Below are positions 1-64,000 of a DNA stretch of 64,000 nucleotides, one piece after another (the stretch's first letter is position 1; each line of letters starts with the position of its first letter). This stretch comes from Rhodococcus wratislaviensis. Its GTDB lineage: Bacteria > Actinomycetota > Actinomycetes > Mycobacteriales > Mycobacteriaceae. Position numbers and translations under genes: made by a program. A model generated the notes under the pieces. That model ran no database searches. It worked only from the letters and a program-made list of their open reading frames with translations, and was not told the origin of the DNA. The stretch covers positions 620,001-684,000 of the forward strand of contig NZ_UAUI01000011.1 of the NCBI RefSeq assembly GCF_900455735.1. The letters run 5' to 3'.

Positions 1-759
1 TGTCGCCGGTTCGGGCTTGCCTGCCAGTTCGATCGCTACCTGAAGCAGCGCTTCGCGTAGTCGTTTGGTGTTGGCGTCCAGACCTTCGCGCACCAGGTCC
101 TGGGTGACCGGCCACGGGGTGTCGCTGATGACGTCGTGATCGGTGACCAGGGCGATGCAGGTGTAGGACATGCCCAGTTCACGGGCCAGCGCCGCCTCGG
201 GGTACGGGGTCATGCTGATCAGGTCCCATCCCTGGGCCGCGTACCAGCGGGATTCGGCCCGGGTCGAGAATCGGGGGCCGCGGATCGCCACCATGACGCC
301 GCCGTCGTTGACCACCCATCCGCTCCGGCGGAGCGTCGAGACCACCGCCTGGCGTCCGCGGACGCAGAACGGATCCGCGAAGGACACGTGGACGTCGTCG
401 TCGTGGAAGGTGTCGTCGGTGCGGCCGGTGCGGTCGACGAGCTGGTCGGGCACGACGACCGAGCCGACGCCGATCGCCGGTCGCAGCGAGCCGGACGGGG
501 TGGGCGCGAGGATCGTTCGCACGCCCAGGCTGTGCAGGGCCCAGATGTTCGCGCGGGCATTGATGCGGTGGGGCGGGATGTCGCGGTGCCGTCCGGTGCG
601 GGTCAGGTAGGCGAGCCGGCGGCCCCCTGACGACCCGAGGACGATGCTGTCCGACGTCGGCCCGTACGGGGTGTCGACCTGAACCTGCTCGGCGTCGTCG
701 AGGAGTCCGTAGTAACCCCAGGTGCCGAGCACTCCGACGGTGGGCTGGGTGTCAGGCAT
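1..759 (-). CDS. S-methyl-5'-thioadenosine / purine nucleoside phosphorylase (3' end outside window)
   Basis: The frame is open from an ATG at 757-759 to the window edge (253 codons), so the C-terminus is missing. The start reads MPDTQPTVGVLGTWGYYGLL. Later segments resemble the PNP/MTAP family: a phosphate-site-like stretch (LGSSGGRR), RHDIPPHRIN, an NxR-containing region, and MVAIRGPRFSTRAE followed by a GWDLISMT-type purine-site segment. The family phosphorolyses 5'-methylthioadenosine or 6-oxopurine nucleosides in the cytoplasm. The start overlaps the dctA stop by 8 bp, so the two are probably co-transcribed and translationally coupled. Exact substrate (MTA, MTI or inosine/guanosine) cannot be settled from this fragment. 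Confidence 0.85.
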   Translation of the reverse strand, partial: MPDTQPTVGVLGTWGYYGLLDDAEQVQVDTPYGPTSDSIVLGSSGGRRLAYLTRTGRHRDIPPHRINARANIWALHSLGVRTILAPTPSGSLRPAIGVGSVVVPDQLVDRTGRTDDTFHDDDVHVSFADPFCVRGRQAVVSTLRRSGWVVNDGGVMVAIRGPRFSTRAESRWYAAQGWDLISMTPYPEAALARELGMSYTCIALVTDHDVISDTPWPVTQDLVREGLDANTKRLREALLQVAIELAGKPEPAT

Positions 760-2185
760 GGTGGTTCACCGTTCCTTCCGAGGCCCCGTTCGTGGTCAGC
801 GCTTCGCGCCTCTCGATCGCCGGCCGTGCCGGGGCGTCCTCGAGGTGTTCGTGCCCCGGGTGCGGGTGAATGGTGACGTCGTCCGGGTCGTCGGGCGTGA
901 CCTTCCCGTCGAGAACCGCTCGCATCTTGTCCTTGTCGAGCATGCCCTCCCAGTTCGCGACCACAAACGTGGCGAGGCAGTTACCGAGCAGGTTCGTGAA
1001 CACGCGCATGGAGTCCATGAGCCGGTCGGCGCCGAGCAGCAACGCGACGGCGGCCACGGGGAACGCGCCGATCGCGGCAGCGGTCGCGGACAGGGCGACG
1101 AAGGCCGACCCCGGCACCCCCGCCATACCCTTGGAACTGAGAATGAGGATGCCCATGATCACGAGCTGCTCGCCGAAGCCGAGGTCCACCCCGACCGCCT
1201 GCGCCAGGAACATCATCGCCAGCGACAGGTAGATCGCGGCTCCGTCGAGGTTGAACGAGTAGCCGGTAGGGATCACCAGACCGACGACGGCGCGGTCGCA
1301 TCCCGCGTTGTCCAACTTCTTGATGATGCGGGGCATGACCGCCTCGGACGATCCGGTGCCCAGGGCGAGCATGAATTCTTCGCGGCAGTACTTGATGAAC
1401 TTCCATGCGTTCACTCCGGTGATCAGCTTGACCACGATCGACAGGACGACGATGAAGACCAGTGCAGCGCCGTAGCACGCCAGGATGAGTATTCCGAAGG
1501 ATTTGAGGGAGCCGGCACCGTAATTGCCGACGGTGAATGCCATCGCACCGAACGCACCGAGAGGCGCCAGGTACATGATGTAGCCGACGATGCGGAAGAT
1601 GACGTGCAGCGTCTGGTCGATCACATCCATCAGGATCGGCGGAGCCGATTCACTGAAGGACGCCAGCGCGACGCCGAACAGGATCGCGAACAGCAGCACC
1701 TGCAGCAGGTTGTTCTGCGCGAACGCATCGAACACGCTGGTCGGGATGATGTGCATGACGAACTCGACGCCACCCGGCAGGTGGCCGCCCTGCGTCTTCT
1801 CGTCCAGGGCGCTGGTGTCCAGTGTGGCCGGGTCGATGTTGAGCCCGCTACCCGGCTTGACGAGGTTTCCGACGAGCAGGCCGAGCCCGAGCGCGAAGGT
1901 CGTCGCGGCCGTGAACCAGAGCAGCGCCTTGCCGCCGATCTTTCCGAGCGCTTTCATGCTGCCGACCTTGGCGATGCCGGTGACGATCACCAGGAAGATC
2001 AGCGGCGACACGACCATTTTGATCAGCTTGATGAAGCCCTCACCCAGCGGCGCCAGGTGATGGGAGAACTCCGGAAACAGGATTCCGGTGGCGATGCCCA
2101 GGGCAATTCCGATCAGGACCTGGACGAAAAGTGATCTGTACCAACGCTGCTTTGTGGGTTTCGCAGCGATTTCGACTTCAGACAC
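752..2185 (-). CDS. dctA: DctA-type C4-dicarboxylate:cation symporter
   Basis: A 477-residue carrier of the DAACS (glutamate/dicarboxylate:cation symporter) family, normal in length, with about eight hydrophobic membrane segments. Family signatures are the serine-containing hairpin (LALGTGSSEAVMPRIIKKL) and the substrate/cation motif IPTGYSFNLDGAAIYL, where DctA proteins usually have ...GTSIYL. It should import succinate, fumarate, malate or related acids across the inner membrane. The GTG start at 2183-2185 is preceded by GGGAGGG. The C-terminal tail is acidic and His-rich. A palindrome centred near 2219 lies in its promoter region and matches one upstream of the divergent iclR gene, so IclR control is likely. 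Confidence 0.9.
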   Translation of the reverse strand: MSEVEIAAKPTKQRWYRSLFVQVLIGIALGIATGILFPEFSHHLAPLGEGFIKLIKMVVSPLIFLVIVTGIAKVGSMKALGKIGGKALLWFTAATTFALGLGLLVGNLVKPGSGLNIDPATLDTSALDEKTQGGHLPGGVEFVMHIIPTSVFDAFAQNNLLQVLLFAILFGVALASFSESAPPILMDVIDQTLHVIFRIVGYIMYLAPLGAFGAMAFTVGNYGAGSLKSFGILILACYGAALVFIVVLSIVVKLITGVNAWKFIKYCREEFMLALGTGSSEAVMPRIIKKLDNAGCDRAVVGLVIPTGYSFNLDGAAIYLSLAMMFLAQAVGVDLGFGEQLVIMGILILSSKGMAGVPGSAFVALSATAAAIGAFPVAAVALLLGADRLMDSMRVFTNLLGNCLATFVVANWEGMLDKDKMRAVLDGKVTPDDPDDVTIHPHPGHEHLEDAPARPAIERREALTTNGASEGTVNHHA

Positions 2186-2211
2186 GGGGCCCTCCCTCGG
2201 GGCTTGGCGTT

Positions 2212-2226
2212 TTCCATATTATGGAA
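2212..2226. promoter_or_regulatory. Putative IclR operator upstream of dctA
   Basis: The perfect 15-bp palindrome TTCCATA-T-TATGGAA lies about 27 bp before the dctA GTG. Its outer TTCC...GGAA halves match the palindrome at 2341-2357 upstream of the divergent iclR gene. IclR-family operators are commonly short palindromes of this type. Assignment to the neighbouring IclR protein is an inference. Confidence 0.55.
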
Positions 2227-2340
2227 GTTGTATTTCGTATCTCGATATAGTGAACGCCGTCACACCCGGGTTTGTCAACCGATGTAGCGAAGGAATCGTC
2301 GCGATCCGTCACTCCCGCGCTATCGTCATACGGAGCGCCC

Positions 2341-2357
2341 TTTCCGTCTGACGGAAA
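2341..2357. promoter_or_regulatory. Putative IclR autoregulatory operator
   Basis: A perfect 17-bp palindrome, TTTCCGTC-T-GACGGAAA, lies 41 bp before the chosen iclR start. It shares the TTCC[G/A]T...A[C/T]GGAA pattern with the dctA site. Its position fits autorepression. Confidence 0.55.
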
Positions 2358-2398
2358 GAATGTGGAGGCTCTCGGGCAGTCAGAGGATGGAGACAGAC

Positions 2399-3169
2399 AT
2401 GACGAACGGTCAGAGTCCGGCCGGTGGCGTGCAGTCGGTCGAGCGCGCATTCGACATACTCGAGATCATGGCGAGCGCCGGCGGGTCCATCGGGGTCAGC
2501 GAACTCGCCGACCTGGCCGGACTCCCCCTCCCGACCATCCACCGGCTCATCCGCACCCTGATGAACCGCGGATATGTCCGGCAGCTACCCACCCGGCGGT
2601 ACGCGCTCGGGCCCAAGCTCATTCGCCTCGGCGAGAGCGCCACCCAGCTGATCGGCGCCTGGTCGCGACCGCACCTGTCCGAACTGGTGCGCGGAACCGG
2701 CGAGACCGCGAACATGGCCGTTCTCGACGGCACCATGGCCGTCTATGTCGCGCAGGTGCCGTCCGAGCACGCGATGCGGATGTTCACCGAGGTCGGCCGA
2801 CGCGTCTACCCACACTGCACCGGCGTCGGCAAAGCCATCCTCATGCAACTGTCGAATGACGCCGTGCGCTCATTGGTCAGCCGGACCGGCATGACGACGT
2901 ACACCGAGAACTCCCTGACCGACCCCGACATGCTGATCGCCGATCTCGAATTGAGCAGAAACCGCGGGTTCGCGATCGACGAGGGCGAGCAGGAGATCGG
3001 CGTCCGTTGCTTCTCGGTGCCGGTGCCGAACGCTCCGACCCCCACCGCCATCTCCGTCTCCGGGCCCGCGGCCCGCGTCACCCTCGAGTCGGCCGACCAG
3101 ATCGTGCCGCTGCTCAAGCGCGTCGCGAAGGAACTCGGCACCGAGTTCGACAAGAACGCCGCTCTCTGA
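2399..3169 (+). CDS. IclR-family transcriptional regulator
   Basis: About 256 residues: an N-terminal winged helix (VQSVERAFDILEIM..., recognition region LPTIHRLIRTL) and a C-terminal IclR effector domain ending with the typical GEQEIGVRCFSVPVPN...AISVSGP segment. I chose the ATG at 2399 because a GGATGGAG-like ribosome site precedes it at normal spacing; in-frame starts at 2360 and 2387 are possible. The gene is divergent from dctA and the phosphorylase, and paired palindromes in the intergenic region make it their probable local regulator. The effector-domain sequence recalls AllR/glyoxylate-type members, but the ligand is unknown. Confidence 0.88.
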   Translation: MTNGQSPAGGVQSVERAFDILEIMASAGGSIGVSELADLAGLPLPTIHRLIRTLMNRGYVRQLPTRRYALGPKLIRLGESATQLIGAWSRPHLSELVRGTGETANMAVLDGTMAVYVAQVPSEHAMRMFTEVGRRVYPHCTGVGKAILMQLSNDAVRSLVSRTGMTTYTENSLTDPDMLIADLELSRNRGFAIDEGEQEIGVRCFSVPVPNAPTPTAISVSGPAARVTLESADQIVPLLKRVAKELGTEFDKNAAL

Positions 3170-3183
3170 ATCCGGGCGACTCA

Positions 3184-3225
3184 TCAACAAAGGTTGACGG
3201 ATCCGCCGCATCAACTTAAGTTGAT
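3184..3225 (+). promoter_or_regulatory. Promoter with two TCAAC-N4-GTTGA operators, leaderless start
   Basis: TCAAC-AAAG-GTTGA (3184-3197) and TCAAC-TTAA-GTTGA (core 3211-3224, inside a 16-bp perfect palindrome at 3210-3225) are spaced 27 bp apart. A -35-like TTGACG (3194-3199) is 17 bp from a -10-like TAAGTT (3217-3222). This predicts transcription from the GTG at 3229, a leaderless mRNA. One operator overlaps the -35 and the other the -10, a layout expected for repression. Confidence 0.6.
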
Positions 3226-3228
3226 AGC

Positions 3229-3444
3229 GTGAGTGACGATCCGAACCCGGCGACCGCTTTCGCCGCCGTCGTCGCGCTGCGGCGTCAGGCCGACCAGCTC
3301 GAGCGTGACGCCGTCGCACACGCACTGTCCGCCGGCTGGACCTGGGCGGACATCGGTCAGGCTCTCGGCGTCTCGGGTCAGGCGGCACACAAACGCCTCG
3401 GTCCCGGACGATCCTCCGACAAGAAGACGAGGGGCACACGATGA
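3229..3444 (+). CDS. Small helix-turn-helix protein
   Basis: A 71-residue protein with an N-terminal helix (AAVVALRRQADQLERDAV) and a central HTH in AGWTWADIGQALGVSGQAAHKRLG (residues about 36-59). Many actinobacterial Clp-N-domain proteins have a partner of this kind. The GTG start coincides with the predicted transcription start. Its stop overlaps the ATG of the next gene by 4 bp (ATGA), so the pair is translationally coupled. It is the best candidate to bind the two operators in its own promoter. No ligand domain is visible; the tail is basic (SSDKKTRGTR). Confidence 0.75.
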   Translation: MSDDPNPATAFAAVVALRRQADQLERDAVAHALSAGWTWADIGQALGVSGQAAHKRLGPGRSSDKKTRGTR

Positions 3445-3932
3445 AGTTCACCCGGGCATGGCGCGACATGCGGACGATGAAGACGCTGTTCTCCGAAACA
3501 GAGGCCGAGGCCGACCGGCTGGGCGACCGGGAACCGGGCCTCGAGCACCTGCTGCTCGCATCGTTCACGCTGCCGGACGGTACGGCCCGCCGGGTCTTCG
3601 AGCATCTCGGATCGAACCGGGACGCACTGCGCGAGGCGGTCATTCGCGTGCACGGGGAAGCCCTCGCGGCGGCAGGCATGACGGACGCGGGCGTCGCCAC
3701 CAGCGCACTCAGCCGCCCCCGCACCGGGCCGCTGCGGCTGACCGAACCGGCCCAGGCCGCGTTCCGCAATGCGGTGGCTCTCGCGAAGTCGGAACGGCGA
3801 CCGATCGTCGGTGCCGACATCGTCGCAGCCGTCGCCACCATCACGCACGGCACCGCGGCGCGGGCCCTGGAATCACTGGGGCTCGTCCGGTCCGACGTCG
3901 TCGACGCCGCCCGGGCCGAGCCGGCATCGTGA
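3441..3932 (+). CDS. Clp N-terminal (Clp-R) domain protein
   Basis: 163 residues resembling the two-repeat N-terminal domain of ClpA/ClpC: FSETEAEADRLGDREPGLEHLLLASF... then LTEPAQAAFRNAVALAKSERRPIVGADIVAAV. There are no Walker motifs or AAA+ domain, so it cannot be an unfoldase itself. Stand-alone Clp-N proteins are thought to act as adaptors or substrate-binding modules for Clp machines. It is coupled to the upstream HTH gene. Possible roles are stress-linked proteolysis or control of the HTH protein's stability; neither is proven by sequence. Confidence 0.8.
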   Translation: MKFTRAWRDMRTMKTLFSETEAEADRLGDREPGLEHLLLASFTLPDGTARRVFEHLGSNRDALREAVIRVHGEALAAAGMTDAGVATSALSRPRTGPLRLTEPAQAAFRNAVALAKSERRPIVGADIVAAVATITHGTAARALESLGLVRSDVVDAARAEPAS

Positions 3933-3982
3933 GCGGACGGCCCAGGCCCGATGTTCGCCGCCTGCGCGGATAGGCTCGACAC

Positions 3983-5272
3983 GTGGTTCTTCCCAGCTCG
4001 ACTTCTGTGTCCCCTGCAGATGTTCTCGGTTCCATGCGGGACGTCATCGACGGTCCGCTGCCCGACATCGCCGTCCGCTTCTCCAAGTTCCTCGCCGACA
4101 TCTGGCCGCACACCGCGCTGGTGATCTTCACCCGGGAATGCACGGGACGTCCCCGCAAGGTCAGCGGTGATCCGTCGGTGGTCGAACGCGTCACCATCGC
4201 CGAACTGGACGCGCTGCGCACCCGCATGACGGAAGGCACCCCGTTCGACGACCAAACCGTGATTGCCGGCGCGAAGCGGAAAGTGTGGGCGCTGCTGGAC
4301 GCGACGGGCACCCTCCTCCTCGTTCTCCCGAAGCCGCGGCAGCGCATTCGGGAGGTTCCGCTGGTGGCGGGCGCCTTCGGCGTCGTCGCAGTGTCGATCC
4401 GGCATCAGGTGGCGCAGGCGAGCCCGGCATACCTGGCGGAGTCGCGGGCGGCGTCAAGCGAGCGGGCCAGGACCATCGTGGAGCTGACGGACCTGCACGC
4501 GGCGACGCTCGAATCGATCCTGTCGACGCTCCGGTCCAAGGACCTGGACGACCGCCGGTCGCGGATCACAGCGAGCGAGACGGCGTCCTCGGCGCTGGTG
4601 ACTCTGCGTTCCGCGGGCGAATCCGACCGCAACCTCGCGGAGGAAGCCGTCACCACCGCGTTCGCCCGGCTGCAGGGCGAACTGCGGCCGCTGCTCCAGC
4701 ACCGGCCTGTGCGCGTCGACTACGTCGATCCGCCGGTCGACGGTCGCGCGCTGCCCGGCGAGGTCGCCAGCGCCGCGCGGGCCGTCGTGCGGAGCGCCGT
4801 CCTGGCGTTCGCGGCGCAGGCCGCCCTGGAGCGAATCCGCATCGCCTGGGACTGCGACGGCGCGAACCTCCTCGTCGAAGTCCGCGACGACGGCGACGGC
4901 GGTCTCGACACCGACGCGCTGGTGCGGCAACTCTCCGGCCGGGTGCACACACTCGGTGGCCGGATCGACGTCGAGTCGGTCGACGGGTGGGGGTCCCGGG
5001 TGGCCGTCGCGATCCCCCTCGACGTGCCGGTGGCGCGACCGGACGAACAGCAACTCGGCGACCTCAACCCCCGCGAACTCGAGGTCCTCGGCCACCTCGC
5101 GACCGGCAAGAGGAACAAGGCGATCGCCGACAGCCTCGGCATCAGCGAGAGCACGGTCAAATTCCACGTCGCGGGTGTGCTGAAGAAGCTCGGTGTGGCG
5201 TCCCGAGGTGAGGCGGGCGCGATCGCCCTCGAGGCCGGCATCCGCGCCGACGCCACCAGCAGGCATGCATGA
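3983..5272 (+). CDS. LuxR-type regulator with internal histidine-kinase-like ATPase domain
   Basis: 429 residues. Residues 1-150 look like a divergent GAF-type sensor. Residues 160-215 resemble a degenerate HisKA_3 helix pair with His172 in DLHAATLESIL. Residues 260-345 look like a HATPase_c domain with a G1-like DDGDGG (302-307) and a GWGSRVAV G2-like turn. Residues 361-420 are a NarL/LuxR HTH (LNPRELEVLGHLATGKRNKAIAD...STVKFHVAGVLKKLG). There is no receiver domain between kinase and HTH. It may be a one-piece sensor that couples nucleotide or redox state directly to DNA binding. The start is GTG; a 50-bp gap separates it from the Clp-N gene. Confidence 0.75.
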   Translation: MVLPSSTSVSPADVLGSMRDVIDGPLPDIAVRFSKFLADIWPHTALVIFTRECTGRPRKVSGDPSVVERVTIAELDALRTRMTEGTPFDDQTVIAGAKRKVWALLDATGTLLLVLPKPRQRIREVPLVAGAFGVVAVSIRHQVAQASPAYLAESRAASSERARTIVELTDLHAATLESILSTLRSKDLDDRRSRITASETASSALVTLRSAGESDRNLAEEAVTTAFARLQGELRPLLQHRPVRVDYVDPPVDGRALPGEVASAARAVVRSAVLAFAAQAALERIRIAWDCDGANLLVEVRDDGDGGLDTDALVRQLSGRVHTLGGRIDVESVDGWGSRVAVAIPLDVPVARPDEQQLGDLNPRELEVLGHLATGKRNKAIADSLGISESTVKFHVAGVLKKLGVASRGEAGAIALEAGIRADATSRHA

Positions 5273-5308
5273 GCGTCGCGACGCTGCCGATCCGGCGCTG
5301 ACCCCCAT

Positions 5309-5348
5309 GTGAGTGGCAAAGTGTGCGGGCGCACGCTTTGCCACTCAC
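5309..5348. terminator. Bidirectional hairpin terminator
   Basis: Arms of 18 bp (5309-5326 and 5331-5348) pair with one G:T mismatch around a GGGC loop. It sits between the convergent luxR-type gene and fdhD, ending 2 bp before the fdhD stop codon. It begins GTGAGT and ends ACTCAC, like the hairpin at 61421-61460. It has no T-tract, as is common for actinobacterial terminators. Confidence 0.75.
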
Positions 5349-5349
5349 G

Positions 5350-6171
5350 TCAGGTGATGCGGTCGGGGTGGGTGTAGATGTTCATGGTGGTGCCGCGGAG
5401 GAACCCGATGAGGGTGAGCCCGGTGTCGTGGGCGAGGTCGATCGCCAGCGAGGAGGGCGCGGACACGGCGGCGAGGACGGGGATGCCGGCCATCACCGCC
5501 TTCTGCGCCAGCTCGAACGACGCCCGGCCGGACACGAGCAGGACGCTGCCGCGCAGCGGGACCCGGTTCTGTTCGGTGGCCCAGCCGATCAGCTTGTCGA
5601 CGGCGTTGTGCCGCCCCACGTCCTCCTTGATCGCGAGCAGTTCCCCGGTCCGGGTGAACAATCCGGCCGCGTGCAGACCGCCGGTGGTCTCGAAGACCCG
5701 TTGCGCGGCCCGCAATCGGTCGGGCAGCTCCGCGATCGTCGCGGCCGGCACCCGCACCGTGTCGGTGGCCGGCGAATGCTTCGTGCGTTGCCGGATCGCG
5801 TCGAGCGACGCCTTCCCGCACACCCCGCACGAGGAGGTGGTGTAGAAGTTGCGTTCGATACCGGTGTCGGGCAGGAACACCCCGGGTGCGAGGTCGACGT
5901 CGAGGACGTTGTAGGTGTTGGCACCGTGCTCGTCGACGCTGTTGCAGTAGCGGATCGACGCGATGTCCGCGCGGTCGGCGATGATGCCCTCGGTCAGCAG
6001 GAAACCCTGCGCCAGTTCGACATCGGAGCCGGGGGTGCGCATGGTGACCGCCAGTGGTGTCCCGTTCACCCGGATCTCGAGCGGCTCCTCCACCACCACG
6101 GTGTCGGGGCGGGTGGACTGCCGGGTGTCGGTGATCCGGGTGACCGGGGTCCGGGTGGTCACACGCCCCAT
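5350..6171 (-). CDS. fdhD: FdhD, formate dehydrogenase sulfurtransferase
   Basis: 273 residues from the ATG at 6169-6171. FdhD moves sulfur from a cysteine desulfurase to the molybdenum cofactor of formate dehydrogenases. The catalytic Cys pair is seen in [10 protein letters not shown], with the family segments [25 protein letters not shown] and [15 protein letters not shown]. The start overlaps the stop of the upstream molybdoenzyme gene (TGATG), so the maturation factor is co-translated with its presumed target. A longer open frame runs upstream but lacks homology. Confidence 0.93.
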
Positions 6172-8477
6172 CACAGACGCCGTTCGAGACGGATCGTGAT
6201 CGCCTTCGACACCGGGGTGTTCGACTTGCGGGCCACGTGATCGAGCGGGATCAGTGGATTCGTCTCCGGGTAGTAGGCGGCGACGTTCCCCCGCGGCGTG
6301 GGGTACGGCACCAACCGGAAGTCGTCGGCGCGGCGCTCCTGCACCGTCCCGTCCGGGGCCTCCCATTCGGAGATCAGGTCCACCCGGTCCCCGTCGGTGT
6401 ACCCGAGTGCGGCGATGTCGTCGGGGGCGATGAACAGCACCCGCCGTCCGCCCTTGACACCGCGATAGCGGTCGTCGAGACCGTAGATGGTGGTGTTGTA
6501 CTGATCGTGCGAGCGCATCGTCTGCAACATCAACCGGCCCTCGGGTACCGGCAGCCAGGACAGCTCGTTGACCGTGAAATTGGCCTTCCCCGTGTCCGTC
6601 ACGAACCGGCGCTCGTCCCGGGGTGGGTGCGGCAGCCCGAACCCGTCCGGCCCGCGGACCTTGCGGTTGAAGTCCTCGAACCCGGGGATCACCCGGGCGA
6701 TGGAATCGCGGATGCGGTCGTAGTCGGCGGTGAACTCCCGCCACGGCACCGAATGGTCGGGACCGAACAGCGCCTGCGCGATCCCGCACACGATCGCGAT
6801 CTCACTACGCAACTGGTCGCCGGCCGGCTTCAGGCTGCCGCGGGACAGGTGCACCATCGACATCGAGTCCTCGACCGTGACCTGCTGTTTCTTACCGTTC
6901 TGGACGTCCTTGTCGGTGCGGCCCAACGAGGGCAGGATCAGCGCGGTCCGCCCGGTGACGAGGTGGGAGCGGTTCAGTTTCGTCGACACCTGCACCGTCA
7001 GCGCACACCCCCGCAGCGCGGCCTCGGTGGTCTCGGTGTCCGGCGTCGCCGAGACGAAGTTGCCGCCCATCCCGACGAACACCGACGCCTTCCCGTCCCG
7101 CATCGCCCGGATCGAGTCGACCGCGTCCAGGCCGTGCTCCCGCGGCGAGCGGATGCCGAATTCGGCGTCCAACGCGGCGAGGAACGACTCGGGCATCTTC
7201 TCCCAGATCCCCATCGTCCGGTCGCCCTGGACGTTCGAGTGCCCGCGGACCGGGCACACCCCGGCCCCGGGTTTGCCGATCATCCCCTGCAACAGCAGCA
7301 GGTTCACCGCGTCCTGGATGGTCGCGACCCCGTGCGTCTGCTGGGTCAACCCCATCGCCCAGCAGATGATGGTCTTCTTCGAGGCGATCAACGCGTTCGC
7401 GGTGGCCTGGATCTGTTCGAGCGTCAGCCCGGTCGCCCGGACCACCGTGCCCAGATCGACCTGCCGCAGATGCGCCGCGCACTCCTCGAAGCCCGCGGTG
7501 TGCCGGTCGATGAACTCCCGGTCCAGCACCGTCCCGGGATTGCGGTCCTCCGCCTCGAGCAGCAACCGGCCCAGCCCCTGGAACAGGGCCTGGTCGCCGC
7601 CGATCCGGATCTGCAGGAACTCGTCCGCGATCTGCACACCGTCGCCGACCACGCCGTGCACCTTCTGCGGGTCCTTGAACCGCATCAGCCCGGCCTCCGG
7701 CAGCGGGTTGATCGCGATCACCTTCGCCCCGTTGCCCTTCGCCTTCTCCAGGGTCGAGAGCATCCGCGGGTGGTTGGTGCCCGGGTTCTGCCCGGCGATC
7801 AGGATCAGGTCGGCGTTCTCGAGGTCGGGAACCGACACCGACCCCTTCCCGATCCCGATCGTCTCCACCAGCGCACTGCCGGACGATTCGTGGCACATGT
7901 TCGAGCAGTCCGGCAGGTTGTTCGTCCCGAACGCCCGGATCATCAACTGGTATACGAACGCCGCCTCGTTCGACGTGCGCCCGGACGTGTAGAACACCGC
8001 CTCGTGCGGCGACGCCAACGCCCGCAACTCGCCGGCGATCATCGCGAACGCCGCGTCCCAGCCGATCGGCTCGTAATGCGACGATCCCGGCAACAACACC
8101 ATCGGATGCGTCAGCCGGCCCTGCTGCCCCAACCAGAACTCGGTACGACCCAGCAGATCCGACACCGAATGCGCGGCGAAGAACTCCGGGCCGACCGTGC
8201 GGGTTGTCGCCTCCTCCGCCACCGCCTTCGCCCCGTTCTCACAGAACTCCGCATGCTTGCGGTGCCCCGGAGTCTCCGGCCACGCACACCCCGGACAGTC
8301 GAACCCCTCCCGCTGGTTCAACTTCATCAACGTCCGGGCCGTGCGCACCGGGCCCATCTGTTCGATCCCACGACGCAACGACACCAACACCGCAGGAACA
8401 CCTGCCGCATAGGATTTCTCGTGCGTGACGACGACATCGTCCTCGTCGAAGGTGTACCTGTCGGTGGTGTCGGTCAT
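6171..8477 (-). CDS. FdhF/YdeP-family molybdopterin oxidoreductase (formate dehydrogenase-like)
   Basis: 768 residues from the ATG at 8475-8477. It matches the single-subunit FdhF/YdeP-type molybdopterin oxidoreductases: an N-terminal Cys-containing [22 protein letters not shown] segment, [15 protein letters not shown] near the Mo site, [15 protein letters not shown], and a C-terminal molydopterin dinucleotide-binding domain. With FdhD encoded next to it and an upstream mycothiol-formaldehyde pathway, oxidation of formate to CO2 is the likely reaction. It is cytoplasmic, with no Tat signal. The electron acceptor is not evident. Confidence 0.85.
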
Positions 8478-8481
8478 GGAG

Positions 8482-9114
8482 TCAGTTTCCTCGTGCAATC
8501 CATTCGGCGAGGTGCGGGGCCTCGGTGCCGATCGTGGTTCCGTCACCGTGACCGGTGTGGACGAGCGTGTCCTCGGGAAGAGCGAACAGCCGGTCGCGGA
8601 TCGACCCGATGATGGTCGGGAAATCCGAGTACGAACGGCCCGTGGCGCCGGGGCCACCCGAGAACAGGGTGTCGCCGGAGAACAGCGCCCCGGCCTCGGG
8701 CAGGTACAGGCACACCGACCCCGGCGAGTGGCCCGGTGAGTGGATCACCTGGAGCTCGGTGCCCGCGATGGCGATCCGCTGCTCGTCCTCGAGATTCCAG
8801 TACTTCGAGTCGGGGTGGCTCATCTTCCACAGCACGTCGTCGCCCGGGTGGAGCAGCACCGGTGCATGCAGACGCTCAGCGAGTTCGGGGGCGACGGTGA
8901 CGTGGTCGTTGTGACCGTGCGTGCAGATCACGGCGTTCACGTGCCGGTCCCCCACCGCGTCGATGATCGGCTGCGCGGCGTGGGCGGCGTCGACGATCAC
9001 GACGTCGGTGTCGTCACCGATCAGCCAGATGTTGTTGTCGACGTTCCACTCTCCGCCGTCGAGGGCGAAGGTTCCCTCGGTGACGACCCGCTCGATCCGC
9101 AGCTGCCCGCTCAC
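8482..9114 (-). CDS. Metallo-beta-lactamase-fold hydrolase, probable S-formylmycothiol hydrolase
   Basis: 210 residues with the MBL-fold metal motif THGHNDHV, a second His in HSPGHSPGS, the bridging Asp in FSGDTLF and a C-terminal HTGHGDGT. It overlaps the stop of the upstream mycothiol-dependent dehydrogenase by 4 bp (ATGA). In mycobacteria an MBL protein also follows mscR. The inferred reaction is hydrolysis of S-formylmycothiol to formate and mycothiol, linking MscR to the formate dehydrogenase below. The assignment rests on context and fold rather than a specific motif. Confidence 0.8.
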
Positions 9115-10196
9115 AGGACGACCACCGAACGCAGCACCTCGCCGGCGTGCATGCTGTGGAACGCCGCTTCCACCTCGTCGATCTTGATGCGTTCGGTGAC
9201 GAACTTCTCCAGCGGCAGCCGGCCCTGCTGGTACAGGTCGACGAGCATCGGGAAGTCACGCTCGGGCAGGCAGTCGCCGTACCACGACGACTTCAGGGAT
9301 CCGCCGCGGGAGAAGAAGTCGATCAGCGGCATCTCGAGGGTCATGTCGGGGGTCGGGACACCGACCAGCACGACGGTGCCGGCGAGGTCGCGGGCGTAGA
9401 ACGCCTGCTTCCACGTCTCCGGGCGGCCGACCGCATCGATCACGACGTCGGCGCCGAAACCGCCGGTGAGTTCCTGTACGGCCTCGACGGCGTCCACCTG
9501 GCCGCCGTTGATCGTGTGCGTCGCGCCCAGGTCCTTCGCCCATTCGAGTTTCTTGTCGTCCCGGTCGATCGCGATGATCTTCACGGCGCCCGCGAGGCGG
9601 GCGCCCATGATCGCGGCGTCGCCGACACCACCGCAGCCGATGACGGCGACGGTGTCTCCGCGGGAGACGTTGCCGGTGTTCACGGCGGCACCGAGGCCGG
9701 CCATCACGCCGCAGCCGAGCAGCCCGACGACTGCCGGGTCCGCGGAGGCATCCACCTTGGTGCACTGCCCGGCATGGACGAGCGTCTTGTCGGCGAACGC
9801 GCCGATCCCCAGCGCGGGCGTGAGTTCGGTGCCGTCCTCGAGCGTCATCTTCTGCGCAGCGTTGTGCGTGTCGAAGCAGTACTGCGGGCGGCCGCGCTTA
9901 CAGGCGCGGCACTGACCGCAGACGGCGCGCCAGTTCAGGACGACGAAGTCGCCGACCGCCACAGAGGTGACGCCCTCGCCGACACTCTCGACGATGCCGG
10001 AAGCCTCGTGGCCGAGCAGGAACGGGAACTCGTCGTTGATCCCGCCGTCGCGGTAGGTGAGGTCCGTGTGGCACACACCGCATGCCGCGATGTCGACTAC
10101 CACCTCTCCGGGACCGGGGTCCGGAATGTTGACGGTCGCGATCTCGACGGGGGCACCCTTGGAGCGGGCGATGACGCCTCGTACCTGCTGCGGCAT
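9111..10196 (-). CDS. mscR: S-(hydroxymethyl)mycothiol dehydrogenase / S-nitrosomycothiol reductase
   Basis: 361 residues when started at the ATG 10194-10196, which has AAGGA at ideal spacing; an ATG at 10205 has its AAGGA too close. Features are the catalytic-zinc [20 protein letters not shown], the structural-zinc Cys cluster ([15 protein letters not shown]) and the NAD-binding [10 protein letters not shown]. It is a zinc alcohol dehydrogenase of the MscR type that oxidises the formaldehyde-mycothiol adduct with NAD and can reduce S-nitrosomycothiol. It is first in the four-gene detoxification operon and divergent from the lyase gene. Confidence 0.92.
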
Positions 10197-10379
10197 TGGA
10201 CTCATTCCTTCGGTCGATCAGTCATAGCGGGATCGATGCATGGCCATATATGCACCTCTCCCGAGACCCTACGTTCCCGAAGATCACGGAGGGACTGATC
10301 GAAGTGAGAGGTTGACCTAGCCGGAATGCCAGCCCCTCGCTGCGGTATCGCGACAGAGGTCATGACAGGAAACTGACGG

Positions 10380-10411
10380 TTGACACGCTCCGGTATATAC
10401 AGGACTATACA
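10380..10411 (+). promoter_or_regulatory. Possible promoter of the ammonia-lyase-like gene
   Basis: A perfect -35 TTGACA (10380-10385) is followed by the direct-repeat-like TATACA elements at 10396-10401 and 10406-10411. The second would be the -10, with a 20-bp spacer that is longer than ideal. GTATA/TATAC halves in the same stretch could be a regulator site. The start codon is at 10453. Confidence 0.4.
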
Positions 10412-10452
10412 TCTCGAAGAGTGAGGCACACCACATCGATCACGGAGTTCTG

Positions 10453-11949
10453 ATGACCCGGAGAGATTCCAGCTCGACCGAGGAACCGCACCCGCCCCTT
10501 CCGGTGGTACTCGACGGTGCCCAGCTCACCGTCGATCAGCTCACGGCGCTCGCCCGGGAGCCCGTCGTGGTCGAACCCGACCCCGCAGCGCTCGACCACG
10601 CACGCCGTTCGTGGGAGACCGCGGTGCGCATCGCCGAACGGCAGCCCATCTACGGACGCACCACGGGCGTCGGGGGCAACCGGGACACCTCCGTCTCCGA
10701 CGGTGTCGACCAGGACCTTCGACTTCTCCGCAGCCACGCCACGGGCTCGGGCCCCTCGCTGCCGGATCACGTCGTCCGAGCTGCCATGATCATTCGCGTC
10801 AACCAAATTCTCAACGGCGGATCCGGTCTGCACCCCGACATCGTGACCGCGTTGATCGATGCCGTCGCGGCGGACGAACAGCCCACCGTGCACGCTCGCG
10901 GGGCGATCGGCACCGGCGATCTCAGCGCGTTCTCCGAGATCGCGCTCGGGTTGATGGGCGAGGCACCGCTGCGGGACGGTCGGCTCGTCACCCGGTGGAC
11001 CGCACACCAGGGTGACGCACTCCCGCTGATCTCGACGAACGCGATGACGGTCGCGCTCGCGGCGACGGCCACCGACAGCGTGGCGAACTGGCTGGAGCAC
11101 TCACTGATCGTCGGCGTGCTGTCGCTGCTGGCGACGCGCAGTTCCGTCGAGCCGTTCGCGGCGCGGGTGCAGGCAGCCCGCAGGCACCTCGGTCAGGAGG
11201 AGGTGGCCGGCCGCGTCCGGGAACTCCTCGCGGGCCAGCACGTACAGGCTGCCCGCGTGCAGGATTCGTACGGATTCCGCGCCCTGCCGCAGATCCTCGG
11301 GGCGACCTGGCAGGCGCTGCAGAGGTTGCGGGGGACGCTCGCGATCGAGATGAACTCGTCCTCCGAGAACCCCCTCATCTCCGTCGAGGACGACGCCGTG
11401 TACCACAACGGGAACTTCCACGGAATGCCGATCGCCCTCGCGGTGGACGAGGCGAAACTCGCGCTGTCGAGCGCAGCGCTGTTGTCGCAGTGCAGGCTTG
11501 CCAATCTCTCGGATCCGGTGGTCACCGGTCTCCGGCCGTTCCTGGCCGACGGTCCGGCGGGCAGCAGCGGCACCATGCTGCTGGAGTACACGACGTCCGC
11601 GGCCATCGCCGAGATCCGGATGGCCGCGGCACCGGGGTCTCTCGGACACACCGTGATCTCCCGCGGAACCGAGGACCACGCGAGCTTCGCATCGCAGGCC
11701 GCCACTCAGCTCACCGACATCCTCGCCCAGTCTCGCATCGTGCTCGCGTGCGAACTGATCTCGGCGGTGCGCGCCCTCGGCCAGCAGAACCACGAACCCG
11801 ACACGAGCACCGAACTCGGCGCGTACCTGGACCGGGCGCGCAGGTGCCTGGACCCGCGGACGACCGACCGTCCTCTGAGCGACGACCTGAAAGCAGCGGT
11901 GAAGTTTCTGGAACAGATGCCGAATCCGGAGAAAGACGCAACTCGGTAA
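10453..11949 (+). CDS. Ammonia-lyase-superfamily enzyme lacking the MIO triad; candidate betaine (ergothionase-like) lyase
   Basis: 498 residues with nearly every hallmark of the HAL/PAL family: catalytic Tyr67 in IYGRTTGVG, NQILNGGSG, VQDSYGFRALPQILG, EMNSSSENPL, NGNFHGMP and GTEDHASFASQ. The Ala-Ser-Gly that cyclises to the MIO electrophile is replaced by Gly153-Thr154-Gly155 (RGAIGTGDLSAF), and the usual GASGDLAPL context is altered. Without MIO, removal of a primary amine is hard, but a quaternary trimethylammonium leaving group needs less activation. From memory, ergothionase is a HAL-fold enzyme described as working by acid/base catalysis. A betaine-type ABC importer follows. The substrate is unproven; another aromatic betaine or a different elimination is possible. 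Confidence 0.7.
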   Translation: MTRRDSSSTEEPHPPLPVVLDGAQLTVDQLTALAREPVVVEPDPAALDHARRSWETAVRIAERQPIYGRTTGVGGNRDTSVSDGVDQDLRLLRSHATGSGPSLPDHVVRAAMIIRVNQILNGGSGLHPDIVTALIDAVAADEQPTVHARGAIGTGDLSAFSEIALGLMGEAPLRDGRLVTRWTAHQGDALPLISTNAMTVALAATATDSVANWLEHSLIVGVLSLLATRSSVEPFAARVQAARRHLGQEEVAGRVRELLAGQHVQAARVQDSYGFRALPQILGATWQALQRLRGTLAIEMNSSSENPLISVEDDAVYHNGNFHGMPIALAVDEAKLALSSAALLSQCRLANLSDPVVTGLRPFLADGPAGSSGTMLLEYTTSAAIAEIRMAAAPGSLGHTVISRGTEDHASFASQAATQLTDILAQSRIVLACELISAVRALGQQNHEPDTSTELGAYLDRARRCLDPRTTDRPLSDDLKAAVKFLEQMPNPEKDATR

Positions 11950-12014
11950 AGCAGTCCCACGACACCGAACTTCCGAGTGTGTCACCACTCGGATTACACG
12001 AAAGTAGCTCGCGA

Positions 12015-13130
12015 ATGATCACATTCGACAAAGTCACCAAGGCGTACCCGGACGGCACGACAGCGGTGAACGAACTCGACCTCGAGTGCCCGAGCGGGAA
12101 GATCACCGCACTCGTCGGCCCGTCGGGGTGCGGCAAGACGACGTCGCTTCGCATGATCAACAGGCTGATCGAACCGACGTCCGGAACCATCTCCCTCGAC
12201 GGCGAATCCACGGCGGACATGGATCCGGCACTGTTGCGCAGGCGCATCGGATACGTCATCCAGCACGCCGGACTGTTCCCGCATCGCACCATCGTGGACA
12301 ACGTCGCGACGATGCCGAAATTGCTGGGAAAGACGAAGAAGGAAGCGCGAACCCGGGCGATGGAGCTGCTCGAGACGGTCGGTCTCGCGGCGAACTTCGC
12401 GGACCGGTACCCCTGGCAGCTCTCGGGTGGCCAGCAGCAGCGAGTGGGGGTCGCGCGCGCCCTCGCCGCGGACCCGGCCTTCATGCTGATGGACGAACCG
12501 TTCAGCGCTGTCGACCCGGTGGTCCGGAGCCAGCTCCAGGACGAATTCCTGAGGCTGCAGAAGGACATCGGCAAGACGATCATCATCGTAACGCACGACA
12601 TCGACGAGGCCCTCAAACTCGGCGACCAGGTCGTCGTGTTGCGGACCGGCGGAATCCTGGCGCAGGCGGCGACGCCGCTGGAGTTGCTGACCGAACCCGC
12701 CGACGAGTTCGTCGCCGACTTCGTCGGACGCGACCGCGGCTACCGTTCGCTGGGTTTCTCGAACCTCGGCGGCCGCGTGGAGACGGTTGCCGAACCCGTT
12801 GCCCGTCTCGGTGATTCGGCGTCCGACGCCCGCACTCGGACCACGGACGACTGGTTACTCGTCGTCGACTCGGCGAACAAGCCGATCGGCTGGGTGCAAC
12901 CGGCGAAGGTCGTCGACCGTATCCGCCCGGGCGACGTGAATCTCAGCGGGACGGTCGCCGATGCGCACGGGACGATGCGGGCGCTGCTCGACGCCGCCCT
13001 GTCCGCGCCCAGCAAGCGCGGTGTCGTCGTCGACGGCGACGGCGTGCTCGTGGGGACCGTGACGGCACACGCGGCGGTGGCGGCGATCGAGTCGGCGGAT
13101 CTCGTGGCCGCGGAGGCGATGGCCCGATGA
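12015..13130 (+). CDS. OpuCA/ProV-like ABC transporter ATPase
   Basis: 371 residues. The ATPase half has Walker A GPSGCGKTTS, signature LSGGQQQRVGVARAL, Walker B FMLMDEPFSAVD and a switch His in VTHDIDEA. After residue about 250 there is a CBS-like regulatory region, as in osmoprotectant (glycine betaine/choline/carnitine) importers. It drives uptake by the two following permeases. The ATG lies 65 bp after the lyase stop, and the stop overlaps the first permease start by 4 bp. It is probably in one operon with the lyase. Confidence 0.9.
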   Translation: MITFDKVTKAYPDGTTAVNELDLECPSGKITALVGPSGCGKTTSLRMINRLIEPTSGTISLDGESTADMDPALLRRRIGYVIQHAGLFPHRTIVDNVATMPKLLGKTKKEARTRAMELLETVGLAANFADRYPWQLSGGQQQRVGVARALAADPAFMLMDEPFSAVDPVVRSQLQDEFLRLQKDIGKTIIIVTHDIDEALKLGDQVVVLRTGGILAQAATPLELLTEPADEFVADFVGRDRGYRSLGFSNLGGRVETVAEPVARLGDSASDARTRTTDDWLLVVDSANKPIGWVQPAKVVDRIRPGDVNLSGTVADAHGTMRALLDAALSAPSKRGVVVDGDGVLVGTVTAHAAVAAIESADLVAAEAMAR

Positions 13131-13777
13131 ACATCGAATGGCTCGGCCGCCAGTCCGACCGCATCGCCGAACTGGTCGGCTGGCACATCCTGCTCTCGCT
13201 CGTGCCGCTCGTCGTCGGTGTGATCGTCGCGTTGCCGATCGGCTGGCTGGCGCATCGCAGTCGCCGGATCAACCCCTACGTGGTGGGGACCGCAGGCCTG
13301 CTCTACACGATCCCGTCGCTGGCGCTGTTCGTCCTGCTCCCGCCGATCCTCGGAACGAAGATCCTCGATCCGATGAACATCGTCGTCGCGCTGACGATCT
13401 ACACCGTCGCCCTGCTCGTCCGCGTCATCGCCGACGCCCTGGATTCGGTGCCGCAGGAGACGGTGCTCGCCGCCACGGCAATGGGCTACCGGCCGTACCA
13501 GACCCTGCTGAAAGTGCAGCTGCCGGTGGGTGTTCCCGTCATCTGCGCCGGACTGCGCGTCGCTGTCGTGTCGAACGTCAGCCTCGTTTCTCTCGCCGCG
13601 CTGCTCGGGATCCCGCAGATCGGTTCACTGTTCACCCAGGGCTTCCAGTTGCGTTTCTACACACCCATCATCACCGGTATCGCGCTGTGCCTGCTGCTGG
13701 CGCTGGTTCTCGACCTGCTCATCGTGCTCGCCAATCGGTTACTCACGCCGTGGACCCCGAAGGTGGTCGCATCATGA
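13127..13777 (+). CDS. OpuCB/ProW-like ABC permease
   Basis: 216 residues with about five to six membrane helices and the ABC permease coupling (EAA) loop TVLAATAMGYRPYQTLLKVQLPVGVPVI. It has the short length of OpuC-type osmoprotectant permeases. ATGA overlaps on both sides (13127-13130 and 13774-13777) show translational coupling. It should form the inner-membrane channel with the next permease for a quaternary-ammonium substrate. Confidence 0.88.
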   Translation: MNIEWLGRQSDRIAELVGWHILLSLVPLVVGVIVALPIGWLAHRSRRINPYVVGTAGLLYTIPSLALFVLLPPILGTKILDPMNIVVALTIYTVALLVRVIADALDSVPQETVLAATAMGYRPYQTLLKVQLPVGVPVICAGLRVAVVSNVSLVSLAALLGIPQIGSLFTQGFQLRFYTPIITGIALCLLLALVLDLLIVLANRLLTPWTPKVVAS

Positions 13778-14529
13778 TCGACTTTCTGCTCGACGGTGCT
13801 CATTGGACCGGGCCCGAGGGCATTCCCGCTCTCCTCCTGCAGCACCTGATGTACACGTTCCTCGCCCTGTTCGCGGCGGCGCTGATCGCGGTTCCGCTCG
13901 GTCTGTACATCGGGCACACCGGCCGCGGAGCGGTCGTCGTCGCGGGCCTGGCCAACTCACTGCGCGCCCTTCCGACGATCGGTTTGCTGATCCTGCTGGT
14001 GCTGGTCATCGCGCCGTCGTTCACGACCAAGCTGGCCTATCTGATTCCCAGCCTGATCGTGCTGGTGCTGCTGGCCATCCCGCCGATTCTCACCAACACG
14101 TACGCGGGCATTCGCTCGGTCGACCCGGCCGCCGTGGACGCTGCGCGGGGCATGGGGTTCCGGTCGATGCGCATCCTCACCGAGGTGGAGATGCCGTGCG
14201 CACTGCCGCTGATGCTGTCGGGTGTGCGCAGCGCCGTGCTGCAGATTGTCTCGACGGCGACCGTCGCCGCCTACATCTCGCTGGGCGGACTGGGACGTCT
14301 CCTCATCGACGGCAAGGCGCAGAGCGACTACGCGCAGATGGCCGCTGGAGCGGTCCTGGTGTCCCTCCTCGCGCTCGCATTCGACCTGGCGATCGGATTC
14401 CTCACGGTTCGGGTCGTCTCACCCGGTCTGACGCGACGCGTCCGGAGCGGCGCGAAGCAGCGATCCGGTGCCGACGACACCGCCGTCGCGGCCCGACCTA
14501 CATCCGCTCCCGAACCCTCGCTGATCTGA
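13774..14529 (+). CDS. OpuCD/ProW-like ABC permease
   Basis: 251 residues from the ATG at 13774, which overlaps the preceding stop by 4 bp. Five to six hydrophobic segments and an EAA loop (AVDAARGMGFRSMRILTEVEMPCALPLML) identify it as the second membrane subunit of the importer. A polar, Ala/Ser/Arg-rich tail of about 35 residues follows the last helix. It pairs with the 13127 permease, as OpuCB and OpuCD pair. Confidence 0.88.
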   Translation: MIDFLLDGAHWTGPEGIPALLLQHLMYTFLALFAAALIAVPLGLYIGHTGRGAVVVAGLANSLRALPTIGLLILLVLVIAPSFTTKLAYLIPSLIVLVLLAIPPILTNTYAGIRSVDPAAVDAARGMGFRSMRILTEVEMPCALPLMLSGVRSAVLQIVSTATVAAYISLGGLGRLLIDGKAQSDYAQMAAGAVLVSLLALAFDLAIGFLTVRVVSPGLTRRVRSGAKQRSGADDTAVAARPTSAPEPSLI

Positions 14530-14540
14530 AGGACATCATC

Positions 14541-15449
14541 ATGAAGAAGGCATTGATCGTCGCGCTGACCGGCGCCACCCTGATGTCGTTGACGGCATGC
14601 GGGATCGGCAAGGACCCGTTGGCGTCCGATGACGGCGGAAGCAGTGACGGCGCCATCGTCGTCGGCTCCGCGGATTTCCCCGAAAGCCAGCTGATCGCGA
14701 CGATCTACGCGGAGGCGCTGCGCGCGAACGGCATCGACGTCACCGAGAAGCTCAACATCGGAAGCCGGGAGGTGTATGTCCCGGCCATCCGGGACGGCTC
14801 CATCGACCTGCTGCCCGAATACTCGGGTGCGTTGCTCCAATATCTCGACAGCGCCACCACCGCGACCGCGTCGGACGAGGTGACCGCGGAGATCAAGGCC
14901 AAGCTGCCCGCCGGACTCGTCGCACTGGAACCGTCCCCCGCCGAGGACAAGGACGTTCTCGCGGTGCGGCAGGAGACCGCGGACGAGTACTCGCTGGAGA
15001 CGATCGAGGACCTCGTGCCCCACGCCGACGAGCTGACCCTCGGCGGCCCGCCCGAGTGGAAGACCCGGGAGAACGGCGTCGCAGGCCTGCGGGACAAGTA
15101 CGGCCTGACGTTCAAGGAGTTCCTGGCACTGGACGCGGGCGGCCCCCTCACGCTCAACGCCCTGCTCAGCGGTCAGATCGAAGTGGCGGACGTGTTCAGC
15201 ACCGACCCGGCGATGCGTTCGGAGAACCTCGTGGCGCTCGAGGACACCAAGCACCTGTTCCTGGCGGAGAACATCACCCCGATCATCAACGAGAACAAGG
15301 CAGGCGACGACGTCCGCGGCGTCCTGGCCGACGTGTCGGCCGCATTGACGACCGAGGATCTCATCGAGATGAATCAGCGGGTGGCCGACCTCGAGGACAT
15401 GGGCGACATCGCCCGGGAATGGCTGCAGGACAAGGGCCTGGCGTCCTGA
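14541..15449 (+). CDS. Betaine-type ABC substrate-binding lipoprotein
   Basis: 302 residues. The signal peptide ends in the lipobox LTAC, making Cys20 the lipidated residue, so it is anchored on the outer face of the membrane. The mature part has the OpuC/ProX fold pattern (VGSADFPESQLIATIYAEALRANG, then IRDGSIDLLPEYSGALLQYL). This fold binds trimethylammonium groups in an aromatic cage; EgtU-type members bind ergothioneine. The specific ligand cannot be read here, but the adjacent lyase suggests an aromatic betaine. The stop abuts the convergent deaminase stop without a gap. Confidence 0.88.
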   Translation: MKKALIVALTGATLMSLTACGIGKDPLASDDGGSSDGAIVVGSADFPESQLIATIYAEALRANGIDVTEKLNIGSREVYVPAIRDGSIDLLPEYSGALLQYLDSATTATASDEVTAEIKAKLPAGLVALEPSPAEDKDVLAVRQETADEYSLETIEDLVPHADELTLGGPPEWKTRENGVAGLRDKYGLTFKEFLALDAGGPLTLNALLSGQIEVADVFSTDPAMRSENLVALEDTKHLFLAENITPIINENKAGDDVRGVLADVSAALTTEDLIEMNQRVADLEDMGDIAREWLQDKGLAS

Positions 15450-15818
15450 TCATGCCCCGGCGTGAAATTGCCGGTGCAGTGCGTGGATCGCCTCCTCGAG
15501 TTCGGGAATCGGACCCTCCACCTCGACATCGGGCGCGATGTCCTGGACGGGGATCGGCCGAACGGGTGCCGGCGGGACACCCAGTTCGGCGAGCCACTGC
15601 GCCGTCTGCGCGGCAGAACTGACGTAGACGATGCGTCCGAGCCCCACCCAGCCGTGCGCGGCGGAACACATCGGGCAGTGTTCGCCCGACGTGAAGACGG
15701 TGGCTCTCGCGCGTTCCTCGGGCGGCATGTTCTCCGCGGCCCACCGGGCGAGCTCGAACTCGGGGTGGCGGGTCGCGTCGCCGCCGGCGACCCGGTTGCG
15801 ATCCTCGTCGTTCACCAT
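15450..15818 (-). CDS. Nucleoside/guanine deaminase-like protein, N-terminally truncated
   Basis: 122 residues from an ATG at 15816-15818 (MVNDEDRNRVAGGDATRHPE). The zinc motifs of the cytidine/guanine deaminase family are present as RHPE (usually HAE) and TSGEHCPMCSAA. The first 40 or so residues of the family, carrying the initial helix and strands, are absent. Only about 60 bp separate this start from the upstream gene's stop, and those bases do not encode the missing part in any frame I can see. It is probably a decaying copy or a protein with a shortened core. The converging ABC operon ends at the adjacent base. Confidence 0.6.
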   Translation of the reverse strand: MVNDEDRNRVAGGDATRHPEFELARWAAENMPPEERARATVFTSGEHCPMCSAAHGWVGLGRIVYVSSAAQTAQWLAELGVPPAPVRPIPVQDIAPDVEVEGPIPELEEAIHALHRQFHAGA

Positions 15819-15877
15819 GCCCGCCTCCGAAGTCGCTCCCGCCCGTAACTCTCTGCATGGTGCCACGGACGGGCGCG

Positions 15878-17017
15878 TCAGCTCAGCGCATCGAACGTCG
15901 CCGTCGCATATTGGGCGGTCCGGTCGGAACCGAGTAGTCCCGGCCCCATCTTGTTCATCACGTACGTCATGGTCATTCGTCGTTCGGTGTCGACGACGAC
16001 CTGCGAGCCGCCCCAGCCACCCCAGAAGCAGATGCGCCCCTCGGGGACGAACGGCACGGACACGGGCGTCGGCAGACCGTACCCGATGCCGAATCGAATC
16101 GGTTGCCCCAGAGCCAGATCCACACCGTTGGACTGTTCCTCGAAGATCAGGGAGATGGTGTCCGGCGACAGCAGGCGGACACCGTCGAGTTCTCCCCCGC
16201 AGGCCACGACGGACTGGATCCGGGCGAGCGACCGGGCGTTGCCCTGACCACCGGCCGCGCCGTTCTCCGCCGTGCGCCACTCGTCGGACCAGGACGCGGA
16301 CGCGTCCGGTCCGGGGCCGGTGAACGTCCTGACGATGACGCTGGACGGGTCGAGGGAGGCCAGGTCGATCGGCAACGGCGGCGGCGGGACCACGTTCGAC
16401 ACGCGGCCGAACTCCGATGGGTCCAATCCGATGTGGAAGTCCGCCCCCAGCGGCCCGGCGATCTCCTCCGCGACGAAACGGCCGAGTGTGCGCCCGTCGA
16501 TTCGGCGGACGACCTCACCGATCAGATGGCCGTAGTTCAGCGCGTGGTATCCGGACGCCGTGCCCGGCTCCCACCACGGCGCCTGGGCCGCAAGTCGTTT
16601 TGTGGACTCGGCGAGGTCGAACGTATCCTCGACCGTGATCGGCTGATCCCACCCCGAGACACCCGACGTGTGCGAAAGCAGATGGCGGACCTCAACGCGC
16701 TCCTTGCCTGCCGCGGCGAATTCCGGCCAGTACTTTGCGACGGGCGCGTACACGTCCAGCAGTCCGCGATCGACGAGCATCAGTGCGGCGAGCGCGGTGA
16801 CCGTCTTGGTGCACGACCACACGTTGGTGATGGTGTCGCGCTCCCATTCGGTGGCGTGATCGGTGTCGGACCATCCGCCCCACATGTCGACCACCGGCTC
16901 TCCGTCGAGGGTGACGACGATCGACGCGCCGAGTTCCTCACCGGAATCGAGATTGTCCTTCAGTGCCTCCTGCAACGCCGTGAAGCGCTTGTCGCACACT
17001 CCTCCGAGCTTGGTCAC
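15878..17017 (-). CDS. Serine hydrolase, family VIII esterase / class C beta-lactamase fold
   Basis: 379 residues, typical of EstB-like esterases. The nucleophile motif is SCTK (in [13 protein letters not shown]), the Tyr motif lies in [14 protein letters not shown], and [11 protein letters not shown] and a C-terminal [13 protein letters not shown] segment follow. No signal peptide is visible, so it is probably a cytoplasmic ester hydrolase rather than a drug-resistance beta-lactamase. It is divergent from the arylsulfatase gene. The natural substrate is unknown. Confidence 0.85.
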
Positions 17018-17100
17018 CTGCGGTTCCTCTCCACCAGCCGACGCAATATTGATCTTGACATCGGGTTCAATTGAGGGTTCCAGTGTGGGCCAGGGCCTCC

Positions 17101-17116
17101 TGTGATGTCAATCACT
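17101..17116. promoter_or_regulatory. CRP-like site between esterase and arylsulfatase genes
   Basis: TGTGA-TGTCAA-TCACT matches the TGTGA-N6-TCACA consensus of Crp regulators at all but the last base and contains the palindrome GTGAT-GTCA-ATCAC. It lies 84 bp upstream of the divergent esterase gene and about 125 bp before the sulfatase. The short motif could also belong to a GntR-type regulator. Confidence 0.4.
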
Positions 17117-17240
17117 TCGATGTCCATCCTCGCGAGGTCCCGCCGCAGCCGGGGCTCACCGGGTTCACCCGTGTCGGGTGAGGTTCGCGACGGCGCGGCG
17201 GCCGACGCTGAACCCAGGACTACCGGTGAGGAGACATGCC

Positions 17241-19595
17241 ATGGGCAAGCCATTTCGGGGTGTCGTCAACGTCGACATCCGGGACTCGGTTCCGGATTGG
17301 GCCCCGTTCGAGCCACCCCAGGCTCCCGCCGATGCACCCAACGTCGTCTATGTCGTCCTCGACGACGTCGGCTTCTCCGCGATGCGCTGTTACGGCGGGC
17401 CGATCGAAACGCCGAACATCGACCGGATCGCCGCCAACGGTGTTCGCTACACCCAGTGGCACACCACCGCGCTGTGCTCGCCCACGCGTTCCTGCCTGCT
17501 GACGGGACGCAACCACACGCGCAACAGCATGGCCTGCATCACCGAGGCTGCGATCGGATTCCCCAACGCGAGTGGCACCATCCCACCGGAGAACGGCATG
17601 CTCTCGGAGATACTCGCCGAGCGCGGCTGGAACACGTACATGGTGGGCAAATGGCACCTGTGCCCGACCGATGAGATGAACCTGGCCGCCACCCGCCGGA
17701 ACTGGCCGAGCGGGCGAGGCTTCGAACGCTGGTACGGCTTCCTCGGCGCGGAGACCAACCAGTGGTATCCGGATCTGGTCTACGACAACCACCCCGTCGA
17801 CCAGCCGCGGACACCGGAGGCGGGCTACCACCTCACCGAGGACATCACGGACAAGGCGCTCGAGTTCATCAAGGACGCCAAGGTGATCGCGCCGGACAAA
17901 CCGTTCTTCCTCTACTACGCGCCCGGCGCGTGCCATGCCCCGCATCACGCCCCGAAGGAATGGATCGAGAAGTTCGCGGGCAAGTTCGACATGGGCTACG
18001 ACGCGATCCGTGAACAGACACTCGCCCGGCAGAAGGAGTTGGGCATCGTCGCGGCGGACACCGAACTTCCGCCGATCAATCCGATCGGCACCCCCGAGAC
18101 GCGATCGGGACCCGAAGGCGAACCGTTCCCGGAACTCGATTTCACCCGACCGTGGGACACGCTGAACGACGACGAAAAACGCCTCTTTGCGCGGATGGCC
18201 GAGGTCTACGCAGGCTTCCTGGCCCATGCCGACCATCACATCGGGCGTCTGCTCGATTATCTCGAGCAGAACGATCAGATGGAGAACACGGTCATCGTGG
18301 TCGTCTCCGACAACGGCGCGAGCGGGGAGGGTGGCCCGAACGGCTCCGTCAACGAGATGAAGTTCGCCAACGGCATCCCGGACGACCTCGCGGAGAACCT
18401 CGCGAAACTCGACGATCTCGGCGGGCCCAAGACATACAACCACTACCCCAACGGCTGGGCGATGGCGTTCAACACCCCGTTCAAGATGTGGAAGCGCTAC
18501 GAGTTCAACGGCGGGACTGCCGACCCTTGCATCATCTCGTGGCCGGCGGGAACCAAGGCGCGGAACGAGATCCGGGACCAGTACCATCACGCGATCGACC
18601 TCGTACCGACGGTCCTCGACCTGCTCGGGGTCGATGCTCCCGAGACCATCAAGGGTCACGTCCAGAGCCCGTTCGACGGCGTCAGTATGCGGAGCAGCAT
18701 CGACGACAAGTCCGCGCCGTCGGAGCGGAAGTCTCAGTTCTACTCGATGCTCGGCTCGCGGTCGATTTGGCACGAAGGATGGAAGGCCGTCACGACGCAT
18801 CCGACCATCGCAGGCTGGGGGCACTTCAACGACGACGAATGGGAGCTCTACCACACCGACGTGGACCGCGCCGAAGTGCACAACCTGGCAGCGGAGCATC
18901 CCGGCAAGCTGCGGGAGTTGGTGAACATCTGGTTCGCAGAAGCGGGTGCGAACGGAGCGTTCCCTCTGGACGATCGATCGGCCGTCGAGATCATGGGCAC
19001 ACCCCGTCCTCAACTGACAGCGGCCCGAAACCGATATGTGTATTACCCGGACGTCGCCGCCGTGTCGGAATGGCAAGCAGTCAGTACCCGCGGCCGATCG
19101 TTCGTGATCGGTGCGCTCGTCGACATCCCGGCACCGGGAGCCGAGGGCGTCCTCTTCGCGATCGGTTCCCGCTTCGGGGGCCACGCGCTGTACGTGAAGG
19201 ACAACCGGCTGCATTACGTCAACAACTTCGTGGGCAGCGAAGAACAGATGATCGTCGGCTCCGAGGACATCCCCACCGGAACGGACCTGATCCTGTCCGC
19301 CTCGTTCGACAAGGACGGGCAGGAGCCCACGTCTACCGAGGGAATCCTGTCTCTCTTCCACGCGGATCGAAAGGTGGGGGAAGGCCGGATCAAAACCCAG
19401 ATGGGGGCGTTCGCGATCGCGGGTGCGGGGCTGTACGTCGGTCGACACCCGGGCGAGCCGATCACCGAGGACTACCCCGGCGAATCACCTCACCGCTTCA
19501 CCGGTGGCACGATCAATCGGGTCGCGGTCGACGTCAGCGGCGAACCGTATCTCGATCTCGAGCGGGAGGCCGCCCTGATGCTCATGCGCGAGTGA
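17241..19595 (+). CDS. Arylsulfatase
   Basis: 784 residues from the ATG at 17241, preceded by GGTGAGGAG. It is an aerobic type I sulfatase: the C79-S-P-T-R83 motif supplies the Cys oxidised to formylglycine, with LLTGR after it and the metal-binding VVLDDVGFS at 39-46 and VVVSDNG later. HMM-like landmarks include MVGKWHL and DQYHHAIDLVPTVLDLLG. The 200-residue C-terminal region after about residue 590 looks like a beta-sandwich extension seen in AtsA-like enzymes. No signal peptide is apparent. It hydrolyses sulfate esters, probably for sulfur scavenging. Confidence 0.92.
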   Translation: MGKPFRGVVNVDIRDSVPDWAPFEPPQAPADAPNVVYVVLDDVGFSAMRCYGGPIETPNIDRIAANGVRYTQWHTTALCSPTRSCLLTGRNHTRNSMACITEAAIGFPNASGTIPPENGMLSEILAERGWNTYMVGKWHLCPTDEMNLAATRRNWPSGRGFERWYGFLGAETNQWYPDLVYDNHPVDQPRTPEAGYHLTEDITDKALEFIKDAKVIAPDKPFFLYYAPGACHAPHHAPKEWIEKFAGKFDMGYDAIREQTLARQKELGIVAADTELPPINPIGTPETRSGPEGEPFPELDFTRPWDTLNDDEKRLFARMAEVYAGFLAHADHHIGRLLDYLEQNDQMENTVIVVVSDNGASGEGGPNGSVNEMKFANGIPDDLAENLAKLDDLGGPKTYNHYPNGWAMAFNTPFKMWKRYEFNGGTADPCIISWPAGTKARNEIRDQYHHAIDLVPTVLDLLGVDAPETIKGHVQSPFDGVSMRSSIDDKSAPSERKSQFYSMLGSRSIWHEGWKAVTTHPTIAGWGHFNDDEWELYHTDVDRAEVHNLAAEHPGKLRELVNIWFAEAGANGAFPLDDRSAVEIMGTPRPQLTAARNRYVYYPDVAAVSEWQAVSTRGRSFVIGALVDIPAPGAEGVLFAIGSRFGGHALYVKDNRLHYVNNFVGSEEQMIVGSEDIPTGTDLILSASFDKDGQEPTSTEGILSLFHADRKVGEGRIKTQMGAFAIAGAGLYVGRHPGEPITEDYPGESPHRFTGGTINRVAVDVSGEPYLDLEREAALMLMRE

Positions 19596-19632
19596 TTCCG
19601 GCGGCGCGGGACGCGCAGTGATGCGCTCCACC

Positions 19633-21465
19633 TCAGCCGGTCACGGGCAGCACCAGCGCCTGTCCCGGATCACCCGAGGCGATGGTGACCTGGTGCGGCA
19701 CCAGACTTCCGCGGAAGCTCGGGTCTCCCCCGGCCACCACGAGGCGAACGCGGTGCCCCTCGTCGAAGCGGTGGACGATGGCCGGCATCGTGACCTGGAC
19801 GGGCTCACCGGGTGCCACGATGCGCACCGGAGCGACCTGCCCGTTGATCAGCGTTTCGGTGCCGTCGGGAGCCACGTCGTACAGCTTCGCGAAGACCACG
19901 ACCGAGTCCTCGACACCGGCGACCGCGGGTGCGGCCGTGACGCGGACGTCGAGCGTCGGGGCTCCGACCACGTCCACCGGGGCGTCGAGGATGCCGGACG
20001 ACCATTCGGCCTGGGTGCCGGGGATCAAACCCTGCGAGACCTGGTTCTCCGGCCGGGTGTCCGGCGCTTCCCGGTCGGTGGGGAGACCGCCGGGCAGCGT
20101 GTTCAGCGTCTGCGCGCCGGGAACGATGCCGTCGAGGCGGTCGGTCAGCGCACCGTTGCCGGAGAGGTAGAGCGAATAGTCGTGGCCCACCGAGACATCC
20201 GTGGATTCGGCGTACGCGGGCGCGGCGTTGCCGGTGTAGTCGACCCAGTTCCGGAAATAGCTGAATACCGGTCCGGTGTCGACCGCGCTGTCCTTCAGGT
20301 AGTGGTCGAACCAATCGACCATCCGGCCCGTCTCGTACTGGGTGTCGGGGTTCGGATCCTTCATGCTGATCTCGCCCTCGGCGGGAGTGAGATCGGAGTG
20401 CCCCCAGCTGTGCCAGATCATCTTCACGTCGTTGCCCTGCGCCTGCAGGGTCTCGAACGTGGCCTTCGACTCGTTGAGGTCGAACAGGGTGTCCTGCTGG
20501 CCCTGCATGATCAACACCGGAATCTTCACCCGGTCCGCGTACGACACCACGGACGACTGGCGCAGGAAGTCTACGGACCCCGGGTCCGGGTAGCCCTGCA
20601 CCGCGGCCTGCGCCAGTGCGGCGCAGGCGGGGTCGGCGAAATTGGGGCAACCAAATGCCCGCACAGGGTCCTGCGTGTAGCCCTCGACCCGGGGGTTGGT
20701 CACGCCGATGGCCCCGAACATGAGCGACCACACCACCTTCGACGCTCCGGGAACCGACGTGCTGACCCCGGTCGTCTGGTCGGTGCCATTGGGTGCGAGC
20801 GAGTAACTGAGGTCGTTCCACGTGATCATCGGGATGATCGTGTCGATCCGGGGGTCCACCGAGACCGCGGCGAACTGCACGGCCCCGCCGTAGGAGCCGC
20901 CGACCATGCCGACCCGCGGGTCGTGCGCCTCGGCGGCGCCGTGGTGAGCGGTCGCGTCCTGCACCACGTAGTCGAGACCGGGGACGGGAACGGTGTGCGC
21001 GGGATCGACGAACGCCATCCCGTCGCGTCCGCCGAGGAAGCTCACCAGTTCACTGGCCGCGCGCCCGTCGTAATCGGGGTTGTCCATGTGAATCTTGCAG
21101 CCGGAACCGCCGAAGCCCAGCCCGGAATACGCGAGCACCGCGTAGCCGCGGGACGCGAGGAACGAGGCGATACCGGCCTGATCGTTCTTGGAACCGCCGA
21201 AGCCGTTGGTGGTGAGGACGGCGGGCACCCGATTCGACGCCGACGCCGAGTCGGGCTTGTACACGTCGCCGATCACGTCGCACGGCTCGTCCCGGTTCGG
21301 CCCGACGAGAACCTGGAAGTGGAGCGTGGTCTTGGTGAACCCGGCCGGATCGGCTGTCGCCGGCCCCGACGCCGCGATCGGTGTCAGTACCGCGGCGGCC
21401 GCCGTCACCACCGCCAGCGTTGATCTACGCGCCCTGTGTTTCACAGCCCACCCGCCGTCCGTCAC
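19633..21465 (-). CDS. Secreted S15/CocE-type alpha/beta hydrolase
   Basis: 610 residues. The N-terminus carries a basic n-region, a hydrophobic core and an Ala-rich cleavage region (ending near ATADPAG), so export is likely. The alpha/beta-hydrolase core has the nucleophile elbow VGGSYGGA, a preceding YSGLGFGGSG loop, a catalytic-Asp region after VLIMQGQQDTLFD and a His in WHSWGHSD. A C-terminal jelly-roll domain, typical of X-Pro dipeptidyl-peptidase/CocE-NonD proteins, ends the protein. The GTG at 21465 or an in-frame GTG at 21444 could be the start. It may be an exported peptidase or acyl-ester hydrolase. Confidence 0.85.
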   Translation of the reverse strand: MTDGGWAVKHRARRSTLAVVTAAAAVLTPIAASGPATADPAGFTKTTLHFQVLVGPNRDEPCDVIGDVYKPDSASASNRVPAVLTTNGFGGSKNDQAGIASFLASRGYAVLAYSGLGFGGSGCKIHMDNPDYDGRAASELVSFLGGRDGMAFVDPAHTVPVPGLDYVVQDATAHHGAAEAHDPRVGMVGGSYGGAVQFAAVSVDPRIDTIIPMITWNDLSYSLAPNGTDQTTGVSTSVPGASKVVWSLMFGAIGVTNPRVEGYTQDPVRAFGCPNFADPACAALAQAAVQGYPDPGSVDFLRQSSVVSYADRVKIPVLIMQGQQDTLFDLNESKATFETLQAQGNDVKMIWHSWGHSDLTPAEGEISMKDPNPDTQYETGRMVDWFDHYLKDSAVDTGPVFSYFRNWVDYTGNAAPAYAESTDVSVGHDYSLYLSGNGALTDRLDGIVPGAQTLNTLPGGLPTDREAPDTRPENQVSQGLIPGTQAEWSSGILDAPVDVVGAPTLDVRVTAAPAVAGVEDSVVVFAKLYDVAPDGTETLINGQVAPVRIVAPGEPVQVTMPAIVHRFDEGHRVRLVVAGGDPSFRGSLVPHQVTIASGDPGQALVLPVTG

Positions 21466-21608
21466 TCCGCCCCGAGCACCTGCGACGAGCGTAAACGCTC
21501 TGGACGCACGACCAACTCAGGCTGCCGGTGTGTCGCGGCACCGGTGTGGGGCGCGGCTCGCAGACTCGCGCAGGTCGTCCGGCACCCGGCTGCGCCCCTC
21601 GTGCGGTT

Positions 21609-21620
21609 TATATTTGAGCT
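21609..21620 (+). promoter_or_regulatory. -10 element for a leaderless gntR transcript
   Basis: TATATT (21609-21614) ends 7 bp before the GTG at 21621. That places the likely transcription start at the initiation codon itself. This is a common actinobacterial leaderless arrangement and favours 21621 over the in-frame ATG at 21627. Confidence 0.5.
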
Positions 21621-22304
21621 GTGGTCATGACCAAGCGCGCCGAAACGTCCCTGTTGACCGATCAGGTCTACGAGACGATGCACGAGGCGATCATGAACGG
21701 TGATCTGCCTGCCGGCTCCCGCCTGCGCATTCGCGACATTGCCGCGCAGGTCGGCACCAGCGTGATGCCGGTGCGCGAGGCGATCCGGCGTCTGGAGGAA
21801 GCCGGTCTGGCCGAGCGTGTCCCCCACAAGGGCGCGGTTGTGAAAGGCCTGACCCTGGCCGAACTGGTGCATGTCTACGATGTGCGCCGGCTGCTCGAGG
21901 TGGAGGCCGCACGATTGGGCGCCCAGCAGATCAGCTCAGCGGACGTCGACCGGATGCAGACCGAGTACGAGCTCATGCTGGCCGCCATCGCCGAACGGCG
22001 GGTGGTGGCGCTTCTCGACCACGACGAGGCGCTGTTGACCATTCTCTACGAAGCAGCAGCGAACCCCGTGCTCGTCGATTCCATCCGTAACCTGTGGCAG
22101 CACTGCCGTGCCTACAAGATCGTCGGTGCCCAGGGCACCCTGGACACGCCGGAAGACGACTCGTTGTGGAGGTACCAGGAACGTCTCGTCGAGGCCGCCC
22201 GCAAGGGCGACGCCGACGCTGCGGCCGCCGTCAACAACGAGTCGTTGATCAATGCGACGTCGCGGATCAGGGTGCAGCTCGCCGCCCAAGAGGACGCGGG
22301 TTAG
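21621..22304 (+). CDS. GntR-family (FadR/FCD subfamily) regulator
   Basis: 227 residues: winged helix at about 10-75 (LTDQVYETMHEAIMNGDLPAGSRLRIRDIAAQVGTSVMPVREAIRRLEEAGL) and an all-helical FCD effector domain with possible metal/ligand positions (DHDEALLTILYEAAANPVL). Such proteins sense small organic acids. It opens a block of two hydrolases and an amidohydrolase at 22403-25160 and is a plausible regulator of them, though no shared operator was recognised. Confidence 0.88.
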   Translation: MVMTKRAETSLLTDQVYETMHEAIMNGDLPAGSRLRIRDIAAQVGTSVMPVREAIRRLEEAGLAERVPHKGAVVKGLTLAELVHVYDVRRLLEVEAARLGAQQISSADVDRMQTEYELMLAAIAERRVVALLDHDEALLTILYEAAANPVLVDSIRNLWQHCRAYKIVGAQGTLDTPEDDSLWRYQERLVEAARKGDADAAAAVNNESLINATSRIRVQLAAQEDAG

Positions 22305-22402
22305 CCTCGGCAACAACGACTTTCGCGGCTATTCTCGTAAGCGGTACCCGACGAGGAAGTCATCGCCGCGCTCACCGCCGACGCAGCCGACGTCCGCGAG
22401 TG

Positions 22403-23200
22403 TCAGTTCTGCCGCGATGAGTGATCGAGCCGATCCAACCAGTCGCCGAACAACGCGGCGAGCAGTTCGGGCCGCTCGTGCATGAGCGCATGGCCGACAT
22501 CCTCGACGACCGCCAGGGTGGCGTGCGGGTAGCGCTCGAGCAATTCGGCCACGTCGGCGTACCCGACGACCGAATCGCGGCGGCCCGCCACGATCAAGGT
22601 CGGCCCCGAGAACGCGCTCGACGCGACGTCGACCGTCCACCCGGCGAAGATGCGCCCGAGGGCGTCCTCGTCGACGAGCGTCGTACCCGGCACGACATGG
22701 TCGCGGTAGCGGCGAGCGGTGGCCGCCGTGCGCACGACGAAGTACTCGTCGAATCCCGCCCACTGCGCGCGTTCGAGTTCGTCGTAGGCATCGGCGTCCT
22801 GGCGAACCACGCCGTGGTCGGGCACGTGTCGTGACCGCTCGGTGACCGGACACAACAACGCCAGGCCGAGCACCGTGTCCGGTCGCTGTGCGGCCACCCC
22901 ACGGGCCAGGTAGGCGCCGTAGGAATGTCCCACCAGCATCACCGGGCCCGCGCCCAAGCTGTGGATGAAGTCACCGAGCAGCGACACCACATCGTCGTTG
23001 CAGGTCAGGCCGTCGGTTGTCGAGAGGCCCATCCCCGGCAGGTCCGGGTAGATCCGTCGGTATCCCGTGCCCGGAACGATGGCTTCGATCGCCGCCTCGA
23101 CCTCCCGGTGATCCACGCCGGCGCCGTGCAGTGCCACGAGCGGCACGCCGGTGCCGCGCTCGATGTAATGGACCAGGGCTTCGTTGATCCGGCGCTCCAT
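22403..23200 (-). CDS. Alpha/beta hydrolase
   Basis: 265 residues, a compact alpha/beta-hydrolase. The oxyanion region is VPLVALHGAGVDHRE and the nucleophile is in LVGHSYGAYLARG. The acid is probably Asp in IVAGRRDSVVGYAD and the histidine is in VEDVGHALMHERP. Such enzymes cleave esters, lactones or C-C bonds of ring-fission products. It is divergent from the amidohydrolase at 23278 and likely belongs to the same pathway. The substrate is unknown. Confidence 0.82.
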   Translation of the reverse strand: MERRINEALVHYIERGTGVPLVALHGAGVDHREVEAAIEAIVPGTGYRRIYPDLPGMGLSTTDGLTCNDDVVSLLGDFIHSLGAGPVMLVGHSYGAYLARGVAAQRPDTVLGLALLCPVTERSRHVPDHGVVRQDADAYDELERAQWAGFDEYFVVRTAATARRYRDHVVPGTTLVDEDALGRIFAGWTVDVASSAFSGPTLIVAGRRDSVVGYADVAELLERYPHATLAVVEDVGHALMHERPELLAALFGDWLDRLDHSSRQN

Positions 23201-23277
23201 GTCGACACCTTATCGATCCACGCGACCACACGAGCCGCGCTCGACCAATTGCCCGATTCCCCGTCGACAACTGAAAT

Positions 23278-24189
23278 ATGCTGCGTGAGGTGGACATTGT
23301 CGATGCTCATCATCACTTCATCAACCTGCCCGAACTCGAGTACCCGTGGATCGACAGTCGCCCGCCCGCGCTCACCGCCCTGCTGCCGAACTACTATGAC
23401 GCTGCGCACCGGTACCTGCCGAGCGACTATCGGGCACAGGTCGAGGGGATGCCCGTCACGGCCTCGGTCGCGTGCGAGTTCGGCGCCGCAGACGGTGTCG
23501 CGGAGGCTATCTGGGTTCAGCACTGCGCCGACCGCTTCGGAGTTCCGAACGCCTTCATCGCGGCCGTGCAGCTCGATTCGGTCGATCTGGCAGGCGTTCT
23601 CGCGCGATACCGGGATCTTCCGGTTGTCCGGGCTGTGCGTCAGCCGCTGTACTGGGCGGCCGACCCGATCAAGCGCCTGGGTGCGCGCGGCGACTACCTG
23701 TCGGACCCGGCGTGGCTGCGTGGATTCGAGCAGGTCGCCGATGCCGGGCTGGTATGGGATCTGCTCGTCTACGACGAGCAGCTACCCGCCACGCACGACC
23801 TCATCACCGCGTTTCCCGACACCACCTTCGTGTTGGAGGCGGCCGGGTGGCCGGTCGACCTCACTGCCGAGGGCTTCACCCGTTGGGAGGAACGCCTCAC
23901 GGCAGTGAGTCAGTTTCCGAATGTCGTCCTCAAGTTGCAGGGAATCGCCCTCATTTTCGGAACATCCCCGGAAGCGATCAGTCGGTGGGTACGGACGGCC
24001 ATCAGCATCTTCGGTGCCGGGCGGTGCATGTTCGCCTCGCATTATCCGATCGACCACCTGCTGTGGGATACCGAAACCATGGTGTCCACCGTCCAGGCAG
24101 CACTCGGCGACGTGCCGTCGACAGAACAATCGCTCTTCTTCGGCGAAACCGCACGTCGGGTGTACCGCCTGCCCGCCGGTGACGCTTAG
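23278..24189 (+). CDS. Amidohydrolase-2-family TIM-barrel hydrolase
   Basis: 303 residues beginning with the metal-binding VDAHHHFIN (residues about 8-16), a later Glu/Asp-rich barrel and FASHYPIDHL near the C-terminus, where family members usually have a catalytic Asp. The pattern resembles L-fuconolactonase and 2-pyrone-4,6-dicarboxylate lactonase relatives, which open lactone rings. The start lacks a good ribosome site; a downstream GTG is possible. Flanking alpha/beta hydrolases suggest a small catabolic unit. Confidence 0.83.
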   Translation: MLREVDIVDAHHHFINLPELEYPWIDSRPPALTALLPNYYDAAHRYLPSDYRAQVEGMPVTASVACEFGAADGVAEAIWVQHCADRFGVPNAFIAAVQLDSVDLAGVLARYRDLPVVRAVRQPLYWAADPIKRLGARGDYLSDPAWLRGFEQVADAGLVWDLLVYDEQLPATHDLITAFPDTTFVLEAAGWPVDLTAEGFTRWEERLTAVSQFPNVVLKLQGIALIFGTSPEAISRWVRTAISIFGAGRCMFASHYPIDHLLWDTETMVSTVQAALGDVPSTEQSLFFGETARRVYRLPAGDA

Positions 24190-24269
24190 TATGAGGGAGA
24201 TCGGAGTACCTGCAGTTTCGACGCCGCCAATCCACTTTCGGCGTCCGGCCAACGCTGTGAGGAGTCCAC

Positions 24270-25160
24270 GTGACGCGCGAGGGCAGTATCCGGGTCGGCG
24301 ACCGGACCATCACGTATCTCGAAGCCGGTGACCCGGGCGGACCGCTCGTCCTGCACAACCACGGAGGACCCTCGAGCCGCCTGGAGGCCGAGCTGTTCGA
24401 TTCGCATGCGAAGGCCAATGGCCTGAGATTCGTGTGCGCGGACAGGCCGGGCATGGGCGGGTCCGATCTTCAGCCGGGCCGCACCTTCGAAGGCTGGACC
24501 GATGACCTCCTGCTGCTGGCCGACTCCTTCGGCGCACAGCGATTCGCGGTGACCGGCTGGTCCGAGGGTGGACCGTGGGCCCTGGCGGCCGCCGCGTATC
24601 TGGACCCCGCGCGTCTCGTCAATGTCGTGTGCATCGCCGGTGGCAATTACGGAACGTTCGGATCGAACTGGGCCGCGAAGTATCTCAGCAGCGTCGACGC
24701 GCTGGGCGGCCGCCTGGCACTTCACTTCCACCCCGGTTTCACACTGATGTACGACGTGCTCGGTATCAGTGCCACCCACTTCGCGGATCGCTACGCGAAG
24801 GCGATCACGCAGTCGGCGTGCACCGCGGATCGGGAGGTGCTGGCCGACGAGAAGGTCCTCGACGCGTTCCTGAGGGCAGGGCGCGAATGCTTTCGACATG
24901 GTGCGGACGGACTCGTCGTCGACGCCACGATGCTCTACAAGGCCTGGCCGTTCGACATGACGACAGTGACGCGCCCCGTACACTTCTGGCAGGGCAGCGC
25001 CGACACCCTGGTGCCTGAGATCATCAACAAGACAGTAGCGGACAAGACCCCGGGCGCCGTCTGGCACCCGATCAGCGGCGGTGGTCATTTCATTGCCGTC
25101 AGTCACGCGAACGACATTCTCGCACTGGTGGCGAACGATCTTGCGCCAGTGCAACACTGA
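24270..25160 (+). CDS. Alpha/beta hydrolase
   Basis: 296 residues with a GTG start and GAGGAG at 24259-24264. The HNHGGPSSR oxyanion loop, the nucleophile elbow in VTGWSEGGPWALA, an acid in WQGSADTLVPE and the His in ISGGGHFIAV give a full triad. It lies 80 bp after the amidohydrolase and is probably co-transcribed. The HGGP loop is common to proline iminopeptidase-like and ester-hydrolysing members. The substrate cannot be told. Confidence 0.82.
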   Translation: MTREGSIRVGDRTITYLEAGDPGGPLVLHNHGGPSSRLEAELFDSHAKANGLRFVCADRPGMGGSDLQPGRTFEGWTDDLLLLADSFGAQRFAVTGWSEGGPWALAAAAYLDPARLVNVVCIAGGNYGTFGSNWAAKYLSSVDALGGRLALHFHPGFTLMYDVLGISATHFADRYAKAITQSACTADREVLADEKVLDAFLRAGRECFRHGADGLVVDATMLYKAWPFDMTTVTRPVHFWQGSADTLVPEIINKTVADKTPGAVWHPISGGGHFIAVSHANDILALVANDLAPVQH

Positions 25161-25169
25161 CATTCTCCG

Positions 25170-25625
25170 TCAGTCCAGGACTTCTCGGTCGCCGAACCGA
25201 GTCTTGTAGAACAGCACCGTCACGGCGACGACCGCTTCCAGTGCGGCCGTCGCGAGTGCCGCCGCCATCGGAGCCGACATCGAATGACCCATCGGGGCAG
25301 ACGCCGCTGCGTGCATCGCGTGCCCGTGGTGGCCGCCGCCACCGGAACCGGGACTCATCACGGTGACGTGCAACGCGATCATGCCGACGTTCATCAGCGC
25401 GACGAGACCCCAATCCCGGTGCGATCCACGCATCCACAGGTGCCGCGCGCAGTACAGGCATCCGAAGATCATCGCGATGGTCACCAGTCCGAGCATCGGC
25501 GACGACGTCGCATGCTCACCGAGCGACGCGGCGTGAAGCCCTGCCGCGGCCACCGCGAGGGCCGCGGCCGCCCGCCGCAACCAATGACTGGTGCGGTGGG
25601 CGGCCGGAGAAAAGACGGCGGACAC
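25170..25625 (-). CDS. Small membrane protein with His/Met-rich loop, in amine oxidase operon
   Basis: 151 residues from a GTG at 25623-25625, 5 bp after the amine oxidase stop. About four hydrophobic segments are predicted. Between the third and fourth lies a loop rich in Gly, His and Met (two HH/HGH clusters followed by three Met-containing Ser/Pro motifs), typical of copper-binding regions. Cys-rich GCLYCARHLW is in the second segment. Position directly after a copper enzyme suggests a role in copper supply or assembly. No known family was recognised, so this is inference. Confidence 0.65.
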   Translation of the reverse strand: MSAVFSPAAHRTSHWLRRAAAALAVAAAGLHAASLGEHATSSPMLGLVTIAMIFGCLYCARHLWMRGSHRDWGLVALMNVGMIALHVTVMSPGSGGGGHHGHAMHAAASAPMGHSMSAPMAAALATAALEAVVAVTVLFYKTRFGDREVLD

Positions 25626-25630
25626 GACTT

Positions 25631-27577
25631 CTAGCCTTCGCAGCAGTGCTTCGCGGTGCTCGCCGGCACGTCGAGCGCGGGGTTGCGGTCGAAGAATCCG
25701 ACCGGCTTGAGCTTGAACCCGGCATAGTCGACCGGCATGACCGGCCAGTCCTCGGGCCGGGGGAAGTGCGTCAGCCCGAACGTGTGCCACAGCACCAGGT
25801 CTTCGCCCTCGATGTCCCGGTTGCCCGCCACGAACGTCGGCAGACCAGCCTGGCCCGGATGCTGGTTGACGAAGTCGCCTGCGGGATAACGCTCGGACTC
25901 GTCGTATTGCGTGACCCACAGGTGCTTGGTCGCGAACGCGGCGCGGGAGGCGATCGAACTGGACGGGTCCGCCAGGAGCACCGGCTGACCTTCGGGGTGC
26001 AGCGCGTACCCGACGTCCTGCCCCAGCCGGTTCTGCTTGGTGGGATTGGTGATGTGCCAGACCCGGGCCTTGAGGTTGTCGGCGGTGCGTTGCCCCTCTG
26101 ATTCGGTGGTCAACTTGGTCTTCTGGCAGCGGAAGGCATTGCCCCACGGGTTCTCCGGACCCATCGGGACGGGAACGGCATCCACTTCCTCGACGGTGTT
26201 CACGTTGCCGTCGACGGCCATGTCGAGCCTGGCGGAGAAGAGGTGCTGGTGGAACGGGGCGCCGAGCCCGGGTGCCATCTGGGTGGAGAATCCCTCGGCA
26301 CCGCGGTAGGCGGACGTGAAGACGATTCCGGTGGCCTTCGCCTCGAGTTCGATGGTGCCGTCGAGGTAGAGGTACCAGTAGAAGCCGTAGTCGTAGTTGC
26401 CGATGGTGAGGAAGAACGAGATGACGAGGCGGCGCGAGCGGCGGGTCTCGGTCATTCCGTTGAACATGTCCGTGTGCTTCCACAGGACGCCGTAATCCTC
26501 CTCGTGGAGGCAGATCGCGTTCTTCATGACGCGCGGGTCACCGGACTCGTCGGCGATCGTGACGTCGAAGTACTGGATCTCACCGAGGCAGTCGCATCCG
26601 AGTTCGAGCGAGTTGGTGTACCGGCCGAACAGGTACTCACCCTGGTCGAAGTAGTTCTGCCAGTAGCGAACCGGGGACGGATCGGCGTAGGGAACCACCA
26701 TCTCGGCGATCGAGGCACGATAGATCACGGGACGTTCGACTCCCCCGTCGTCGAACGAGAGCTGGTGCAGCGTCAGACCTTCGCGCACATCGAAACCGAA
26801 GCGGAACTTCCAGTCGGCCCAAGTGATCTCGTTGCCGTCGACGGAGAAGCTGGCACCCTCGGGCTGAGTGATCTCGATCGGCTTGAGGTCCGTGCGGGTG
26901 GGTGTGGCGTGCGGTTCGGCGTTCCATTCGCCGCGCTCGGCGGGGACGGGAAGCTCGATCTCGTCGACCACCTTGACGACGCGACGCTCGGTGAGATCGA
27001 CGTAGGCGACGACCCCGTCGATGGGGTGCGCCCACGGCAGATCCGCCTTGTCCTCCTGGTGGAAGGCGAGGACGCGGACGATGCGGTGCCCGACCTCGTC
27101 CTCGTGACCGAACACGCCCGCCGACAGGGGAACCGCCCGGACCTTCGACGGTTCGATGCCGCGCTCGGCCATCGCTGCGAGCCAGTCGGAGCTGCCGAGC
27201 AGGAACGCCTCGATGTCCTCGAACTCCTCGTCGAGGATCGGCACGTGGCCGTCGGTGGCGGAATCGACGGTGGTCGCGCTGATCACACGGTTCTCCGTCA
27301 CCGACACGACGAGGTCGGTGCCGATGCCGGTGGATCGGTCGAGCAGCAGGATCCGGGCGCGTCGCTCGATCGGATCGCCCGCGGTGAACGCAAGGACCGT
27401 CGACTTGTGCGGCTCGGCGAGCGCAACGAAGACGAAGCGCACGTTCTCGCCGATCAGCCCCTCGTCGGTGAGGAGTGTCTTCGCCGAACGGATCTCGTCC
27501 GCAGACAATGGAGTGAGCGGATGATCCGGGGCGGCGGAACCGACGGTGGCCGGGGTCTCGGTGGTGGCGGTACTCAT
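25631..27577 (-). CDS. tynA: Copper-containing primary amine oxidase
   Basis: 648 residues, the usual length of bacterial copper/TPQ amine oxidases (histamine, phenylethylamine and tyramine oxidases). The Tyr in IGNYDYGFYW (about residue 395) is the precursor of the self-made TPQ cofactor. The copper histidines are seen in FHQHLFSARLD and LTHFPRPEDWPVMPVD. It oxidises primary amines to aldehydes, releasing ammonia and hydrogen peroxide. The ATG at 27577 has AGGAG upstream and overlaps the permease stop by 4 bp. No signal peptide is visible. The aldehyde dehydrogenase upstream would take the product. Confidence 0.94.
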   Translation of the reverse strand: MSTATTETPATVGSAAPDHPLTPLSADEIRSAKTLLTDEGLIGENVRFVFVALAEPHKSTVLAFTAGDPIERRARILLLDRSTGIGTDLVVSVTENRVISATTVDSATDGHVPILDEEFEDIEAFLLGSSDWLAAMAERGIEPSKVRAVPLSAGVFGHEDEVGHRIVRVLAFHQEDKADLPWAHPIDGVVAYVDLTERRVVKVVDEIELPVPAERGEWNAEPHATPTRTDLKPIEITQPEGASFSVDGNEITWADWKFRFGFDVREGLTLHQLSFDDGGVERPVIYRASIAEMVVPYADPSPVRYWQNYFDQGEYLFGRYTNSLELGCDCLGEIQYFDVTIADESGDPRVMKNAICLHEEDYGVLWKHTDMFNGMTETRRSRRLVISFFLTIGNYDYGFYWYLYLDGTIELEAKATGIVFTSAYRGAEGFSTQMAPGLGAPFHQHLFSARLDMAVDGNVNTVEEVDAVPVPMGPENPWGNAFRCQKTKLTTESEGQRTADNLKARVWHITNPTKQNRLGQDVGYALHPEGQPVLLADPSSSIASRAAFATKHLWVTQYDESERYPAGDFVNQHPGQAGLPTFVAGNRDIEGEDLVLWHTFGLTHFPRPEDWPVMPVDYAGFKLKPVGFFDRNPALDVPASTAKHCCEG

Positions 27578-29064
27578 CGTGCGATCTCCTTGTCGATGAT
27601 GGTGTCGTTCGTGTCGTGCTGCGGTAGGGCGGTGTCGTGGCGTGCGGCGTGGGGTCGGAGAACGGCGACGGCTGCTCCGCCGGCGAAGGTTCCGACGAGC
27701 AGGACCCCGATGACGGCGGCGAGAGTGCTCGACCCGCCGACGAGAAGGGGAAGGTTGGCGACGGTCATGATCAGGAGCCCGGCCAGGCCGACGAGGCCGA
27801 GCAGGGGTGCGATGACGGTGTTCCACACCCGCCGGTCCACTCGCGTCCTGCCGAAGTAGACGAGGACGGCCACGGAGGTCAGAGTCATCAGTGCGACGAT
27901 GCCGACCGAGGACACGCCGGCGAACCAGGCGAACACCTCGGTCACCGGGTCGAGTCCGGCAACGGCGGACGCGACGATCAGGACGAGAGCGGACGCCGTC
28001 TGCACGACCGACGCGATGTACGGCGACGCGTGCTTGGCGTGCGAGCGGCCGCATCCCGCGGGCAGGGCAGCGCTGTTCCCGAGGGAGAAGATGTACCGGG
28101 ACAGCACGTTGTGGAAGGACAGCAGGGCCGCGAACAGGCTCGTGATCAGAAAGATCTGGACGAGGTCGCCGGCGATCGCGCCCACGTAGCGGGTGGCGGT
28201 CTCGGTGATCATCCCTTCCGGATTCTCGGTCGCGATGGCCACGGCGCCCTCGTCGCCCCACGCACTGACCATCGCCCAGCTCGACAGTGCGTAGAAACCG
28301 CCGATGACCAGCAACGCCAGGTAGGTGGCCCGGGGGATGGTGCGGCCCGGGTCGCGGGCCTCGTCACGGAAGACGGCGGTGGCCTCGAATCCGATGTACC
28401 CGGCGATGGCGAAGATCAGTGCGATGCCGGGTGCTCCGGAGAAGAACTCGGCGGGGTGGAACGCCGCCGTCGAGAATCCCTCGTCGCCGCCGCCCCGGAC
28501 GATGACGGCGGCGTCGATGACGAGGACGATCCCGACCTCGCAGACGAGCAGTACGCCGAGCACCTTGCCGGACAGGTCGATGTGCCGGTATCCGAGGATC
28601 GCGACCACGGCCGTCACGGCCAGGGCCCACACGTACCAGGGAAGTTCGGGGCCACCGTGAGCGGTGACGAAATCGTTGACTGCGGCTCCGATGTATCCGT
28701 ACACCGCGCCCTGGACCGCGGTGTAGGACAACAGCGCGAGGAATGCGGAGCCGAGACCGGCATGCCGGCCCAGGCCCTGCGTGATGTAGGTGTAGAACGC
28801 GCCGGCGCCGGGGAGGTGCTTGGCCATCGCCGTGAATCCGACGGCGAAGAACAGCAGCACCACCGTGCAGACGATGTACGACGCGGGATAGGCGGCGCCG
28901 TTGCCCGCTGCGATGCCCAGGGGCACGGTTCCGGCGATCACGGTCAACGGGGCCGCCGCTGCGACGACCATGAACACGATGGCACCCGGACCGAGGGTGC
29001 CTGCCAGTCTGCGAGGGCCGACGTCGCTGACCGCACTCGAGTGCGTGGGGGCGTTGGTTGTCAT
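27574..29064 (-). CDS. APC-superfamily amine/amino-acid permease
   Basis: 496 residues, about 12 membrane helices, with the amino acid-polyamine-organocation family pattern GPGAIVFMVVAAAAPLTVIAGTVPLGIA and GFEATAVFRDEARDPGRTIPRATYL. It is coupled to the amine oxidase by an ATGA overlap, so it likely imports the amine substrate. The control region upstream (29065-29233) holds an inverted pair of the TTCTCATT motif. Confidence 0.9.
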   Translation of the reverse strand: MTTNAPTHSSAVSDVGPRRLAGTLGPGAIVFMVVAAAAPLTVIAGTVPLGIAAGNGAAYPASYIVCTVVLLFFAVGFTAMAKHLPGAGAFYTYITQGLGRHAGLGSAFLALLSYTAVQGAVYGYIGAAVNDFVTAHGGPELPWYVWALAVTAVVAILGYRHIDLSGKVLGVLLVCEVGIVLVIDAAVIVRGGGDEGFSTAAFHPAEFFSGAPGIALIFAIAGYIGFEATAVFRDEARDPGRTIPRATYLALLVIGGFYALSSWAMVSAWGDEGAVAIATENPEGMITETATRYVGAIAGDLVQIFLITSLFAALLSFHNVLSRYIFSLGNSAALPAGCGRSHAKHASPYIASVVQTASALVLIVASAVAGLDPVTEVFAWFAGVSSVGIVALMTLTSVAVLVYFGRTRVDRRVWNTVIAPLLGLVGLAGLLIMTVANLPLLVGGSSTLAAVIGVLLVGTFAGGAAVAVLRPHAARHDTALPQHDTNDTIIDKEIAR

Positions 29065-29185
29065 GGCTTCCTTCGACTTTCACGAGGAGAGGGTCTGCGT
29101 GGAGGCTCCGCGGTGAGCTCTGGAACGAGCATGCGACTGCGGGTTGTCGGCGCAGTTGCCGCAGCGTCACAGTCCGTCGACAGCA

Positions 29186-29216
29186 AATGAGAACGCACGC
29201 AGGACGATTCTCATTC
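29186..29216. repeat. Inverted AATGAGAA / TTCTCATT pair upstream of permease-tynA operon
   Basis: AATGAGAA (29186-29193) and TTCTCATT (29208-29215, extended to TTCTCATTC) form an inverted repeat with 14 bp between. The same TTCTCATTC word occurs three times at 30905-31035. It sits about 120-150 bp before the permease start and just after the aldehyde dehydrogenase stop. It probably binds a regulator of amine catabolism. Confidence 0.5.
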
Positions 29217-29233
29217 GGGTCCGGTCGAGGAAT

Positions 29234-30742
29234 CTAGAGTGCGATGTTGACGGACTTGCTCTGGGTGTATTCGGCGATGGCGCCTTCACCGAGTTCCCGT
29301 CCCCACCCGGACTGCTTGTAGCCGCCGAACGGAAGCGCCGTGTCGAACGCATTGTGGCAATTCACCCACACCGTGCCCGCCTTGATCTCGGCGGCCACCT
29401 CGTGGGCGCGGGACACGTCCCGTGTCCATACGCTGGCGGCGAGGCCGTACGGGGTGTCGTTGGCGGCCGCGCGGACGCCTTCCTCCCGGTTGAACGGCAC
29501 CGCCACCGCGACGGGCCCGAAGATCTCCTCCTGGTACACGCTGAAGTTCCGGTTCACGTCGACCAGCAGGGTGGGCTCGACGTAGAAGCCGGTGTCGCCG
29601 TGCCGCTGCCCCCCGGAGAGGGCGCGGGCACCGTCGGCGAGTCCGGCGTCGATGTATCCGGTGACCTTGCCCAACTGCTCCTGGGAGATCAGCGGGCCGA
29701 TGTCGTTGGTGGGGTCGAGTCCGGGACCGATCTTCTGCGCCTTCGCGAAATCGGCTACACCGGATGTGAATTCGTTGAAGATCCGGTCTTCGACGAGCAG
29801 GCGCGTTCCGGCGGTGCAGGCCTGGCCGTGGTTGAACAGGAACCCGCCTGCCACGCCCGGGATCGCCGCCTCGAGGTCGGCGTCGGAGAAGATCACCTGC
29901 GGGCTCTTGCCACCGAGTTCGAGGGACACCTTCTTCAGGTTCCCCGACGCGGCATTGACGATCTTCTTTCCGACCTCGGTCGAACCGGTGAACGCGACCT
30001 TGTCGACGTCGTCGTGGCTCGACAGCGCCGCGCCGATGTCACCGAAGCCGGTGAGCACGTTGAACACGCCGTCGGGGACGCCGGCCTCGGCAACCACCTC
30101 GGCGAGGAGCAGCGCGGTGAGCGGGGTCTGCTCCGCAGGCTTGAGGATCATGGTGTTCGAGCAGGTCAGCGCGGGCGCCACCTTGAACGCGGCCATCACC
30201 AGCGGGAAGTTCCACGGGATGATCTGGGCGCACACACCGACCGGTTCACGGGTGGTGAAGGCGTGGAAGCGGGCTCCGGGCGCCCACGGCACCGACACGG
30301 GAATGGTGCGGCCTTCGATCTTGGTGGCCCAGCCGGCGTAGTAGAAGAAGATCTCCGCCGCCCACGTCACGTCGACAGCCTTCGCGACGGCCACGGACTT
30401 GCCGTTGTCGATCGACTCGAGCTGCGCGAACTGGTCGGCCCGGGCCAGAATCCCCTCGCCGATCTTCCAGAGGATCCGCTGACGTTCCGCGGGGGTGAGC
30501 GAGCGCCACGGCCCGGACTCGAAGGCCCGCCGGGCCGCCGCTACCGCCCTGTCCACGTCTTCGATGCCGGCGTGCGGCACTGTCGTGATCACCTGTCCGG
30601 TGGCGGGATCGACCGTCTCGAACGTCCTGCCCGACGCCGAGTCCACCCATCGGCCGTCGACGAACATGCGCTTCGGCGATGAAACGAAGTCGACGACCCG
30701 GGGGTCGAGTCCGGCTGGGGTGTGAACGACTGCAGTCATCAT
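29234..30742 (-). CDS. Aldehyde dehydrogenase, probably aryl-/phenylacetaldehyde
   Basis: 502 residues of the NAD(P)-dependent ALDH superfamily. The catalytic Cys is in FNHGQACTAGTR, the general-base Glu in SLELGGKSPQ, and the cofactor region in AFTGSTEVGKKI. The C-terminal PFGGYKQSGWGRELG is typical of betaine/phenylacetaldehyde-type members. In this operon context it should oxidise the aldehyde formed by the copper amine oxidase to an acid. The gene starts ATGATG (30742 or 30739). Two 11-bp direct repeats lie directly upstream. Confidence 0.9.
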   Translation of the reverse strand: MMTAVVHTPAGLDPRVVDFVSSPKRMFVDGRWVDSASGRTFETVDPATGQVITTVPHAGIEDVDRAVAAARRAFESGPWRSLTPAERQRILWKIGEGILARADQFAQLESIDNGKSVAVAKAVDVTWAAEIFFYYAGWATKIEGRTIPVSVPWAPGARFHAFTTREPVGVCAQIIPWNFPLVMAAFKVAPALTCSNTMILKPAEQTPLTALLLAEVVAEAGVPDGVFNVLTGFGDIGAALSSHDDVDKVAFTGSTEVGKKIVNAASGNLKKVSLELGGKSPQVIFSDADLEAAIPGVAGGFLFNHGQACTAGTRLLVEDRIFNEFTSGVADFAKAQKIGPGLDPTNDIGPLISQEQLGKVTGYIDAGLADGARALSGGQRHGDTGFYVEPTLLVDVNRNFSVYQEEIFGPVAVAVPFNREEGVRAAANDTPYGLAASVWTRDVSRAHEVAAEIKAGTVWVNCHNAFDTALPFGGYKQSGWGRELGEGAIAEYTQSKSVNIAL

Positions 30743-30757
30743 GTCCTCTTCGATGGA

Positions 30758-30780
30758 GTGAATGAATCTGTGAATGAATC
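30758..30780. repeat. Tandem GTGAATGAATC repeats in the ALDH leader
   Basis: GTGAATGAATC occurs at 30758-30768 and 30770-30780, 12 bp apart, just upstream of the aldehyde dehydrogenase start on the minus strand. One-turn spacing suits a regulator site or a leader element. Confidence 0.4.
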
Positions 30781-30904
30781 CGGCTTCTGCAGAACACTTT
30801 TGGCGGTAGTTTTCGCCTCGTCGTGCTGCGGCCTGAACCCACGATAAACCCCGGATGTGTCGCCGGTCACTACTAAATCCGGATGGGAATCAGCGACTGC
30901 GGCA

Positions 30905-31035
30905 TTCTCATTCGACTTCTCCGGCCGCGGCGGCGCCGATTCTCATTCCGGCTTTTCGGGTCGGTGCAGCTGATCCGCGGTGCGCGCAGGCGAAGGCTCC
31001 GAAATTGGGAACGAATTCTCCGGCCATTCTCATTC
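30905..31035. repeat. Three TTCTCATTC motifs in the 400-bp divergent control region
   Basis: TTCTCATTC occurs at 30905-30913, 30940-30948 and 31027-31035, each within [CG]ATTCTCATTC[CG], all in the same orientation. The region 30743-31143 holds no gene and separates the aldehyde dehydrogenase from the divergent permease-iclR pair. The fourth copy is at 29208. The clustering in amine-gene control regions suggests a dedicated regulator, perhaps the local IclR. Confidence 0.55.
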
Positions 31036-31143
31036 GAGGTGATCGAAAATTAATTCCGATCGGCGCATCGCGCTCGTCTCCTGCGCTAGCGTGCAACTCA
31101 TGCAGCCCCGGGTTGATCACTCGCGCGGGGCCGGCCGGAAAGT

Positions 31144-32616
31144 GTGGAGAGCAGGTGCGTGGTGTCCGGTACACCGAGAATCAGAAGTAGATCACCGGTC
31201 GCCGGTCTCGAGCGGGCGCGTCTGAGTTTCGTCCAGGTGCTGGGGCAGTCCGTTTCCGCGGTCGCACCTTCGGCCGTGATGGTCACGCTGCCTGCTCTCG
31301 TCATACCCGATGCGGGCCGGGCGACCATCGCGGTATTCGTCGCGGCGGCGATTCTGATGACGGCGGTCGGCTACTGCATCGGGCAGTTCGCCACCCGGAT
31401 GGTGGCCGTCAGTGGTCTCTACAGCTACATCGTGAAGGGCCTCGGCCCGGTACCCGGTTTCGGCGGGGGCTGGTCGCTGCTCGTCGGCTACGCCGCCGCG
31501 GCCATGGCGAGCACGCTCGGTGCCGCGAGTTACCTCGCCGCGCTGCTCGGGCGAGTCGGGCTTCCGGCGGGGACGCCTCTCATCGCGGTCCTCGCGGCGA
31601 TCGTCGGACTGCTCGCTCTTCTGCTCATGGTCCGGGGAGTGCAATTGTCGGCGCGGATCATGCTCGCCATCGAGGTCTTCGCCATCGTGGCGGCCTCCGC
31701 CGCGCTGGTGGTCGCATTCGTGCAATCGGTCCGCGAGGGCGCCACCCCGTCCGCGGGCGGCGCGAAATCGGGGTCCGCGGTCGGGTTCGCCGTATTGCTC
31801 GCGATCACGTCGTTCGTCGGATTCGAGAGCGCGGGCACGGTGGCGCGGGAAGCCCGCAACCCGTTCGTCGCCGTCCCGCGCGCGATCCGGTGGACCCCGA
31901 TCGCCCTGGGGGTTCTGTACGTGTTCGCGGCCGCCCTGCAGTTGCCGGAGCCGGTGCGGCAGGGAGTCGACTCGCTGCCGATCGTCCTCACCTTGCCCGA
32001 CACGTCGGGCGCCGGTTCGTCGGCGTTGTCGATCGTCATGGAACTCGGCATCACCGCCTCCTGGTTCGCGTGTGTCCTCGGATCGACGACGGCGTTGTCG
32101 CGCACCCTGTTCGCGATGGGCCGCGAAGGGGTGGTTCCGAGTGTGTTCGGCCGGACGCACCACCGGTTCCACACCCCGCACGTGGCGCTGACGGCCGCGA
32201 TGCCGGTCGTCGTCGCGGTGCCCGTCGTCTATCTGTTCGTCAGCGGTTCGAGCCGCGACGTCCTGATCGGACTCCTCGCCGTGTCCGCGCACGGCTACGT
32301 CCTGGCGTACGTCCTGCTGTGCGTCGCGACGCCGGCGTTCCTTCGGCGGATCGGCGAACTGACTCGGCTTCCCCTGATCATCGGAGTGCTGACGGCGACG
32401 GCGATGGTCGCACTGGTCGGGTGGGCGGCGTTCTCCCGCACGTATGTCGCGGGCGCGGCGACGGCGGTCTACGTGCTCCTGATGATTGTCGGCGCCGCGG
32501 TCTTCGCGATCCGCGCCAGGAGATCCCCCGGAATCGGAGAACGGATGGGTGTGTACGACGAGGCCGTGGCCGAAGACCTGCTCGGCCGTTACCGACCGTG
32601 GGAGGTCCGCCGGTGA
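31144..32616 (+). CDS. APC-superfamily permease
   Basis: About 490 residues with 12 predicted membrane helices and APC features (LSFVQVLGQSVSAVAPSAVMVTLPALV at helix 1, FVGFESAGTVAREARNPFVAVPRAI after helix 6). In-frame GTG codons at 31144, 31159 and 31162 are possible starts; 31162 (MSGTPRIRS) has GGAGAGCAGG upstream at workable spacing. It is a second importer in the amine island and is coupled to the IclR gene by a 4-bp GTGA overlap. The substrate is presumably an amine or amino acid. Confidence 0.87.
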   Translation: MESRCVVSGTPRIRSRSPVAGLERARLSFVQVLGQSVSAVAPSAVMVTLPALVIPDAGRATIAVFVAAAILMTAVGYCIGQFATRMVAVSGLYSYIVKGLGPVPGFGGGWSLLVGYAAAAMASTLGAASYLAALLGRVGLPAGTPLIAVLAAIVGLLALLLMVRGVQLSARIMLAIEVFAIVAASAALVVAFVQSVREGATPSAGGAKSGSAVGFAVLLAITSFVGFESAGTVAREARNPFVAVPRAIRWTPIALGVLYVFAAALQLPEPVRQGVDSLPIVLTLPDTSGAGSSALSIVMELGITASWFACVLGSTTALSRTLFAMGREGVVPSVFGRTHHRFHTPHVALTAAMPVVVAVPVVYLFVSGSSRDVLIGLLAVSAHGYVLAYVLLCVATPAFLRRIGELTRLPLIIGVLTATAMVALVGWAAFSRTYVAGAATAVYVLLMIVGAAVFAIRARRSPGIGERMGVYDEAVAEDLLGRYRPWEVRR

Positions 32617-33368
32617 GTGCCGACGACAGAGCCCTGTCGGGGCGGCAGCCGAAGGCCGTCACCAGCGCGCTGCGGGTGCTCGAGGAGGTCGCCCGGGCCG
32701 GCTCGGGTGTCACAGCGAAAGACATCGCGACCCGCCTGTCGATGCCGTCGGCGACCACGTACCGACTGCTCAACATCCTCGTGGGCGAAGGCTATGTGGT
32801 GCGGCTCCCCGACCTGTCCGGGTTCGCGCTGGGCCAGAAGATCGGGATCCTCGTCGACGCCGCCGTCGTGCCCACAGTATGTGCGGCGGCGCGTGAGGTT
32901 CTCGCCGAACTGCGACTGTCGGTGCGCTTCGGGGTCCACCTGTTCTTCTACACCAACGTCGCCGTCCGCACGGCCGACGCCGACCCCGAATACCCGCCGC
33001 CGGAGGACGAGTCGTTCCTCAACCAGCACCTCTACGCGTGCGCCGTCGGCAAGCTCCTTCTCGCGGAGAAGTCGGAACTCGAATCCGTGCTTCCCCGGTG
33101 GGAGCCACGGGCGCTGACGGCCCGCACGATCGTCGCGAGGAGCGAACTGCTCGCGAATCTGGACCTGATCCGAAGCCAGGGCTTCGCCACCCAACTCGCG
33201 GAACTCCGGGACGCGTCGGCTTGCGTCGCCGTCCCCGTCCGGTCCGGAACGGGGGCCCTCGTCGGCAGTCTCGCACTGTCGGGACATGTCGATCACGAAC
33301 ACCTCATGCTGCGCCACGTCCCGTCACTGCGCGAGCACGCGGAACGGCTGGCCCCGCTGATGGCCTAG
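32613..33368 (+). CDS. IclR-family regulator of the amine island
   Basis: 251 residues from the GTG 32613-32615, which overlaps the permease stop. The N-terminal winged helix reads AVTSALRVLEEVARAGSGVTAKDIATRLSMPSATTYRLLNILVGEGYV; the C-terminal effector domain ends ELRDASACVAVPVRSGTGALVGSLALSG. Translational coupling to the permease and its place at the end of the island suggest it controls amine uptake and oxidation genes. A second IclR in the window (2399) is only distantly similar. Confidence 0.88.
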   Translation: MSADDRALSGRQPKAVTSALRVLEEVARAGSGVTAKDIATRLSMPSATTYRLLNILVGEGYVVRLPDLSGFALGQKIGILVDAAVVPTVCAAAREVLAELRLSVRFGVHLFFYTNVAVRTADADPEYPPPEDESFLNQHLYACAVGKLLLAEKSELESVLPRWEPRALTARTIVARSELLANLDLIRSQGFATQLAELRDASACVAVPVRSGTGALVGSLALSGHVDHEHLMLRHVPSLREHAERLAPLMA

Positions 33369-33370
33369 CG

Positions 33371-34201
33371 CTACGGCGTCTGCGACTGGCGGGCGAGCCG
33401 GCGGTCGTAGTCGGCCCGCCCGGCGGGGTCGACGGCAGTGAGCGCCCGCCGGTCGTCGATCAGACGGCGGCCGAGATCGAGGAGACGCTCGGGGACCACG
33501 GCGTCGATCAGATCCCATCCGGCGAGGTAGCGGGGCACGGCGGTTTCGGCGCGACGATGGTCGAGCGTTCGGACGATGGCGTCCGCCACGTCCTCGGGGT
33601 CGACGGTCGGCATCCCGCCGTCCAGCGGCACACCGGACGACAGCCCGGTGCGCACCGCGCTGGGAAGAATGGTGCTCACGCTGACTCCGGCGGGAGCGAA
33701 CTCGGCCCGGACGGCGGCGGAGAGCCCCACCGCTCCGAACTTGCTGGCGTTGTAGACGGCCATCCCGGGCACGGGCAGTTTGCCAGCCATGGATGCGACG
33801 TTGACGATGTGACCACGCCCGCGCTCGATCATGCCGGGCAACACCGTTCGCATCCCGTGCAGCGGACCCCACACGTTGACGTTCATCGTCATCCGGCTGG
33901 TCGAGTCGGGTTCCTCGAGGAACCCACCGAGCGGCATGACGCCGGCGTTGTTGACCAGCACGTCGATGCGGTCGCAGTCCGCCAGCACCGCGTCGACGAA
34001 CCGCCGCCACGACTCCGCGGACGCGACGTCCACCGTGTACGCGCGGGCGCCGATCGCGGCCGCGGCCTCGTCGGCGACCGCACGATCGAGGTCACCGATG
34101 CACACGGTCGCGCCCCTGGCCGCGAACAGTTCGGCGGTGGCGCGCCCGATGCCCCGTCCTCCTCCGGTCACGACGACGACAGCGTCGTCGAGGTCGATCA
34201 C
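33371..34201 (-). CDS. Short-chain dehydrogenase/reductase
   Basis: 276 residues with the NAD(P) motif TGGGRGIG (residues about 12-19), NNAGVM, catalytic Ser in VASMAG and YNASK at the Tyr-Lys pair. After residue 215 the protein extends about 60 residues beyond a classical SDR, as in many actinobacterial SDRs paired with monooxygenases. An acidic residue after beta-2 (GDLD) suggests NAD preference. The stop lies 2 bp from the convergent iclR stop. The substrate is unknown. Confidence 0.85.
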   Translation of the reverse strand: MIDLDDAVVVVTGGGRGIGRATAELFAARGATVCIGDLDRAVADEAAAAIGARAYTVDVASAESWRRFVDAVLADCDRIDVLVNNAGVMPLGGFLEEPDSTSRMTMNVNVWGPLHGMRTVLPGMIERGRGHIVNVASMAGKLPVPGMAVYNASKFGAVGLSAAVRAEFAPAGVSVSTILPSAVRTGLSSGVPLDGGMPTVDPEDVADAIVRTLDHRRAETAVPRYLAGWDLIDAVVPERLLDLGRRLIDDRRALTAVDPAGRADYDRRLARQSQTP

Positions 34202-34308
34202 GGGATAGTTCCGACCGCTGAAGATGCCCCTATTTCGGAGACTAGCAGTATCCGAGTTACGTCGGTAGCCCGAATTCCCTCCTGGAGGTATCGCTCGACC
34301 AGCCGACG

Positions 34309-35667
34309 TCAGGCGCCGACGGCCACTCCGCGCGGTGCGGGAGTGAGGCTCGCGCCGCCGAGACCGAGGTGGTCACGCAGGGTGCTTCCGGTGTAGTCGG
34401 TGCGGAAGAGTCCACGCCGCTGCAGCTCGGGGACGACGAGGTCGACGAAGTCGTCGAACGTTCCCGGTGCCTGGGCCGCGGACAGGATGTACCCGTCCGC
34501 CTCCCCGCCGAGGAATCCTTCCTCGATCTGATCGGCGATCTGCGACGCCGTCCCGACGAACTGCGGCAGCAGCACACCCTGGGCGTAGAGCTTGCCGATG
34601 TCGCGCAACGTGAGGTCGTCCTCGACGCTGAGCCGGCGCGCGACGTCGAACAGTCCCTGGGTGCCCGGCACGACGACATCCTCGATCGGTGCGTCGAGGT
34701 CGTACTGCGAGAAGTCGTGATCGGTGTGCACCGACAGCGTGATCAGGCCGGAGACGGGGTCGGCGAGTTCGTTGTGGAACGCCTGCTTCTCCCGCGCGAT
34801 CGACTCGGTCTCACCCACGAACGGCACGAAGGACGGGAAGATTTTGATGTCGTCGGGGTTTCGGCCGAAGTTCGATGCACGCGACTTCACGTCGTCGTAG
34901 TAGGCCTTACGGCCCTCACTGGTCGGGTCGATCTCGAAGATCGCCTCGGCCCAGCGGGCGGCGAAGTCCTTACCGACCGAGGAGGACCCGGCCTGGATGA
35001 TCACGGGACGGCTCTGCGGTGAGTGCGGCACCGTCAACGGTCCGCGCGTCTTGAACCACTCGCCCTCGTGGTCGACGGTGCGCACCTTGTCGGGATCGGC
35101 GAACACACCCGACGCCTTGTCCTGCACCAGGGCGTCGCGATCCCAGCTGCCCCAGAGCTTGAATGCGACCTCGAGGAATTCCTGGGCGCGGTCGTACCGC
35201 TCGTCGTGACCGAGGTGGTTCTCGATGCCGAAGTTCTGGGCCTCCGCCTGATTGAGCGAGGTGACGACGTTCCAGCCCGCCCGGCCCCGGGACAGGTGGT
35301 CGAGGGTGGCGAAGATCCGCGCCACCTCGTACGGGTGGAAGTAGGTGGTGGACTTGGTGATCGCCAGACCGATCTTCTCGGTCACATTGGCCAGGCCCGC
35401 CGCCACCAGCGAGGGGTCGATGGTCGCCGACGCCTGCGTTCCGCTGCTCAGCGGAACACGGATGTCGTTACCGTACCGAACGGGTGTGGCGAGGAGATCG
35501 GCGAAGAACAGGAAGTCGAACTTTCCGCGTTCGAGTGTCTGCGCCACGCGCCGGTAGTAGTCGGGTCCGAGGTAGTCGGTCTCCGACGCCGGATGCCGCC
35601 ACGCGGCGTGGGAGTGGGTGACGTGCGAGGCGATGAGGAAGCCGGCGAGGTGCAGTTCACGAGACAT
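34309..35667 (-). CDS. NtaA/SnaA/DszA-family FMN-dependent monooxygenase
   Basis: 452 residues of the flavin-dependent luciferase-like subfamily that includes nitrilotriacetate monooxygenase and DszA. Recognisable are the N-terminal RELHLAGFLIASHVTHSHAAWR, FDFLFFADLLA, GRAGWNVVTSLNQAEAQNFG and PVIIQAGSSSVGKDFAARWAE (the FMN/substrate region). It needs reduced FMN from a separate reductase, which is not encoded nearby. Likely reactions are oxidation of sulfur- or nitrogen-containing organic compounds. The 160 bp upstream hold no clear operator. Confidence 0.88.
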   Translation of the reverse strand: MSRELHLAGFLIASHVTHSHAAWRHPASETDYLGPDYYRRVAQTLERGKFDFLFFADLLATPVRYGNDIRVPLSSGTQASATIDPSLVAAGLANVTEKIGLAITKSTTYFHPYEVARIFATLDHLSRGRAGWNVVTSLNQAEAQNFGIENHLGHDERYDRAQEFLEVAFKLWGSWDRDALVQDKASGVFADPDKVRTVDHEGEWFKTRGPLTVPHSPQSRPVIIQAGSSSVGKDFAARWAEAIFEIDPTSEGRKAYYDDVKSRASNFGRNPDDIKIFPSFVPFVGETESIAREKQAFHNELADPVSGLITLSVHTDHDFSQYDLDAPIEDVVVPGTQGLFDVARRLSVEDDLTLRDIGKLYAQGVLLPQFVGTASQIADQIEEGFLGGEADGYILSAAQAPGTFDDFVDLVVPELQRRGLFRTDYTGSTLRDHLGLGGASLTPAPRGVAVGA

Positions 35668-35830
35668 GGTGTGGCTCCTTGATCGGTCGGAAGTCTTAGT
35701 TCAGCCTTCAACAACGCGGCGATGGATGTCACCGATTGGACTCAGCGTGACGCGAAGTCCGCGACATTCGCAGACTCGCATGGAGCCGAGTCCGTCGAAG
35801 TCAGGTCGATATCCGGTGCACCGCAATATG

Positions 35831-36748
35831 ATGAGTGATGACGAAAAACCCGCCGGTCCCCCACGATCCGGTCGTCCTCGAAGCGTTCCCGTGAGGTCGG
35901 CTCTGTCGGCGGTCCTCGCCGGGTGCGTAGTGGCGCTCGCGCTCCCGTGGTCGCATGTCGCCATGGCCGACGCCGCGCCCGATTCCGCCATCCGGTACGT
36001 CGCGTTGGGCGATTCGCGGGCCACCGGGTCGCCTCACGACCCGCTGTCGATTCGAGACGGGTGCTTCCGCACCTCCGACGCGTACCCGCAGATCGTCGCC
36101 GACACCCTGGGCGCGGCATCCTACGTCAGCCGGGCGTGCGCCGGGGCGAAGACCGAAAATATCACGGATACACCACAATTCACCATCACCGGGCCGCAGC
36201 CACCGCAGATCGGCGCACTCCAGCCGGACACGACGCTCGTCACCGTCAGCATCGGGGGAAACGACATCGCGTGGTCGTCGTTGGTGGAACCCTGCTACAC
36301 GCTCGTCCCGGGACTCGACGCGAACTGTCGTTCCGACGCCACCACTGCCCGGCGCATGAACGACGCTCTCACCGTGCTCGGCCCGAAGGTGTCCGCCACC
36401 CTGGCTGCGATCACCGGGAAGTCCCCCGCCGCAACGGTGCTCGTGGTGGGGCACGGGGGCATCTTCGGCGACCGCGGTTGCTGGCCGTACATCCCCACGA
36501 GCGACGCCGACGCCGCCTTCGTCGTGCAATTCTTCGTGAGAATGAACAACGTTCTCGCCGACGCGGCACGCACGAACGGCGCCTACTTCGTCGACGTGGC
36601 CGCGGCCGCAGTAGGGCACGATGCGTGTGCCGGATCCGATCGACGGTGGTTCGAAGGCCTCGTCCCCCAATCGTTCACGATGCCCCTGCACCCCACCCAC
36701 GAAGGACTGAGGGCGATGGCGTCGCTCGTCGTTGCCACCCGTCCATGA
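35831..36748 (+). CDS. Exported SGNH/GDSL-type lipase or esterase
   Basis: 305 residues from the ATG at 35831 (35828 is also possible). A basic N-terminus, a hydrophobic stretch (SALSAVLAGCVVALALPW) and AMADAAPD indicate secretion. SGNH blocks follow: GDSRATG (block I, with Arg where many have Tyr), the Gly region, SIGGNDIAW (block III) and HPTHEG near the end for the catalytic His. Cys residues suggest disulfides in the exported form. It is related to mycobacterial and streptomycete extracellular lipases. Confidence 0.85.
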   Translation: MSDDEKPAGPPRSGRPRSVPVRSALSAVLAGCVVALALPWSHVAMADAAPDSAIRYVALGDSRATGSPHDPLSIRDGCFRTSDAYPQIVADTLGAASYVSRACAGAKTENITDTPQFTITGPQPPQIGALQPDTTLVTVSIGGNDIAWSSLVEPCYTLVPGLDANCRSDATTARRMNDALTVLGPKVSATLAAITGKSPAATVLVVGHGGIFGDRGCWPYIPTSDADAAFVVQFFVRMNNVLADAARTNGAYFVDVAAAAVGHDACAGSDRRWFEGLVPQSFTMPLHPTHEGLRAMASLVVATRP

Positions 36749-36886
36749 TCCGCTTCGTGGAAACCGACTGGCGCCACTCCAGCCCAGGTCAGCACTGAGC
36801 TACTTGCCGACCCCCGGCTGGATATCCGACCCGGTGGCGCAGGCGTGAGGTCGTCCGGTATACCTTTGAAACGGGCCGTCCGGTTT

Positions 36887-36908
36887 GTTACTGGAAACCA
36901 CCAGTAAC
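36887..36908. promoter_or_regulatory. Perfect hairpin/dyad upstream of whiB
   Basis: GTTACTGG (36887-36894) and CCAGTAAC (36901-36908) form a perfect 8-bp inverted repeat around AAACCA, 85 bp before the WhiB start. It may be an operator or a 5'-leader hairpin. A TATACC sequence near 36859 could be an upstream -10. Confidence 0.45.
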
Positions 36909-36992
36909 CGATACCGACGCTCACACGAAGTACATCGATATCTGTTTCCCGACACGTGGATCTGTCCACGAGCCGGGAACGGAAGGACCGCA

Positions 36993-37298
36993 GTGCTGTT
37001 GGCAGAAACGTCACGAACACCGGCCCCCGTGGCCGCACCCGATGCCGAGGACTGGCGCGAGCTGGCCTCATGCCGCGGGGTCGCATCATCGGTGTTCTTC
37101 TCCCCCGACGGCGAGCGCGGTCATGCCCGCGCCCGTCGCGAAGCGAACGCCCAGCAGATCTGCCAGGACTGCCCTGTGCTCGCCCAGTGTCGCGACCACG
37201 CCCTGACAGAGGACGAACCGTACGGAATCTGGGGCGGGATGACCGAAGCCGACCGCCGACGGCACGCCCGCCGACTCCGTTCCGGCGAGCGCCGCTGA
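36993..37298 (+). CDS. WhiB-family iron-sulfur transcription factor
   Basis: 101 residues from a GTG at 36993 with GGAAGGA at about 36981. Four cysteines fit the WhiB cluster: ASCRG, then CQDC-PVLAQ-C, followed by the sigma-contact turn GIWGGMTEADRR and a basic tail (RRHARRLRSGERR). WhiB proteins bind a 4Fe-4S cluster and the primary sigma factor to control transcription in response to redox or developmental cues. No WhiB7-type AT-hook is seen, so the subclass stays open. Confidence 0.9.
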   Translation: MLLAETSRTPAPVAAPDAEDWRELASCRGVASSVFFSPDGERGHARARREANAQQICQDCPVLAQCRDHALTEDEPYGIWGGMTEADRRRHARRLRSGERR

Positions 37299-37327
37299 TC
37301 AGTTCCGCCGAACAACTCGGTACCGGA

Positions 37328-37870
37328 TCACCGTGCCTCCAGCTTGTCGATATCGGCGAGGACTTTCTTGTGCCACGCGATCTCGGTCTGGATGCGCATC
37401 TTGGCGTGGGCGACGATGAGATCGTCGGCGGTGCTCTGGTCGGGCCATCGGCGATCGAGCTGGTGATCGAACTGCAGCTCGCGTGCCGCGAGGACCGCGA
37501 TACGGTCTTCGACGTAGCCGCGAAGTACGTCTCGGTCCAGATCTGCACTGACGGCCAGGGCGAGGTCGACGGGGTCCGGTTTGAGTTCGAACTCGGTGAA
37601 CGCCTCATCGCGGAGCGCTCGAAGTTCCCTGATTCCTTCCGCCGTGATCTCGTACACAGTTCTGGCGGGCAGCGCACCGTCCTGCTCTGTCCGCAACGGC
37701 CGGATCAGGCCCTCGCCTTCGAGCCGATGCAACGCACCGTAGAGCGACCCGGGCTTCACCTGTGACCACAGTTCGGCCCGATCCACACGCGCGTCGCGAC
37801 GCAGTTGGTGACCGTGCATCGGTCCCCGCTTGGAGAGAGCGCCGAGGACGAACAGCCGCGTGGGATTCAT
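37328..37870 (-). CDS. PadR-family transcriptional regulator
   Basis: 180 residues from the ATG at 37868-37870. The N-terminal winged helix begins MNPTRLFVLGALSKRGPMHGHQLRR and includes SLYGALHRLEGEGLI; a helical C-terminal dimerisation part follows, as in Vir/AphA-like PadR proteins. Its gene is divergent from a peptide deformylase, with paired palindromes in the 46-bp gap, so it probably represses both itself and the deformylase. Confidence 0.87.
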   Translation of the reverse strand: MNPTRLFVLGALSKRGPMHGHQLRRDARVDRAELWSQVKPGSLYGALHRLEGEGLIRPLRTEQDGALPARTVYEITAEGIRELRALRDEAFTEFELKPDPVDLALAVSADLDRDVLRGYVEDRIAVLAARELQFDHQLDRRWPDQSTADDLIVAHAKMRIQTEIAWHKKVLADIDKLEAR

Positions 37871-37886
37871 GCCGTCAGTTCTACCC

Positions 37887-37908
37887 GAGTACTCACATTT
37901 GAGTACTC
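37887..37908. promoter_or_regulatory. Tandem GAGTACTC palindromes between padR and def
   Basis: GAGTACTC appears at 37887-37894 and 37901-37908, each a perfect 8-bp palindrome, with 6 bp between. The second overlaps a -10-like TACTCT (37904-37909) placed 7 bp before the def ATG, so def may be transcribed leaderless and repressed by a protein bound here. Confidence 0.55.
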
Positions 37909-37916
37909 TCCTTCGC

Positions 37917-38483
37917 ATGGCCATTCGACCAATACTCATTGCCGGAGACACCAGACTGACCACACCAGCGGTGACGGTCACCGCGTTCGACAGCGAACTC
38001 GCCGCCTTCGTCGACGACCTATACGAAACCAACACCGCAGCTCACGGCGCCGGCCTGGCGGCCAACCAAGTCGGAGACCCGAGGGCGATCTTCGTGTACG
38101 ACCTGATCGACGACACCCGGCGACATCGAGGGCACGTCATCAACCCGACACTCGAGACTTCACCGCTACCCGAAACCATGCCCGACCCCGACGACCTCGA
38201 AGGGTGCCTCTCCGTTCCGGGCGAGCGTTACCCGACGGGCCGAGCCGAATGGGCGCGAGTGGTCGGCGTGGACATCGCCAACAACCCGATCTCCGTCGAA
38301 GGCACCGGCTATCTGGCCCGGTGCCTGCAGCACGAAACCGATCACCTTGCCGGGCATCTCTATCTGGACCGTCTCGTCGGACGCAATCACCGCGCCGCCC
38401 GCAAGATGATCAAACGGCGTCAGTGGACCGACCCCGGCAATGCGTGGGTACCCGGAGCGGATCGTGATCCGTTCGGTTGGTGA
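37917..38483 (+). CDS. def: Peptide deformylase
   Basis: 188 residues from the ATG at 37917. All three deformylase motifs are present: GAGLAANQ (motif 1), EGCLSVPG (motif 2, metal Cys) and QHETDHLAGHLY (motif 3, HExxH metal site). It removes the N-formyl group from nascent proteins. Being divergent from PadR rather than next to fmt suggests a secondary, inducible copy, possibly with a resistance or stress role. It matches the normal length. Confidence 0.92.
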   Translation: MAIRPILIAGDTRLTTPAVTVTAFDSELAAFVDDLYETNTAAHGAGLAANQVGDPRAIFVYDLIDDTRRHRGHVINPTLETSPLPETMPDPDDLEGCLSVPGERYPTGRAEWARVVGVDIANNPISVEGTGYLARCLQHETDHLAGHLYLDRLVGRNHRAARKMIKRRQWTDPGNAWVPGADRDPFGW

Positions 38484-38601
38484 GAGGCATGGCGTCATAG
38501 ATCCCGTGCGGAGCTCCCGGATACACCTCGAGCGTGCCGTCCTTCGCGCCCTGCTCGGTGTAGTAGATCTCGGTTCCATCGGACGTGGTGATGTACGGCA
38601 T
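38484..38601 (-). pseudogene. Non-heme chloroperoxidase/arylesterase remnant with internal deletion
   Basis: The frame starts MPYITTSDGTEIYYTEQGAKDG, a classic N-terminus of alpha/beta-hydrolase haloperoxidases, and then jumps directly to TLEVYPGAPHGIYDAM, which is the C-terminal catalytic-His region. About 200 residues, including the nucleophile Ser and acid, are missing. A GAGGAGCG ribosome site is still in place. The frame then runs antisense into the def gene. It is a dead deletion relic. Confidence 0.7.
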
Positions 38602-38843
38602 GACTGACGCTCCTCGGGTGTGGGGTGTTCGGCGACGGGTCGAAGTACTCGGGGTCAGGCCCGGCACGGCGGACGATGCGAGCGGACTCCTGGCGCTCGA
38701 AGCCCTCGAACGACCATGCGGCCAAACCGAATACAGTGCCGAGCACCGCATCGCTCATCGCAGTGCCGGAATCGAGTTGGGTGTGTTTCCGAACTCGTTC
38801 TCGAACACGCTGTTCTCGTTGACGAGGGCACCGACGTCCGCGG
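38602..38843. other. Interval with no recognisable gene
   Basis: About 240 bp between the chloroperoxidase remnant and the small secreted protein gene. Short frames exist on the minus strand but none matches a known family or has convincing start signals. This may be further decayed sequence. Confidence 0.5.
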
Positions 38844-39152
38844 CTAGAAACCATGTCCACCGAAGCCACCGAAGTGGCCGAAGTGCCCGAAACCTCCGAA
38901 GCCGCCGAACTCCCCATGGAAAGGCCCGACATCCTGCCGTCCGGGTCCGAAAGGCCCCGTCGTTCCCGGCCAGCCCCAGGGGAAACCCGAATCCGGAAGG
39001 TCCGTCACGGGACCCGCATCCGGCACGACGCGGGCGGCAGGAGTAGTCACTCCATCGGGTACCGTTGCGGCGGAAGCAGTTCCGGCACTCAGGGCGATAA
39101 GCGGTGCGATTGCGGCCACGGCGACCGCCGCGCGGATTGCGAACTTGTTCAT
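38844..39152 (-). CDS. Small secreted Gly/Phe/His-rich protein
   Basis: 102 residues from the ATG at 39150-39152 with AAGGTGAG upstream. A Sec signal peptide (MNKFAIRAAVAVAAIAPLIA...) ends at a likely ASA site near residue 29. The mature part is short and Pro/Gly-rich (GFPWGWPGTTGPFGPG). The last 20 or so residues are almost only Gly, Phe and His in GF/GH repeats. No family is known to me; a cell-surface, metal-binding or structural role is possible. Confidence 0.7.
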   Translation of the reverse strand: MNKFAIRAAVAVAAIAPLIALSAGTASAATVPDGVTTPAARVVPDAGPVTDLPDSGFPWGWPGTTGPFGPGRQDVGPFHGEFGGFGGFGHFGHFGGFGGHGF

Positions 39153-39404
39153 TGTTCTCACCTTCATTTTCTTTCTGTGCTGCGCCGATTTGCGCGGAGC
39201 AGGTGATGGGTTGATGATCGAACGACCATTGATGTAAATCGTCGCGGAATCGGGGCCCGGCGTCGCCACTGCCAGCAGGAGCTTGCGGATGCAACCAGCC
39301 GCAATCTCTCTCTTCCAGGTAGCTGCAATTCCATGATTGTTCGATGTGTGCATGCCGGCGTCACGGCGTGTCGAGCCGGGCGCCGATGACGTATTGTCGA
39401 AGTC

Positions 39405-39433
39405 GATCACCTCGACGGTGATCGGGCTTTTTT
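39405..39433 (+). terminator. Intrinsic terminator hairpin in the leader of the kinase-regulator gene
   Basis: GATCACC (39405-39411), loop TCGAC and GGTGATC (39417-39423) form a perfect 7-bp stem, followed by GGGC and six T (39428-39433) on the plus strand. It ends 29 bp before the ATG at 39463. No plus-strand gene lies within 900 bp upstream, so it is not an ordinary end-of-operon terminator. The surrounding non-coding span 39153-39462 holds no other feature I can identify. Confidence 0.7.
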
Positions 39434-39462
39434 CTCACGGACGGGGAAGCTCGGGGTCGACG

Positions 39463-41094
39463 ATGGCCGAATTCCATCCTCCGGCGACGCGGTCTGATCC
39501 GCTCGGGGCGATTGCGGTCGAGCTGGCCGCGGCCGGGTTCGATGACGCTCAGGAAGTCGGACGTGGCGGTTTCGGGGCGGTCTATCGCTGCCGGCAGCGC
39601 TCACTCGAGCGCACTGTGGCCGTCAAGGTGCTCACTGCCGCCGCACTCGACTCGGACAATCTCGACCGATTCCTCCGCGAACAGCACGCCATGGGCAAAC
39701 TGTCCGGGCATCCCAATATCGTCAGCATCTTCCAGAGCGGCACCACCGAATCGGGGGTGCCCTACATCGTGATGCAGTACCACCCGCGGGACTCCCTCAA
39801 CGCGCTGATCCGCGAGGCGGGCCCCCTGAGCTGGCAGGATTCGCTGCACATCGGGGTCAAGATTGCCGGGGCGCTCGAGACGGCGCACCGGCGGGCCACC
39901 CTCCACCGGGACATCAAACCCGCGAACATCCTGCTCACCGAATACGGGGAGCCTCAGCTGACCGACTTCGGTATCGCACGAATCGCGGGTGGCTTCGAGA
40001 CCGCCACCGGCCTCATCTCCGGTTCCCCCGCGTTCACCGCGCCCGAGGTACTCCAGGGCGAGACGCCCACACCGGCCTCGGATCTCTACAGCCTCGGCGC
40101 CACGCTCCTGTGCGCGCTCAACGGGCACACGGGCACCGAACGCCCCCGCACCGACCAGACGGCCACCCAGGTTCCCCAGACCACCGACGCGACGCCGCCC
40201 GATACGACGTTGTCCGACGTTCCCGCCGACGTCCGCTCCGCCATCAACCATGCGATGGCGGGCAACGTCGAGGATCGGCCCGCGACCGCCGCCGAGTTCG
40301 GGGAGGAATTGCGGCGGATTCAGCGCCGCCACGGCCTGACCGTCGACGACATGGCCGTGCCCACCGACAACGGCGACGACCACGCCCGCGAACACCCGCA
40401 GTCGGCGCGGGCACGGGCGAACTCCGACAGCAGCCCGGTGACGACACGGCTGCGCGTGATCCTGGCCGAGGACGACGTCCTGCTCCGCGAGGGTGTGGCG
40501 AGCCTGCTCACCCGCTCCGGCTTCGACGTCCTGGAACAGGCCGGCGACGCAACCACACTCCTCGAACTGGTCCGCGCGCGAGCCCCCGACCTGGTGATGG
40601 TCGATATCCGGATGCCCCCGACCCACACCACCGAAGGCCTCGACGCGGCCCGGGCGATCCGCGAGGAATTCCCCGCCGTCGGCATCCTGGTCCTGTCGGC
40701 GCACGCCGACGTCGAACACGCGATGGAGCTACTGGCCAGCGGCCGGGGCATCGGCTATCTGCTCAAGAGCCGCATCACCGACGTGGAGGACTTCATCGAT
40801 ACCCTCCAGCGCATCGCCGCGGGGGCCTCCGTCGTCGACCCCGCGCTGGTTCAGGAGTTGGTCTCCGTCCGGCGGCGCAACGACCCGCTCGCCGCGCTCA
40901 GCGCGCGGGAGCGGGAGGTACTGGCCCTCATGGCGGAGGGACGTTCCAACTCCGGCATCGCCCGCCGACTGTGGGTCACCGAGGGCACCGTCGAGAAACA
41001 CGTACGCAGCATCCTCACCAAGCTGAACCTCCCGGAGACCGGAGACGATCACCGGCGAGTTCTCGCGGTCGTCACCTTCCTCGAGGCCCACTGA
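39463..41094 (+). CDS. Ser/Thr kinase - receiver - LuxR HTH fusion protein
   Basis: 543 residues in one uninterrupted frame. Residues 28-290 are a PknK-like kinase: GRGGFG (33-38), Lys55, HRDIKPAN (148-155), DFG (168-170), APE (193-195). A charged linker (about 295-328) follows. Residues 329-455 are a response-regulator receiver with acidic EDD (336-338), phospho-acceptor Asp381 (MVDIRMP) and Lys435. Residues 475-535 are a NarL HTH (LSAREREVLALMAEGRSNSGIARRLWVTEGTVEKHVRSILTKL). The protein joins Hanks-type kinase and two-component output in one chain. No transmembrane segment is seen. The 3' end overlaps the convergent receiver gene by 23 bp. Confidence 0.88.
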   Translation: MAEFHPPATRSDPLGAIAVELAAAGFDDAQEVGRGGFGAVYRCRQRSLERTVAVKVLTAAALDSDNLDRFLREQHAMGKLSGHPNIVSIFQSGTTESGVPYIVMQYHPRDSLNALIREAGPLSWQDSLHIGVKIAGALETAHRRATLHRDIKPANILLTEYGEPQLTDFGIARIAGGFETATGLISGSPAFTAPEVLQGETPTPASDLYSLGATLLCALNGHTGTERPRTDQTATQVPQTTDATPPDTTLSDVPADVRSAINHAMAGNVEDRPATAAEFGEELRRIQRRHGLTVDDMAVPTDNGDDHAREHPQSARARANSDSSPVTTRLRVILAEDDVLLREGVASLLTRSGFDVLEQAGDATTLLELVRARAPDLVMVDIRMPPTHTTEGLDAARAIREEFPAVGILVLSAHADVEHAMELLASGRGIGYLLKSRITDVEDFIDTLQRIAAGASVVDPALVQELVSVRRRNDPLAALSAREREVLALMAEGRSNSGIARRLWVTEGTVEKHVRSILTKLNLPETGDDHRRVLAVVTFLEAH

Positions 41095-41518
41095 CCGGAG
41101 CCACGGGTTTCCCCTCGGTTCCGTCACCGGCGCGGAGCAGATCCCGGATTGCGTCGGACGACAGCTCGGACTTCGACACGAAACCCACCGCGGGGCTCCC
41201 CGAGATCACCTCGGCCAGGTCCTGCTCGGCGTGCGTGGAAATCAGGATCACCGCCGACGGGAAAGCCTCGTCGTCGAGTCGCTCCGCGAGGTCGAATCCA
41301 CTCTCTTCACCGAGTTCGACGTCGACCAGGATGACATCGGGTTGCAAATCCCCCGCCGCCAGGACCGCGTCGGCACTAGTGGACACCATGCCGACGACCG
41401 TGATGCCCTGCTGCTCGAGCAAACGCCGAGCAGTATCCGAATAACCTGGGTTGTCATCGACGATCAGGCACCGTAGACGACCGAATTGCAACACCATGGC
41501 TTCCATGGTTGACCCCAT
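41072..41518 (-). CDS. Receiver-domain response regulator without output domain
   Basis: 148 residues, a CheY-like domain: acidic pocket DD at 21-22, phospho-acceptor Asp66 in VILVDVELGEESG, Thr in LISTHAEQD and the conserved Lys in GFVSKSEL. No DNA-binding domain follows. It is 65 bp downstream of a histidine kinase gene in the same direction and is probably its partner. In-frame ATGs at codons 5 and 8 are alternative starts. It may pass phosphate to, or compete with, the receiver of the convergent kinase fusion. Confidence 0.85.
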   Translation of the reverse strand: MGSTMEAMVLQFGRLRCLIVDDNPGYSDTARRLLEQQGITVVGMVSTSADAVLAAGDLQPDVILVDVELGEESGFDLAERLDDEAFPSAVILISTHAEQDLAEVISGSPAVGFVSKSELSSDAIRDLLRAGDGTEGKPVAPVSGPRGR

Positions 41519-41583
41519 ACTCCCCGGTACGCATTCCCGCTAGCAGGAAGATACCGCGTCACGGGCGGCGCGTTCCCCGTCGG

Positions 41584-43218
41584 TCACCCGCCGTCGACCG
41601 GGATGGTGATGTCCAGCGTGGTCCCGTGACCGGGCGGACTCGTGATCTGCATGTGGCCGCCGAGTGCCTCGACACGGTCCTGCAATCCGATGAGCCCGGA
41701 GCCCGCACCGGACGAGGCACCGCCGACACCGTCGTCCCCGATCATCAGGTGCACAGTGCCGTCCGCCGCGCCCAGGGACACATCCACCTCCGAGGCGTGG
41801 GCGTGTTTGGCGACATTGGTGAGCGCCTCGGCGACCACATAGTAGGTGGCCACCTCGACCGATTCGGTGAACCGGCCATCCAGCGCCACATCGAGGGACA
41901 CGGGGACTGCCGAACGGCGAGCCAGCGTCCGCACGGCCGATCCCAGCCCGCCCTTCGACAGGATTGCCGGATGGATCCCGTGCGAGAGTTCCCGCAGATC
42001 CTCCGACACCCCCGTGAGCCCCGAGGCGATCGCCGACAGCTGCTCCTTCACGTCCACCCACTCGGCCGGCACCGACGCCTCCGCCATCCGCACCTCCAGT
42101 CCCAGCGACACCAGCCGCTGCTGGGCCCCGTCGTGCAGGTCACGTTCCAGGCGACGGCGCGCCTCGTCGCCGGCTGCGACGATCCTGGCCCGCGAGGCGA
42201 TCAATTCGGCGCGGGTCGCCGCGTTGGCGATCGCGGTCGCGACCAGGTCGGCGAAGTCACCGAGACGGGTTTCGGTGTCCGCGGGCAGCGGCTCGGTCTG
42301 CCGCGATCCGACGATCGCCGCGCCCCACACCCGTTTGTCCACGACGATCGGGACTCCCACGATCGATCCGAAGCCCTCGGCGCGAATGCGCGTGGCGACT
42401 GTCCCACCGACGTGTGCGTGGTTGTCGATCCTGGCTCCTCGGCCGGTGCGTAATACGATCGCTCCGACGTCGTCGCCTGCCGTCGAAATCCGGTCACCGG
42501 TGACGGGCAGCAGAGTGACCCCGGGCTCATATCGGACGGCGACCAACGTCCCGGTGCCGTCCCCTTCGTAGCGAAGCAACGCGGCATTGACCACATGCAG
42601 CCAGAGCGCCAGTTCTTCGGCCACCGCCGTGAACACCTCCGACGGGCTCACCCCACGCGCCGCCAAAGTTGCCACCCGGCGCAGTGCGGCTTGGTGTTCG
42701 GCGAGGATCGCGAGCTCGTCCCGGCTCGCCTCCGCCTCCCGGCGGCGCAGAACCGCCTCCGCGGTGCGCAATCTGGCCTGCCCTGCCATGAGATTTGCGA
42801 CCAGCGCGACGGGCAGGAAGACCACGACGGCCACCCAGTCGCCGGGTTTGGCCGGAAGCAGGGTCCCCTCCACCTGGAGGTGAAAGTAGACATAGACGAT
42901 GGCGCTCACCAAAGTCGTCATCACCGACAGCGCGAATCCCCACCGAGCCGAGACCACCAGAACCCCGAGCAGGAACACGGCGCCGAATGCGTTCTGCGGC
43001 GCGACCTTGTTCAGCTGGTGCACCACAACGGTTTCCACCGCAATCACGGTGGCAGCGACCACGATCCCCAACCACAACGGCGGGGTGGTCGGACGCACCA
43101 GGAGCGATATCAGACGCGCAGGCATCCGGTGCGCGTCCGCATCGAAAGCACCCCACGGGGACGCTGCGCCGCGCCGGGACAGCGCTCCGATTGACCGCCG
43201 TGACCACTGTCGCGTCAT
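41584..43218 (-). CDS. Membrane GAF-domain histidine kinase (NarX/HisKA_3 type)
   Basis: 544 residues from the ATG at 43216-43218. Three to four N-terminal membrane helices (about 45-145) resemble the KdpD-type DUF4118 region. A GAF domain covers about 185-335. The phosphorylation helix carries His362 in ERDLHDGAQQRLVSLGLE; the HATPase has the N-box ALTNVAKHA (Asn468), DDGVGG and GSGLIGLQDRVEALGG. It senses a signal at the membrane or in the cytoplasmic GAF pocket and phosphorylates a partner, most simply the receiver protein encoded next to it. Confidence 0.9.
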   Translation of the reverse strand: MTRQWSRRSIGALSRRGAASPWGAFDADAHRMPARLISLLVRPTTPPLWLGIVVAATVIAVETVVVHQLNKVAPQNAFGAVFLLGVLVVSARWGFALSVMTTLVSAIVYVYFHLQVEGTLLPAKPGDWVAVVVFLPVALVANLMAGQARLRTAEAVLRRREAEASRDELAILAEHQAALRRVATLAARGVSPSEVFTAVAEELALWLHVVNAALLRYEGDGTGTLVAVRYEPGVTLLPVTGDRISTAGDDVGAIVLRTGRGARIDNHAHVGGTVATRIRAEGFGSIVGVPIVVDKRVWGAAIVGSRQTEPLPADTETRLGDFADLVATAIANAATRAELIASRARIVAAGDEARRRLERDLHDGAQQRLVSLGLEVRMAEASVPAEWVDVKEQLSAIASGLTGVSEDLRELSHGIHPAILSKGGLGSAVRTLARRSAVPVSLDVALDGRFTESVEVATYYVVAEALTNVAKHAHASEVDVSLGAADGTVHLMIGDDGVGGASSGAGSGLIGLQDRVEALGGHMQITSPPGHGTTLDITIPVDGG

Positions 43219-43381
43219 CGTGCATGCTCGGATCAGTCGTGGAGTTCTCGGACAGACCTCGTGAGCATCATATCGAGGTGCCGGTCCGGTCTCATCCGAT
43301 CGAGCTCCCGTCACCCGGCTGACACCCGCCGATGTCGCTACGCTGGGCACAGGCCGATGCAGTAGACCTTGGGAGGAAGCG

Positions 43382-43615
43382 GTGGTAGCCGTACAGATAC
43401 AGGTAGGTGATCTGGTGCAGGCGTCCGGTCACGCCGGTCCCTGGCTGGTGGTCGAGCTCAGCAAGGGCATGGCGTCGCTGCAGCATCCCGACGGCCATCG
43501 ACTCTCGGTCCGGACAACGGCCCTGTCCGTGGTGCACAAGGCGACGAGCCCCGCAGGCGAGGTCGAACCGGCCGACCGCGAACAGCCGGGAGAGGCCCCC
43601 ACCCTCTTCGACTAG
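43382..43615 (+). CDS. Small conserved-looking protein of unknown function
   Basis: 77 residues from a GTG with GGGAGGAAG upstream. It begins VAVQIQVGDLVQASGHAGPWLVVELSKGMASLQHPDG, a short beta-rich pattern like SH3-type or DUF1918-like proteins, and has an acidic Pro-rich tail. It ends on the stop of the convergent gene. No function can be assigned. Confidence 0.6.
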   Translation: MVAVQIQVGDLVQASGHAGPWLVVELSKGMASLQHPDGHRLSVRTTALSVVHKATSPAGEVEPADREQPGEAPTLFD

Positions 43616-44211
43616 TCGTCGATCGTGGTGACGATCGATGTGGCGGCCGGTGCGCGCGGGGTCGAGCCGAACCCGAATCGGACGGGCGGATCCACGGGCC
43701 GCAACGGGCCGAGATCCCGGCCCCGCCAGGAGCCGGACATTCCCACCAGCCGCCGCTGATCGACGGCGCCGTAGTACTCGCGACGTCCGTTGCCCGCGGT
43801 GCCACGGGTGCGCACACCGTGGAGGGCGACACGGGCGATCGGGTCGCTGACCACACAGAACCACGGCGCACTCGCGACACCCCGCGGGATCAGGTGCAGC
43901 AGGCGTCCGAGTGCGGTGCGGGCGCCGACCTCGAAACTCACGTCGAGGTCGCCGGCCTCGACGGTCCGGCTGCCACCGGACCGCGAGCATCGGACAGGCG
44001 TGATCACGGTCTCGTCGAAGACGTACGTCGCGGTCACGAAGTCGCAGACCGCGGCCGACGGGGCGAGCAGTACCCGGTGACCGTCGGCGAGTTCGACCAT
44101 GACATCGGTGAACTCACCGAGCGGCGATCGCGACCAATGTCCGACGACGATGCGCACGCCCGCGCCGGTGCCCAGGCCCGTGATCTCCCCCTCGAACCGC
44201 CATCTGGTCAT
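43612..44211 (-). CDS. Conserved hypothetical protein
   Basis: 199 residues, no signal peptide, membrane helix or clear catalytic motif. The sequence is beta-strand-rich (RWRFEGEITGLGTGAGVRIVVGHW; DVMVELADGHRVLLAP), and the second half includes LGRLLHLIPRGVASAPWFCVV. The style fits conserved hypotheticals of Corynebacteriales. It is downstream of the tetR gene by about 20 bp on the opposite end and shares its last bases with the convergent small gene. Function is unknown. Confidence 0.6.
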   Translation of the reverse strand: MTRWRFEGEITGLGTGAGVRIVVGHWSRSPLGEFTDVMVELADGHRVLLAPSAAVCDFVTATYVFDETVITPVRCSRSGGSRTVEAGDLDVSFEVGARTALGRLLHLIPRGVASAPWFCVVSDPIARVALHGVRTRGTAGNGRREYYGAVDQRRLVGMSGSWRGRDLGPLRPVDPPVRFGFGSTPRAPAATSIVTTIDD

Positions 44212-44230
44212 CCGGCCAGCGTATGCGCGG

Positions 44231-44893
44231 TCACTCCGTCAGGTGCCCGTACGCGGCGGTGCTCCGGTCCGACAGCACGGTACGGAGGATGAATCGTGTT
44301 TGCGCCGTGATGTATTGGTCCACCGTGTAGCGGGTCGCGAAATGCCAGTGCTTGAGCGCCCACCCGTGCGCGAGCATCATCATGTCGAAGGTCGTCAGGT
44401 CGACGTCGAGATCGCTCGCGATGCCCGCGGCGATCGCGGCGTCGAGGGCGTCGTGGAGCGGCTTGGACGTCGCGACCTCGAGTTCCTTGATCCGCTCACG
44501 CCCGTCCTGGTCGAGTGTCCGACTCTCCCGGTACGTCAGCACGACGGCATCCAGATTCTCGTCGACGATCTCGACATAGCGCCGGAACCCGGCCACGAGC
44601 CGCTCGACGGGGTCGTTTCCCGCTGCGTCCATCGCGGGCTCGAGCTGATCGCGGAATGCGTCGAGGATGTCGACGATCGTGGCGAGGAGGATGTCTTCCT
44701 TGCCGCCGAAGTACTTGTAGATCAGCCCGACACTCACCTCGGCCTCGTCGGCCAGCGCCTGCATGGACATCTGGTGGAAGCCGGTCCGCTGCATCACAGT
44801 GACGGCGGCGTCGAGCACCTGACGTCGCCTCGAGCTGACGCGGACGGCGCGGACGGCTTCCTCGAGTGGAAGGGCGGACGTGTCCTTCGCCAT
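44231..44893 (-). CDS. TetR-family regulator of the cyclohexanecarboxylate-type cluster
   Basis: 220 residues. The N-terminal HTH spans about 20-70 (SRRRQVLDAAVTVMQRTGFHQMSMQALADEAEVSVGLIYKYFGGKEDIL); the C-terminal domain is helical and variable. A GTGAAT-N4-ATTCAC site lies 35 bp before its start, and similar sites precede badI and the second acyl-CoA dehydrogenase. It probably represses itself and the degradation genes until an acyl-CoA intermediate binds. Confidence 0.88.
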   Translation of the reverse strand: MAKDTSALPLEEAVRAVRVSSRRRQVLDAAVTVMQRTGFHQMSMQALADEAEVSVGLIYKYFGGKEDILLATIVDILDAFRDQLEPAMDAAGNDPVERLVAGFRRYVEIVDENLDAVVLTYRESRTLDQDGRERIKELEVATSKPLHDALDAAIAAGIASDLDVDLTTFDMMMLAHGWALKHWHFATRYTVDQYITAQTRFILRTVLSDRSTAAYGHLTE

Positions 44894-44927
44894 GACAGAT
44901 GACCTCTCCTTGCTGGCAGAACCTGCG

Positions 44928-44943
44928 GTGAATGAGTATTCAC
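44928..44943. promoter_or_regulatory. TetR operator upstream of tetR
   Basis: GTGAAT-GAGT-ATTCAC, a 16-bp dyad with perfect 6-bp arms between the tetR start and the end of the acyl-CoA dehydrogenase gene. It matches the sites at 49468-49483 and 50738-50753. Confidence 0.65.
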
Positions 44944-44982
44944 AGTATCCCGCGCGGGGCCGGAACTGCAGTCCGGCCCGCG

Positions 44983-46125
44983 TCAGATACCGAGATCCTT
45001 CGCGACGATGGTCTTCATGATCTCGGTGGTACCGCCGTAGATCGTCTGGATCCGAGCGTCCACGAACGCGCGCGCCACCGCGTATTCACGCATGTATCCG
45101 TACCCGCCGTGCAACTGCAGGCACCGGTCGGCGACGCGAACCTGCAGTTCGGTGGTCCACCACTTGAGCCGGGCCGCACGGGCCGGGGTCAGCTCGCCGC
45201 GGACGTGCTGCCGGATGCAGTCGTCGAGATAGGTCCGGGCCAGATCGAGTTCCGTGGCCAGTTCCGCGAGAACGAACTGGGTGTTCTGGAAACCGGCGAT
45301 CGGACTTCCGAAGGCGCTGCGTTCCTTCACGTACTCCAGCGTCTGCTCGAGCACTCCCTCGGCGGCCGAGACCGCGCCGACGGACAACGAGAGGCGCTCC
45401 TGTGGCAGATTGTGGACGAGCTGATAGAAACCCTGCCCCTCCTCGCCGAGGAGGTTGGCCACCGGCACGCGCATGTCGGTGAACGTCAGCTCGCTCGTGT
45501 CCTGGGCGTGCAGCCCGATCTTCTCCAGGTTTCGGCCACGGGAGAATCCCGGTGTGTCGGACTCGACGACGAGCAGGGACAATCCCTTGTGCTTGTCTGC
45601 CGACGTACGCACGGCGACGACGAAGAGCGTGCCGTTCTGGCCGTTGGAGATGAACGTCTTGCTGCCGTTCACCACGTAGTGGTCGCCGTCGCGCACTGCC
45701 GTGGTGCGGATGCCGGTGAGGTCGCTCCCGGTGCCCGGTTCCGTCATCGCGATGCCGAGAATCGTCTCACCGGTGACGGTTCCGGGAAGCCAGCGTGCCT
45801 TCTGCTCCTCGGTCGTCATGTCCGTGAGGTACGGCAGCACGACGTCGTTCTGCAGAGAGAATGCGATGCCCGCGGCAGCGGCACCCGCCCGATTGACCTC
45901 GTCGACGACGATCGCGTTGTAGCGGAAGTCCTCGACGCCGGGGCCGCCGTAGGCTTCGGGAACCGGGAAGCCGAGCAGCCCCTGCTTACCCGCGTCCGTG
46001 AACAGTGTCGGGTCCAGGCAGCTTTCGCTCTCCCACTGCTCGTGCCGCGGGACGATCCGCTCGCGCACGAAGCTGCGGACACTGTCTCGGAACTGGTGGT
46101 GCTCGGACTCGAATTCGATGGTCAT
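44983..46125 (-). CDS. Acyl-CoA dehydrogenase, AliB-like candidate
   Basis: 380 residues from the ATG at 46123-46125. Typical ACAD features: AMTEPGTGSDLTGIRTTAVRDGDHYVVNGSKTFISNG, LGEEGQGFYQLVHNLPQERLSLSV and the C-terminal LHGGYGYMREYAVARAFVDARIQTIYGGTTEIMK. The C-terminal position that carries the base in MCAD is Gly (YGGT), so the catalytic Glu is probably in helix G, as in isovaleryl-type enzymes. It is the last gene of the ligase-BadH-BadI operon and probably oxidises cyclohexanecarboxyl-CoA to the 1-ene, using FAD and ETF. Confidence 0.88.
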   Translation of the reverse strand: MTIEFESEHHQFRDSVRSFVRERIVPRHEQWESESCLDPTLFTDAGKQGLLGFPVPEAYGGPGVEDFRYNAIVVDEVNRAGAAAAGIAFSLQNDVVLPYLTDMTTEEQKARWLPGTVTGETILGIAMTEPGTGSDLTGIRTTAVRDGDHYVVNGSKTFISNGQNGTLFVVAVRTSADKHKGLSLLVVESDTPGFSRGRNLEKIGLHAQDTSELTFTDMRVPVANLLGEEGQGFYQLVHNLPQERLSLSVGAVSAAEGVLEQTLEYVKERSAFGSPIAGFQNTQFVLAELATELDLARTYLDDCIRQHVRGELTPARAARLKWWTTELQVRVADRCLQLHGGYGYMREYAVARAFVDARIQTIYGGTTEIMKTIVAKDLGI

Positions 46126-46136
46126 GACGGTGTCCT

Positions 46137-47816
46137 TTACGAGCTGATGGTGCGGGATCCGCGGGCACTCGGAACGACGAACGCCCCGCTCTCGAACTCC
46201 CGGCGCGCGGTGTCGGTGGCCTTGTAGTGCAACTTCTTTCCCGTCGCCGACACGGGGAGTGACTCCACGAAACGGTAGGCCCGGGGGCGCTTGAACTGCG
46301 ACAGCATCGGGTGTCTGCGGCAGAAGTCGTCCAGATCGTCCGCGGACGGGACCGGTGCGGTGGTGACGACGTACGCGACGACGATCTGCCCCCACTTGTC
46401 GTCGGGAACCCCGACCACCAGCGAATCCGTGACCGACGGGTGCCCGCCCAGTGCTTCCTCGATCTGCACCGGGTGCACGTTCTCGCCGCCGGACAGGAGC
46501 ATGTCGTCCTTGCGGCCGACGATCGTCACGAACTCCTTGTCGTCCCAGGTGGCCAGGTCGCCGATGTGGAGCCAGCCGTTCCGGAACTTCCGTTTCTCCT
46601 GCTCCGGGGCATCGAAATAGGCGTTGGCGCCTTTCGGTGAGCGGACGATGACCTCACCGATCTCGGTTCCGTCCTTGGCGACCGTCTCGTGCGCGTCGGC
46701 GAGGCGGTCGTCGAACAGCCTGACCACGGCGACGTCGTCGTCGATGCAGGCCCGCCCGGCGGTCCCGGCCATCTCCGGCAGATCGGTCGGCCGGAGGAAC
46801 GTATTCCAGAATCCTTCGGTGCTGCCGTACCCGTTGAAGATGCGGGGATTCAGCACCTTCTGGTAATGCAGTGCCGCCTGCCGTTCGAGGGGCGCGCCCA
46901 TCGTCACGATGCCGTTGAGGGTGGACAGGTCACGGGGCTTCGCCTCCTGTGCGCGAGCGAGCATCGCCAGGTTGGTCGGGGCACCGATCAGGAACGTCAG
47001 CCCGAATTCCTCGACGTGGTCGAGGGTGACCTCGGCGTCGAAGCTGCGCTGCGCCACCAGCGAGGCGCCGAGATAGAACGTGGGATTCGGTCCGGCGCAG
47101 TACAGTCCGCCGCGGTGGAACCACGGCGTCATGTTCAGGGTCTTGTCTTCCGCGGTCAGCGGGAAGTGCATGATCACGTCGTGGGCGCTGAAGATCTCGA
47201 TCATGCTGTTCAGCGGAACACCTTTGGGCATGCCGGTGGTTCCGGACGTGAACAGCCGGGTGGTCTCGTCCCACACCGTGCGCGTCACCTCCGGCGGCGA
47301 CGCCGACTCGGCCACGAGTTCGTCGAACCGGATTACCTCGAAGCCATTGCTCGGCAGCGGTTCTCCCGGCCCGACGGCGACGACGAGGGCGGGCTTGTAC
47401 GTGGAACGTGCCAACGCGTCCCGCACCATGTCACTGATCTCGGTGTCGTAGACGAACACCGTGGGGCGGTTCGCGTCGAGGATGACCGCCGTCTCCCCGG
47501 ACGCGAGCCGGAAGTTCATCGGCGAGCCGACCGCACCGCAGGCCTGCCCGGCGAGGTACAGCTGGGCGAACTCGGGACCGTTGAACAACTGGTAGGCGAC
47601 GACATCGCCCGGTGCGACTCCGGCGCGGGCAAGCCCGGTGGCGAGCCGGTCGACGCGATCGCCGAGTTCGGCGTACGTCCAGCTCTCGCCGGTCGACGGG
47701 GACTGCATCGCGAGTCGATCGGCATACCGGTGGGTGTTGCGCCGGAAGCCGTTCAGATAGGTGAAATCGTGCTCGAAGTACTGACGATAGGCGTGGGCAT
47801 CGTGTGTGTACATCAT
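46137..47816 (-). CDS. Acyl-CoA ligase, cyclohexanecarboxylate-type (AliA-like)
   Basis: 559 residues of the ANL superfamily with the ATP motif FTSGTTGMPKG, GYGSTEGFWN, the hinge region GWLHIGDLA...VGRKDDML and a C-terminal catalytic Lys near SATGKKLHYK. It activates a carboxylic acid to its CoA thioester, with AMP and pyrophosphate released. The gene sits between a BadH homologue and an acyl-CoA dehydrogenase, so an alicyclic acid such as cyclohexanecarboxylate is the likely substrate. The start is ATGATG; gaps to the neighbours are 11-25 bp. Confidence 0.88.
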   Translation of the reverse strand: MMYTHDAHAYRQYFEHDFTYLNGFRRNTHRYADRLAMQSPSTGESWTYAELGDRVDRLATGLARAGVAPGDVVAYQLFNGPEFAQLYLAGQACGAVGSPMNFRLASGETAVILDANRPTVFVYDTEISDMVRDALARSTYKPALVVAVGPGEPLPSNGFEVIRFDELVAESASPPEVTRTVWDETTRLFTSGTTGMPKGVPLNSMIEIFSAHDVIMHFPLTAEDKTLNMTPWFHRGGLYCAGPNPTFYLGASLVAQRSFDAEVTLDHVEEFGLTFLIGAPTNLAMLARAQEAKPRDLSTLNGIVTMGAPLERQAALHYQKVLNPRIFNGYGSTEGFWNTFLRPTDLPEMAGTAGRACIDDDVAVVRLFDDRLADAHETVAKDGTEIGEVIVRSPKGANAYFDAPEQEKRKFRNGWLHIGDLATWDDKEFVTIVGRKDDMLLSGGENVHPVQIEEALGGHPSVTDSLVVGVPDDKWGQIVVAYVVTTAPVPSADDLDDFCRRHPMLSQFKRPRAYRFVESLPVSATGKKLHYKATDTARREFESGAFVVPSARGSRTISS

Positions 47817-47840
47817 GATGAGTCCTCCGTCCGGTGCCGG

Positions 47841-48575
47841 TCAGCCGGCCATGGTGAGGCCACCGCTGACGCTGATCACCTGGCCCGTGATGAACGATGC
47901 GGATTCGGACGCGAAGAACAGGACCGGCGCCGCCACTTCCTCCGGGCGCGCGAGCCGCCGGAACGGAATAGCCTTCACCAGAGCCTCTTTGAGCTTCTCG
48001 GCCTGCGCCTGGAACAGCGGAGTGTCGGTCGGGCCGGGGCACACGCAGTTGACGTTGATCCGGTACCGGGCCATCTCCCGGGCGAGCGACTTCGACAGCG
48101 CGATCACGCCGCCCTTCGCACCGGCGTAGATGCTCTCCCCCGCACTGCCGACACGGCCGGCATCGCTCGCGAGGTTGACGACGCGCCCGCCGTTCCCCGC
48201 CTCCACCATGCCGGGGAGGAACGCACTGCACATGTGCACGGGCCCGAGGTAGTTGATGGCGACGACCTTCTCGGCGAATTCTGTAGTGGCGTTGAGGAAC
48301 TGGTCGGTGCGGTCCCATCCCGCCGCGTTGACGAGCACGTTCGCGACGCCGACCTCGGCGGTTACCCGGTCACGCAGGGCGTCGACCTGCGCCCGGTCGG
48401 CGACGTCGACGGTCATCGGGAAGAGCCGGTCGGGCCGTTCGGCTGCCGTCTTCTCCGCGGCCTGCAGGTCGAGGTCGGCGACGACCACCGTGTCGCCCTG
48501 CTCGGCGAGGGCGAGGGCGATGGCGCGGCCGATGCCGGAGCCTGCGCCGGTGACCACTGCGATGGTGTTGCTCAT
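47841..48575 (-). CDS. badH: 2-hydroxycyclohexanecarboxyl-CoA dehydrogenase (BadH-like SDR)
   Basis: 244 residues from the ATG at 48573-48575. SDR motifs are TGAGSGIGRA, NAAGWD, LASDAGRVGSAGESIYAGAKGG (Ser-Tyr-Lys) and CPGPTDTPLF. The long identical-looking stretch around SDA.RVGS.GE..YA and FITGQV.SVSGGLTM is characteristic of Rhodopseudomonas BadH as I remember it. It oxidises 2-hydroxycyclohexanecarboxyl-CoA to the 2-keto form with NAD, just before ring opening by BadI, whose gene is directly upstream. Confidence 0.88.
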   Translation of the reverse strand: MSNTIAVVTGAGSGIGRAIALALAEQGDTVVVADLDLQAAEKTAAERPDRLFPMTVDVADRAQVDALRDRVTAEVGVANVLVNAAGWDRTDQFLNATTEFAEKVVAINYLGPVHMCSAFLPGMVEAGNGGRVVNLASDAGRVGSAGESIYAGAKGGVIALSKSLAREMARYRINVNCVCPGPTDTPLFQAQAEKLKEALVKAIPFRRLARPEEVAAPVLFFASESASFITGQVISVSGGLTMAG

Positions 48576-48604
48576 GGTTTTTCCCACTTTCCGTGCTGTC
48601 GGAC

Positions 48605-49399
48605 TCAGGCGTTCACGTACTTGCTGAAATCGGGCTTGCGCTTCTCCGCGAACGCCGCCGCCCCCTCGAGTCCCTCGGGCGAGTGCGTGAACAGGTCCAG
48701 CGCCGACATCGCGAGGTTGCTCAGTCCGGCCTGGTGATCGGTGTCGGCGTTGAACGACTGCTTCAGGAATCGCAATGTGGTGGGGCTCTTCTCGGCGATC
48801 TCGGCGGCAACGGCCTTGGCCTCGTCGAGCAGACGGTCGGCGGGGACCACCCAGTTGACCAGTCCCCAGCGTTCGGCGGTGACCGCGTCGTACTGGCGGC
48901 AGAGGTACCAGATCTCCCGGGCGCGCTTCTCGCCGACCACTCGGGCCAGGAACGCGGACCCGAAGCCCGCGTCGAAGGAACCGACACGCGGACCCGCCTG
49001 GCCGAACTTCGCGGTCTCGGACGCGATGGTGAGGTCGCAGAGAACGTGGAGGACGTGGCCGCCGCCGACCGCGATGCCGTTCACGGCGGCAATGACAGGC
49101 TTGGGGACGTCGCGGATCAGCTTGTGCAGGTTGCCGATCTCGAACATTCCACTCTCGGTCGGGCCGTAGTCGCCCGTCTCGGCGCGCTGCTTGACGTCGC
49201 CGCCGGTGCAGAACGCCTTTTCCCCCGCACCGGTGAGGATGATCGCCTGCACCGCGTCGTCGGCCCACGCCGAGCGGAAGGCCTTGATCAGCTCCTCGAC
49301 GGTCTTGCCACGAAAGGCGTTGTAGCGCGCGGGACGGTTGATCGTCACGACCGCAGCCGGGCCGTCGACCTCGTAGGTGATGTCTTCGTAATCGGTCAC
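48605..49399 (-). CDS. badI: 2-ketocyclohexanecarboxyl-CoA hydrolase (BadI)
   Basis: 264 residues from the GTG at 49397-49399, which has AGAGAGGAA upstream. It is a crotonase-fold enzyme; the oxyanion region is AFCTGGD and VGGGHVL. The stretch FGQAGPRVGSFDAGFGSAF followed by LARVVGEKRAREIWYLC, and the end EKRKPDFSKY, match BadI and its relative MenB, but the DTDHQAG segment favours BadI. It hydrolyses the ring of 2-ketocyclohexanecarboxyl-CoA to pimelyl-CoA. First gene of the four-gene operon, with a TetR operator about 70 bp upstream. Confidence 0.88.
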   Translation of the reverse strand: MTDYEDITYEVDGPAAVVTINRPARYNAFRGKTVEELIKAFRSAWADDAVQAIILTGAGEKAFCTGGDVKQRAETGDYGPTESGMFEIGNLHKLIRDVPKPVIAAVNGIAVGGGHVLHVLCDLTIASETAKFGQAGPRVGSFDAGFGSAFLARVVGEKRAREIWYLCRQYDAVTAERWGLVNWVVPADRLLDEAKAVAAEIAEKSPTTLRFLKQSFNADTDHQAGLSNLAMSALDLFTHSPEGLEGAAAFAEKRKPDFSKYVNA

Positions 49400-49467
49400 G
49401 GTAATTCCTCTCTCTGGAGTCTGCAATGAGGGTGTGTTCAAGAATTATGAACAGTGATTCTATGGGA

Positions 49468-49483
49468 ATGAACGTATATTCAC
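49468..49483. promoter_or_regulatory. TetR operator upstream of badI operon
   Basis: ATGAAC-GTAT-ATTCAC matches GTGAAT-N4-ATTCAC in the right arm fully and the left arm at four of six positions. It is placed about 70 bp before the badI GTG. A separate dyad, TGTTCA-N7-TGAACA, lies next to it near 49434-49452. Confidence 0.6.
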
Positions 49484-49523
49484 ATTGGAGGTTGTGTCAA
49501 GGGTCACTCGGCGCCCGGTGGCG

Positions 49524-50675
49524 CTAGAGGAAGGCGCTGACCCCGGTCTCCGCCCGGCCGATCAGCAGCTTCTGAATCTGGCTCGTGCCCTCGTACAGCG
49601 TCATCACACGCGCGTCGCGCATGTACTTCGCGACGGGATATTCGTCGACGTACCCGTAGCCACCGAAGATCTGTATTGCATTGTTGGCGGCGCGAACCGC
49701 GGCCTCACTGCAGAAGTACTTCGCCTTCGACGCGGCCGTCCCGAAGGGTTCACCGCGCTCGATCAGGTCGGCCGCCCGCCAGGTGAGCAACCTCCCGGCG
49801 TCGGCGTCGACCGACATGTCGGCGATCAGGTCCTGCACGAGTTGGAACGAGGCGAGCGGACGGTCGAACTGCGTGCGCTCGCGGGAGTAGTCGACGGCGG
49901 CCTCGAGGCAGCCCTGGATGATTCCGACGCAACCCGCACCCACCGAGACGCGCCCCTTGTCCAGTGAGTGCATCGCGATGGAGAAACCCTGCCCCTCGGA
50001 TCCGAGCAGGCAACCCGCCGGTACGCGCACGTCCGTGAAGGACAATTCGGCCGTCGCCTGCCCGCGCAATCCGAGCTTCCCGTGGATCTCGCGCGATTCG
50101 AATCCCGGAGTGTCCGTCGGAACGAGAAAGGCCGAAACCCCCTTGGGCCCCGGACCTCCGGTGCGCGCGAACACCAGGCACAACTTCGCCCACGTGCCGT
50201 TGGTGATGAAGATCTTGGAACCGTTGATGACGTAGTCGTCGCCGCTGCGTACCGCCTTGGTCTTCAGGTTGCCGGGGTCGGAACCGTTGTCGGGCTCGGT
50301 GAGCCCGAAACAGGCGAGCGCCTCGCCGGACGCGATGCGGGGAAGCCATTCGTGCTTCTGGTCCTCGGTGCCGTGCGACAGGATCACCTTGCCCACGAGC
50401 CCCATCGACACCGACACGATGCCCCGGACCGCGGAGTCCGCCCGGCCGAGTTCCTCCATGCCGAGGCAGTACGTGACGTAGTCGCCGCCGAGCCCGCCGT
50501 ACTCCTCCGGAATCGTCATGCCGAAGAAGCCGATGTCGGCCAGTTTCTCGACGATCGCGGTGTCCACCGATTCGGCGCGGTCCCACGCGGCGCGGTGCGG
50601 GACGACCTCCTTGTTCAAGAAGTCGCGGGCCAGCTGCCGGAACTCCTTCTGCTCCTCGGTCAGTGTCAGGTCCAT
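49524..50675 (-). CDS. Acyl-CoA dehydrogenase
   Basis: 383 residues from the ATG at 50673-50675. It has the ACAD signatures FGLTEPDNGSDPGNLKTKAV, INGSKIFITNG, LGSEGQGFSIAM and GGYGYVDEYPVAKYMRDARVMTLYEGTSQIQK. Glu is present in YEGT, so the standard C-terminal catalytic base is intact, unlike in the 44983 enzyme. It is likely to act on the same pathway, either on cyclohexanecarboxyl-CoA or on pimelyl-CoA after ring opening. It has its own promoter with two TetR-type operators. Confidence 0.88.
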   Translation of the reverse strand: MDLTLTEEQKEFRQLARDFLNKEVVPHRAAWDRAESVDTAIVEKLADIGFFGMTIPEEYGGLGGDYVTYCLGMEELGRADSAVRGIVSVSMGLVGKVILSHGTEDQKHEWLPRIASGEALACFGLTEPDNGSDPGNLKTKAVRSGDDYVINGSKIFITNGTWAKLCLVFARTGGPGPKGVSAFLVPTDTPGFESREIHGKLGLRGQATAELSFTDVRVPAGCLLGSEGQGFSIAMHSLDKGRVSVGAGCVGIIQGCLEAAVDYSRERTQFDRPLASFQLVQDLIADMSVDADAGRLLTWRAADLIERGEPFGTAASKAKYFCSEAAVRAANNAIQIFGGYGYVDEYPVAKYMRDARVMTLYEGTSQIQKLLIGRAETGVSAFL

Positions 50676-50716
50676 GGATGCTCCTCGATGCCGTGATGAA
50701 TGCACGATCACAATTT

Positions 50717-50753
50717 GTGAGTGATTACTCACTTGAAGTGAAGCTATATTCAC
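50717..50753. promoter_or_regulatory. Two TetR operators upstream of the acyl-CoA dehydrogenase gene
   Basis: GTGAGT-GATT-ACTCAC (50717-50732) and GTGAAG-CTAT-ATTCAC (50738-50753) are 16-bp dyads whose starts are exactly 21 bp apart, two helical turns. They match the family of sites at 44928 and 49468. The layout suggests cooperative binding of two dimers on one DNA face. Confidence 0.65.
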
Positions 50754-50815
50754 ACCAAGGTGTCGTCAACCCCGGGCACTGGCCCGGTTCCGCATCGGCT
50801 GAGTAGGCTCGACTC

Positions 50816-51766
50816 ATGCCGGTCACCTGGTCGGACGAGGTAGATGACGTCATCGGCGGCGATCTGACCTGCGGGTTCGCGTACATCACGCCCGCAGGTG
50901 GGGCCGTGGTGACGGCGGTGGCGCCCCTCGGGCTGCGCGACCGCGAGCGGGGGACAGTCGGCTTCACCACCTCGCTGGGGTTCGGCCGCAAGCTCGATCG
51001 CATCAAGGATGAACCCCGGGTGGCGCTCGCCTACCACGCCCGCGAGCACGGGATCGGCGACTCCACCAATCAGCGCTATGTGCTCGTGCAGGGAGACGCG
51101 ACGTTCGATCCCACCCCCGACCCGGAACTGCTCGACGAGATCGGCCGACGCTCGGTCCCCTACGCGGGCGAGCCACGCCGAGGCGTGTTCTGGGACCGGT
51201 GGCTCAGCGCGTACTACTCCGACCGGGTACCGGTGACGGTCACGGTGACACGTGTCATCGCCTGGCCCGACCTGCACCTGACCGGCCCGCCCGAGGTGTT
51301 CGGCGCACCGTTACCCGCGGTGGACGCGGAACCCCAGACCCCGCCGAAGAAGGGCATCGGCCCCCGCGTGGATGCGGCCAAGACCGGGGAGCGCGCGGCG
51401 AAGCTGTCGCACCGGCTGCTCGCCTACCGTCAGGCGGACGGATATCCGGCCGTCGTACCGGTCGACGTGAGTTCTGCGAGCAGCGAGGGCGTGCGCCTGA
51501 CGGTGCCCGCAGGAGTGCCGCAGGGCGGCCGCCGCGCAGGGCTGCTCGCCCACGCCTATCGCGCCCAGCTCGTCGGACTCGAGTCGCGTCAGAACTCCGG
51601 CTGGATCGAGGTCACGGGCACCGAGGCGCTGTACGCACCCCATACCCAGACCGGGTTCGCGGCGCCGCCGAACAAGACCCTCCTGCTCCTCGCCAACGGT
51701 TTTCTGGCCCGGCGGGGGTTGGCGAAGGCCCGCAAGGAGGGCCGGACCCAGGCCACCGGCGCCTGA
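50816..51766 (+). CDS. Pyridoxamine 5'-phosphate oxidase-family FMN-binding protein
   Basis: 316 residues. The N-terminal part (about 1-170) resembles the split beta-barrel flavin-binding domain (TPAGGAVVTAVAPLGLRDRERGTVGFTTSLGFGRKLDRIKDEPRVALAYH). Residues 180-310 are a second related region. It lacks enough motif to name a substrate; relatives are FMN- or F420-dependent oxidoreductases. It is not part of the cyclohexanecarboxylate operon and is divergent from the dehydrogenase. Confidence 0.75.
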   Translation: MPVTWSDEVDDVIGGDLTCGFAYITPAGGAVVTAVAPLGLRDRERGTVGFTTSLGFGRKLDRIKDEPRVALAYHAREHGIGDSTNQRYVLVQGDATFDPTPDPELLDEIGRRSVPYAGEPRRGVFWDRWLSAYYSDRVPVTVTVTRVIAWPDLHLTGPPEVFGAPLPAVDAEPQTPPKKGIGPRVDAAKTGERAAKLSHRLLAYRQADGYPAVVPVDVSSASSEGVRLTVPAGVPQGGRRAGLLAHAYRAQLVGLESRQNSGWIEVTGTEALYAPHTQTGFAAPPNKTLLLLANGFLARRGLAKARKEGRTQATGA

Positions 51767-51822
51767 TTCGGACGTCATACGTGGTTCACCGCCGACGCGT
51801 CCGTCGCGGTATTCTCGCCTCA

Positions 51823-51836
51823 ACCGAACCTTCGGT
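51823..51836. promoter_or_regulatory. PaaR-like operator upstream of the TetR gene
   Basis: ACCGAA-CC-TTCGGT is a 14-bp dyad located 62-75 bp before the ATG at 51898. It resembles the ACCG...CGGT core of PaaR operators known from actinobacteria. Autoregulation is inferred. Confidence 0.5.
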
Positions 51837-51897
51837 CGGCTCCGTGTATGTCGGCGCACCGATGCGGTGGAGTTCTGCACCTGGAAGGATTGCGCGC

Positions 51898-52509
51898 ATG
51901 ACTACGGCACGCCCCGCACGGAAGACCGGATCGCCCGGACGTCCCGGCTACGACCTCGACTCACTGCTCGCTGTCGCCGTGAAGGTGTTCAACGACAAGG
52001 GCTACGACGGCACCAGCATGGAGGTGCTGGCCCAGCGCCTGGGAATCACGAAGTCGTCGATCTATCACCACGTGTCCGGGAAGTCGGAGCTGCTCGAACT
52101 GGCACTGTCGCGTGCGCTCAACGCCCTCTTCGCGGTCACCACCGAGGAGAAGGCGACGAGTGGCCGGTACATCGACCGTCTCGATTACCTCGTCCGCCGC
52201 AGTGTCGAGGTACTCGCCGCCGAGCTTCCCTACGTGACGCTCCTGCTGCGCGTTCGGGGCAACACCGCGGTGGAGCGTCGCGCGCTCGCCCGCCGCCGCG
52301 AGTTCGACGCGTTCGTCAGCGACCTCGTCGTCGCGGCGGCGGAAGAGGGAGACCTGCGGCCCGGCATCGATCCCGCGCTCACCAGCCGGCTCGTGTTCGG
52401 CACGGTCAACTCGCTGATCGAGTGGTACCGCCCGCGCACCGGCGGGACGGTCGCCGACCTGGCGGACGCCGTCGTCGAGCTGACGTTCGACGGGCTGCGC
52501 CGCACCTGA
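51898..52509 (+). CDS. TetR-family regulator, PaaR-like
   Basis: 203 residues from the ATG at 51898. The HTH reads LLAVAVKVFNDKGYDGTSMEVLAQRLGITKSSIYHHVSGKSELLELAL (about 20-68), very close to actinobacterial PaaR proteins, which repress phenylacetate catabolism and respond to phenylacetyl-CoA. No paa genes are in the window, so its targets are elsewhere or it is a paralogue serving another CoA ester pathway. It follows the FMN-binding protein gene by 131 bp. Confidence 0.85.
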   Translation: MTTARPARKTGSPGRPGYDLDSLLAVAVKVFNDKGYDGTSMEVLAQRLGITKSSIYHHVSGKSELLELALSRALNALFAVTTEEKATSGRYIDRLDYLVRRSVEVLAAELPYVTLLLRVRGNTAVERRALARRREFDAFVSDLVVAAAEEGDLRPGIDPALTSRLVFGTVNSLIEWYRPRTGGTVADLADAVVELTFDGLRRT

Positions 52510-52591
52510 CCACCGTGCCGTCGCACGCCTTCCTCGCGACCGGCGTCATCGCACTCACCATCGAGGCTCATGCGCCGGCGAACAGCACCCC

Positions 52592-53059
52592 CTAGACGTT
52601 CGCGGCGCGAAGCAGGGGTCGCCGCATCGCTTCCAGGCCCGCGACGACCGCCACGGCGATCACCACGTGCATGACCGAAAGCGCGATGGTGCTGGCGGTG
52701 TCGAAGTCGGCCTGAATGGTGAGGGCGATCGTCGCGAGCGGCAGCAGGGCGCCGATCACTTCGGCCGGCCGGATGACGGCTACCCATTTCAGCGAGATCA
52801 GCGCGGCCAGTGTCATCCCGAGCAGTATCGGAACGACCGTCAGCATGACGACACCGCCGGGCGCCACACTGCTGGTCTTACCGGCGTCCGTCATCTCGAA
52901 GGAACCGCCGGCCGCCAATCCCAGCAACCAGATCACCAGGTTGGGGACGAGCGCGCCGATCGCTGTCGCGGCGATCGCCCAGGGGCGGCTCAGTTCGAGC
53001 GTCGCAGGGTTGAGGCGTGAGGTCGTGGTTGCAGAAGTGGTGGTTCCAGTGCTGGACAT
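52592..53059 (-). CDS. Four-helix membrane protein (DUF6069-like)
   Basis: 155 residues from the ATG at 53057-53059. A Ser/Thr-rich N-terminus (SSTGTTTSATTTS) is followed by four hydrophobic helices (WAIAATAIGALVPNLVIWLLGLA; GGVVMLTVVPILLGMTLAALI; GALLPLATIALTIQA; MHVVIAVAVVAGLEA). It matches the small integral-membrane proteins of unknown function common in actinobacteria. No catalytic motif is seen. A GTG at 53068 is another start. Confidence 0.7.
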   Translation of the reverse strand: MSSTGTTTSATTTSRLNPATLELSRPWAIAATAIGALVPNLVIWLLGLAAGGSFEMTDAGKTSSVAPGGVVMLTVVPILLGMTLAALISLKWVAVIRPAEVIGALLPLATIALTIQADFDTASTIALSVMHVVIAVAVVAGLEAMRRPLLRAANV

Positions 53060-53230
53060 GTTCGTTACTCCCCTGTCGAGTGGACTTCGAATTGCTACTG
53101 ACCGATCCTGCAACCTCAACCATTGTTTGGGTCAAGGCCTGAAATCGAGGTCTTTTCGGTGAGACCTGACAGGTAGACCCGAGAGGAACCGAAAACTCAT
53201 CGCGGTCGGCCCCGATCGGCAACCTGAGGG

Positions 53231-53782
53231 ATGATGGCGGCTATGAACGCAGCCCCCACGACGCCACCCCGATCGCGGCGGCTCCGCAACCCACTCCGCA
53301 TTCTCGCGCGCTGGCTCGGCACCCGCGAGTGGATGATGCGCATGGCACCGGTGATCATCTGGCTGGAGTCGCACCTGCGCGCCTGGACCGGCAACCGGGT
53401 GAGCCTCGTCGGCATCGGCGGACTGCAGTCTCTGCAGGTGACGGTCCCAGGCCGCAAGAGCGGCACCCCGCGGACGACGGCCCTGCTCTGCATTCCCTAC
53501 GGCGACGGATACATCGTGACCGGTTCCAACTGGGGACGTCCCGAGCACCCGGCGTGGTCGGCGAACCTGCGTGCCGCCGACGAAGCACTCGTCAAGGCCG
53601 GGGCACACGAGTCCCGGATGCGCGTGCACATGGCCACCGGCGACGAACGCGAGAACCTCTGGAAGCTGGTGGTCGACTACTGGCCCGGCTACCTCATGGA
53701 GCATCGACGGTCCGGAGGACGCGACTTCCGGCTCTTCGTACTGGAGCCCACCGGATCGGCTACGACGACTCGCGAATCCTGA
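53231..53782 (+). CDS. Deazaflavin (F420)-dependent nitroreductase-family protein
   Basis: 183 residues. The pattern LQVTVPGRKSGTPRTTALLCIPYGDGYIVTGSNWGRPEHPAWSANLRA is typical of the Ddn family, which uses coenzyme F420 to reduce quinones or other substrates at the membrane. Its N-terminal region is basic with an amphipathic helix (IIWLESHLRAW). The 3' end overlaps the convergent tetR gene by 23 bp. The physiological substrate is unknown; host production of F420 is implied. Confidence 0.85.
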   Translation: MMAAMNAAPTTPPRSRRLRNPLRILARWLGTREWMMRMAPVIIWLESHLRAWTGNRVSLVGIGGLQSLQVTVPGRKSGTPRTTALLCIPYGDGYIVTGSNWGRPEHPAWSANLRAADEALVKAGAHESRMRVHMATGDERENLWKLVVDYWPGYLMEHRRSGGRDFRLFVLEPTGSATTTRES

Positions 53783-54350
53783 AGACGGGCTCCACGAAGC
53801 GTTCGACGGCGCGACGCTCCGCGGTCGCGTCGGGCAACGGCCAGGTCAACAGAGCCAGGACGACACGCACGATCCATCCCGCAGCCTCCTCGTCGGGCGC
53901 GATGCGGGTCAGTGAGATCGCCACCCGGCCGAGTTCGGGTGCGCGGGCCAGGTACTCGTCCGTACTTCTCGACCGTGCCCCGGTGAACCACCGCGCCAGC
54001 GTCGGCTCCGCGCGGATCTCCACCACCGCAGCGAGAATTGCCTCGACGATCCGCTCGGACGTCTCGAACGGTTCCAGCGTCTGCTCGATGCGTTCGGCCA
54101 CGGTGTCGGCGGCGCGTGACATCACGGCGTCGACGAGTGCCCGCTTGCCCCCGACATACCGGTAGAGCGTGGCGCGTGAGCACCCGGCACGCGCCGCGAC
54201 CTGGTCGACATCCACCCCGTCGATTCCGCGTTCGCGGATGAGGTCGGCCGCGGCGGCGTGAATCCTCTCGACGGCGAGCACCCGCCGGCTGCCGCCGGTC
54301 AACCAATCCGCGTGTTCCACCCGCTCCACCGTTCGAGACCTCGTTGCCAT
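53760..54350 (-). CDS. TetR-family regulator, divergent from P450 gene
   Basis: 196 residues. HTH in VERIHAAAADLIRERGIDGVDVDQVAARAGCSRATLYRYVGGKRALVDAV (about 28-78) and a variable C-terminal ligand domain. A GTCTCA-GCG-TGAGAC palindrome begins 3 bp upstream of its ATG, so it should autoregulate. A half-site, GTCTCA, at 54481-54486 before the divergent P450 gene raises the possibility that the P450 is a target. Confidence 0.87.
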   Translation of the reverse strand: MATRSRTVERVEHADWLTGGSRRVLAVERIHAAAADLIRERGIDGVDVDQVAARAGCSRATLYRYVGGKRALVDAVMSRAADTVAERIEQTLEPFETSERIVEAILAAVVEIRAEPTLARWFTGARSRSTDEYLARAPELGRVAISLTRIAPDEEAAGWIVRVVLALLTWPLPDATAERRAVERFVEPVFRIRESS

Positions 54351-54353
54351 TTT

Positions 54354-54368
54354 GTCTCAGCGTGAGAC
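54354..54368. promoter_or_regulatory. TetR autoregulatory operator
   Basis: GTCTCA-GCG-TGAGAC, a 15-bp perfect palindrome directly upstream of the tetR start codon (54348-54350). Confidence 0.6.
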
Positions 54369-54454
54369 GAATACACGAGAGATTCTAGAACATGTTTTCT
54401 TGTTTGGGTCCGTGATCAGCGACGATGGATCCGGATCCACTCGCGCTGAAACAC

Positions 54455-54486
54455 CGGCAAAATTGCCGTTGAACAGCGATGTCTCA
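54455..54486. promoter_or_regulatory. Dyad and TetR half-site upstream of P450 gene
   Basis: CGGCAA-AA-TTGCCG (54455-54468) is a perfect 6-bp-arm palindrome, and a GTCTCA half-site (54481-54486) of the neighbouring TetR follows. Both lie 85-120 bp before the P450 start, in the 220-bp divergent promoter region. Confidence 0.45.
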
Positions 54487-54571
54487 GTCTTCCGGCCACC
54501 CTTGACAGCACCCTCCTCCGACGCGAACTGTGGTGATCCATAACAGGTTCTTGTCAACAAGGAGTTGCTCG

Positions 54572-55810
54572 ATGGCCCACTCGCCGACCCGCGGAATCGA
54601 CATCTTCGATCCCGTCCATCTCGACGAACCGAACGAGCTCTATCGGACACTCCGCGAGCACTCCCCCGTCCACCACATCGCCGGCACCGACTTCTTTCTG
54701 GTGTCCACGTGGGATCTCGTGACCGAGGCGGCGAACCGCACCGACGTCTTCTCGTCGAACCTCACCGGCGTGCTGGTGCAGCAACCGTCGGGACCGCCCG
54801 CGACGTTCGACCTGGACGGCGGCGGTCAGGCCGTGCACGTGCTGGCCACCGCCGACGACCCGACTCACCTGCACCATCGCAAGCTCGTCCTGCCCGCGCT
54901 CGGCCGCCGCATCCGCGCGCTGACCCCGACCGTGCACTCGCTCGTCGGCACTCTGTGGAACGAGGGACTGCGCGACGGGCAGATCGACTGGGCGTCCGCG
55001 ATGGCCGACCGGCTGCCGCTCGCGATGGTCGCGCAACTCATCGGCCTGCCCGAGTCGGACGTACCGCAGCTACTCACGTGGGCTTACGACAGCACGGAGA
55101 TGCTCGGCGGGGTCGTCGCCGCGGATCGACTCGGTCCCCTCGTCGCCTCCGCGGCCGAATTGGCTACCTACCTGCGGGCCGAACTCGTGCGGGCGAGGAC
55201 GAACCCCCGCGACGACCTCCTGGGGGTCCTCGCGCACGCATGCAGTGCCGGCGAACTCTCCGAGGACGTGGCGACACTCGTTCTGGTCCAGCTGGTCGGC
55301 GCCGGCGGCGAATCGACCGCGGGGCTGATCGCCAACGCGGCCCGCCTCCTCGCCACCCGCCCCGGACTGCAGACCCGGCTCCGGCAGCAACCCGCACTCG
55401 TCGACGCGTTCCTCGACGAGGCGCTCCGTCTCGAGTCGCCGTTCCGCGGCCACCACCGTCATGTCGTCGCGGACACCACGCTCGGGGGCGTCGATCTGCC
55501 CGCCGGCAAGCACCTGCTCCTGCTGTGGGGCGCGGCCAACCGGGATCCGGCCGTGTTCGAGCGTCCGGACGAGATAGTGCTCGACCGGCCGCACATCCGT
55601 TCCCATCTCGCGTTCGGCAAGGGCGTCCACTTCTGCGTCGGATCGGCGCTGGCCCGCATGGAGGCCCTCGCGGCCACCACCGCACTGCTCGCGCGCACCG
55701 ACAATTTCTCCCTCGCCGCCGACGCCGAGCCCAGTTGGGTCCCCAGCCTGTTCGTGCGCCGTCACAGCGCACTCCCGCTCCGGATCGGGCAGGCGACACG
55801 CCCTGATTGA
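54572..55810 (+). CDS. Cytochrome P450
   Basis: 412 residues from the ATG at 54572 with AAGGAG upstream. It is a soluble bacterial class I P450: I-helix VGAGGESTAG, ExxR (EALRLES), and the heme loop HLAFGKGVHFCVGSALARME with Cys355. It requires a ferredoxin and reductase, not encoded nearby. The following TetR, acyl-CoA ligase and carboxylase genes suggest it hydroxylates a precursor that is then activated to a CoA ester and carboxylated. The substrate is not evident. The stop overlaps the promoter of the next gene. Confidence 0.9.
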   Translation: MAHSPTRGIDIFDPVHLDEPNELYRTLREHSPVHHIAGTDFFLVSTWDLVTEAANRTDVFSSNLTGVLVQQPSGPPATFDLDGGGQAVHVLATADDPTHLHHRKLVLPALGRRIRALTPTVHSLVGTLWNEGLRDGQIDWASAMADRLPLAMVAQLIGLPESDVPQLLTWAYDSTEMLGGVVAADRLGPLVASAAELATYLRAELVRARTNPRDDLLGVLAHACSAGELSEDVATLVLVQLVGAGGESTAGLIANAARLLATRPGLQTRLRQQPALVDAFLDEALRLESPFRGHHRHVVADTTLGGVDLPAGKHLLLLWGAANRDPAVFERPDEIVLDRPHIRSHLAFGKGVHFCVGSALARMEALAATTALLARTDNFSLAADAEPSWVPSLFVRRHSALPLRIGQATRPD

Positions 55811-55836
55811 CATTGACGTCAACATCAACACATACT
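55807..55836 (+). promoter_or_regulatory. Promoter and operator of the downstream tetR gene
   Basis: A perfect -35 TTGACA (55807-55812) is 18 bp from CATACT (55831-55836), predicting transcription at about 55843. The palindrome TTGACGTCAA (55813-55822) in the spacer, flanked by partial TTGA/TCAA repeats, is a likely repressor site. Confidence 0.55.
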
Positions 55837-55842
55837 GTGACC

Positions 55843-56463
55843 GTGACCACAAGTGAGGCTCAGGAGCGGGCGCGGTCGGCGCGGAAGGACAACGACGGTC
55901 CCCGCCGCCGCGAACTCCTGTGCGCCGCGAGCGCCTGCTTCGCCGAACTCGGCTACGACCGGACGACCGTCGAAGTGATCACCACCCGGGCCGAAGTGTC
56001 GCGGGCAACGTTCTACGCCTACTTCTCGTCGAAGGACGAGGTGTTCCACGCCGTCGCCGCCGACGTGTGCGAGGAGTTCCTCGAGGCCCAGCACGTGGAA
56101 GGACCGGCCAGCGAGGACCTGCGAGAGGTGCTGCGCACCACCACGAAAGCGTTCGTGGAAGCCGTATACACCAACGGGCGCGTCCTCGAACTGATCAGGC
56201 ACCGCGCCCGGCTCGACCCCGAGGTCGGCCGAAGCTGGACCACCGTGCAGACCCGGCTCATCCGCCGCTACACCCGGTTCATCGAGCGCATCAACGCCTC
56301 GTGCGACGTCACACCGTGCGCGCCGCCCGCCCGCATCGCGCAGACCCTCGCCGACGCCCAGCTCGCGGGCGCCGCCCGGCTGGTGGACGCGACGGCCCGT
56401 GAACAACGCCGGTACACCGCCGACCTGACCGCCATCTCCGAAAGACTCATCGGCTTCGCCTAG
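55843..56463 (+). CDS. TetR-family regulator of P450/carboxylase operon
   Basis: About 206 residues. HTH at about 30-75 (RRELLCAASACFAELGYDRTTVEVITTRAEVSRATFYAYFSSKDEVF). The start chosen is a GTG at 55843, where the predicted promoter places the transcription start; in-frame GTG at 55837 and TTG at 55807 are alternatives. It lies between the P450 gene and the acyl-CoA ligase, with a TTGACGTCAA operator in its promoter, so it probably represses this operon from within. Confidence 0.85.
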   Translation: MTTSEAQERARSARKDNDGPRRRELLCAASACFAELGYDRTTVEVITTRAEVSRATFYAYFSSKDEVFHAVAADVCEEFLEAQHVEGPASEDLREVLRTTTKAFVEAVYTNGRVLELIRHRARLDPEVGRSWTTVQTRLIRRYTRFIERINASCDVTPCAPPARIAQTLADAQLAGAARLVDATAREQRRYTADLTAISERLIGFA

Positions 56464-56496
56464 CAACGACAATCCGCACAGAATCGGGAGTTCGGT

Positions 56497-58206
56497 ATGC
56501 CCACTTCGCCTTCGAGCGACCCCACGGCACTGGAATCGGCCCTCGCCGAGATACGCGAACTCCAGGACGCCGCGTGGCCACCGCAGGTACCGCGGACGGT
56601 CGAGTACCCGATCGAGGGCCGCACCGTGATCGACTACCTGCGGCACTGGGCATCGGAGCGACCGCAGACCGTCGCGATCGACTTCTACGGCCGTGCCATC
56701 ACGTACACCGAACTCGACGAACTGTCCGACCGCTTCGCCGGCTGGCTCCGGAAGCGGGGCGCGGCCGCCGGCGACCGCGTCGGCGTCCATCTCACCAACT
56801 GTCCGCAGTTCCATGTCGCCATGCTCGGGATCCTGAAGATCGGCGCCGTCCACGTCCCGATCAACCCGTTGTTCCGGGAGCACGAACTCGCATACGAACT
56901 CGTGGACGCCGGTGTGGAGATCCTGCTGACCCAGGATTCTTTCGCGGACATGGTCGAATCCGTGCGCGACCAGACGGCGCTGCGGCACGTCGCGGTCACG
57001 GCGCTGTCGGACATGCTGCCGGACGAACCCAGCGTGGCACCACCGTTCCCCCACGCCTCCGCAGTCACCGACTGGGCGGAGATCATGAACACCCGACGCG
57101 CCAAGCCGATTCCGATGGATCCCGACGCGCTGGCGGCACTGAACTACACCGGGGGCACCACCGGGATGCCGAAGGGCTGCGAACACACGCAGGCGCACAT
57201 GGTCTACACCGCCGCCACCGCGACGCTGGCAGGCGGCAGGCAGGTGGGCGAGGCTCCCCCGGTGGTCCTCGGATTCCTGCCCATCTTCTGGATCGCCGGC
57301 GAGGACTTCGGCATCCTGTATCCGCTGATCAACGGCGGCACCGTCGTGCTCCTCAACCGCTGGGACCCGGACGCCGCGGCGACGCTCGTCGAAAGTCGTG
57401 GGGTGACGTCGATGGTGGGGACGGTCGACAACTTTGTGGAACTGATGGACCTGCCCGGCTTCCGCGACAGAGACTTCTCCACCCTCGACAACGCGATGGC
57501 CGTGTCGTTCGTGCTCAAACTCGACCCCGCGATTCGCGGGCGCTGGCGCGACGCCACCGGTCACGTGCTGCGGGAAGCGAGCTACGGTATGACGGAGACG
57601 CACACCGCCGACACCATCACGCTCGGTTTCCAGACCGGCGACGAAAACCTGCTCAGCCAACCCGTGTTCTGCGGACTCCCGGTTCCGGGCACCGACGTGC
57701 TGATCGTCGACGAGGCCGGTGCGCCCGTGCCGGTGGGGCAACCCGGACAGATCATCGTCCGCAGTCCGTCGCTGCTCACCGGTTACTACGGCAAACCCGA
57801 TGCCACCGCCGCCGCGCTCCGCGACGGCTGGCTCCAGACCGGCGATGTCGGCAAGCTGAACGGCAAAGGCGCACTGCACTATCTGGCGCGCAACAAGGAA
57901 ATGATCAAGACCAACGGAATGAGCGTGTTCCCCTCCGAGGTGGAGGCACTGCTCCTGCTGCATCCCGACATCCAGTCGGCCGCGGTCGTCCCGAAGCCCG
58001 ATCCGGGCAAGGGTCAGGTGCCGTTCGCCTTCGTCCAGCTCCTGCCCGACCGCCAGGTTTCCGCAGAGGAACTGCGGGAGTGGGCGGCCCGGAACATGGC
58101 CACATACAAGGTCCCCACCGTCGAGGTCCTCGACGCCCTACCCATGACGGCGACCGGGAAGGTCCGCAAGGCCGACCTGTTCGCTCTGGCCGAGGAGTAC
58201 AAGTGA
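56497..58206 (+). CDS. Acyl-CoA synthetase (ANL superfamily)
   Basis: 569 residues. ATP motif NYTGGTTGMPKG, the YGMTETHTADT signature, the hinge region GWLQTGDVG...ARNKEMIKTNGMSVFPSEVE and the catalytic-Lys end MTATGKVRKADL. It converts a carboxylic acid to its CoA thioester. The stop overlaps the carboxylase GTG by GTGA, so the product is probably handed to the carboxylase. The start is ATG at 56497. The acid substrate is unknown. Confidence 0.88.
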   Translation: MPTSPSSDPTALESALAEIRELQDAAWPPQVPRTVEYPIEGRTVIDYLRHWASERPQTVAIDFYGRAITYTELDELSDRFAGWLRKRGAAAGDRVGVHLTNCPQFHVAMLGILKIGAVHVPINPLFREHELAYELVDAGVEILLTQDSFADMVESVRDQTALRHVAVTALSDMLPDEPSVAPPFPHASAVTDWAEIMNTRRAKPIPMDPDALAALNYTGGTTGMPKGCEHTQAHMVYTAATATLAGGRQVGEAPPVVLGFLPIFWIAGEDFGILYPLINGGTVVLLNRWDPDAAATLVESRGVTSMVGTVDNFVELMDLPGFRDRDFSTLDNAMAVSFVLKLDPAIRGRWRDATGHVLREASYGMTETHTADTITLGFQTGDENLLSQPVFCGLPVPGTDVLIVDEAGAPVPVGQPGQIIVRSPSLLTGYYGKPDATAAALRDGWLQTGDVGKLNGKGALHYLARNKEMIKTNGMSVFPSEVEALLLLHPDIQSAAVVPKPDPGKGQVPFAFVQLLPDRQVSAEELREWAARNMATYKVPTVEVLDALPMTATGKVRKADLFALAEEYK

Positions 58207-61200
58207 CCCTGCTGGTCGCCAATCGTGGCGAGATCGCGCTGCGCATCATTCGCACCGCCGAGGAGATGTCGGTCGGCACCGTCGCCGTCTACGCGGAGGA
58301 CGACGCGGACAGCCCCCACGTGCGCGCCGCGACCGAAGCGGTCGCACTCCACGGTTCCGGCCCGTCCGCCTACCTGGACACTCGGGCCATCCTCGACGCG
58401 GCCGCGGAGTTCGGTGCCACGGCAGTGCATCCCGGGTACGGCTTCCTCAGCGAGAACGCCGACTTCGCACGTGCGTGCGCCGAGGCCGGGCTGACCTTCG
58501 TGGGACCGAGCCCCGAGGTGCTCGACATCTTCGGCGACAAGTCGTCCGCACGCGAGGCCGCGGTCGCCGCGAAGGTACCGGTGCTCGCCGCGACCACCGG
58601 TCCCACCGACCTCGACGGCGTCCGCACGTTCTTCGCGGAACACCCGGGCGGCATCATGATCAAGGCGCTCGCGGGCGGCGGCGGTCGCGGCATCCGTGCC
58701 GTCCGCAGCGCAGACCGGATCGACGAGGCCTACCGGCTCTGCGCGTCCGAGGCGCAACTCGGATTCGGCAACCCCGCACTGTTCGCCGAGGCACTGCTCG
58801 ACGGCGCCCGGCACGTCGAGGTGCAGGTGGTGGCGGCGCAGCAGGCGGGCGCGACGAGGGCCCTGGCCGTCGGTGACCGCGACTGCAGCGTGCAGCGTCG
58901 CCACCAGAAACTCGTCGAGATCGCCCCCGCGCAGGGGCTCGATCCCGGACTGCGCAGCGACCTGCACGAGGCCGCGGCCCGGCTGTGCGCCAGTGTCGGA
59001 TACCGGGGACTCGCCACCGTCGAATTCCTGGTGTCCCGGGAAGGCTTCGTGTTCCTGGAGGTCAATCCCCGAATCCAGGTGGAACACACGGTCACCGAGG
59101 AGGTGACGGGTATCGACCTCGTCGCCGTGCAGATCGACATCGCGCGGGGAGCTGATTTCGGGGACCTTGTGCTGCCGGACGGGATCAGCGCCGTGGGGCT
59201 CGACACGTCGGGCGTCCCCGCCGTCGCGCGCGGGATCGCCGTCCAGGCGCGCGTGAACATGGAAACGATGCGCCCCGACGGTCAGGCCGTCCCCGCAGCG
59301 GGCACCCTGTCGGTCTTCTCGCCGCCCACGGGACCGGGTGTGCGGGTGGACACCTACGGCCGGCCCGGGCTGTCGCCGAGCCCGCGGTACGACTCGCTGC
59401 TCGCGAAGGTGATCGTGCATTCGCGGGGCCCGTCGTTCTCGGCCGCGGTGCGCAAGACGGACGCGGCGCTCGCCGAGTTCGTCGTCGAGGGCGTTCCCAC
59501 CAATATCGGCTTCCTCCGGGCGATTCTGGCCGATCCCGGCTTCGCCGACGGCGTCGTCGGCACCGACCATCTCGCCGAGCGGATGAGTACGCTCGTCGAC
59601 GCCGCGTACGTGCACCAGCCGGCGGAGGTGGCGTCGGAGGCACTCGAGTTGCGGGCCGGCGAGGACGTGTTGCGCGCCCACATGGCCGGGACGGTCGTGG
59701 AGTCGACCGGAGAAGGGGCGACCGTGGAGTCGGGTGCCCAACTCGTCGTGCTCGAGGCCATGAAGATGCAGCACGTGATCGCCGCCCCCACGGGCGCGGT
59801 GGTCGAGCGGAATCTGGTGTCGCCCGGGCAGACCGTCAACGCCGGTGACCCGTTGGTCGTGATCCGCCGCACCGGATCAGAGGCAGGCGACGTCGTCGAC
59901 AGCGCAACCGATCTGGATCGTGAGCGCGCGGATCTGGCAGAGATCCGGCAGCGGCACGACGTGACCCTCGACGCCGCCCGGCCCGCCGCAATCGCGAAGC
60001 GCACGAAACTCGGGAGACGCAGCGCACGCGCCAACATCGACGATCTGGTCGACCCCGGCAGCTTCGTCGAATACGGACCCTTGGTCCTGGCCGCGCAGCG
60101 CAGCCGCCGCTCCGAGCAGGATCTGATCGAGAACACCCCCGCCGACGGTCTCGTCGCCGGACTCGCCACCGTCAACGGTGACGTGTTCGGCCCGCGCGAC
60201 GCCCAGGCGGTAGTCCTGTCGTACGACTACACGGTGCTCGCCGGAACCCAGGGCATGCGCAACCACGCGAAAACGGACCGGGTGATCGAACTCGCCGGCC
60301 GCAAGCAGGTTCCGGTCGTCCTGTTCGCCGAGGGTGGCGGCGGACGGCCCGGCGACACCGACGCCGGCCCGGCAGCGGGCCTGGACCTGAACACCTTCCG
60401 GTCGCTGGCGGCGCTGAACGGGAAGGTCCCGCTGGTGTCGGTCGTGTCCGGTCGCTGCTTCGCGGGCAACGCCGCCCTGGCCGGAGTCTGCGACGTCCTC
60501 ATCGCCACCCCCGACGCGAACATCGGCATGGGCGGCCCGGCGATGGTGGAGGGCGGCGGGCTGGGCGTGTACCGGCCGGAGGACATCGGGCCCGTCGACG
60601 TGCAGCGGCGCAACGGCGTCATCGACCTGCTCGCCCGGGACGAGGCGCACGCGGTCGAATTGGCGAAGAAGTACCTCTCGTACTTCCAGGGCGCGCTCCC
60701 CGACTGGGAGGCCCCCGACGAACGGCTGGCACGCCACGTCGTCCCGGAGAACCGGTTGCGCGCCTACGACGTGCGCAGTGCCGTGGAATCCATCGCCGAT
60801 GTCGGCTCGGTCCTCGAACTACGCCGCGACCACGGCGTCGGCATCGTCACCGCGCTGATCCGGGTCGAGGGAGCCCCGTACGGTCTCGTCGCGAACAGCA
60901 GCCACCACCTCGGCGGCGCGATCGACGCGGTCGCGGCGGACAAGATGGCCCGCTTCCTGGAGCTGTGCGAATCGTTCGGTCTGCCCGTCGTCTCACTGTG
61001 TGACACACCGGGATTCATGGTCGGACCCGACTCGGAGAAGGAGGCCACGGTTCGCCGGTTCGGGAAACTGTTCGTCGCGGGCGCGCGGATGACCGTGCCG
61101 TACGGGACCATCATCCTGCGCAAGGGGTACGGCCTCGGCGCGATGGCCATGGCGGGCGGCTCCTTCCACGCGTCCGAGTTCACGGTCGCGTGGCCGACCG

Positions 61201-61424
61201 GCGAGATCGGGGCCATGGGACTGGAAGGCGCGGTGCGGCTCGGCTTCCGGAAGGAACTCAAGGCCATCGACGACCCCGCCGAGCGCGACACCGCGTTCGC
61301 GCACCTCGTCGACGCCGCCTACCAGCACGGGAAGGCCCTCAACGCGGCGACGATCTTCGAACTGGACGACGTGATCGACCCGGCCGACTCCCGTGCCTGG
61401 ATCGTGCGCCTCCGGCGCCCGTGA
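58203..61424 (+). CDS. Single-chain acyl-CoA carboxylase (biotin carboxylase-BCCP-carboxyltransferase), LCC-like
   Basis: 1073 residues from the GTG at 58203. Biotin carboxylase covers about 1-445 (VANRGEIALRI, ATP-grasp KALAGGGGRGIRAV, EVNPRIQVEHTVTEE). The biotinyl domain is at about 485-560 with EAMKM (Lys521). Carboxyltransferase beta and alpha halves occupy about 600-1073 (FAEGGGGRPGD..., ending AWPTGEIGAMGLEGAVRLGFRKEL). The BC-BCCP-CT order in one chain matches the mycobacterial long-chain acyl-CoA carboxylase, a homo-hexamer. It carboxylates an acyl-CoA with ATP and bicarbonate. Coupling to the ligase suggests a dedicated substrate. The stop lies in the arm of a terminator hairpin. 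Confidence 0.9.
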   Translation: MTLLVANRGEIALRIIRTAEEMSVGTVAVYAEDDADSPHVRAATEAVALHGSGPSAYLDTRAILDAAAEFGATAVHPGYGFLSENADFARACAEAGLTFVGPSPEVLDIFGDKSSAREAAVAAKVPVLAATTGPTDLDGVRTFFAEHPGGIMIKALAGGGGRGIRAVRSADRIDEAYRLCASEAQLGFGNPALFAEALLDGARHVEVQVVAAQQAGATRALAVGDRDCSVQRRHQKLVEIAPAQGLDPGLRSDLHEAAARLCASVGYRGLATVEFLVSREGFVFLEVNPRIQVEHTVTEEVTGIDLVAVQIDIARGADFGDLVLPDGISAVGLDTSGVPAVARGIAVQARVNMETMRPDGQAVPAAGTLSVFSPPTGPGVRVDTYGRPGLSPSPRYDSLLAKVIVHSRGPSFSAAVRKTDAALAEFVVEGVPTNIGFLRAILADPGFADGVVGTDHLAERMSTLVDAAYVHQPAEVASEALELRAGEDVLRAHMAGTVVESTGEGATVESGAQLVVLEAMKMQHVIAAPTGAVVERNLVSPGQTVNAGDPLVVIRRTGSEAGDVVDSATDLDRERADLAEIRQRHDVTLDAARPAAIAKRTKLGRRSARANIDDLVDPGSFVEYGPLVLAAQRSRRSEQDLIENTPADGLVAGLATVNGDVFGPRDAQAVVLSYDYTVLAGTQGMRNHAKTDRVIELAGRKQVPVVLFAEGGGGRPGDTDAGPAAGLDLNTFRSLAALNGKVPLVSVVSGRCFAGNAALAGVCDVLIATPDANIGMGGPAMVEGGGLGVYRPEDIGPVDVQRRNGVIDLLARDEAHAVELAKKYLSYFQGALPDWEAPDERLARHVVPENRLRAYDVRSAVESIADVGSVLELRRDHGVGIVTALIRVEGAPYGLVANSSHHLGGAIDAVAADKMARFLELCESFGLPVVSLCDTPGFMVGPDSEKEATVRRFGKLFVAGARMTVPYGTIILRKGYGLGAMAMAGGSFHASEFTVAWPTGEIGAMGLEGAVRLGFRKELKAIDDPAERDTAFAHLVDAAYQHGKALNAATIFELDDVIDPADSRAWIVRLRRP

Positions 61425-61460
61425 GTACTTGTTAACCGCCGGACGTTAATAAGTACTCAC
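61421..61460. terminator. Bidirectional hairpin holding both stop codons
   Basis: Arms at 61421-61436 and 61445-61460 pair over 16 bp with a single G:T mismatch around an 8-nt loop. The TGA of the carboxylase (61422-61424) and that of the convergent reductase gene (61457-61459) occupy mirror positions in the two arms. It begins GTGAGT and ends ACTCAC, like the hairpin at 5309-5348. Confidence 0.75.
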
Positions 61461-62446
61461 GGGGCGACAGCCACGACGGCCCGGCCCGAGTAAGTGCCGG
61501 CTCGCACCCGGTCGATCACCGAGACGACGTCCGCGATCGGAACGTCGTGGGTGATCGACTCGAGCCGGGACGGCGCGAGGTCGGACGCGAGACGGCCCCA
61601 CAGCCGGCGCCGCTGGTCGATCGGGTACTGCACCGAATCGATCCCGAGCAGGCTGACACCACGCAGGATGAACGGCAGGACCGTGGTCTCCAACTTCGGT
61701 CCGCCGGTCAGCCCGCTCGCCGCGACCGCGCCGCCGTACTCGATGGTGCTGAGCACGTGTGCGAGGGTGGCGCCGCCGACGCAGTCGACCGCGGCGGCCC
61801 ACTGGGCCTTGCCGAGCGGACGCGGTTTCGTGTCGGGCTCCGGGAGTCGTCCGATCACCGTGCTCGCGCCCAGTTCGGTGAGCAGTTCCGCCTTCTCCGG
61901 CTTTCCGCTCGACGCGACCACCTCGAAGCCCGCCGCCGACAGCAGGTCGACGGCGACGGTGCCGACGCCGCCACTGGCACCGGTCACGAGCACCGGACCG
62001 TTGCCCGGCGCGACTCCACGGGACAGCAGTGCCTCCACGCTCATCGCGGCCGTGAAGCCGGCGGTCCCGATCGCGGCGGCGGTGCGGGTGGACATGCCGT
62101 CGAGTTTCACCACCCAGTCGGCCGGAACGCGGGCGAACTGCGCGTACCCGCCGTGCCGGGCGGTGCCGATGTCGTAGCCGTGCGCGACGACCGTGTCGCC
62201 GACGGAGAACTCCGGGGACTGCGATTCGACGACGGTGCCTGCCACATCGATGCCGGGCACGATGGGGTACTCGCGGACCACTCCACCCTTCGGCGTGAGC
62301 GCCAGCGCGTCCTTGAAGTTCACGCTGGAGTATTCGACCTGGATCGTCACCTCGCCCTGCGGGAGGAACGACTCGCCGACCGTCTCCTGGGAGAGGCCGA
62401 TGGCGCCCTCGTTCTCGCGAGCGATCCAGGCGGTGAATTCCTTCAT
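61457..62446 (-). CDS. AcuI/YhdH-type quinone oxidoreductase
   Basis: 329 residues from the ATG at 62444-62446 (MKEFTAWIA). It is a zinc-free MDR-family protein with YSSVNFKDALALT, PIVPGIDVAGTV, and the NADPH-binding VLVTGASGGVGTVAVDLL, all typical of YhdH/AcuI acrylyl-CoA reductases. These reduce alpha,beta-unsaturated acyl-CoA such as acryloyl-CoA. An RBS (AGGAG) precedes the start. Convergent with the carboxylase, with a shared terminator; a link to propionyl-CoA or odd-chain metabolism is possible. Confidence 0.85.
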   Translation of the reverse strand: MKEFTAWIARENEGAIGLSQETVGESFLPQGEVTIQVEYSSVNFKDALALTPKGGVVREYPIVPGIDVAGTVVESQSPEFSVGDTVVAHGYDIGTARHGGYAQFARVPADWVVKLDGMSTRTAAAIGTAGFTAAMSVEALLSRGVAPGNGPVLVTGASGGVGTVAVDLLSAAGFEVVASSGKPEKAELLTELGASTVIGRLPEPDTKPRPLGKAQWAAAVDCVGGATLAHVLSTIEYGGAVAASGLTGGPKLETTVLPFILRGVSLLGIDSVQYPIDQRRRLWGRLASDLAPSRLESITHDVPIADVVSVIDRVRAGTYSGRAVVAVAP

Positions 62447-62534
62447 CAGCTTGCTCTCCTGACCTCGGGGGTGCGTCGAGACCATCATGCGACAGCCGTG
62501 CCCCGCAGACGAGGCCGGGGCGAAGTTCCCCGGA

Positions 62535-63605
62535 TCAGAACCTGAGGAGCACCTTGCTCGACGACGACGCATCCCTGGCCGCCGCGAAGGCGGTGAGCGC
62601 ATCGGCGACGTCGTACTCGGCCGTGACGATCGGATCGACCACCAGCGAGCCGTCGGCGAGGGCGGCCACCACCTCGTCGATCTCGTCGTTGAACCGGAAC
62701 GAGCCGACCAGGTCCAGTTCCCGGGTGATTGCAATCGACACGGGTACCGGCTGATCACCGGACGGAAGCAATCCGACCATCACGACCCGGCCGCCGCGGG
62801 CCGTTCCGTGTATCGCCGATGCCAGACCGCGATGGTTGCCCGAGCATTCGATGGTGACGTCCGCTGCCACGGCCGCGACTGCGTCGGCATCGGTTGCGGT
62901 GAGGGTATCGTCCGCACCCACGGCGCGCGCGATCCTCAGCGGGTACTCGTGCATGTCCACCGCCGTGATCTTCCCGGCGCCCGCTCGCTTCAGTACCGCC
63001 ACCACGAGCGCGCCGATGGGTCCGGCACCGATGACGAGGACCGACCTGCCCTTCACGTCCCCTGCTCGCGCGACCGCGTGCCACGCGACGCTCGCCGGCT
63101 CGGCCAGTGAGGCGAGACGAAGGTCGAGGCCGTCGGGAAGAACCCGGAGCATGCGCGTCGGGACGGCGACGTGGCTGACGAACAACCCGTCCGCGTGCGG
63201 GAAATGCGCCGCACTGCCCAGGTATGTGCATCCGGGGGAAATATTGGGGCGATCGGCCGGGTACTTCGCGCTGTCGCCGCCGGGGGTCGCGGGATGGATG
63301 GTGACGGGGGTGCCTGCGCCGGGACCGCTTCCGTCCGTCGCGCCGATCAGGACGGTGCCCGATGCCTCGTGTCCGAGCCGCATCGGTGCGCGAAGGATCG
63401 ATTCGCCGGCGGCGCCGTGCTGCCAGTAGTGGAGGTCGGATCCGCAGATCCCGCCGTAGGCGATGCGGATCACCGCTTCGTCGGCCTTCGGCGCGGCGAT
63501 CGGCACCTCCTCCACGCGCAGGTCCTGCGCACCGTGGGCGACGACTGCTTGCGCGTGCGTCGGGACCTCGGTGGCTTCGGAGGCGGTGGTCGAGCTGGTG
63601 TTCAT
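62535..63605 (-). CDS. L-idonate 5-dehydrogenase-type zinc alcohol dehydrogenase
   Basis: 356 residues from the ATG at 63603-63605. The catalytic-zinc GGICGSDLHYWQHGAAGESI, GHEASGTV and the cofactor-binding VIGAGPIGALVVAVL are close to IdnD-type polyol dehydrogenases. The usual structural-zinc four-Cys cluster is replaced by a Pro/Ser-rich loop with a single Cys (NISPGCTYLG), which is also seen in IdnD relatives. It should interconvert a sugar acid or polyol and its keto form. A sugar kinase gene lies directly upstream in the same direction. Confidence 0.85.
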   Translation of the reverse strand: MNTSSTTASEATEVPTHAQAVVAHGAQDLRVEEVPIAAPKADEAVIRIAYGGICGSDLHYWQHGAAGESILRAPMRLGHEASGTVLIGATDGSGPGAGTPVTIHPATPGGDSAKYPADRPNISPGCTYLGSAAHFPHADGLFVSHVAVPTRMLRVLPDGLDLRLASLAEPASVAWHAVARAGDVKGRSVLVIGAGPIGALVVAVLKRAGAGKITAVDMHEYPLRIARAVGADDTLTATDADAVAAVAADVTIECSGNHRGLASAIHGTARGGRVVMVGLLPSGDQPVPVSIAITRELDLVGSFRFNDEIDEVVAALADGSLVVDPIVTAEYDVADALTAFAAARDASSSSKVLLRF

Positions 63606-63640
63606 CGGTGAAATCCAGTTCTGTCGGAGGTCGGAGCTCG

Positions 63641-64000
63641 TCATCTGGTGACGGGTTCCGTGGTGGTGAGGAGTCCGAGTTCGTCCCGTCGCGGCATGCC
63701 CTCCCAGTCGCCGGACACGGTGCATGCGAATGCCCCCACCGTCACAGCGGTTTTCAGGCGGTCGGCGGGTGCCTTCCCGGCCAGGCGTTCCGCGAGGTAG
63801 CCGGCGACGAAACCGTCTCCCGCCCCGACGGAGTCGACCACGCTCACCGGCACCGCGGGGAGGGAGTACGTCTCTCCGTCGACCATCGCCAGGCATCCCT
63901 GGTCGCCCAGCTTCAGGATGCTCTCGCGTGGTCCGAGGTCGCGGACACGGGCGACGAGTTCGGCGGGGGTGCCCTCGCCCACTGCGATCGCGGCCTCGTC
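63641..64000 (-). CDS. PfkB-family sugar kinase, C-terminal part (5' end outside window)
   Basis: The frame is open from the window edge, giving the last 119 residues. It carries the PfkB signature 2 with the catalytic base, VVDSVGAGDGFVAGYLAE, and the preceding LKLGDQGCLAMVDGE. Ketodeoxygluconate kinases and ribokinases have this form. Together with the idonate-type dehydrogenase 35 bp downstream it suggests sugar-acid catabolism through 2-keto-3-deoxygluconate. The N-terminal part needed to choose the substrate is missing. Confidence 0.82.
   Translation of the reverse strand, partial: DEAAIAVGEGTPAELVARVRDLGPRESILKLGDQGCLAMVDGETYSLPAVPVSVVDSVGAGDGFVAGYLAERLAGKAPADRLKTAVTVGAFACTVSGDWEGMPRRDELGLLTTTEPVTR

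Follow-up and report, generated by a model that had tools for sequence, protein, structure and literature searches.

Histidine ammonia-lyase (HAL) needs the electrophilic MIO group for activating a primary amine. A stretch of 64,000 nucleotides from the soil bacterium Rhodococcus wratislaviensis (hereafter the window) encodes a lyase of the HAL fold that lacks the MIO-forming triad and, directly behind it, a betaine-type importer, and it raises the question of which substrate such an enzyme might act on. The original prediction was that the operon imports a histidine-type or aromatic betaine, with ergothioneine named first, and eliminates trimethylamine. Comparison across related loci supports the betaine part of this proposal and points away from ergothioneine; the operon is probably a histidine-betaine catabolic module, in which imported hercynine would be split into urocanate and trimethylamine.

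The lyase-importer operon and its flanks

The open reading frames of the lyase, the ATPase, the two permeases and the binding protein had been placed correctly in the original prediction, and so had the complete OpuC/ProU-type importer 3' of the lyase, which is composed of an ATPase, two BPD_transp_1 permeases and an OpuAC protein and forms one operon with it (Table 1). The lyase-OpuC pair is found at all eight Rhodococcus loci read (the window, L005, L006, L007, L008, L071, L082 and L083). The genes of the lyase and of S-(hydroxymethyl)mycothiol dehydrogenase are divergent, with 247 bp between them, and formaldehyde from trimethylamine demethylation could be a candidate substrate of the dehydrogenase. 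Formaldehyde genes stand beside the lyase in the window and at L005, L006, L007, L082 and L083; they are absent at L008 and L071, whose lyases are 75% and 77% identical to that of the window and whose flanking genes are unlike those of the window. Since the linkage is missing at these two loci, the formaldehyde genes are treated as context only.

Table 1. Features of the lyase-importer locus, by position in the window.
Feature	Position	Strand	Evidence
MIO-less HAL-fold lyase, 498 aa, predicted hercynine trimethylamine-lyase	10453..11949	+	PF00221 361.4 bits, alignments, AF2 model
Gly150-Ala-Ile-Gly-Thr-Gly-Asp-Leu157 codons, MIO triad replaced	10900..10923	+	family alignment
OpuC/ProV-type ATPase	12015..13130	+	ABC_tran 123.1 bits; TIGR01186 proV 317.6, slightly under the cut-off of 326.6
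OpuC-type permease 1	13127..13777	+	BPD_transp_1 63.7 bits
OpuC-type permease 2	13774..14529	+	BPD_transp_1 71.2 bits
OpuAC-type substrate-binding protein	14541..15449	+	PF04069 166.1 bits; matches EgtUC, ProX and OpuCC chains
S-(hydroxymethyl)mycothiol dehydrogenase (context, not claimed as part)	9111..10205	-	TIGR03451 693.7 bits, cut-off 512.9
MBL-fold hydrolase (context)	8482..9114	-	PF00753 97.2 bits
Molybdopterin oxidoreductase, formate-dehydrogenase-like (context)	6171..8477	-	PF00384 88.4 bits
FdhD (context)	5350..6171	-	PF02634 254.7 bits

The MIO-less lyase family

Although the lyase is a member of PF00221 (Lyase_aromatic) with the HAL fold, and HALs are its best sequence matches, it reaches 308.5 bits with the NCBIfam hutH equivalog (TIGR01225), well under the cut-off of 539.15. 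The MIO-forming Ala/Cys-Ser-Gly is missing. This had been recognized before, but the change is not the substitution by Gly-Thr-Gly that had been described: when GAIG-TG-DL of the window lyase is aligned with GSVG-ASG-DL of HAL, Gly153 corresponds to the Gly preceding the MIO triad and Thr154-Gly155 stands for Ala-Ser-Gly, with one residue deleted. None of the 95 family sequences covering the motif (96 aligned) has the extra MIO residue and, judging from this alignment, the shortening is not a matter of chance and marks an actinobacterial family. Members occur in 28 genomes of a class-level sample of 394 and in 39 genomes of an order-level sample of 298, both samples including the window genome. 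In a tree with six lyases of the MIO type and four MIO-less lyases from outside the family, but without the ergothionase 6s7j, the family is monophyletic (FastTree support 0.968).

The equivalents of HAL Tyr53, His83, Arg283 and Glu414 are kept in every family sequence with a letter at the position (94/94, 94/94, 96/96 and 93/93, respectively), and the window lyase also keeps those of Gln277, Tyr280 and Phe329. At the position of HAL Asn195, all but one of the 96 family sequences have Ser (Ser194 in the window lyase), and Gln385 of HAL corresponds to Glu378 in the window lyase. The AF2 model of the window lyase has a pLDDT of 83.5 and a pTM of 0.85, and three key loops (152-154, 364-366 and 399-408) fall below a pLDDT of 50.

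The possibility that the lyase is the HutH of its genome was considered and rejected, because a HAL that scores 608 bits with PF00221 and carries the motif CSG is encoded at C15 in the same genome. A second profile match in the HAL range (254-279 bits) was detected in 11 of 12 family-bearing genomes, which argues that the lyase is not simply the HutH of the genome; the motif was read in two of these second matches, that of the window genome (L001) and that of G041 (in L077). At five loci (L077, L138, L139, L152 and L153), a MIO-type HutH is encoded in the same stretch as the MIO-less lyase.

Genomic neighbourhoods and histidine catabolism

Neighbouring genes were surveyed at 95 loci of the family, one per fetched stretch of 3.9 to 25 kb. 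These loci are interrelated, and four pairs are nearly identical, so that clustering at 98% identity leaves 91 clusters. The 20 control loci of MIO-type HALs were hand-picked from HAL-range matches whose loci had not been taken so far, some matches being skipped; family-range matches are absent from all 20, each of which carries x-Ser-Gly. Neighbour genes were called by a GC-position caller, whereas locus counts were obtained from six-frame stretches with cluster HMMs from test loci and score thresholds set by the authors; each cluster was named after a single scored member or a small number of them (AllC at L152 and L139; HutF and HutI at L077 and L152, and HutI also at L071; LacI at L017).

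An OpuC permease and ATPase flank the MIO-less lyase at 47 of the 95 loci and at none of the 20 controls, a contrast that may be partly taxonomic, as the controls are mostly from orders other than those of the lyase loci. One control locus gave a weak permease match without an ATPase. When the loci are clustered at 70% identity, the OpuC pair is found in 29 of 50 clusters. The genes hutU, hutF or hutI are near the MIO-less lyase at 25 of the 95 loci, and hut genes are present at 15 of the 20 control loci, as expected for HutH. For example, hutH-hutU-allC-hutF-hutI adjoin the lyase and OpuC genes at L152 and L153 (family models were scored for L152 only), and L077 harbours hutH, OpuC, the lyase, an allC-like gene, hutU, hutF and hutI. 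At the Rhodococcus loci L008 and L071, an arginase-family gene, hutI and hutU adjoin the lyase-OpuC genes; the HutU and HutI proteins encoded there share 80.6-88.7% identity with their counterparts from the single urocanase locus of the window genome, in which hutU and hutI are located away from the lyase operon. All six neighbouring urocanases that were scored are HutU, and the five complete adjacent ones reach 887-935 bits as HutU (cut-off 375) and remain under the cut-offs of the thio-variant models (880/930).

Other neighbours include a cysteine-dioxygenase-like cupin, at 35 of the 95 loci, and an MFS transporter, at 10; 18 loci are without any of an OpuC permease, a hut gene, an MFS transporter or a cupin. 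No informative shared neighbour was found at loci without OpuC or hut genes among nine proteins scanned, seven of them from L023, L099, L100, L102 and L145. The cupin neighbour is unexplained by the hercynine scheme, and no cupin gene was found beside the lyase at the six Rhodococcus loci checked.

Hercynine and competing candidate substrates

In the proposed mechanism, the OpuC-type ABC importer would take up hercynine (Nalpha,Nalpha,Nalpha-trimethyl-L-histidine) or, less probably, another methylated histidine, and the HAL-fold lyase would abstract the beta proton and expel the trimethylammonium group as trimethylamine. Because trimethylamine leaves readily without further activation, the electrophilic MIO would be dispensable and could have been lost through the one-residue deletion. 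The urocanate formed would enter the ordinary hut pathway, with flux running through HutU and HutI to glutamate, and the trimethylamine could be oxidised further, its methyl groups possibly being handled by the products of the divergent formaldehyde and formate genes. Several observations weigh against the scheme: the cupin neighbours, the loci with an MFS transporter or with none of the typical neighbours, the distant hutU and hutI of the window genome, the taxonomic make-up of the controls, the low-scoring key loops of the model and the altered binding-protein pocket described below. In addition, the window genome has one EgtD-family gene, so hercynine would also arise on the way to the ergothioneine that the cell makes itself, and the lyase would have to be prevented from draining it. 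The earlier view of a MIO-less lyase and an OpuC importer acting on a histidine-type betaine gains comparative support from the OpuC and hut linkages, though not for ergothioneine. Other aromatic betaines that had been suggested, such as hypaphorine, fit less well than the histidine type, because the equivalents of HAL His83 and Glu414 are kept and because of the link to histidine catabolism.

The original prediction had partly relied on the recognition of trimethylammonium groups by OpuC-type binding proteins, whose known members use an aromatic cage for it. The importer does belong to this class, but the argument is weak here: at EgtUC positions 339/341/419/443 the window protein has Asp/Asp/Phe/Glu vs Asn/Tyr/Tyr/Tyr in EgtUC, so that most of the cage is gone. 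Moreover, the cage is no guide to the specificity, since the same pocket (AEDKD) is present in L180, a paralogue in the same genome without lyase linkage. The quaternary-amine pocket of the L077 binding protein is nearly canonical. EgtU and OpuC/ProX importers are of the same ABC class and have a homologous binding protein; however, EgtU importers are described as fusing the permease and the binding domain and as having a specific Phe293 (PMC9732360), whereas in the window these components are encoded by separate genes and position 293 is Tyr.

It is unlikely that ergothioneine is imported and that the lyase is an actinobacterial ergothionase yielding thiourocanate and trimethylamine. The window lyase does share a HAL fold without MIO with ergothionase, which is described as lacking this group (PMC13405746). 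Nevertheless, the Treponema denticola enzyme (PDB 6s7j, 6s7q) is 23-24% identical to the window lyase in structure alignments and is outscored by HALs in sequence comparisons, 6s7j being ranked 7th to 17th or absent in them; when residues 360-425 were used as a profile, HALs and TAL were retrieved but not 6s7j at E <= 10. Thiourocanate hydratase and thiohydantoin desulfurase (NF058530, NF058529) exceed their curated cut-offs in none of the 74 lyase-bearing genomes, window genome included. The lack of a cupin beside the six Rhodococcus lyases and the Tyr at the EgtU-specific position also speak against this reading. With HutU as the neighbouring urocanase where scored and the two thio-pathway enzymes under their cut-offs in these genomes, ergothioneine is disfavoured as the first-choice substrate of the window clade, and hercynine, which the original prediction had cautiously named as the possible real substrate, fits better.

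About equally unlikely is a substrate such as S-methyl-ergothioneine, ergothioneine sulfonate, a ring-methylated histidine betaine or a non-imidazole aromatic betaine. Ergothioneine sulfonate in Agrobacterium and S-methyl-ergothioneine have reportedly been the subject of earlier study, and both the chemistry and the gene logic fit, as the Agrobacterium plasmid cluster of pAt15955 (L187) combines a MIO-less PF00221 lyase (GSVG-Y-LTH), a ProU betaine importer and a urocanase-family enzyme. That lyase, however, belongs to a separate MIO-less lineage with a different deletion, and the genes beside it score as S-methylthiourocanate hydratase, S-methylthiohydantoin desulfurase and ErtE, whereas the scored urocanases of the window family are HutU and there is no thio-variant urocanase, desulfurase or ErtE among the scored window genes at 5350-15449. 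The best thiourocanate hydratase score in the 74 genomes is 680 bits, for the L077 gene, itself a HutU, vs 725 bits for the Agrobacterium S-methyl variant with the same model, and the hut linkage suggests plain urocanate. Unlikely to a similar degree is a histidine ammonia-lyase that has degenerated or works without MIO, or a dead HAL relative, beside an importer for an ordinary osmoprotectant: the HAL matches, the nearby hut genes and the pocket of the unlinked paralogue would agree with it, but the substrate-site residues are invariant in the 93-96 sequences covering them, which argues against a dead enzyme, a MIO-type HutH accompanies the lyase in five stretches, the MIO-HAL controls lack the OpuC permease-ATPase pair, and the activity of HAL without MIO is down by orders of magnitude.

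A broader scheme around the hercynine reading may be put forward tentatively, as a modest possibility. An actinobacterial MIO-free trimethylamine-lyase would have arisen from HAL by deletion of one codon, and the family would feed two pathways. In the first, to which the window would belong, hercynine would be turned into urocanate for the hut enzymes, so that the precursor of ergothioneine is salvaged in a closed loop. In the second, in branches with cupin and amidohydrolase-like genes, ergothioneine itself would be degraded by a route not yet described: its sulfur would be removed through thiol oxygenation, giving urocanate without thiourocanate hydratase. The label 'amidohydrolase-like' comes from L017 alone (PF04909, 38.6 bits), and the members at L110, L139 and L030 match no Pfam model.

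Systems of this kind are known, namely ergothionase and the Agrobacterium cluster, and the step from hercynine to urocanate may be undescribed: no hercynine lyase was found in the titles and abstract starts searched, a literature that leaves subscription journals mostly outside. If the proposal is true, it would give a function to the family in the class and order samples, and the automatic label 'histidine ammonia-lyase' would mislead, since the window member is far under the HutH cut-off and the family is without MIO. MIO would have been lost in HAL-fold lyases by more than one path, the one-residue deletion here and another deletion in the Agrobacterium and Burkholderia proteins, and the family would offer a clean test of MIO dispensability given a good leaving group. 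Its motif would also provide a sequence signature for a possible soil source of trimethylamine. For the host group, which is described as making ergothioneine (PMC7653990), the lyase would supply a missing step that returns the carbon and nitrogen of hercynine to the histidine pathway.

The MIO-less lyase and its neighbours

The five genes of the window operon lie where the original prediction had placed them, and each is of the kind that it described. It was also correct that the lyase lacks the MIO triad, but no Gly-Thr-Gly replaces it: relative to HAL, one residue is lost (GSVG-ASG-DL becomes GAIG-TG-DL), which rules out the usual route of MIO formation. The window lies on contig C20 of a 7.78 Mb genome, which its relatives place in Rhodococcus; the R. 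opacus homologue of the lyase is 97% identical.

OpuC permease and ATPase genes occur together at 47 of the 95 family loci, window included, versus none of 20 motif-checked MIO-HAL control loci treated in the same way (one gave a weak permease match), a strong contrast drawn against taxonomically different genomes. Clustering at 70% identity gave 50 clusters, with OpuC in 29, hut genes in 13 and both in nine. HutU, HutF or HutI is encoded at 25/95 family loci versus 15/20 controls, as expected of controls that are HutH loci. MFS transporters accompany 10 of the 95, and 18 lack OpuC, hut gene, MFS transporter and cupin alike.

A cysteine-dioxygenase-like cupin is encoded at 35/95 family loci versus 0/20 controls, and an amidohydrolase-like gene at 34/95; this branch may act on a substrate other than hercynine. 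The pair travels with the lyase, and a LacI-type regulator is found at 34/95 loci.

Features of the window operon and of related loci
Feature	Location	Strand	Content
Window operon	10453-15449	+	Lyase (498 aa), ABC ATPase, two permeases, OpuAC-type binding protein
Formaldehyde/formate group	window 5350-10205	-	FdhD, formate-dehydrogenase-like, MBL hydrolase, mycothiol-dependent formaldehyde dehydrogenase
hut loci	L152, L153		hutH-hutU-allC-hutF-hutI adjoining lyase + OpuC; each HutH MIO-type (CSG)
hut locus	L077		HutH (ASG), OpuC, lyase, allC-like, hutU, hutF, hutI
Rhodococcus hut loci	L008, L071		Lyase + OpuC adjoining arginase-family gene, hutI, hutU
Cupin pair, example	L110:4175-5562		Cupin, amidohydrolase-like
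Prescottella loci	L009:7757-18379; L014		HalD-like 2OG-Fe(II) oxygenase and MFS transporter near MIO-less lyase
MAG locus fusion	L023:12189-15260		1024 aa; phosphotransferase (APH), M23 peptidase, class-III aminotransferase domains
Second kind of MIO-less PF00221 protein	L079:11358-12860; L148:13173-14615	-; -	Motif AVGA-AGE / GSGA-AGE
Burkholderia pyrrocinia plasmid	L028:3572-9167		MIO-less gene annotated hutH (GSVGYLTH), four-gene ABC importer, hutC
Third PF00221 gene of window genome	G000:C23:41894-43102		Two-piece match (83, 57 bits) within one 531-aa frame

Additional genes and further PF00221 proteins

The formaldehyde/formate group is divergent from the lyase at six Rhodococcus loci, L008 and L071 not among them. 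In L009 the oxygenase-lyase-transporter set is present twice in succession, and the L023 fusion gene follows those for an enoyl-CoA hydratase and the lyase. Proteins of the second kind carry Arg for HAL His83 and Ala for Asn195; that of L079 is 25% identical to the window lyase, and both stretches also hold hutU and a family lyase. The B. pyrrocinia genes form a further candidate lyase-importer cluster.

The importer binding protein

The window binding protein shows homology to EgtUC, ProX and OpuCC. Residue roles in the EgtUC pocket are described in PMC9732360, which credits Glu375 with some of the preference for ergothioneine over hercynine. EgtUC Asn339, Tyr341, Tyr419 and Tyr443 correspond to Asp, Asp, Phe and Glu in the window protein, leaving no classical cage; a Tyr occupies EgtUC position 293, and Glu375 and Arg379 are kept, the former arguing mildly against hercynine. 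A paralogue unlinked to the lyase also has Glu375 and shares the AEDKD pocket. The binding protein within the L077 hut operon has a near-canonical pocket (PEYTG, FNNTYAI, WPFYQP, Phe at 419). The family thus lends moderate support to a betaine ligand; the window pocket itself neither supports nor excludes one.

Product and substrate of the lyase

Trimethylamine can leave without MIO, whereas ammonia is not known to do so. Ergothionase is described in PMC13405746 as an enzyme without MIO. Ergothionase and the Agrobacterium pAt15955 cluster yield thio-urocanates, which require dedicated enzymes, and NCBIfam models separate these variants cleanly. On pAt15955, the urocanase-family gene that neighbours a MIO-less lyase and ProU importer reaches 975.8 with the model for S-methylthiourocanate hydratase (cut-off 880), alongside S-methylthiohydantoin desulfurase (537.9; cut-off 450) and ErtE (576.1; cut-off 520). 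Five complete urocanases scored beside window-family lyases are HutU (887-935 bits; cut-off 375), none reaching the thio-variant cut-offs, and HutU is again the best model for a sixth, partial one (L010). Urocanase-family matches occur in 70 of 74 lyase-bearing genomes; thiourocanate hydratase or thiohydantoin desulfurase exceeds its cut-off in none of the 74, nor does the hydratase in a phylum sample of 396 genomes. Because the adjacent urocanases scored are HutU and neither thio-enzyme exceeded its cut-off in the 74 genomes, urocanate itself is the likely product.

Hut genes adjoin the lyase most clearly at L152, L153 and L077 and, within Rhodococcus, at L008 and L071; L152 genes exceed the NCBIfam cut-offs for HutH, HutU, HutF, HutI and the allantoate-amidohydrolase model. 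The window genome has a single urocanase gene, grouped on a different contig with hutI and an arginase-family gene. Compared with the lyase-adjacent copies in L008 and L071, the HutU and HutI encoded there show 80.6-88.7% identity, and the arginase-family gene is 75% identical to its L008 counterpart.

The substrate is likely a histidine bearing a good leaving group, and hercynine is the best-supported prediction. Since the window genome encodes one EgtD-family protein, hercynine is probably synthesised within the cell itself, which would call for control or restraint of the lyase. The lyase and importer form a conserved, functionally coherent module which, as predicted from its genes, is a new variant among MIO-less trimethylamine-lyase systems.
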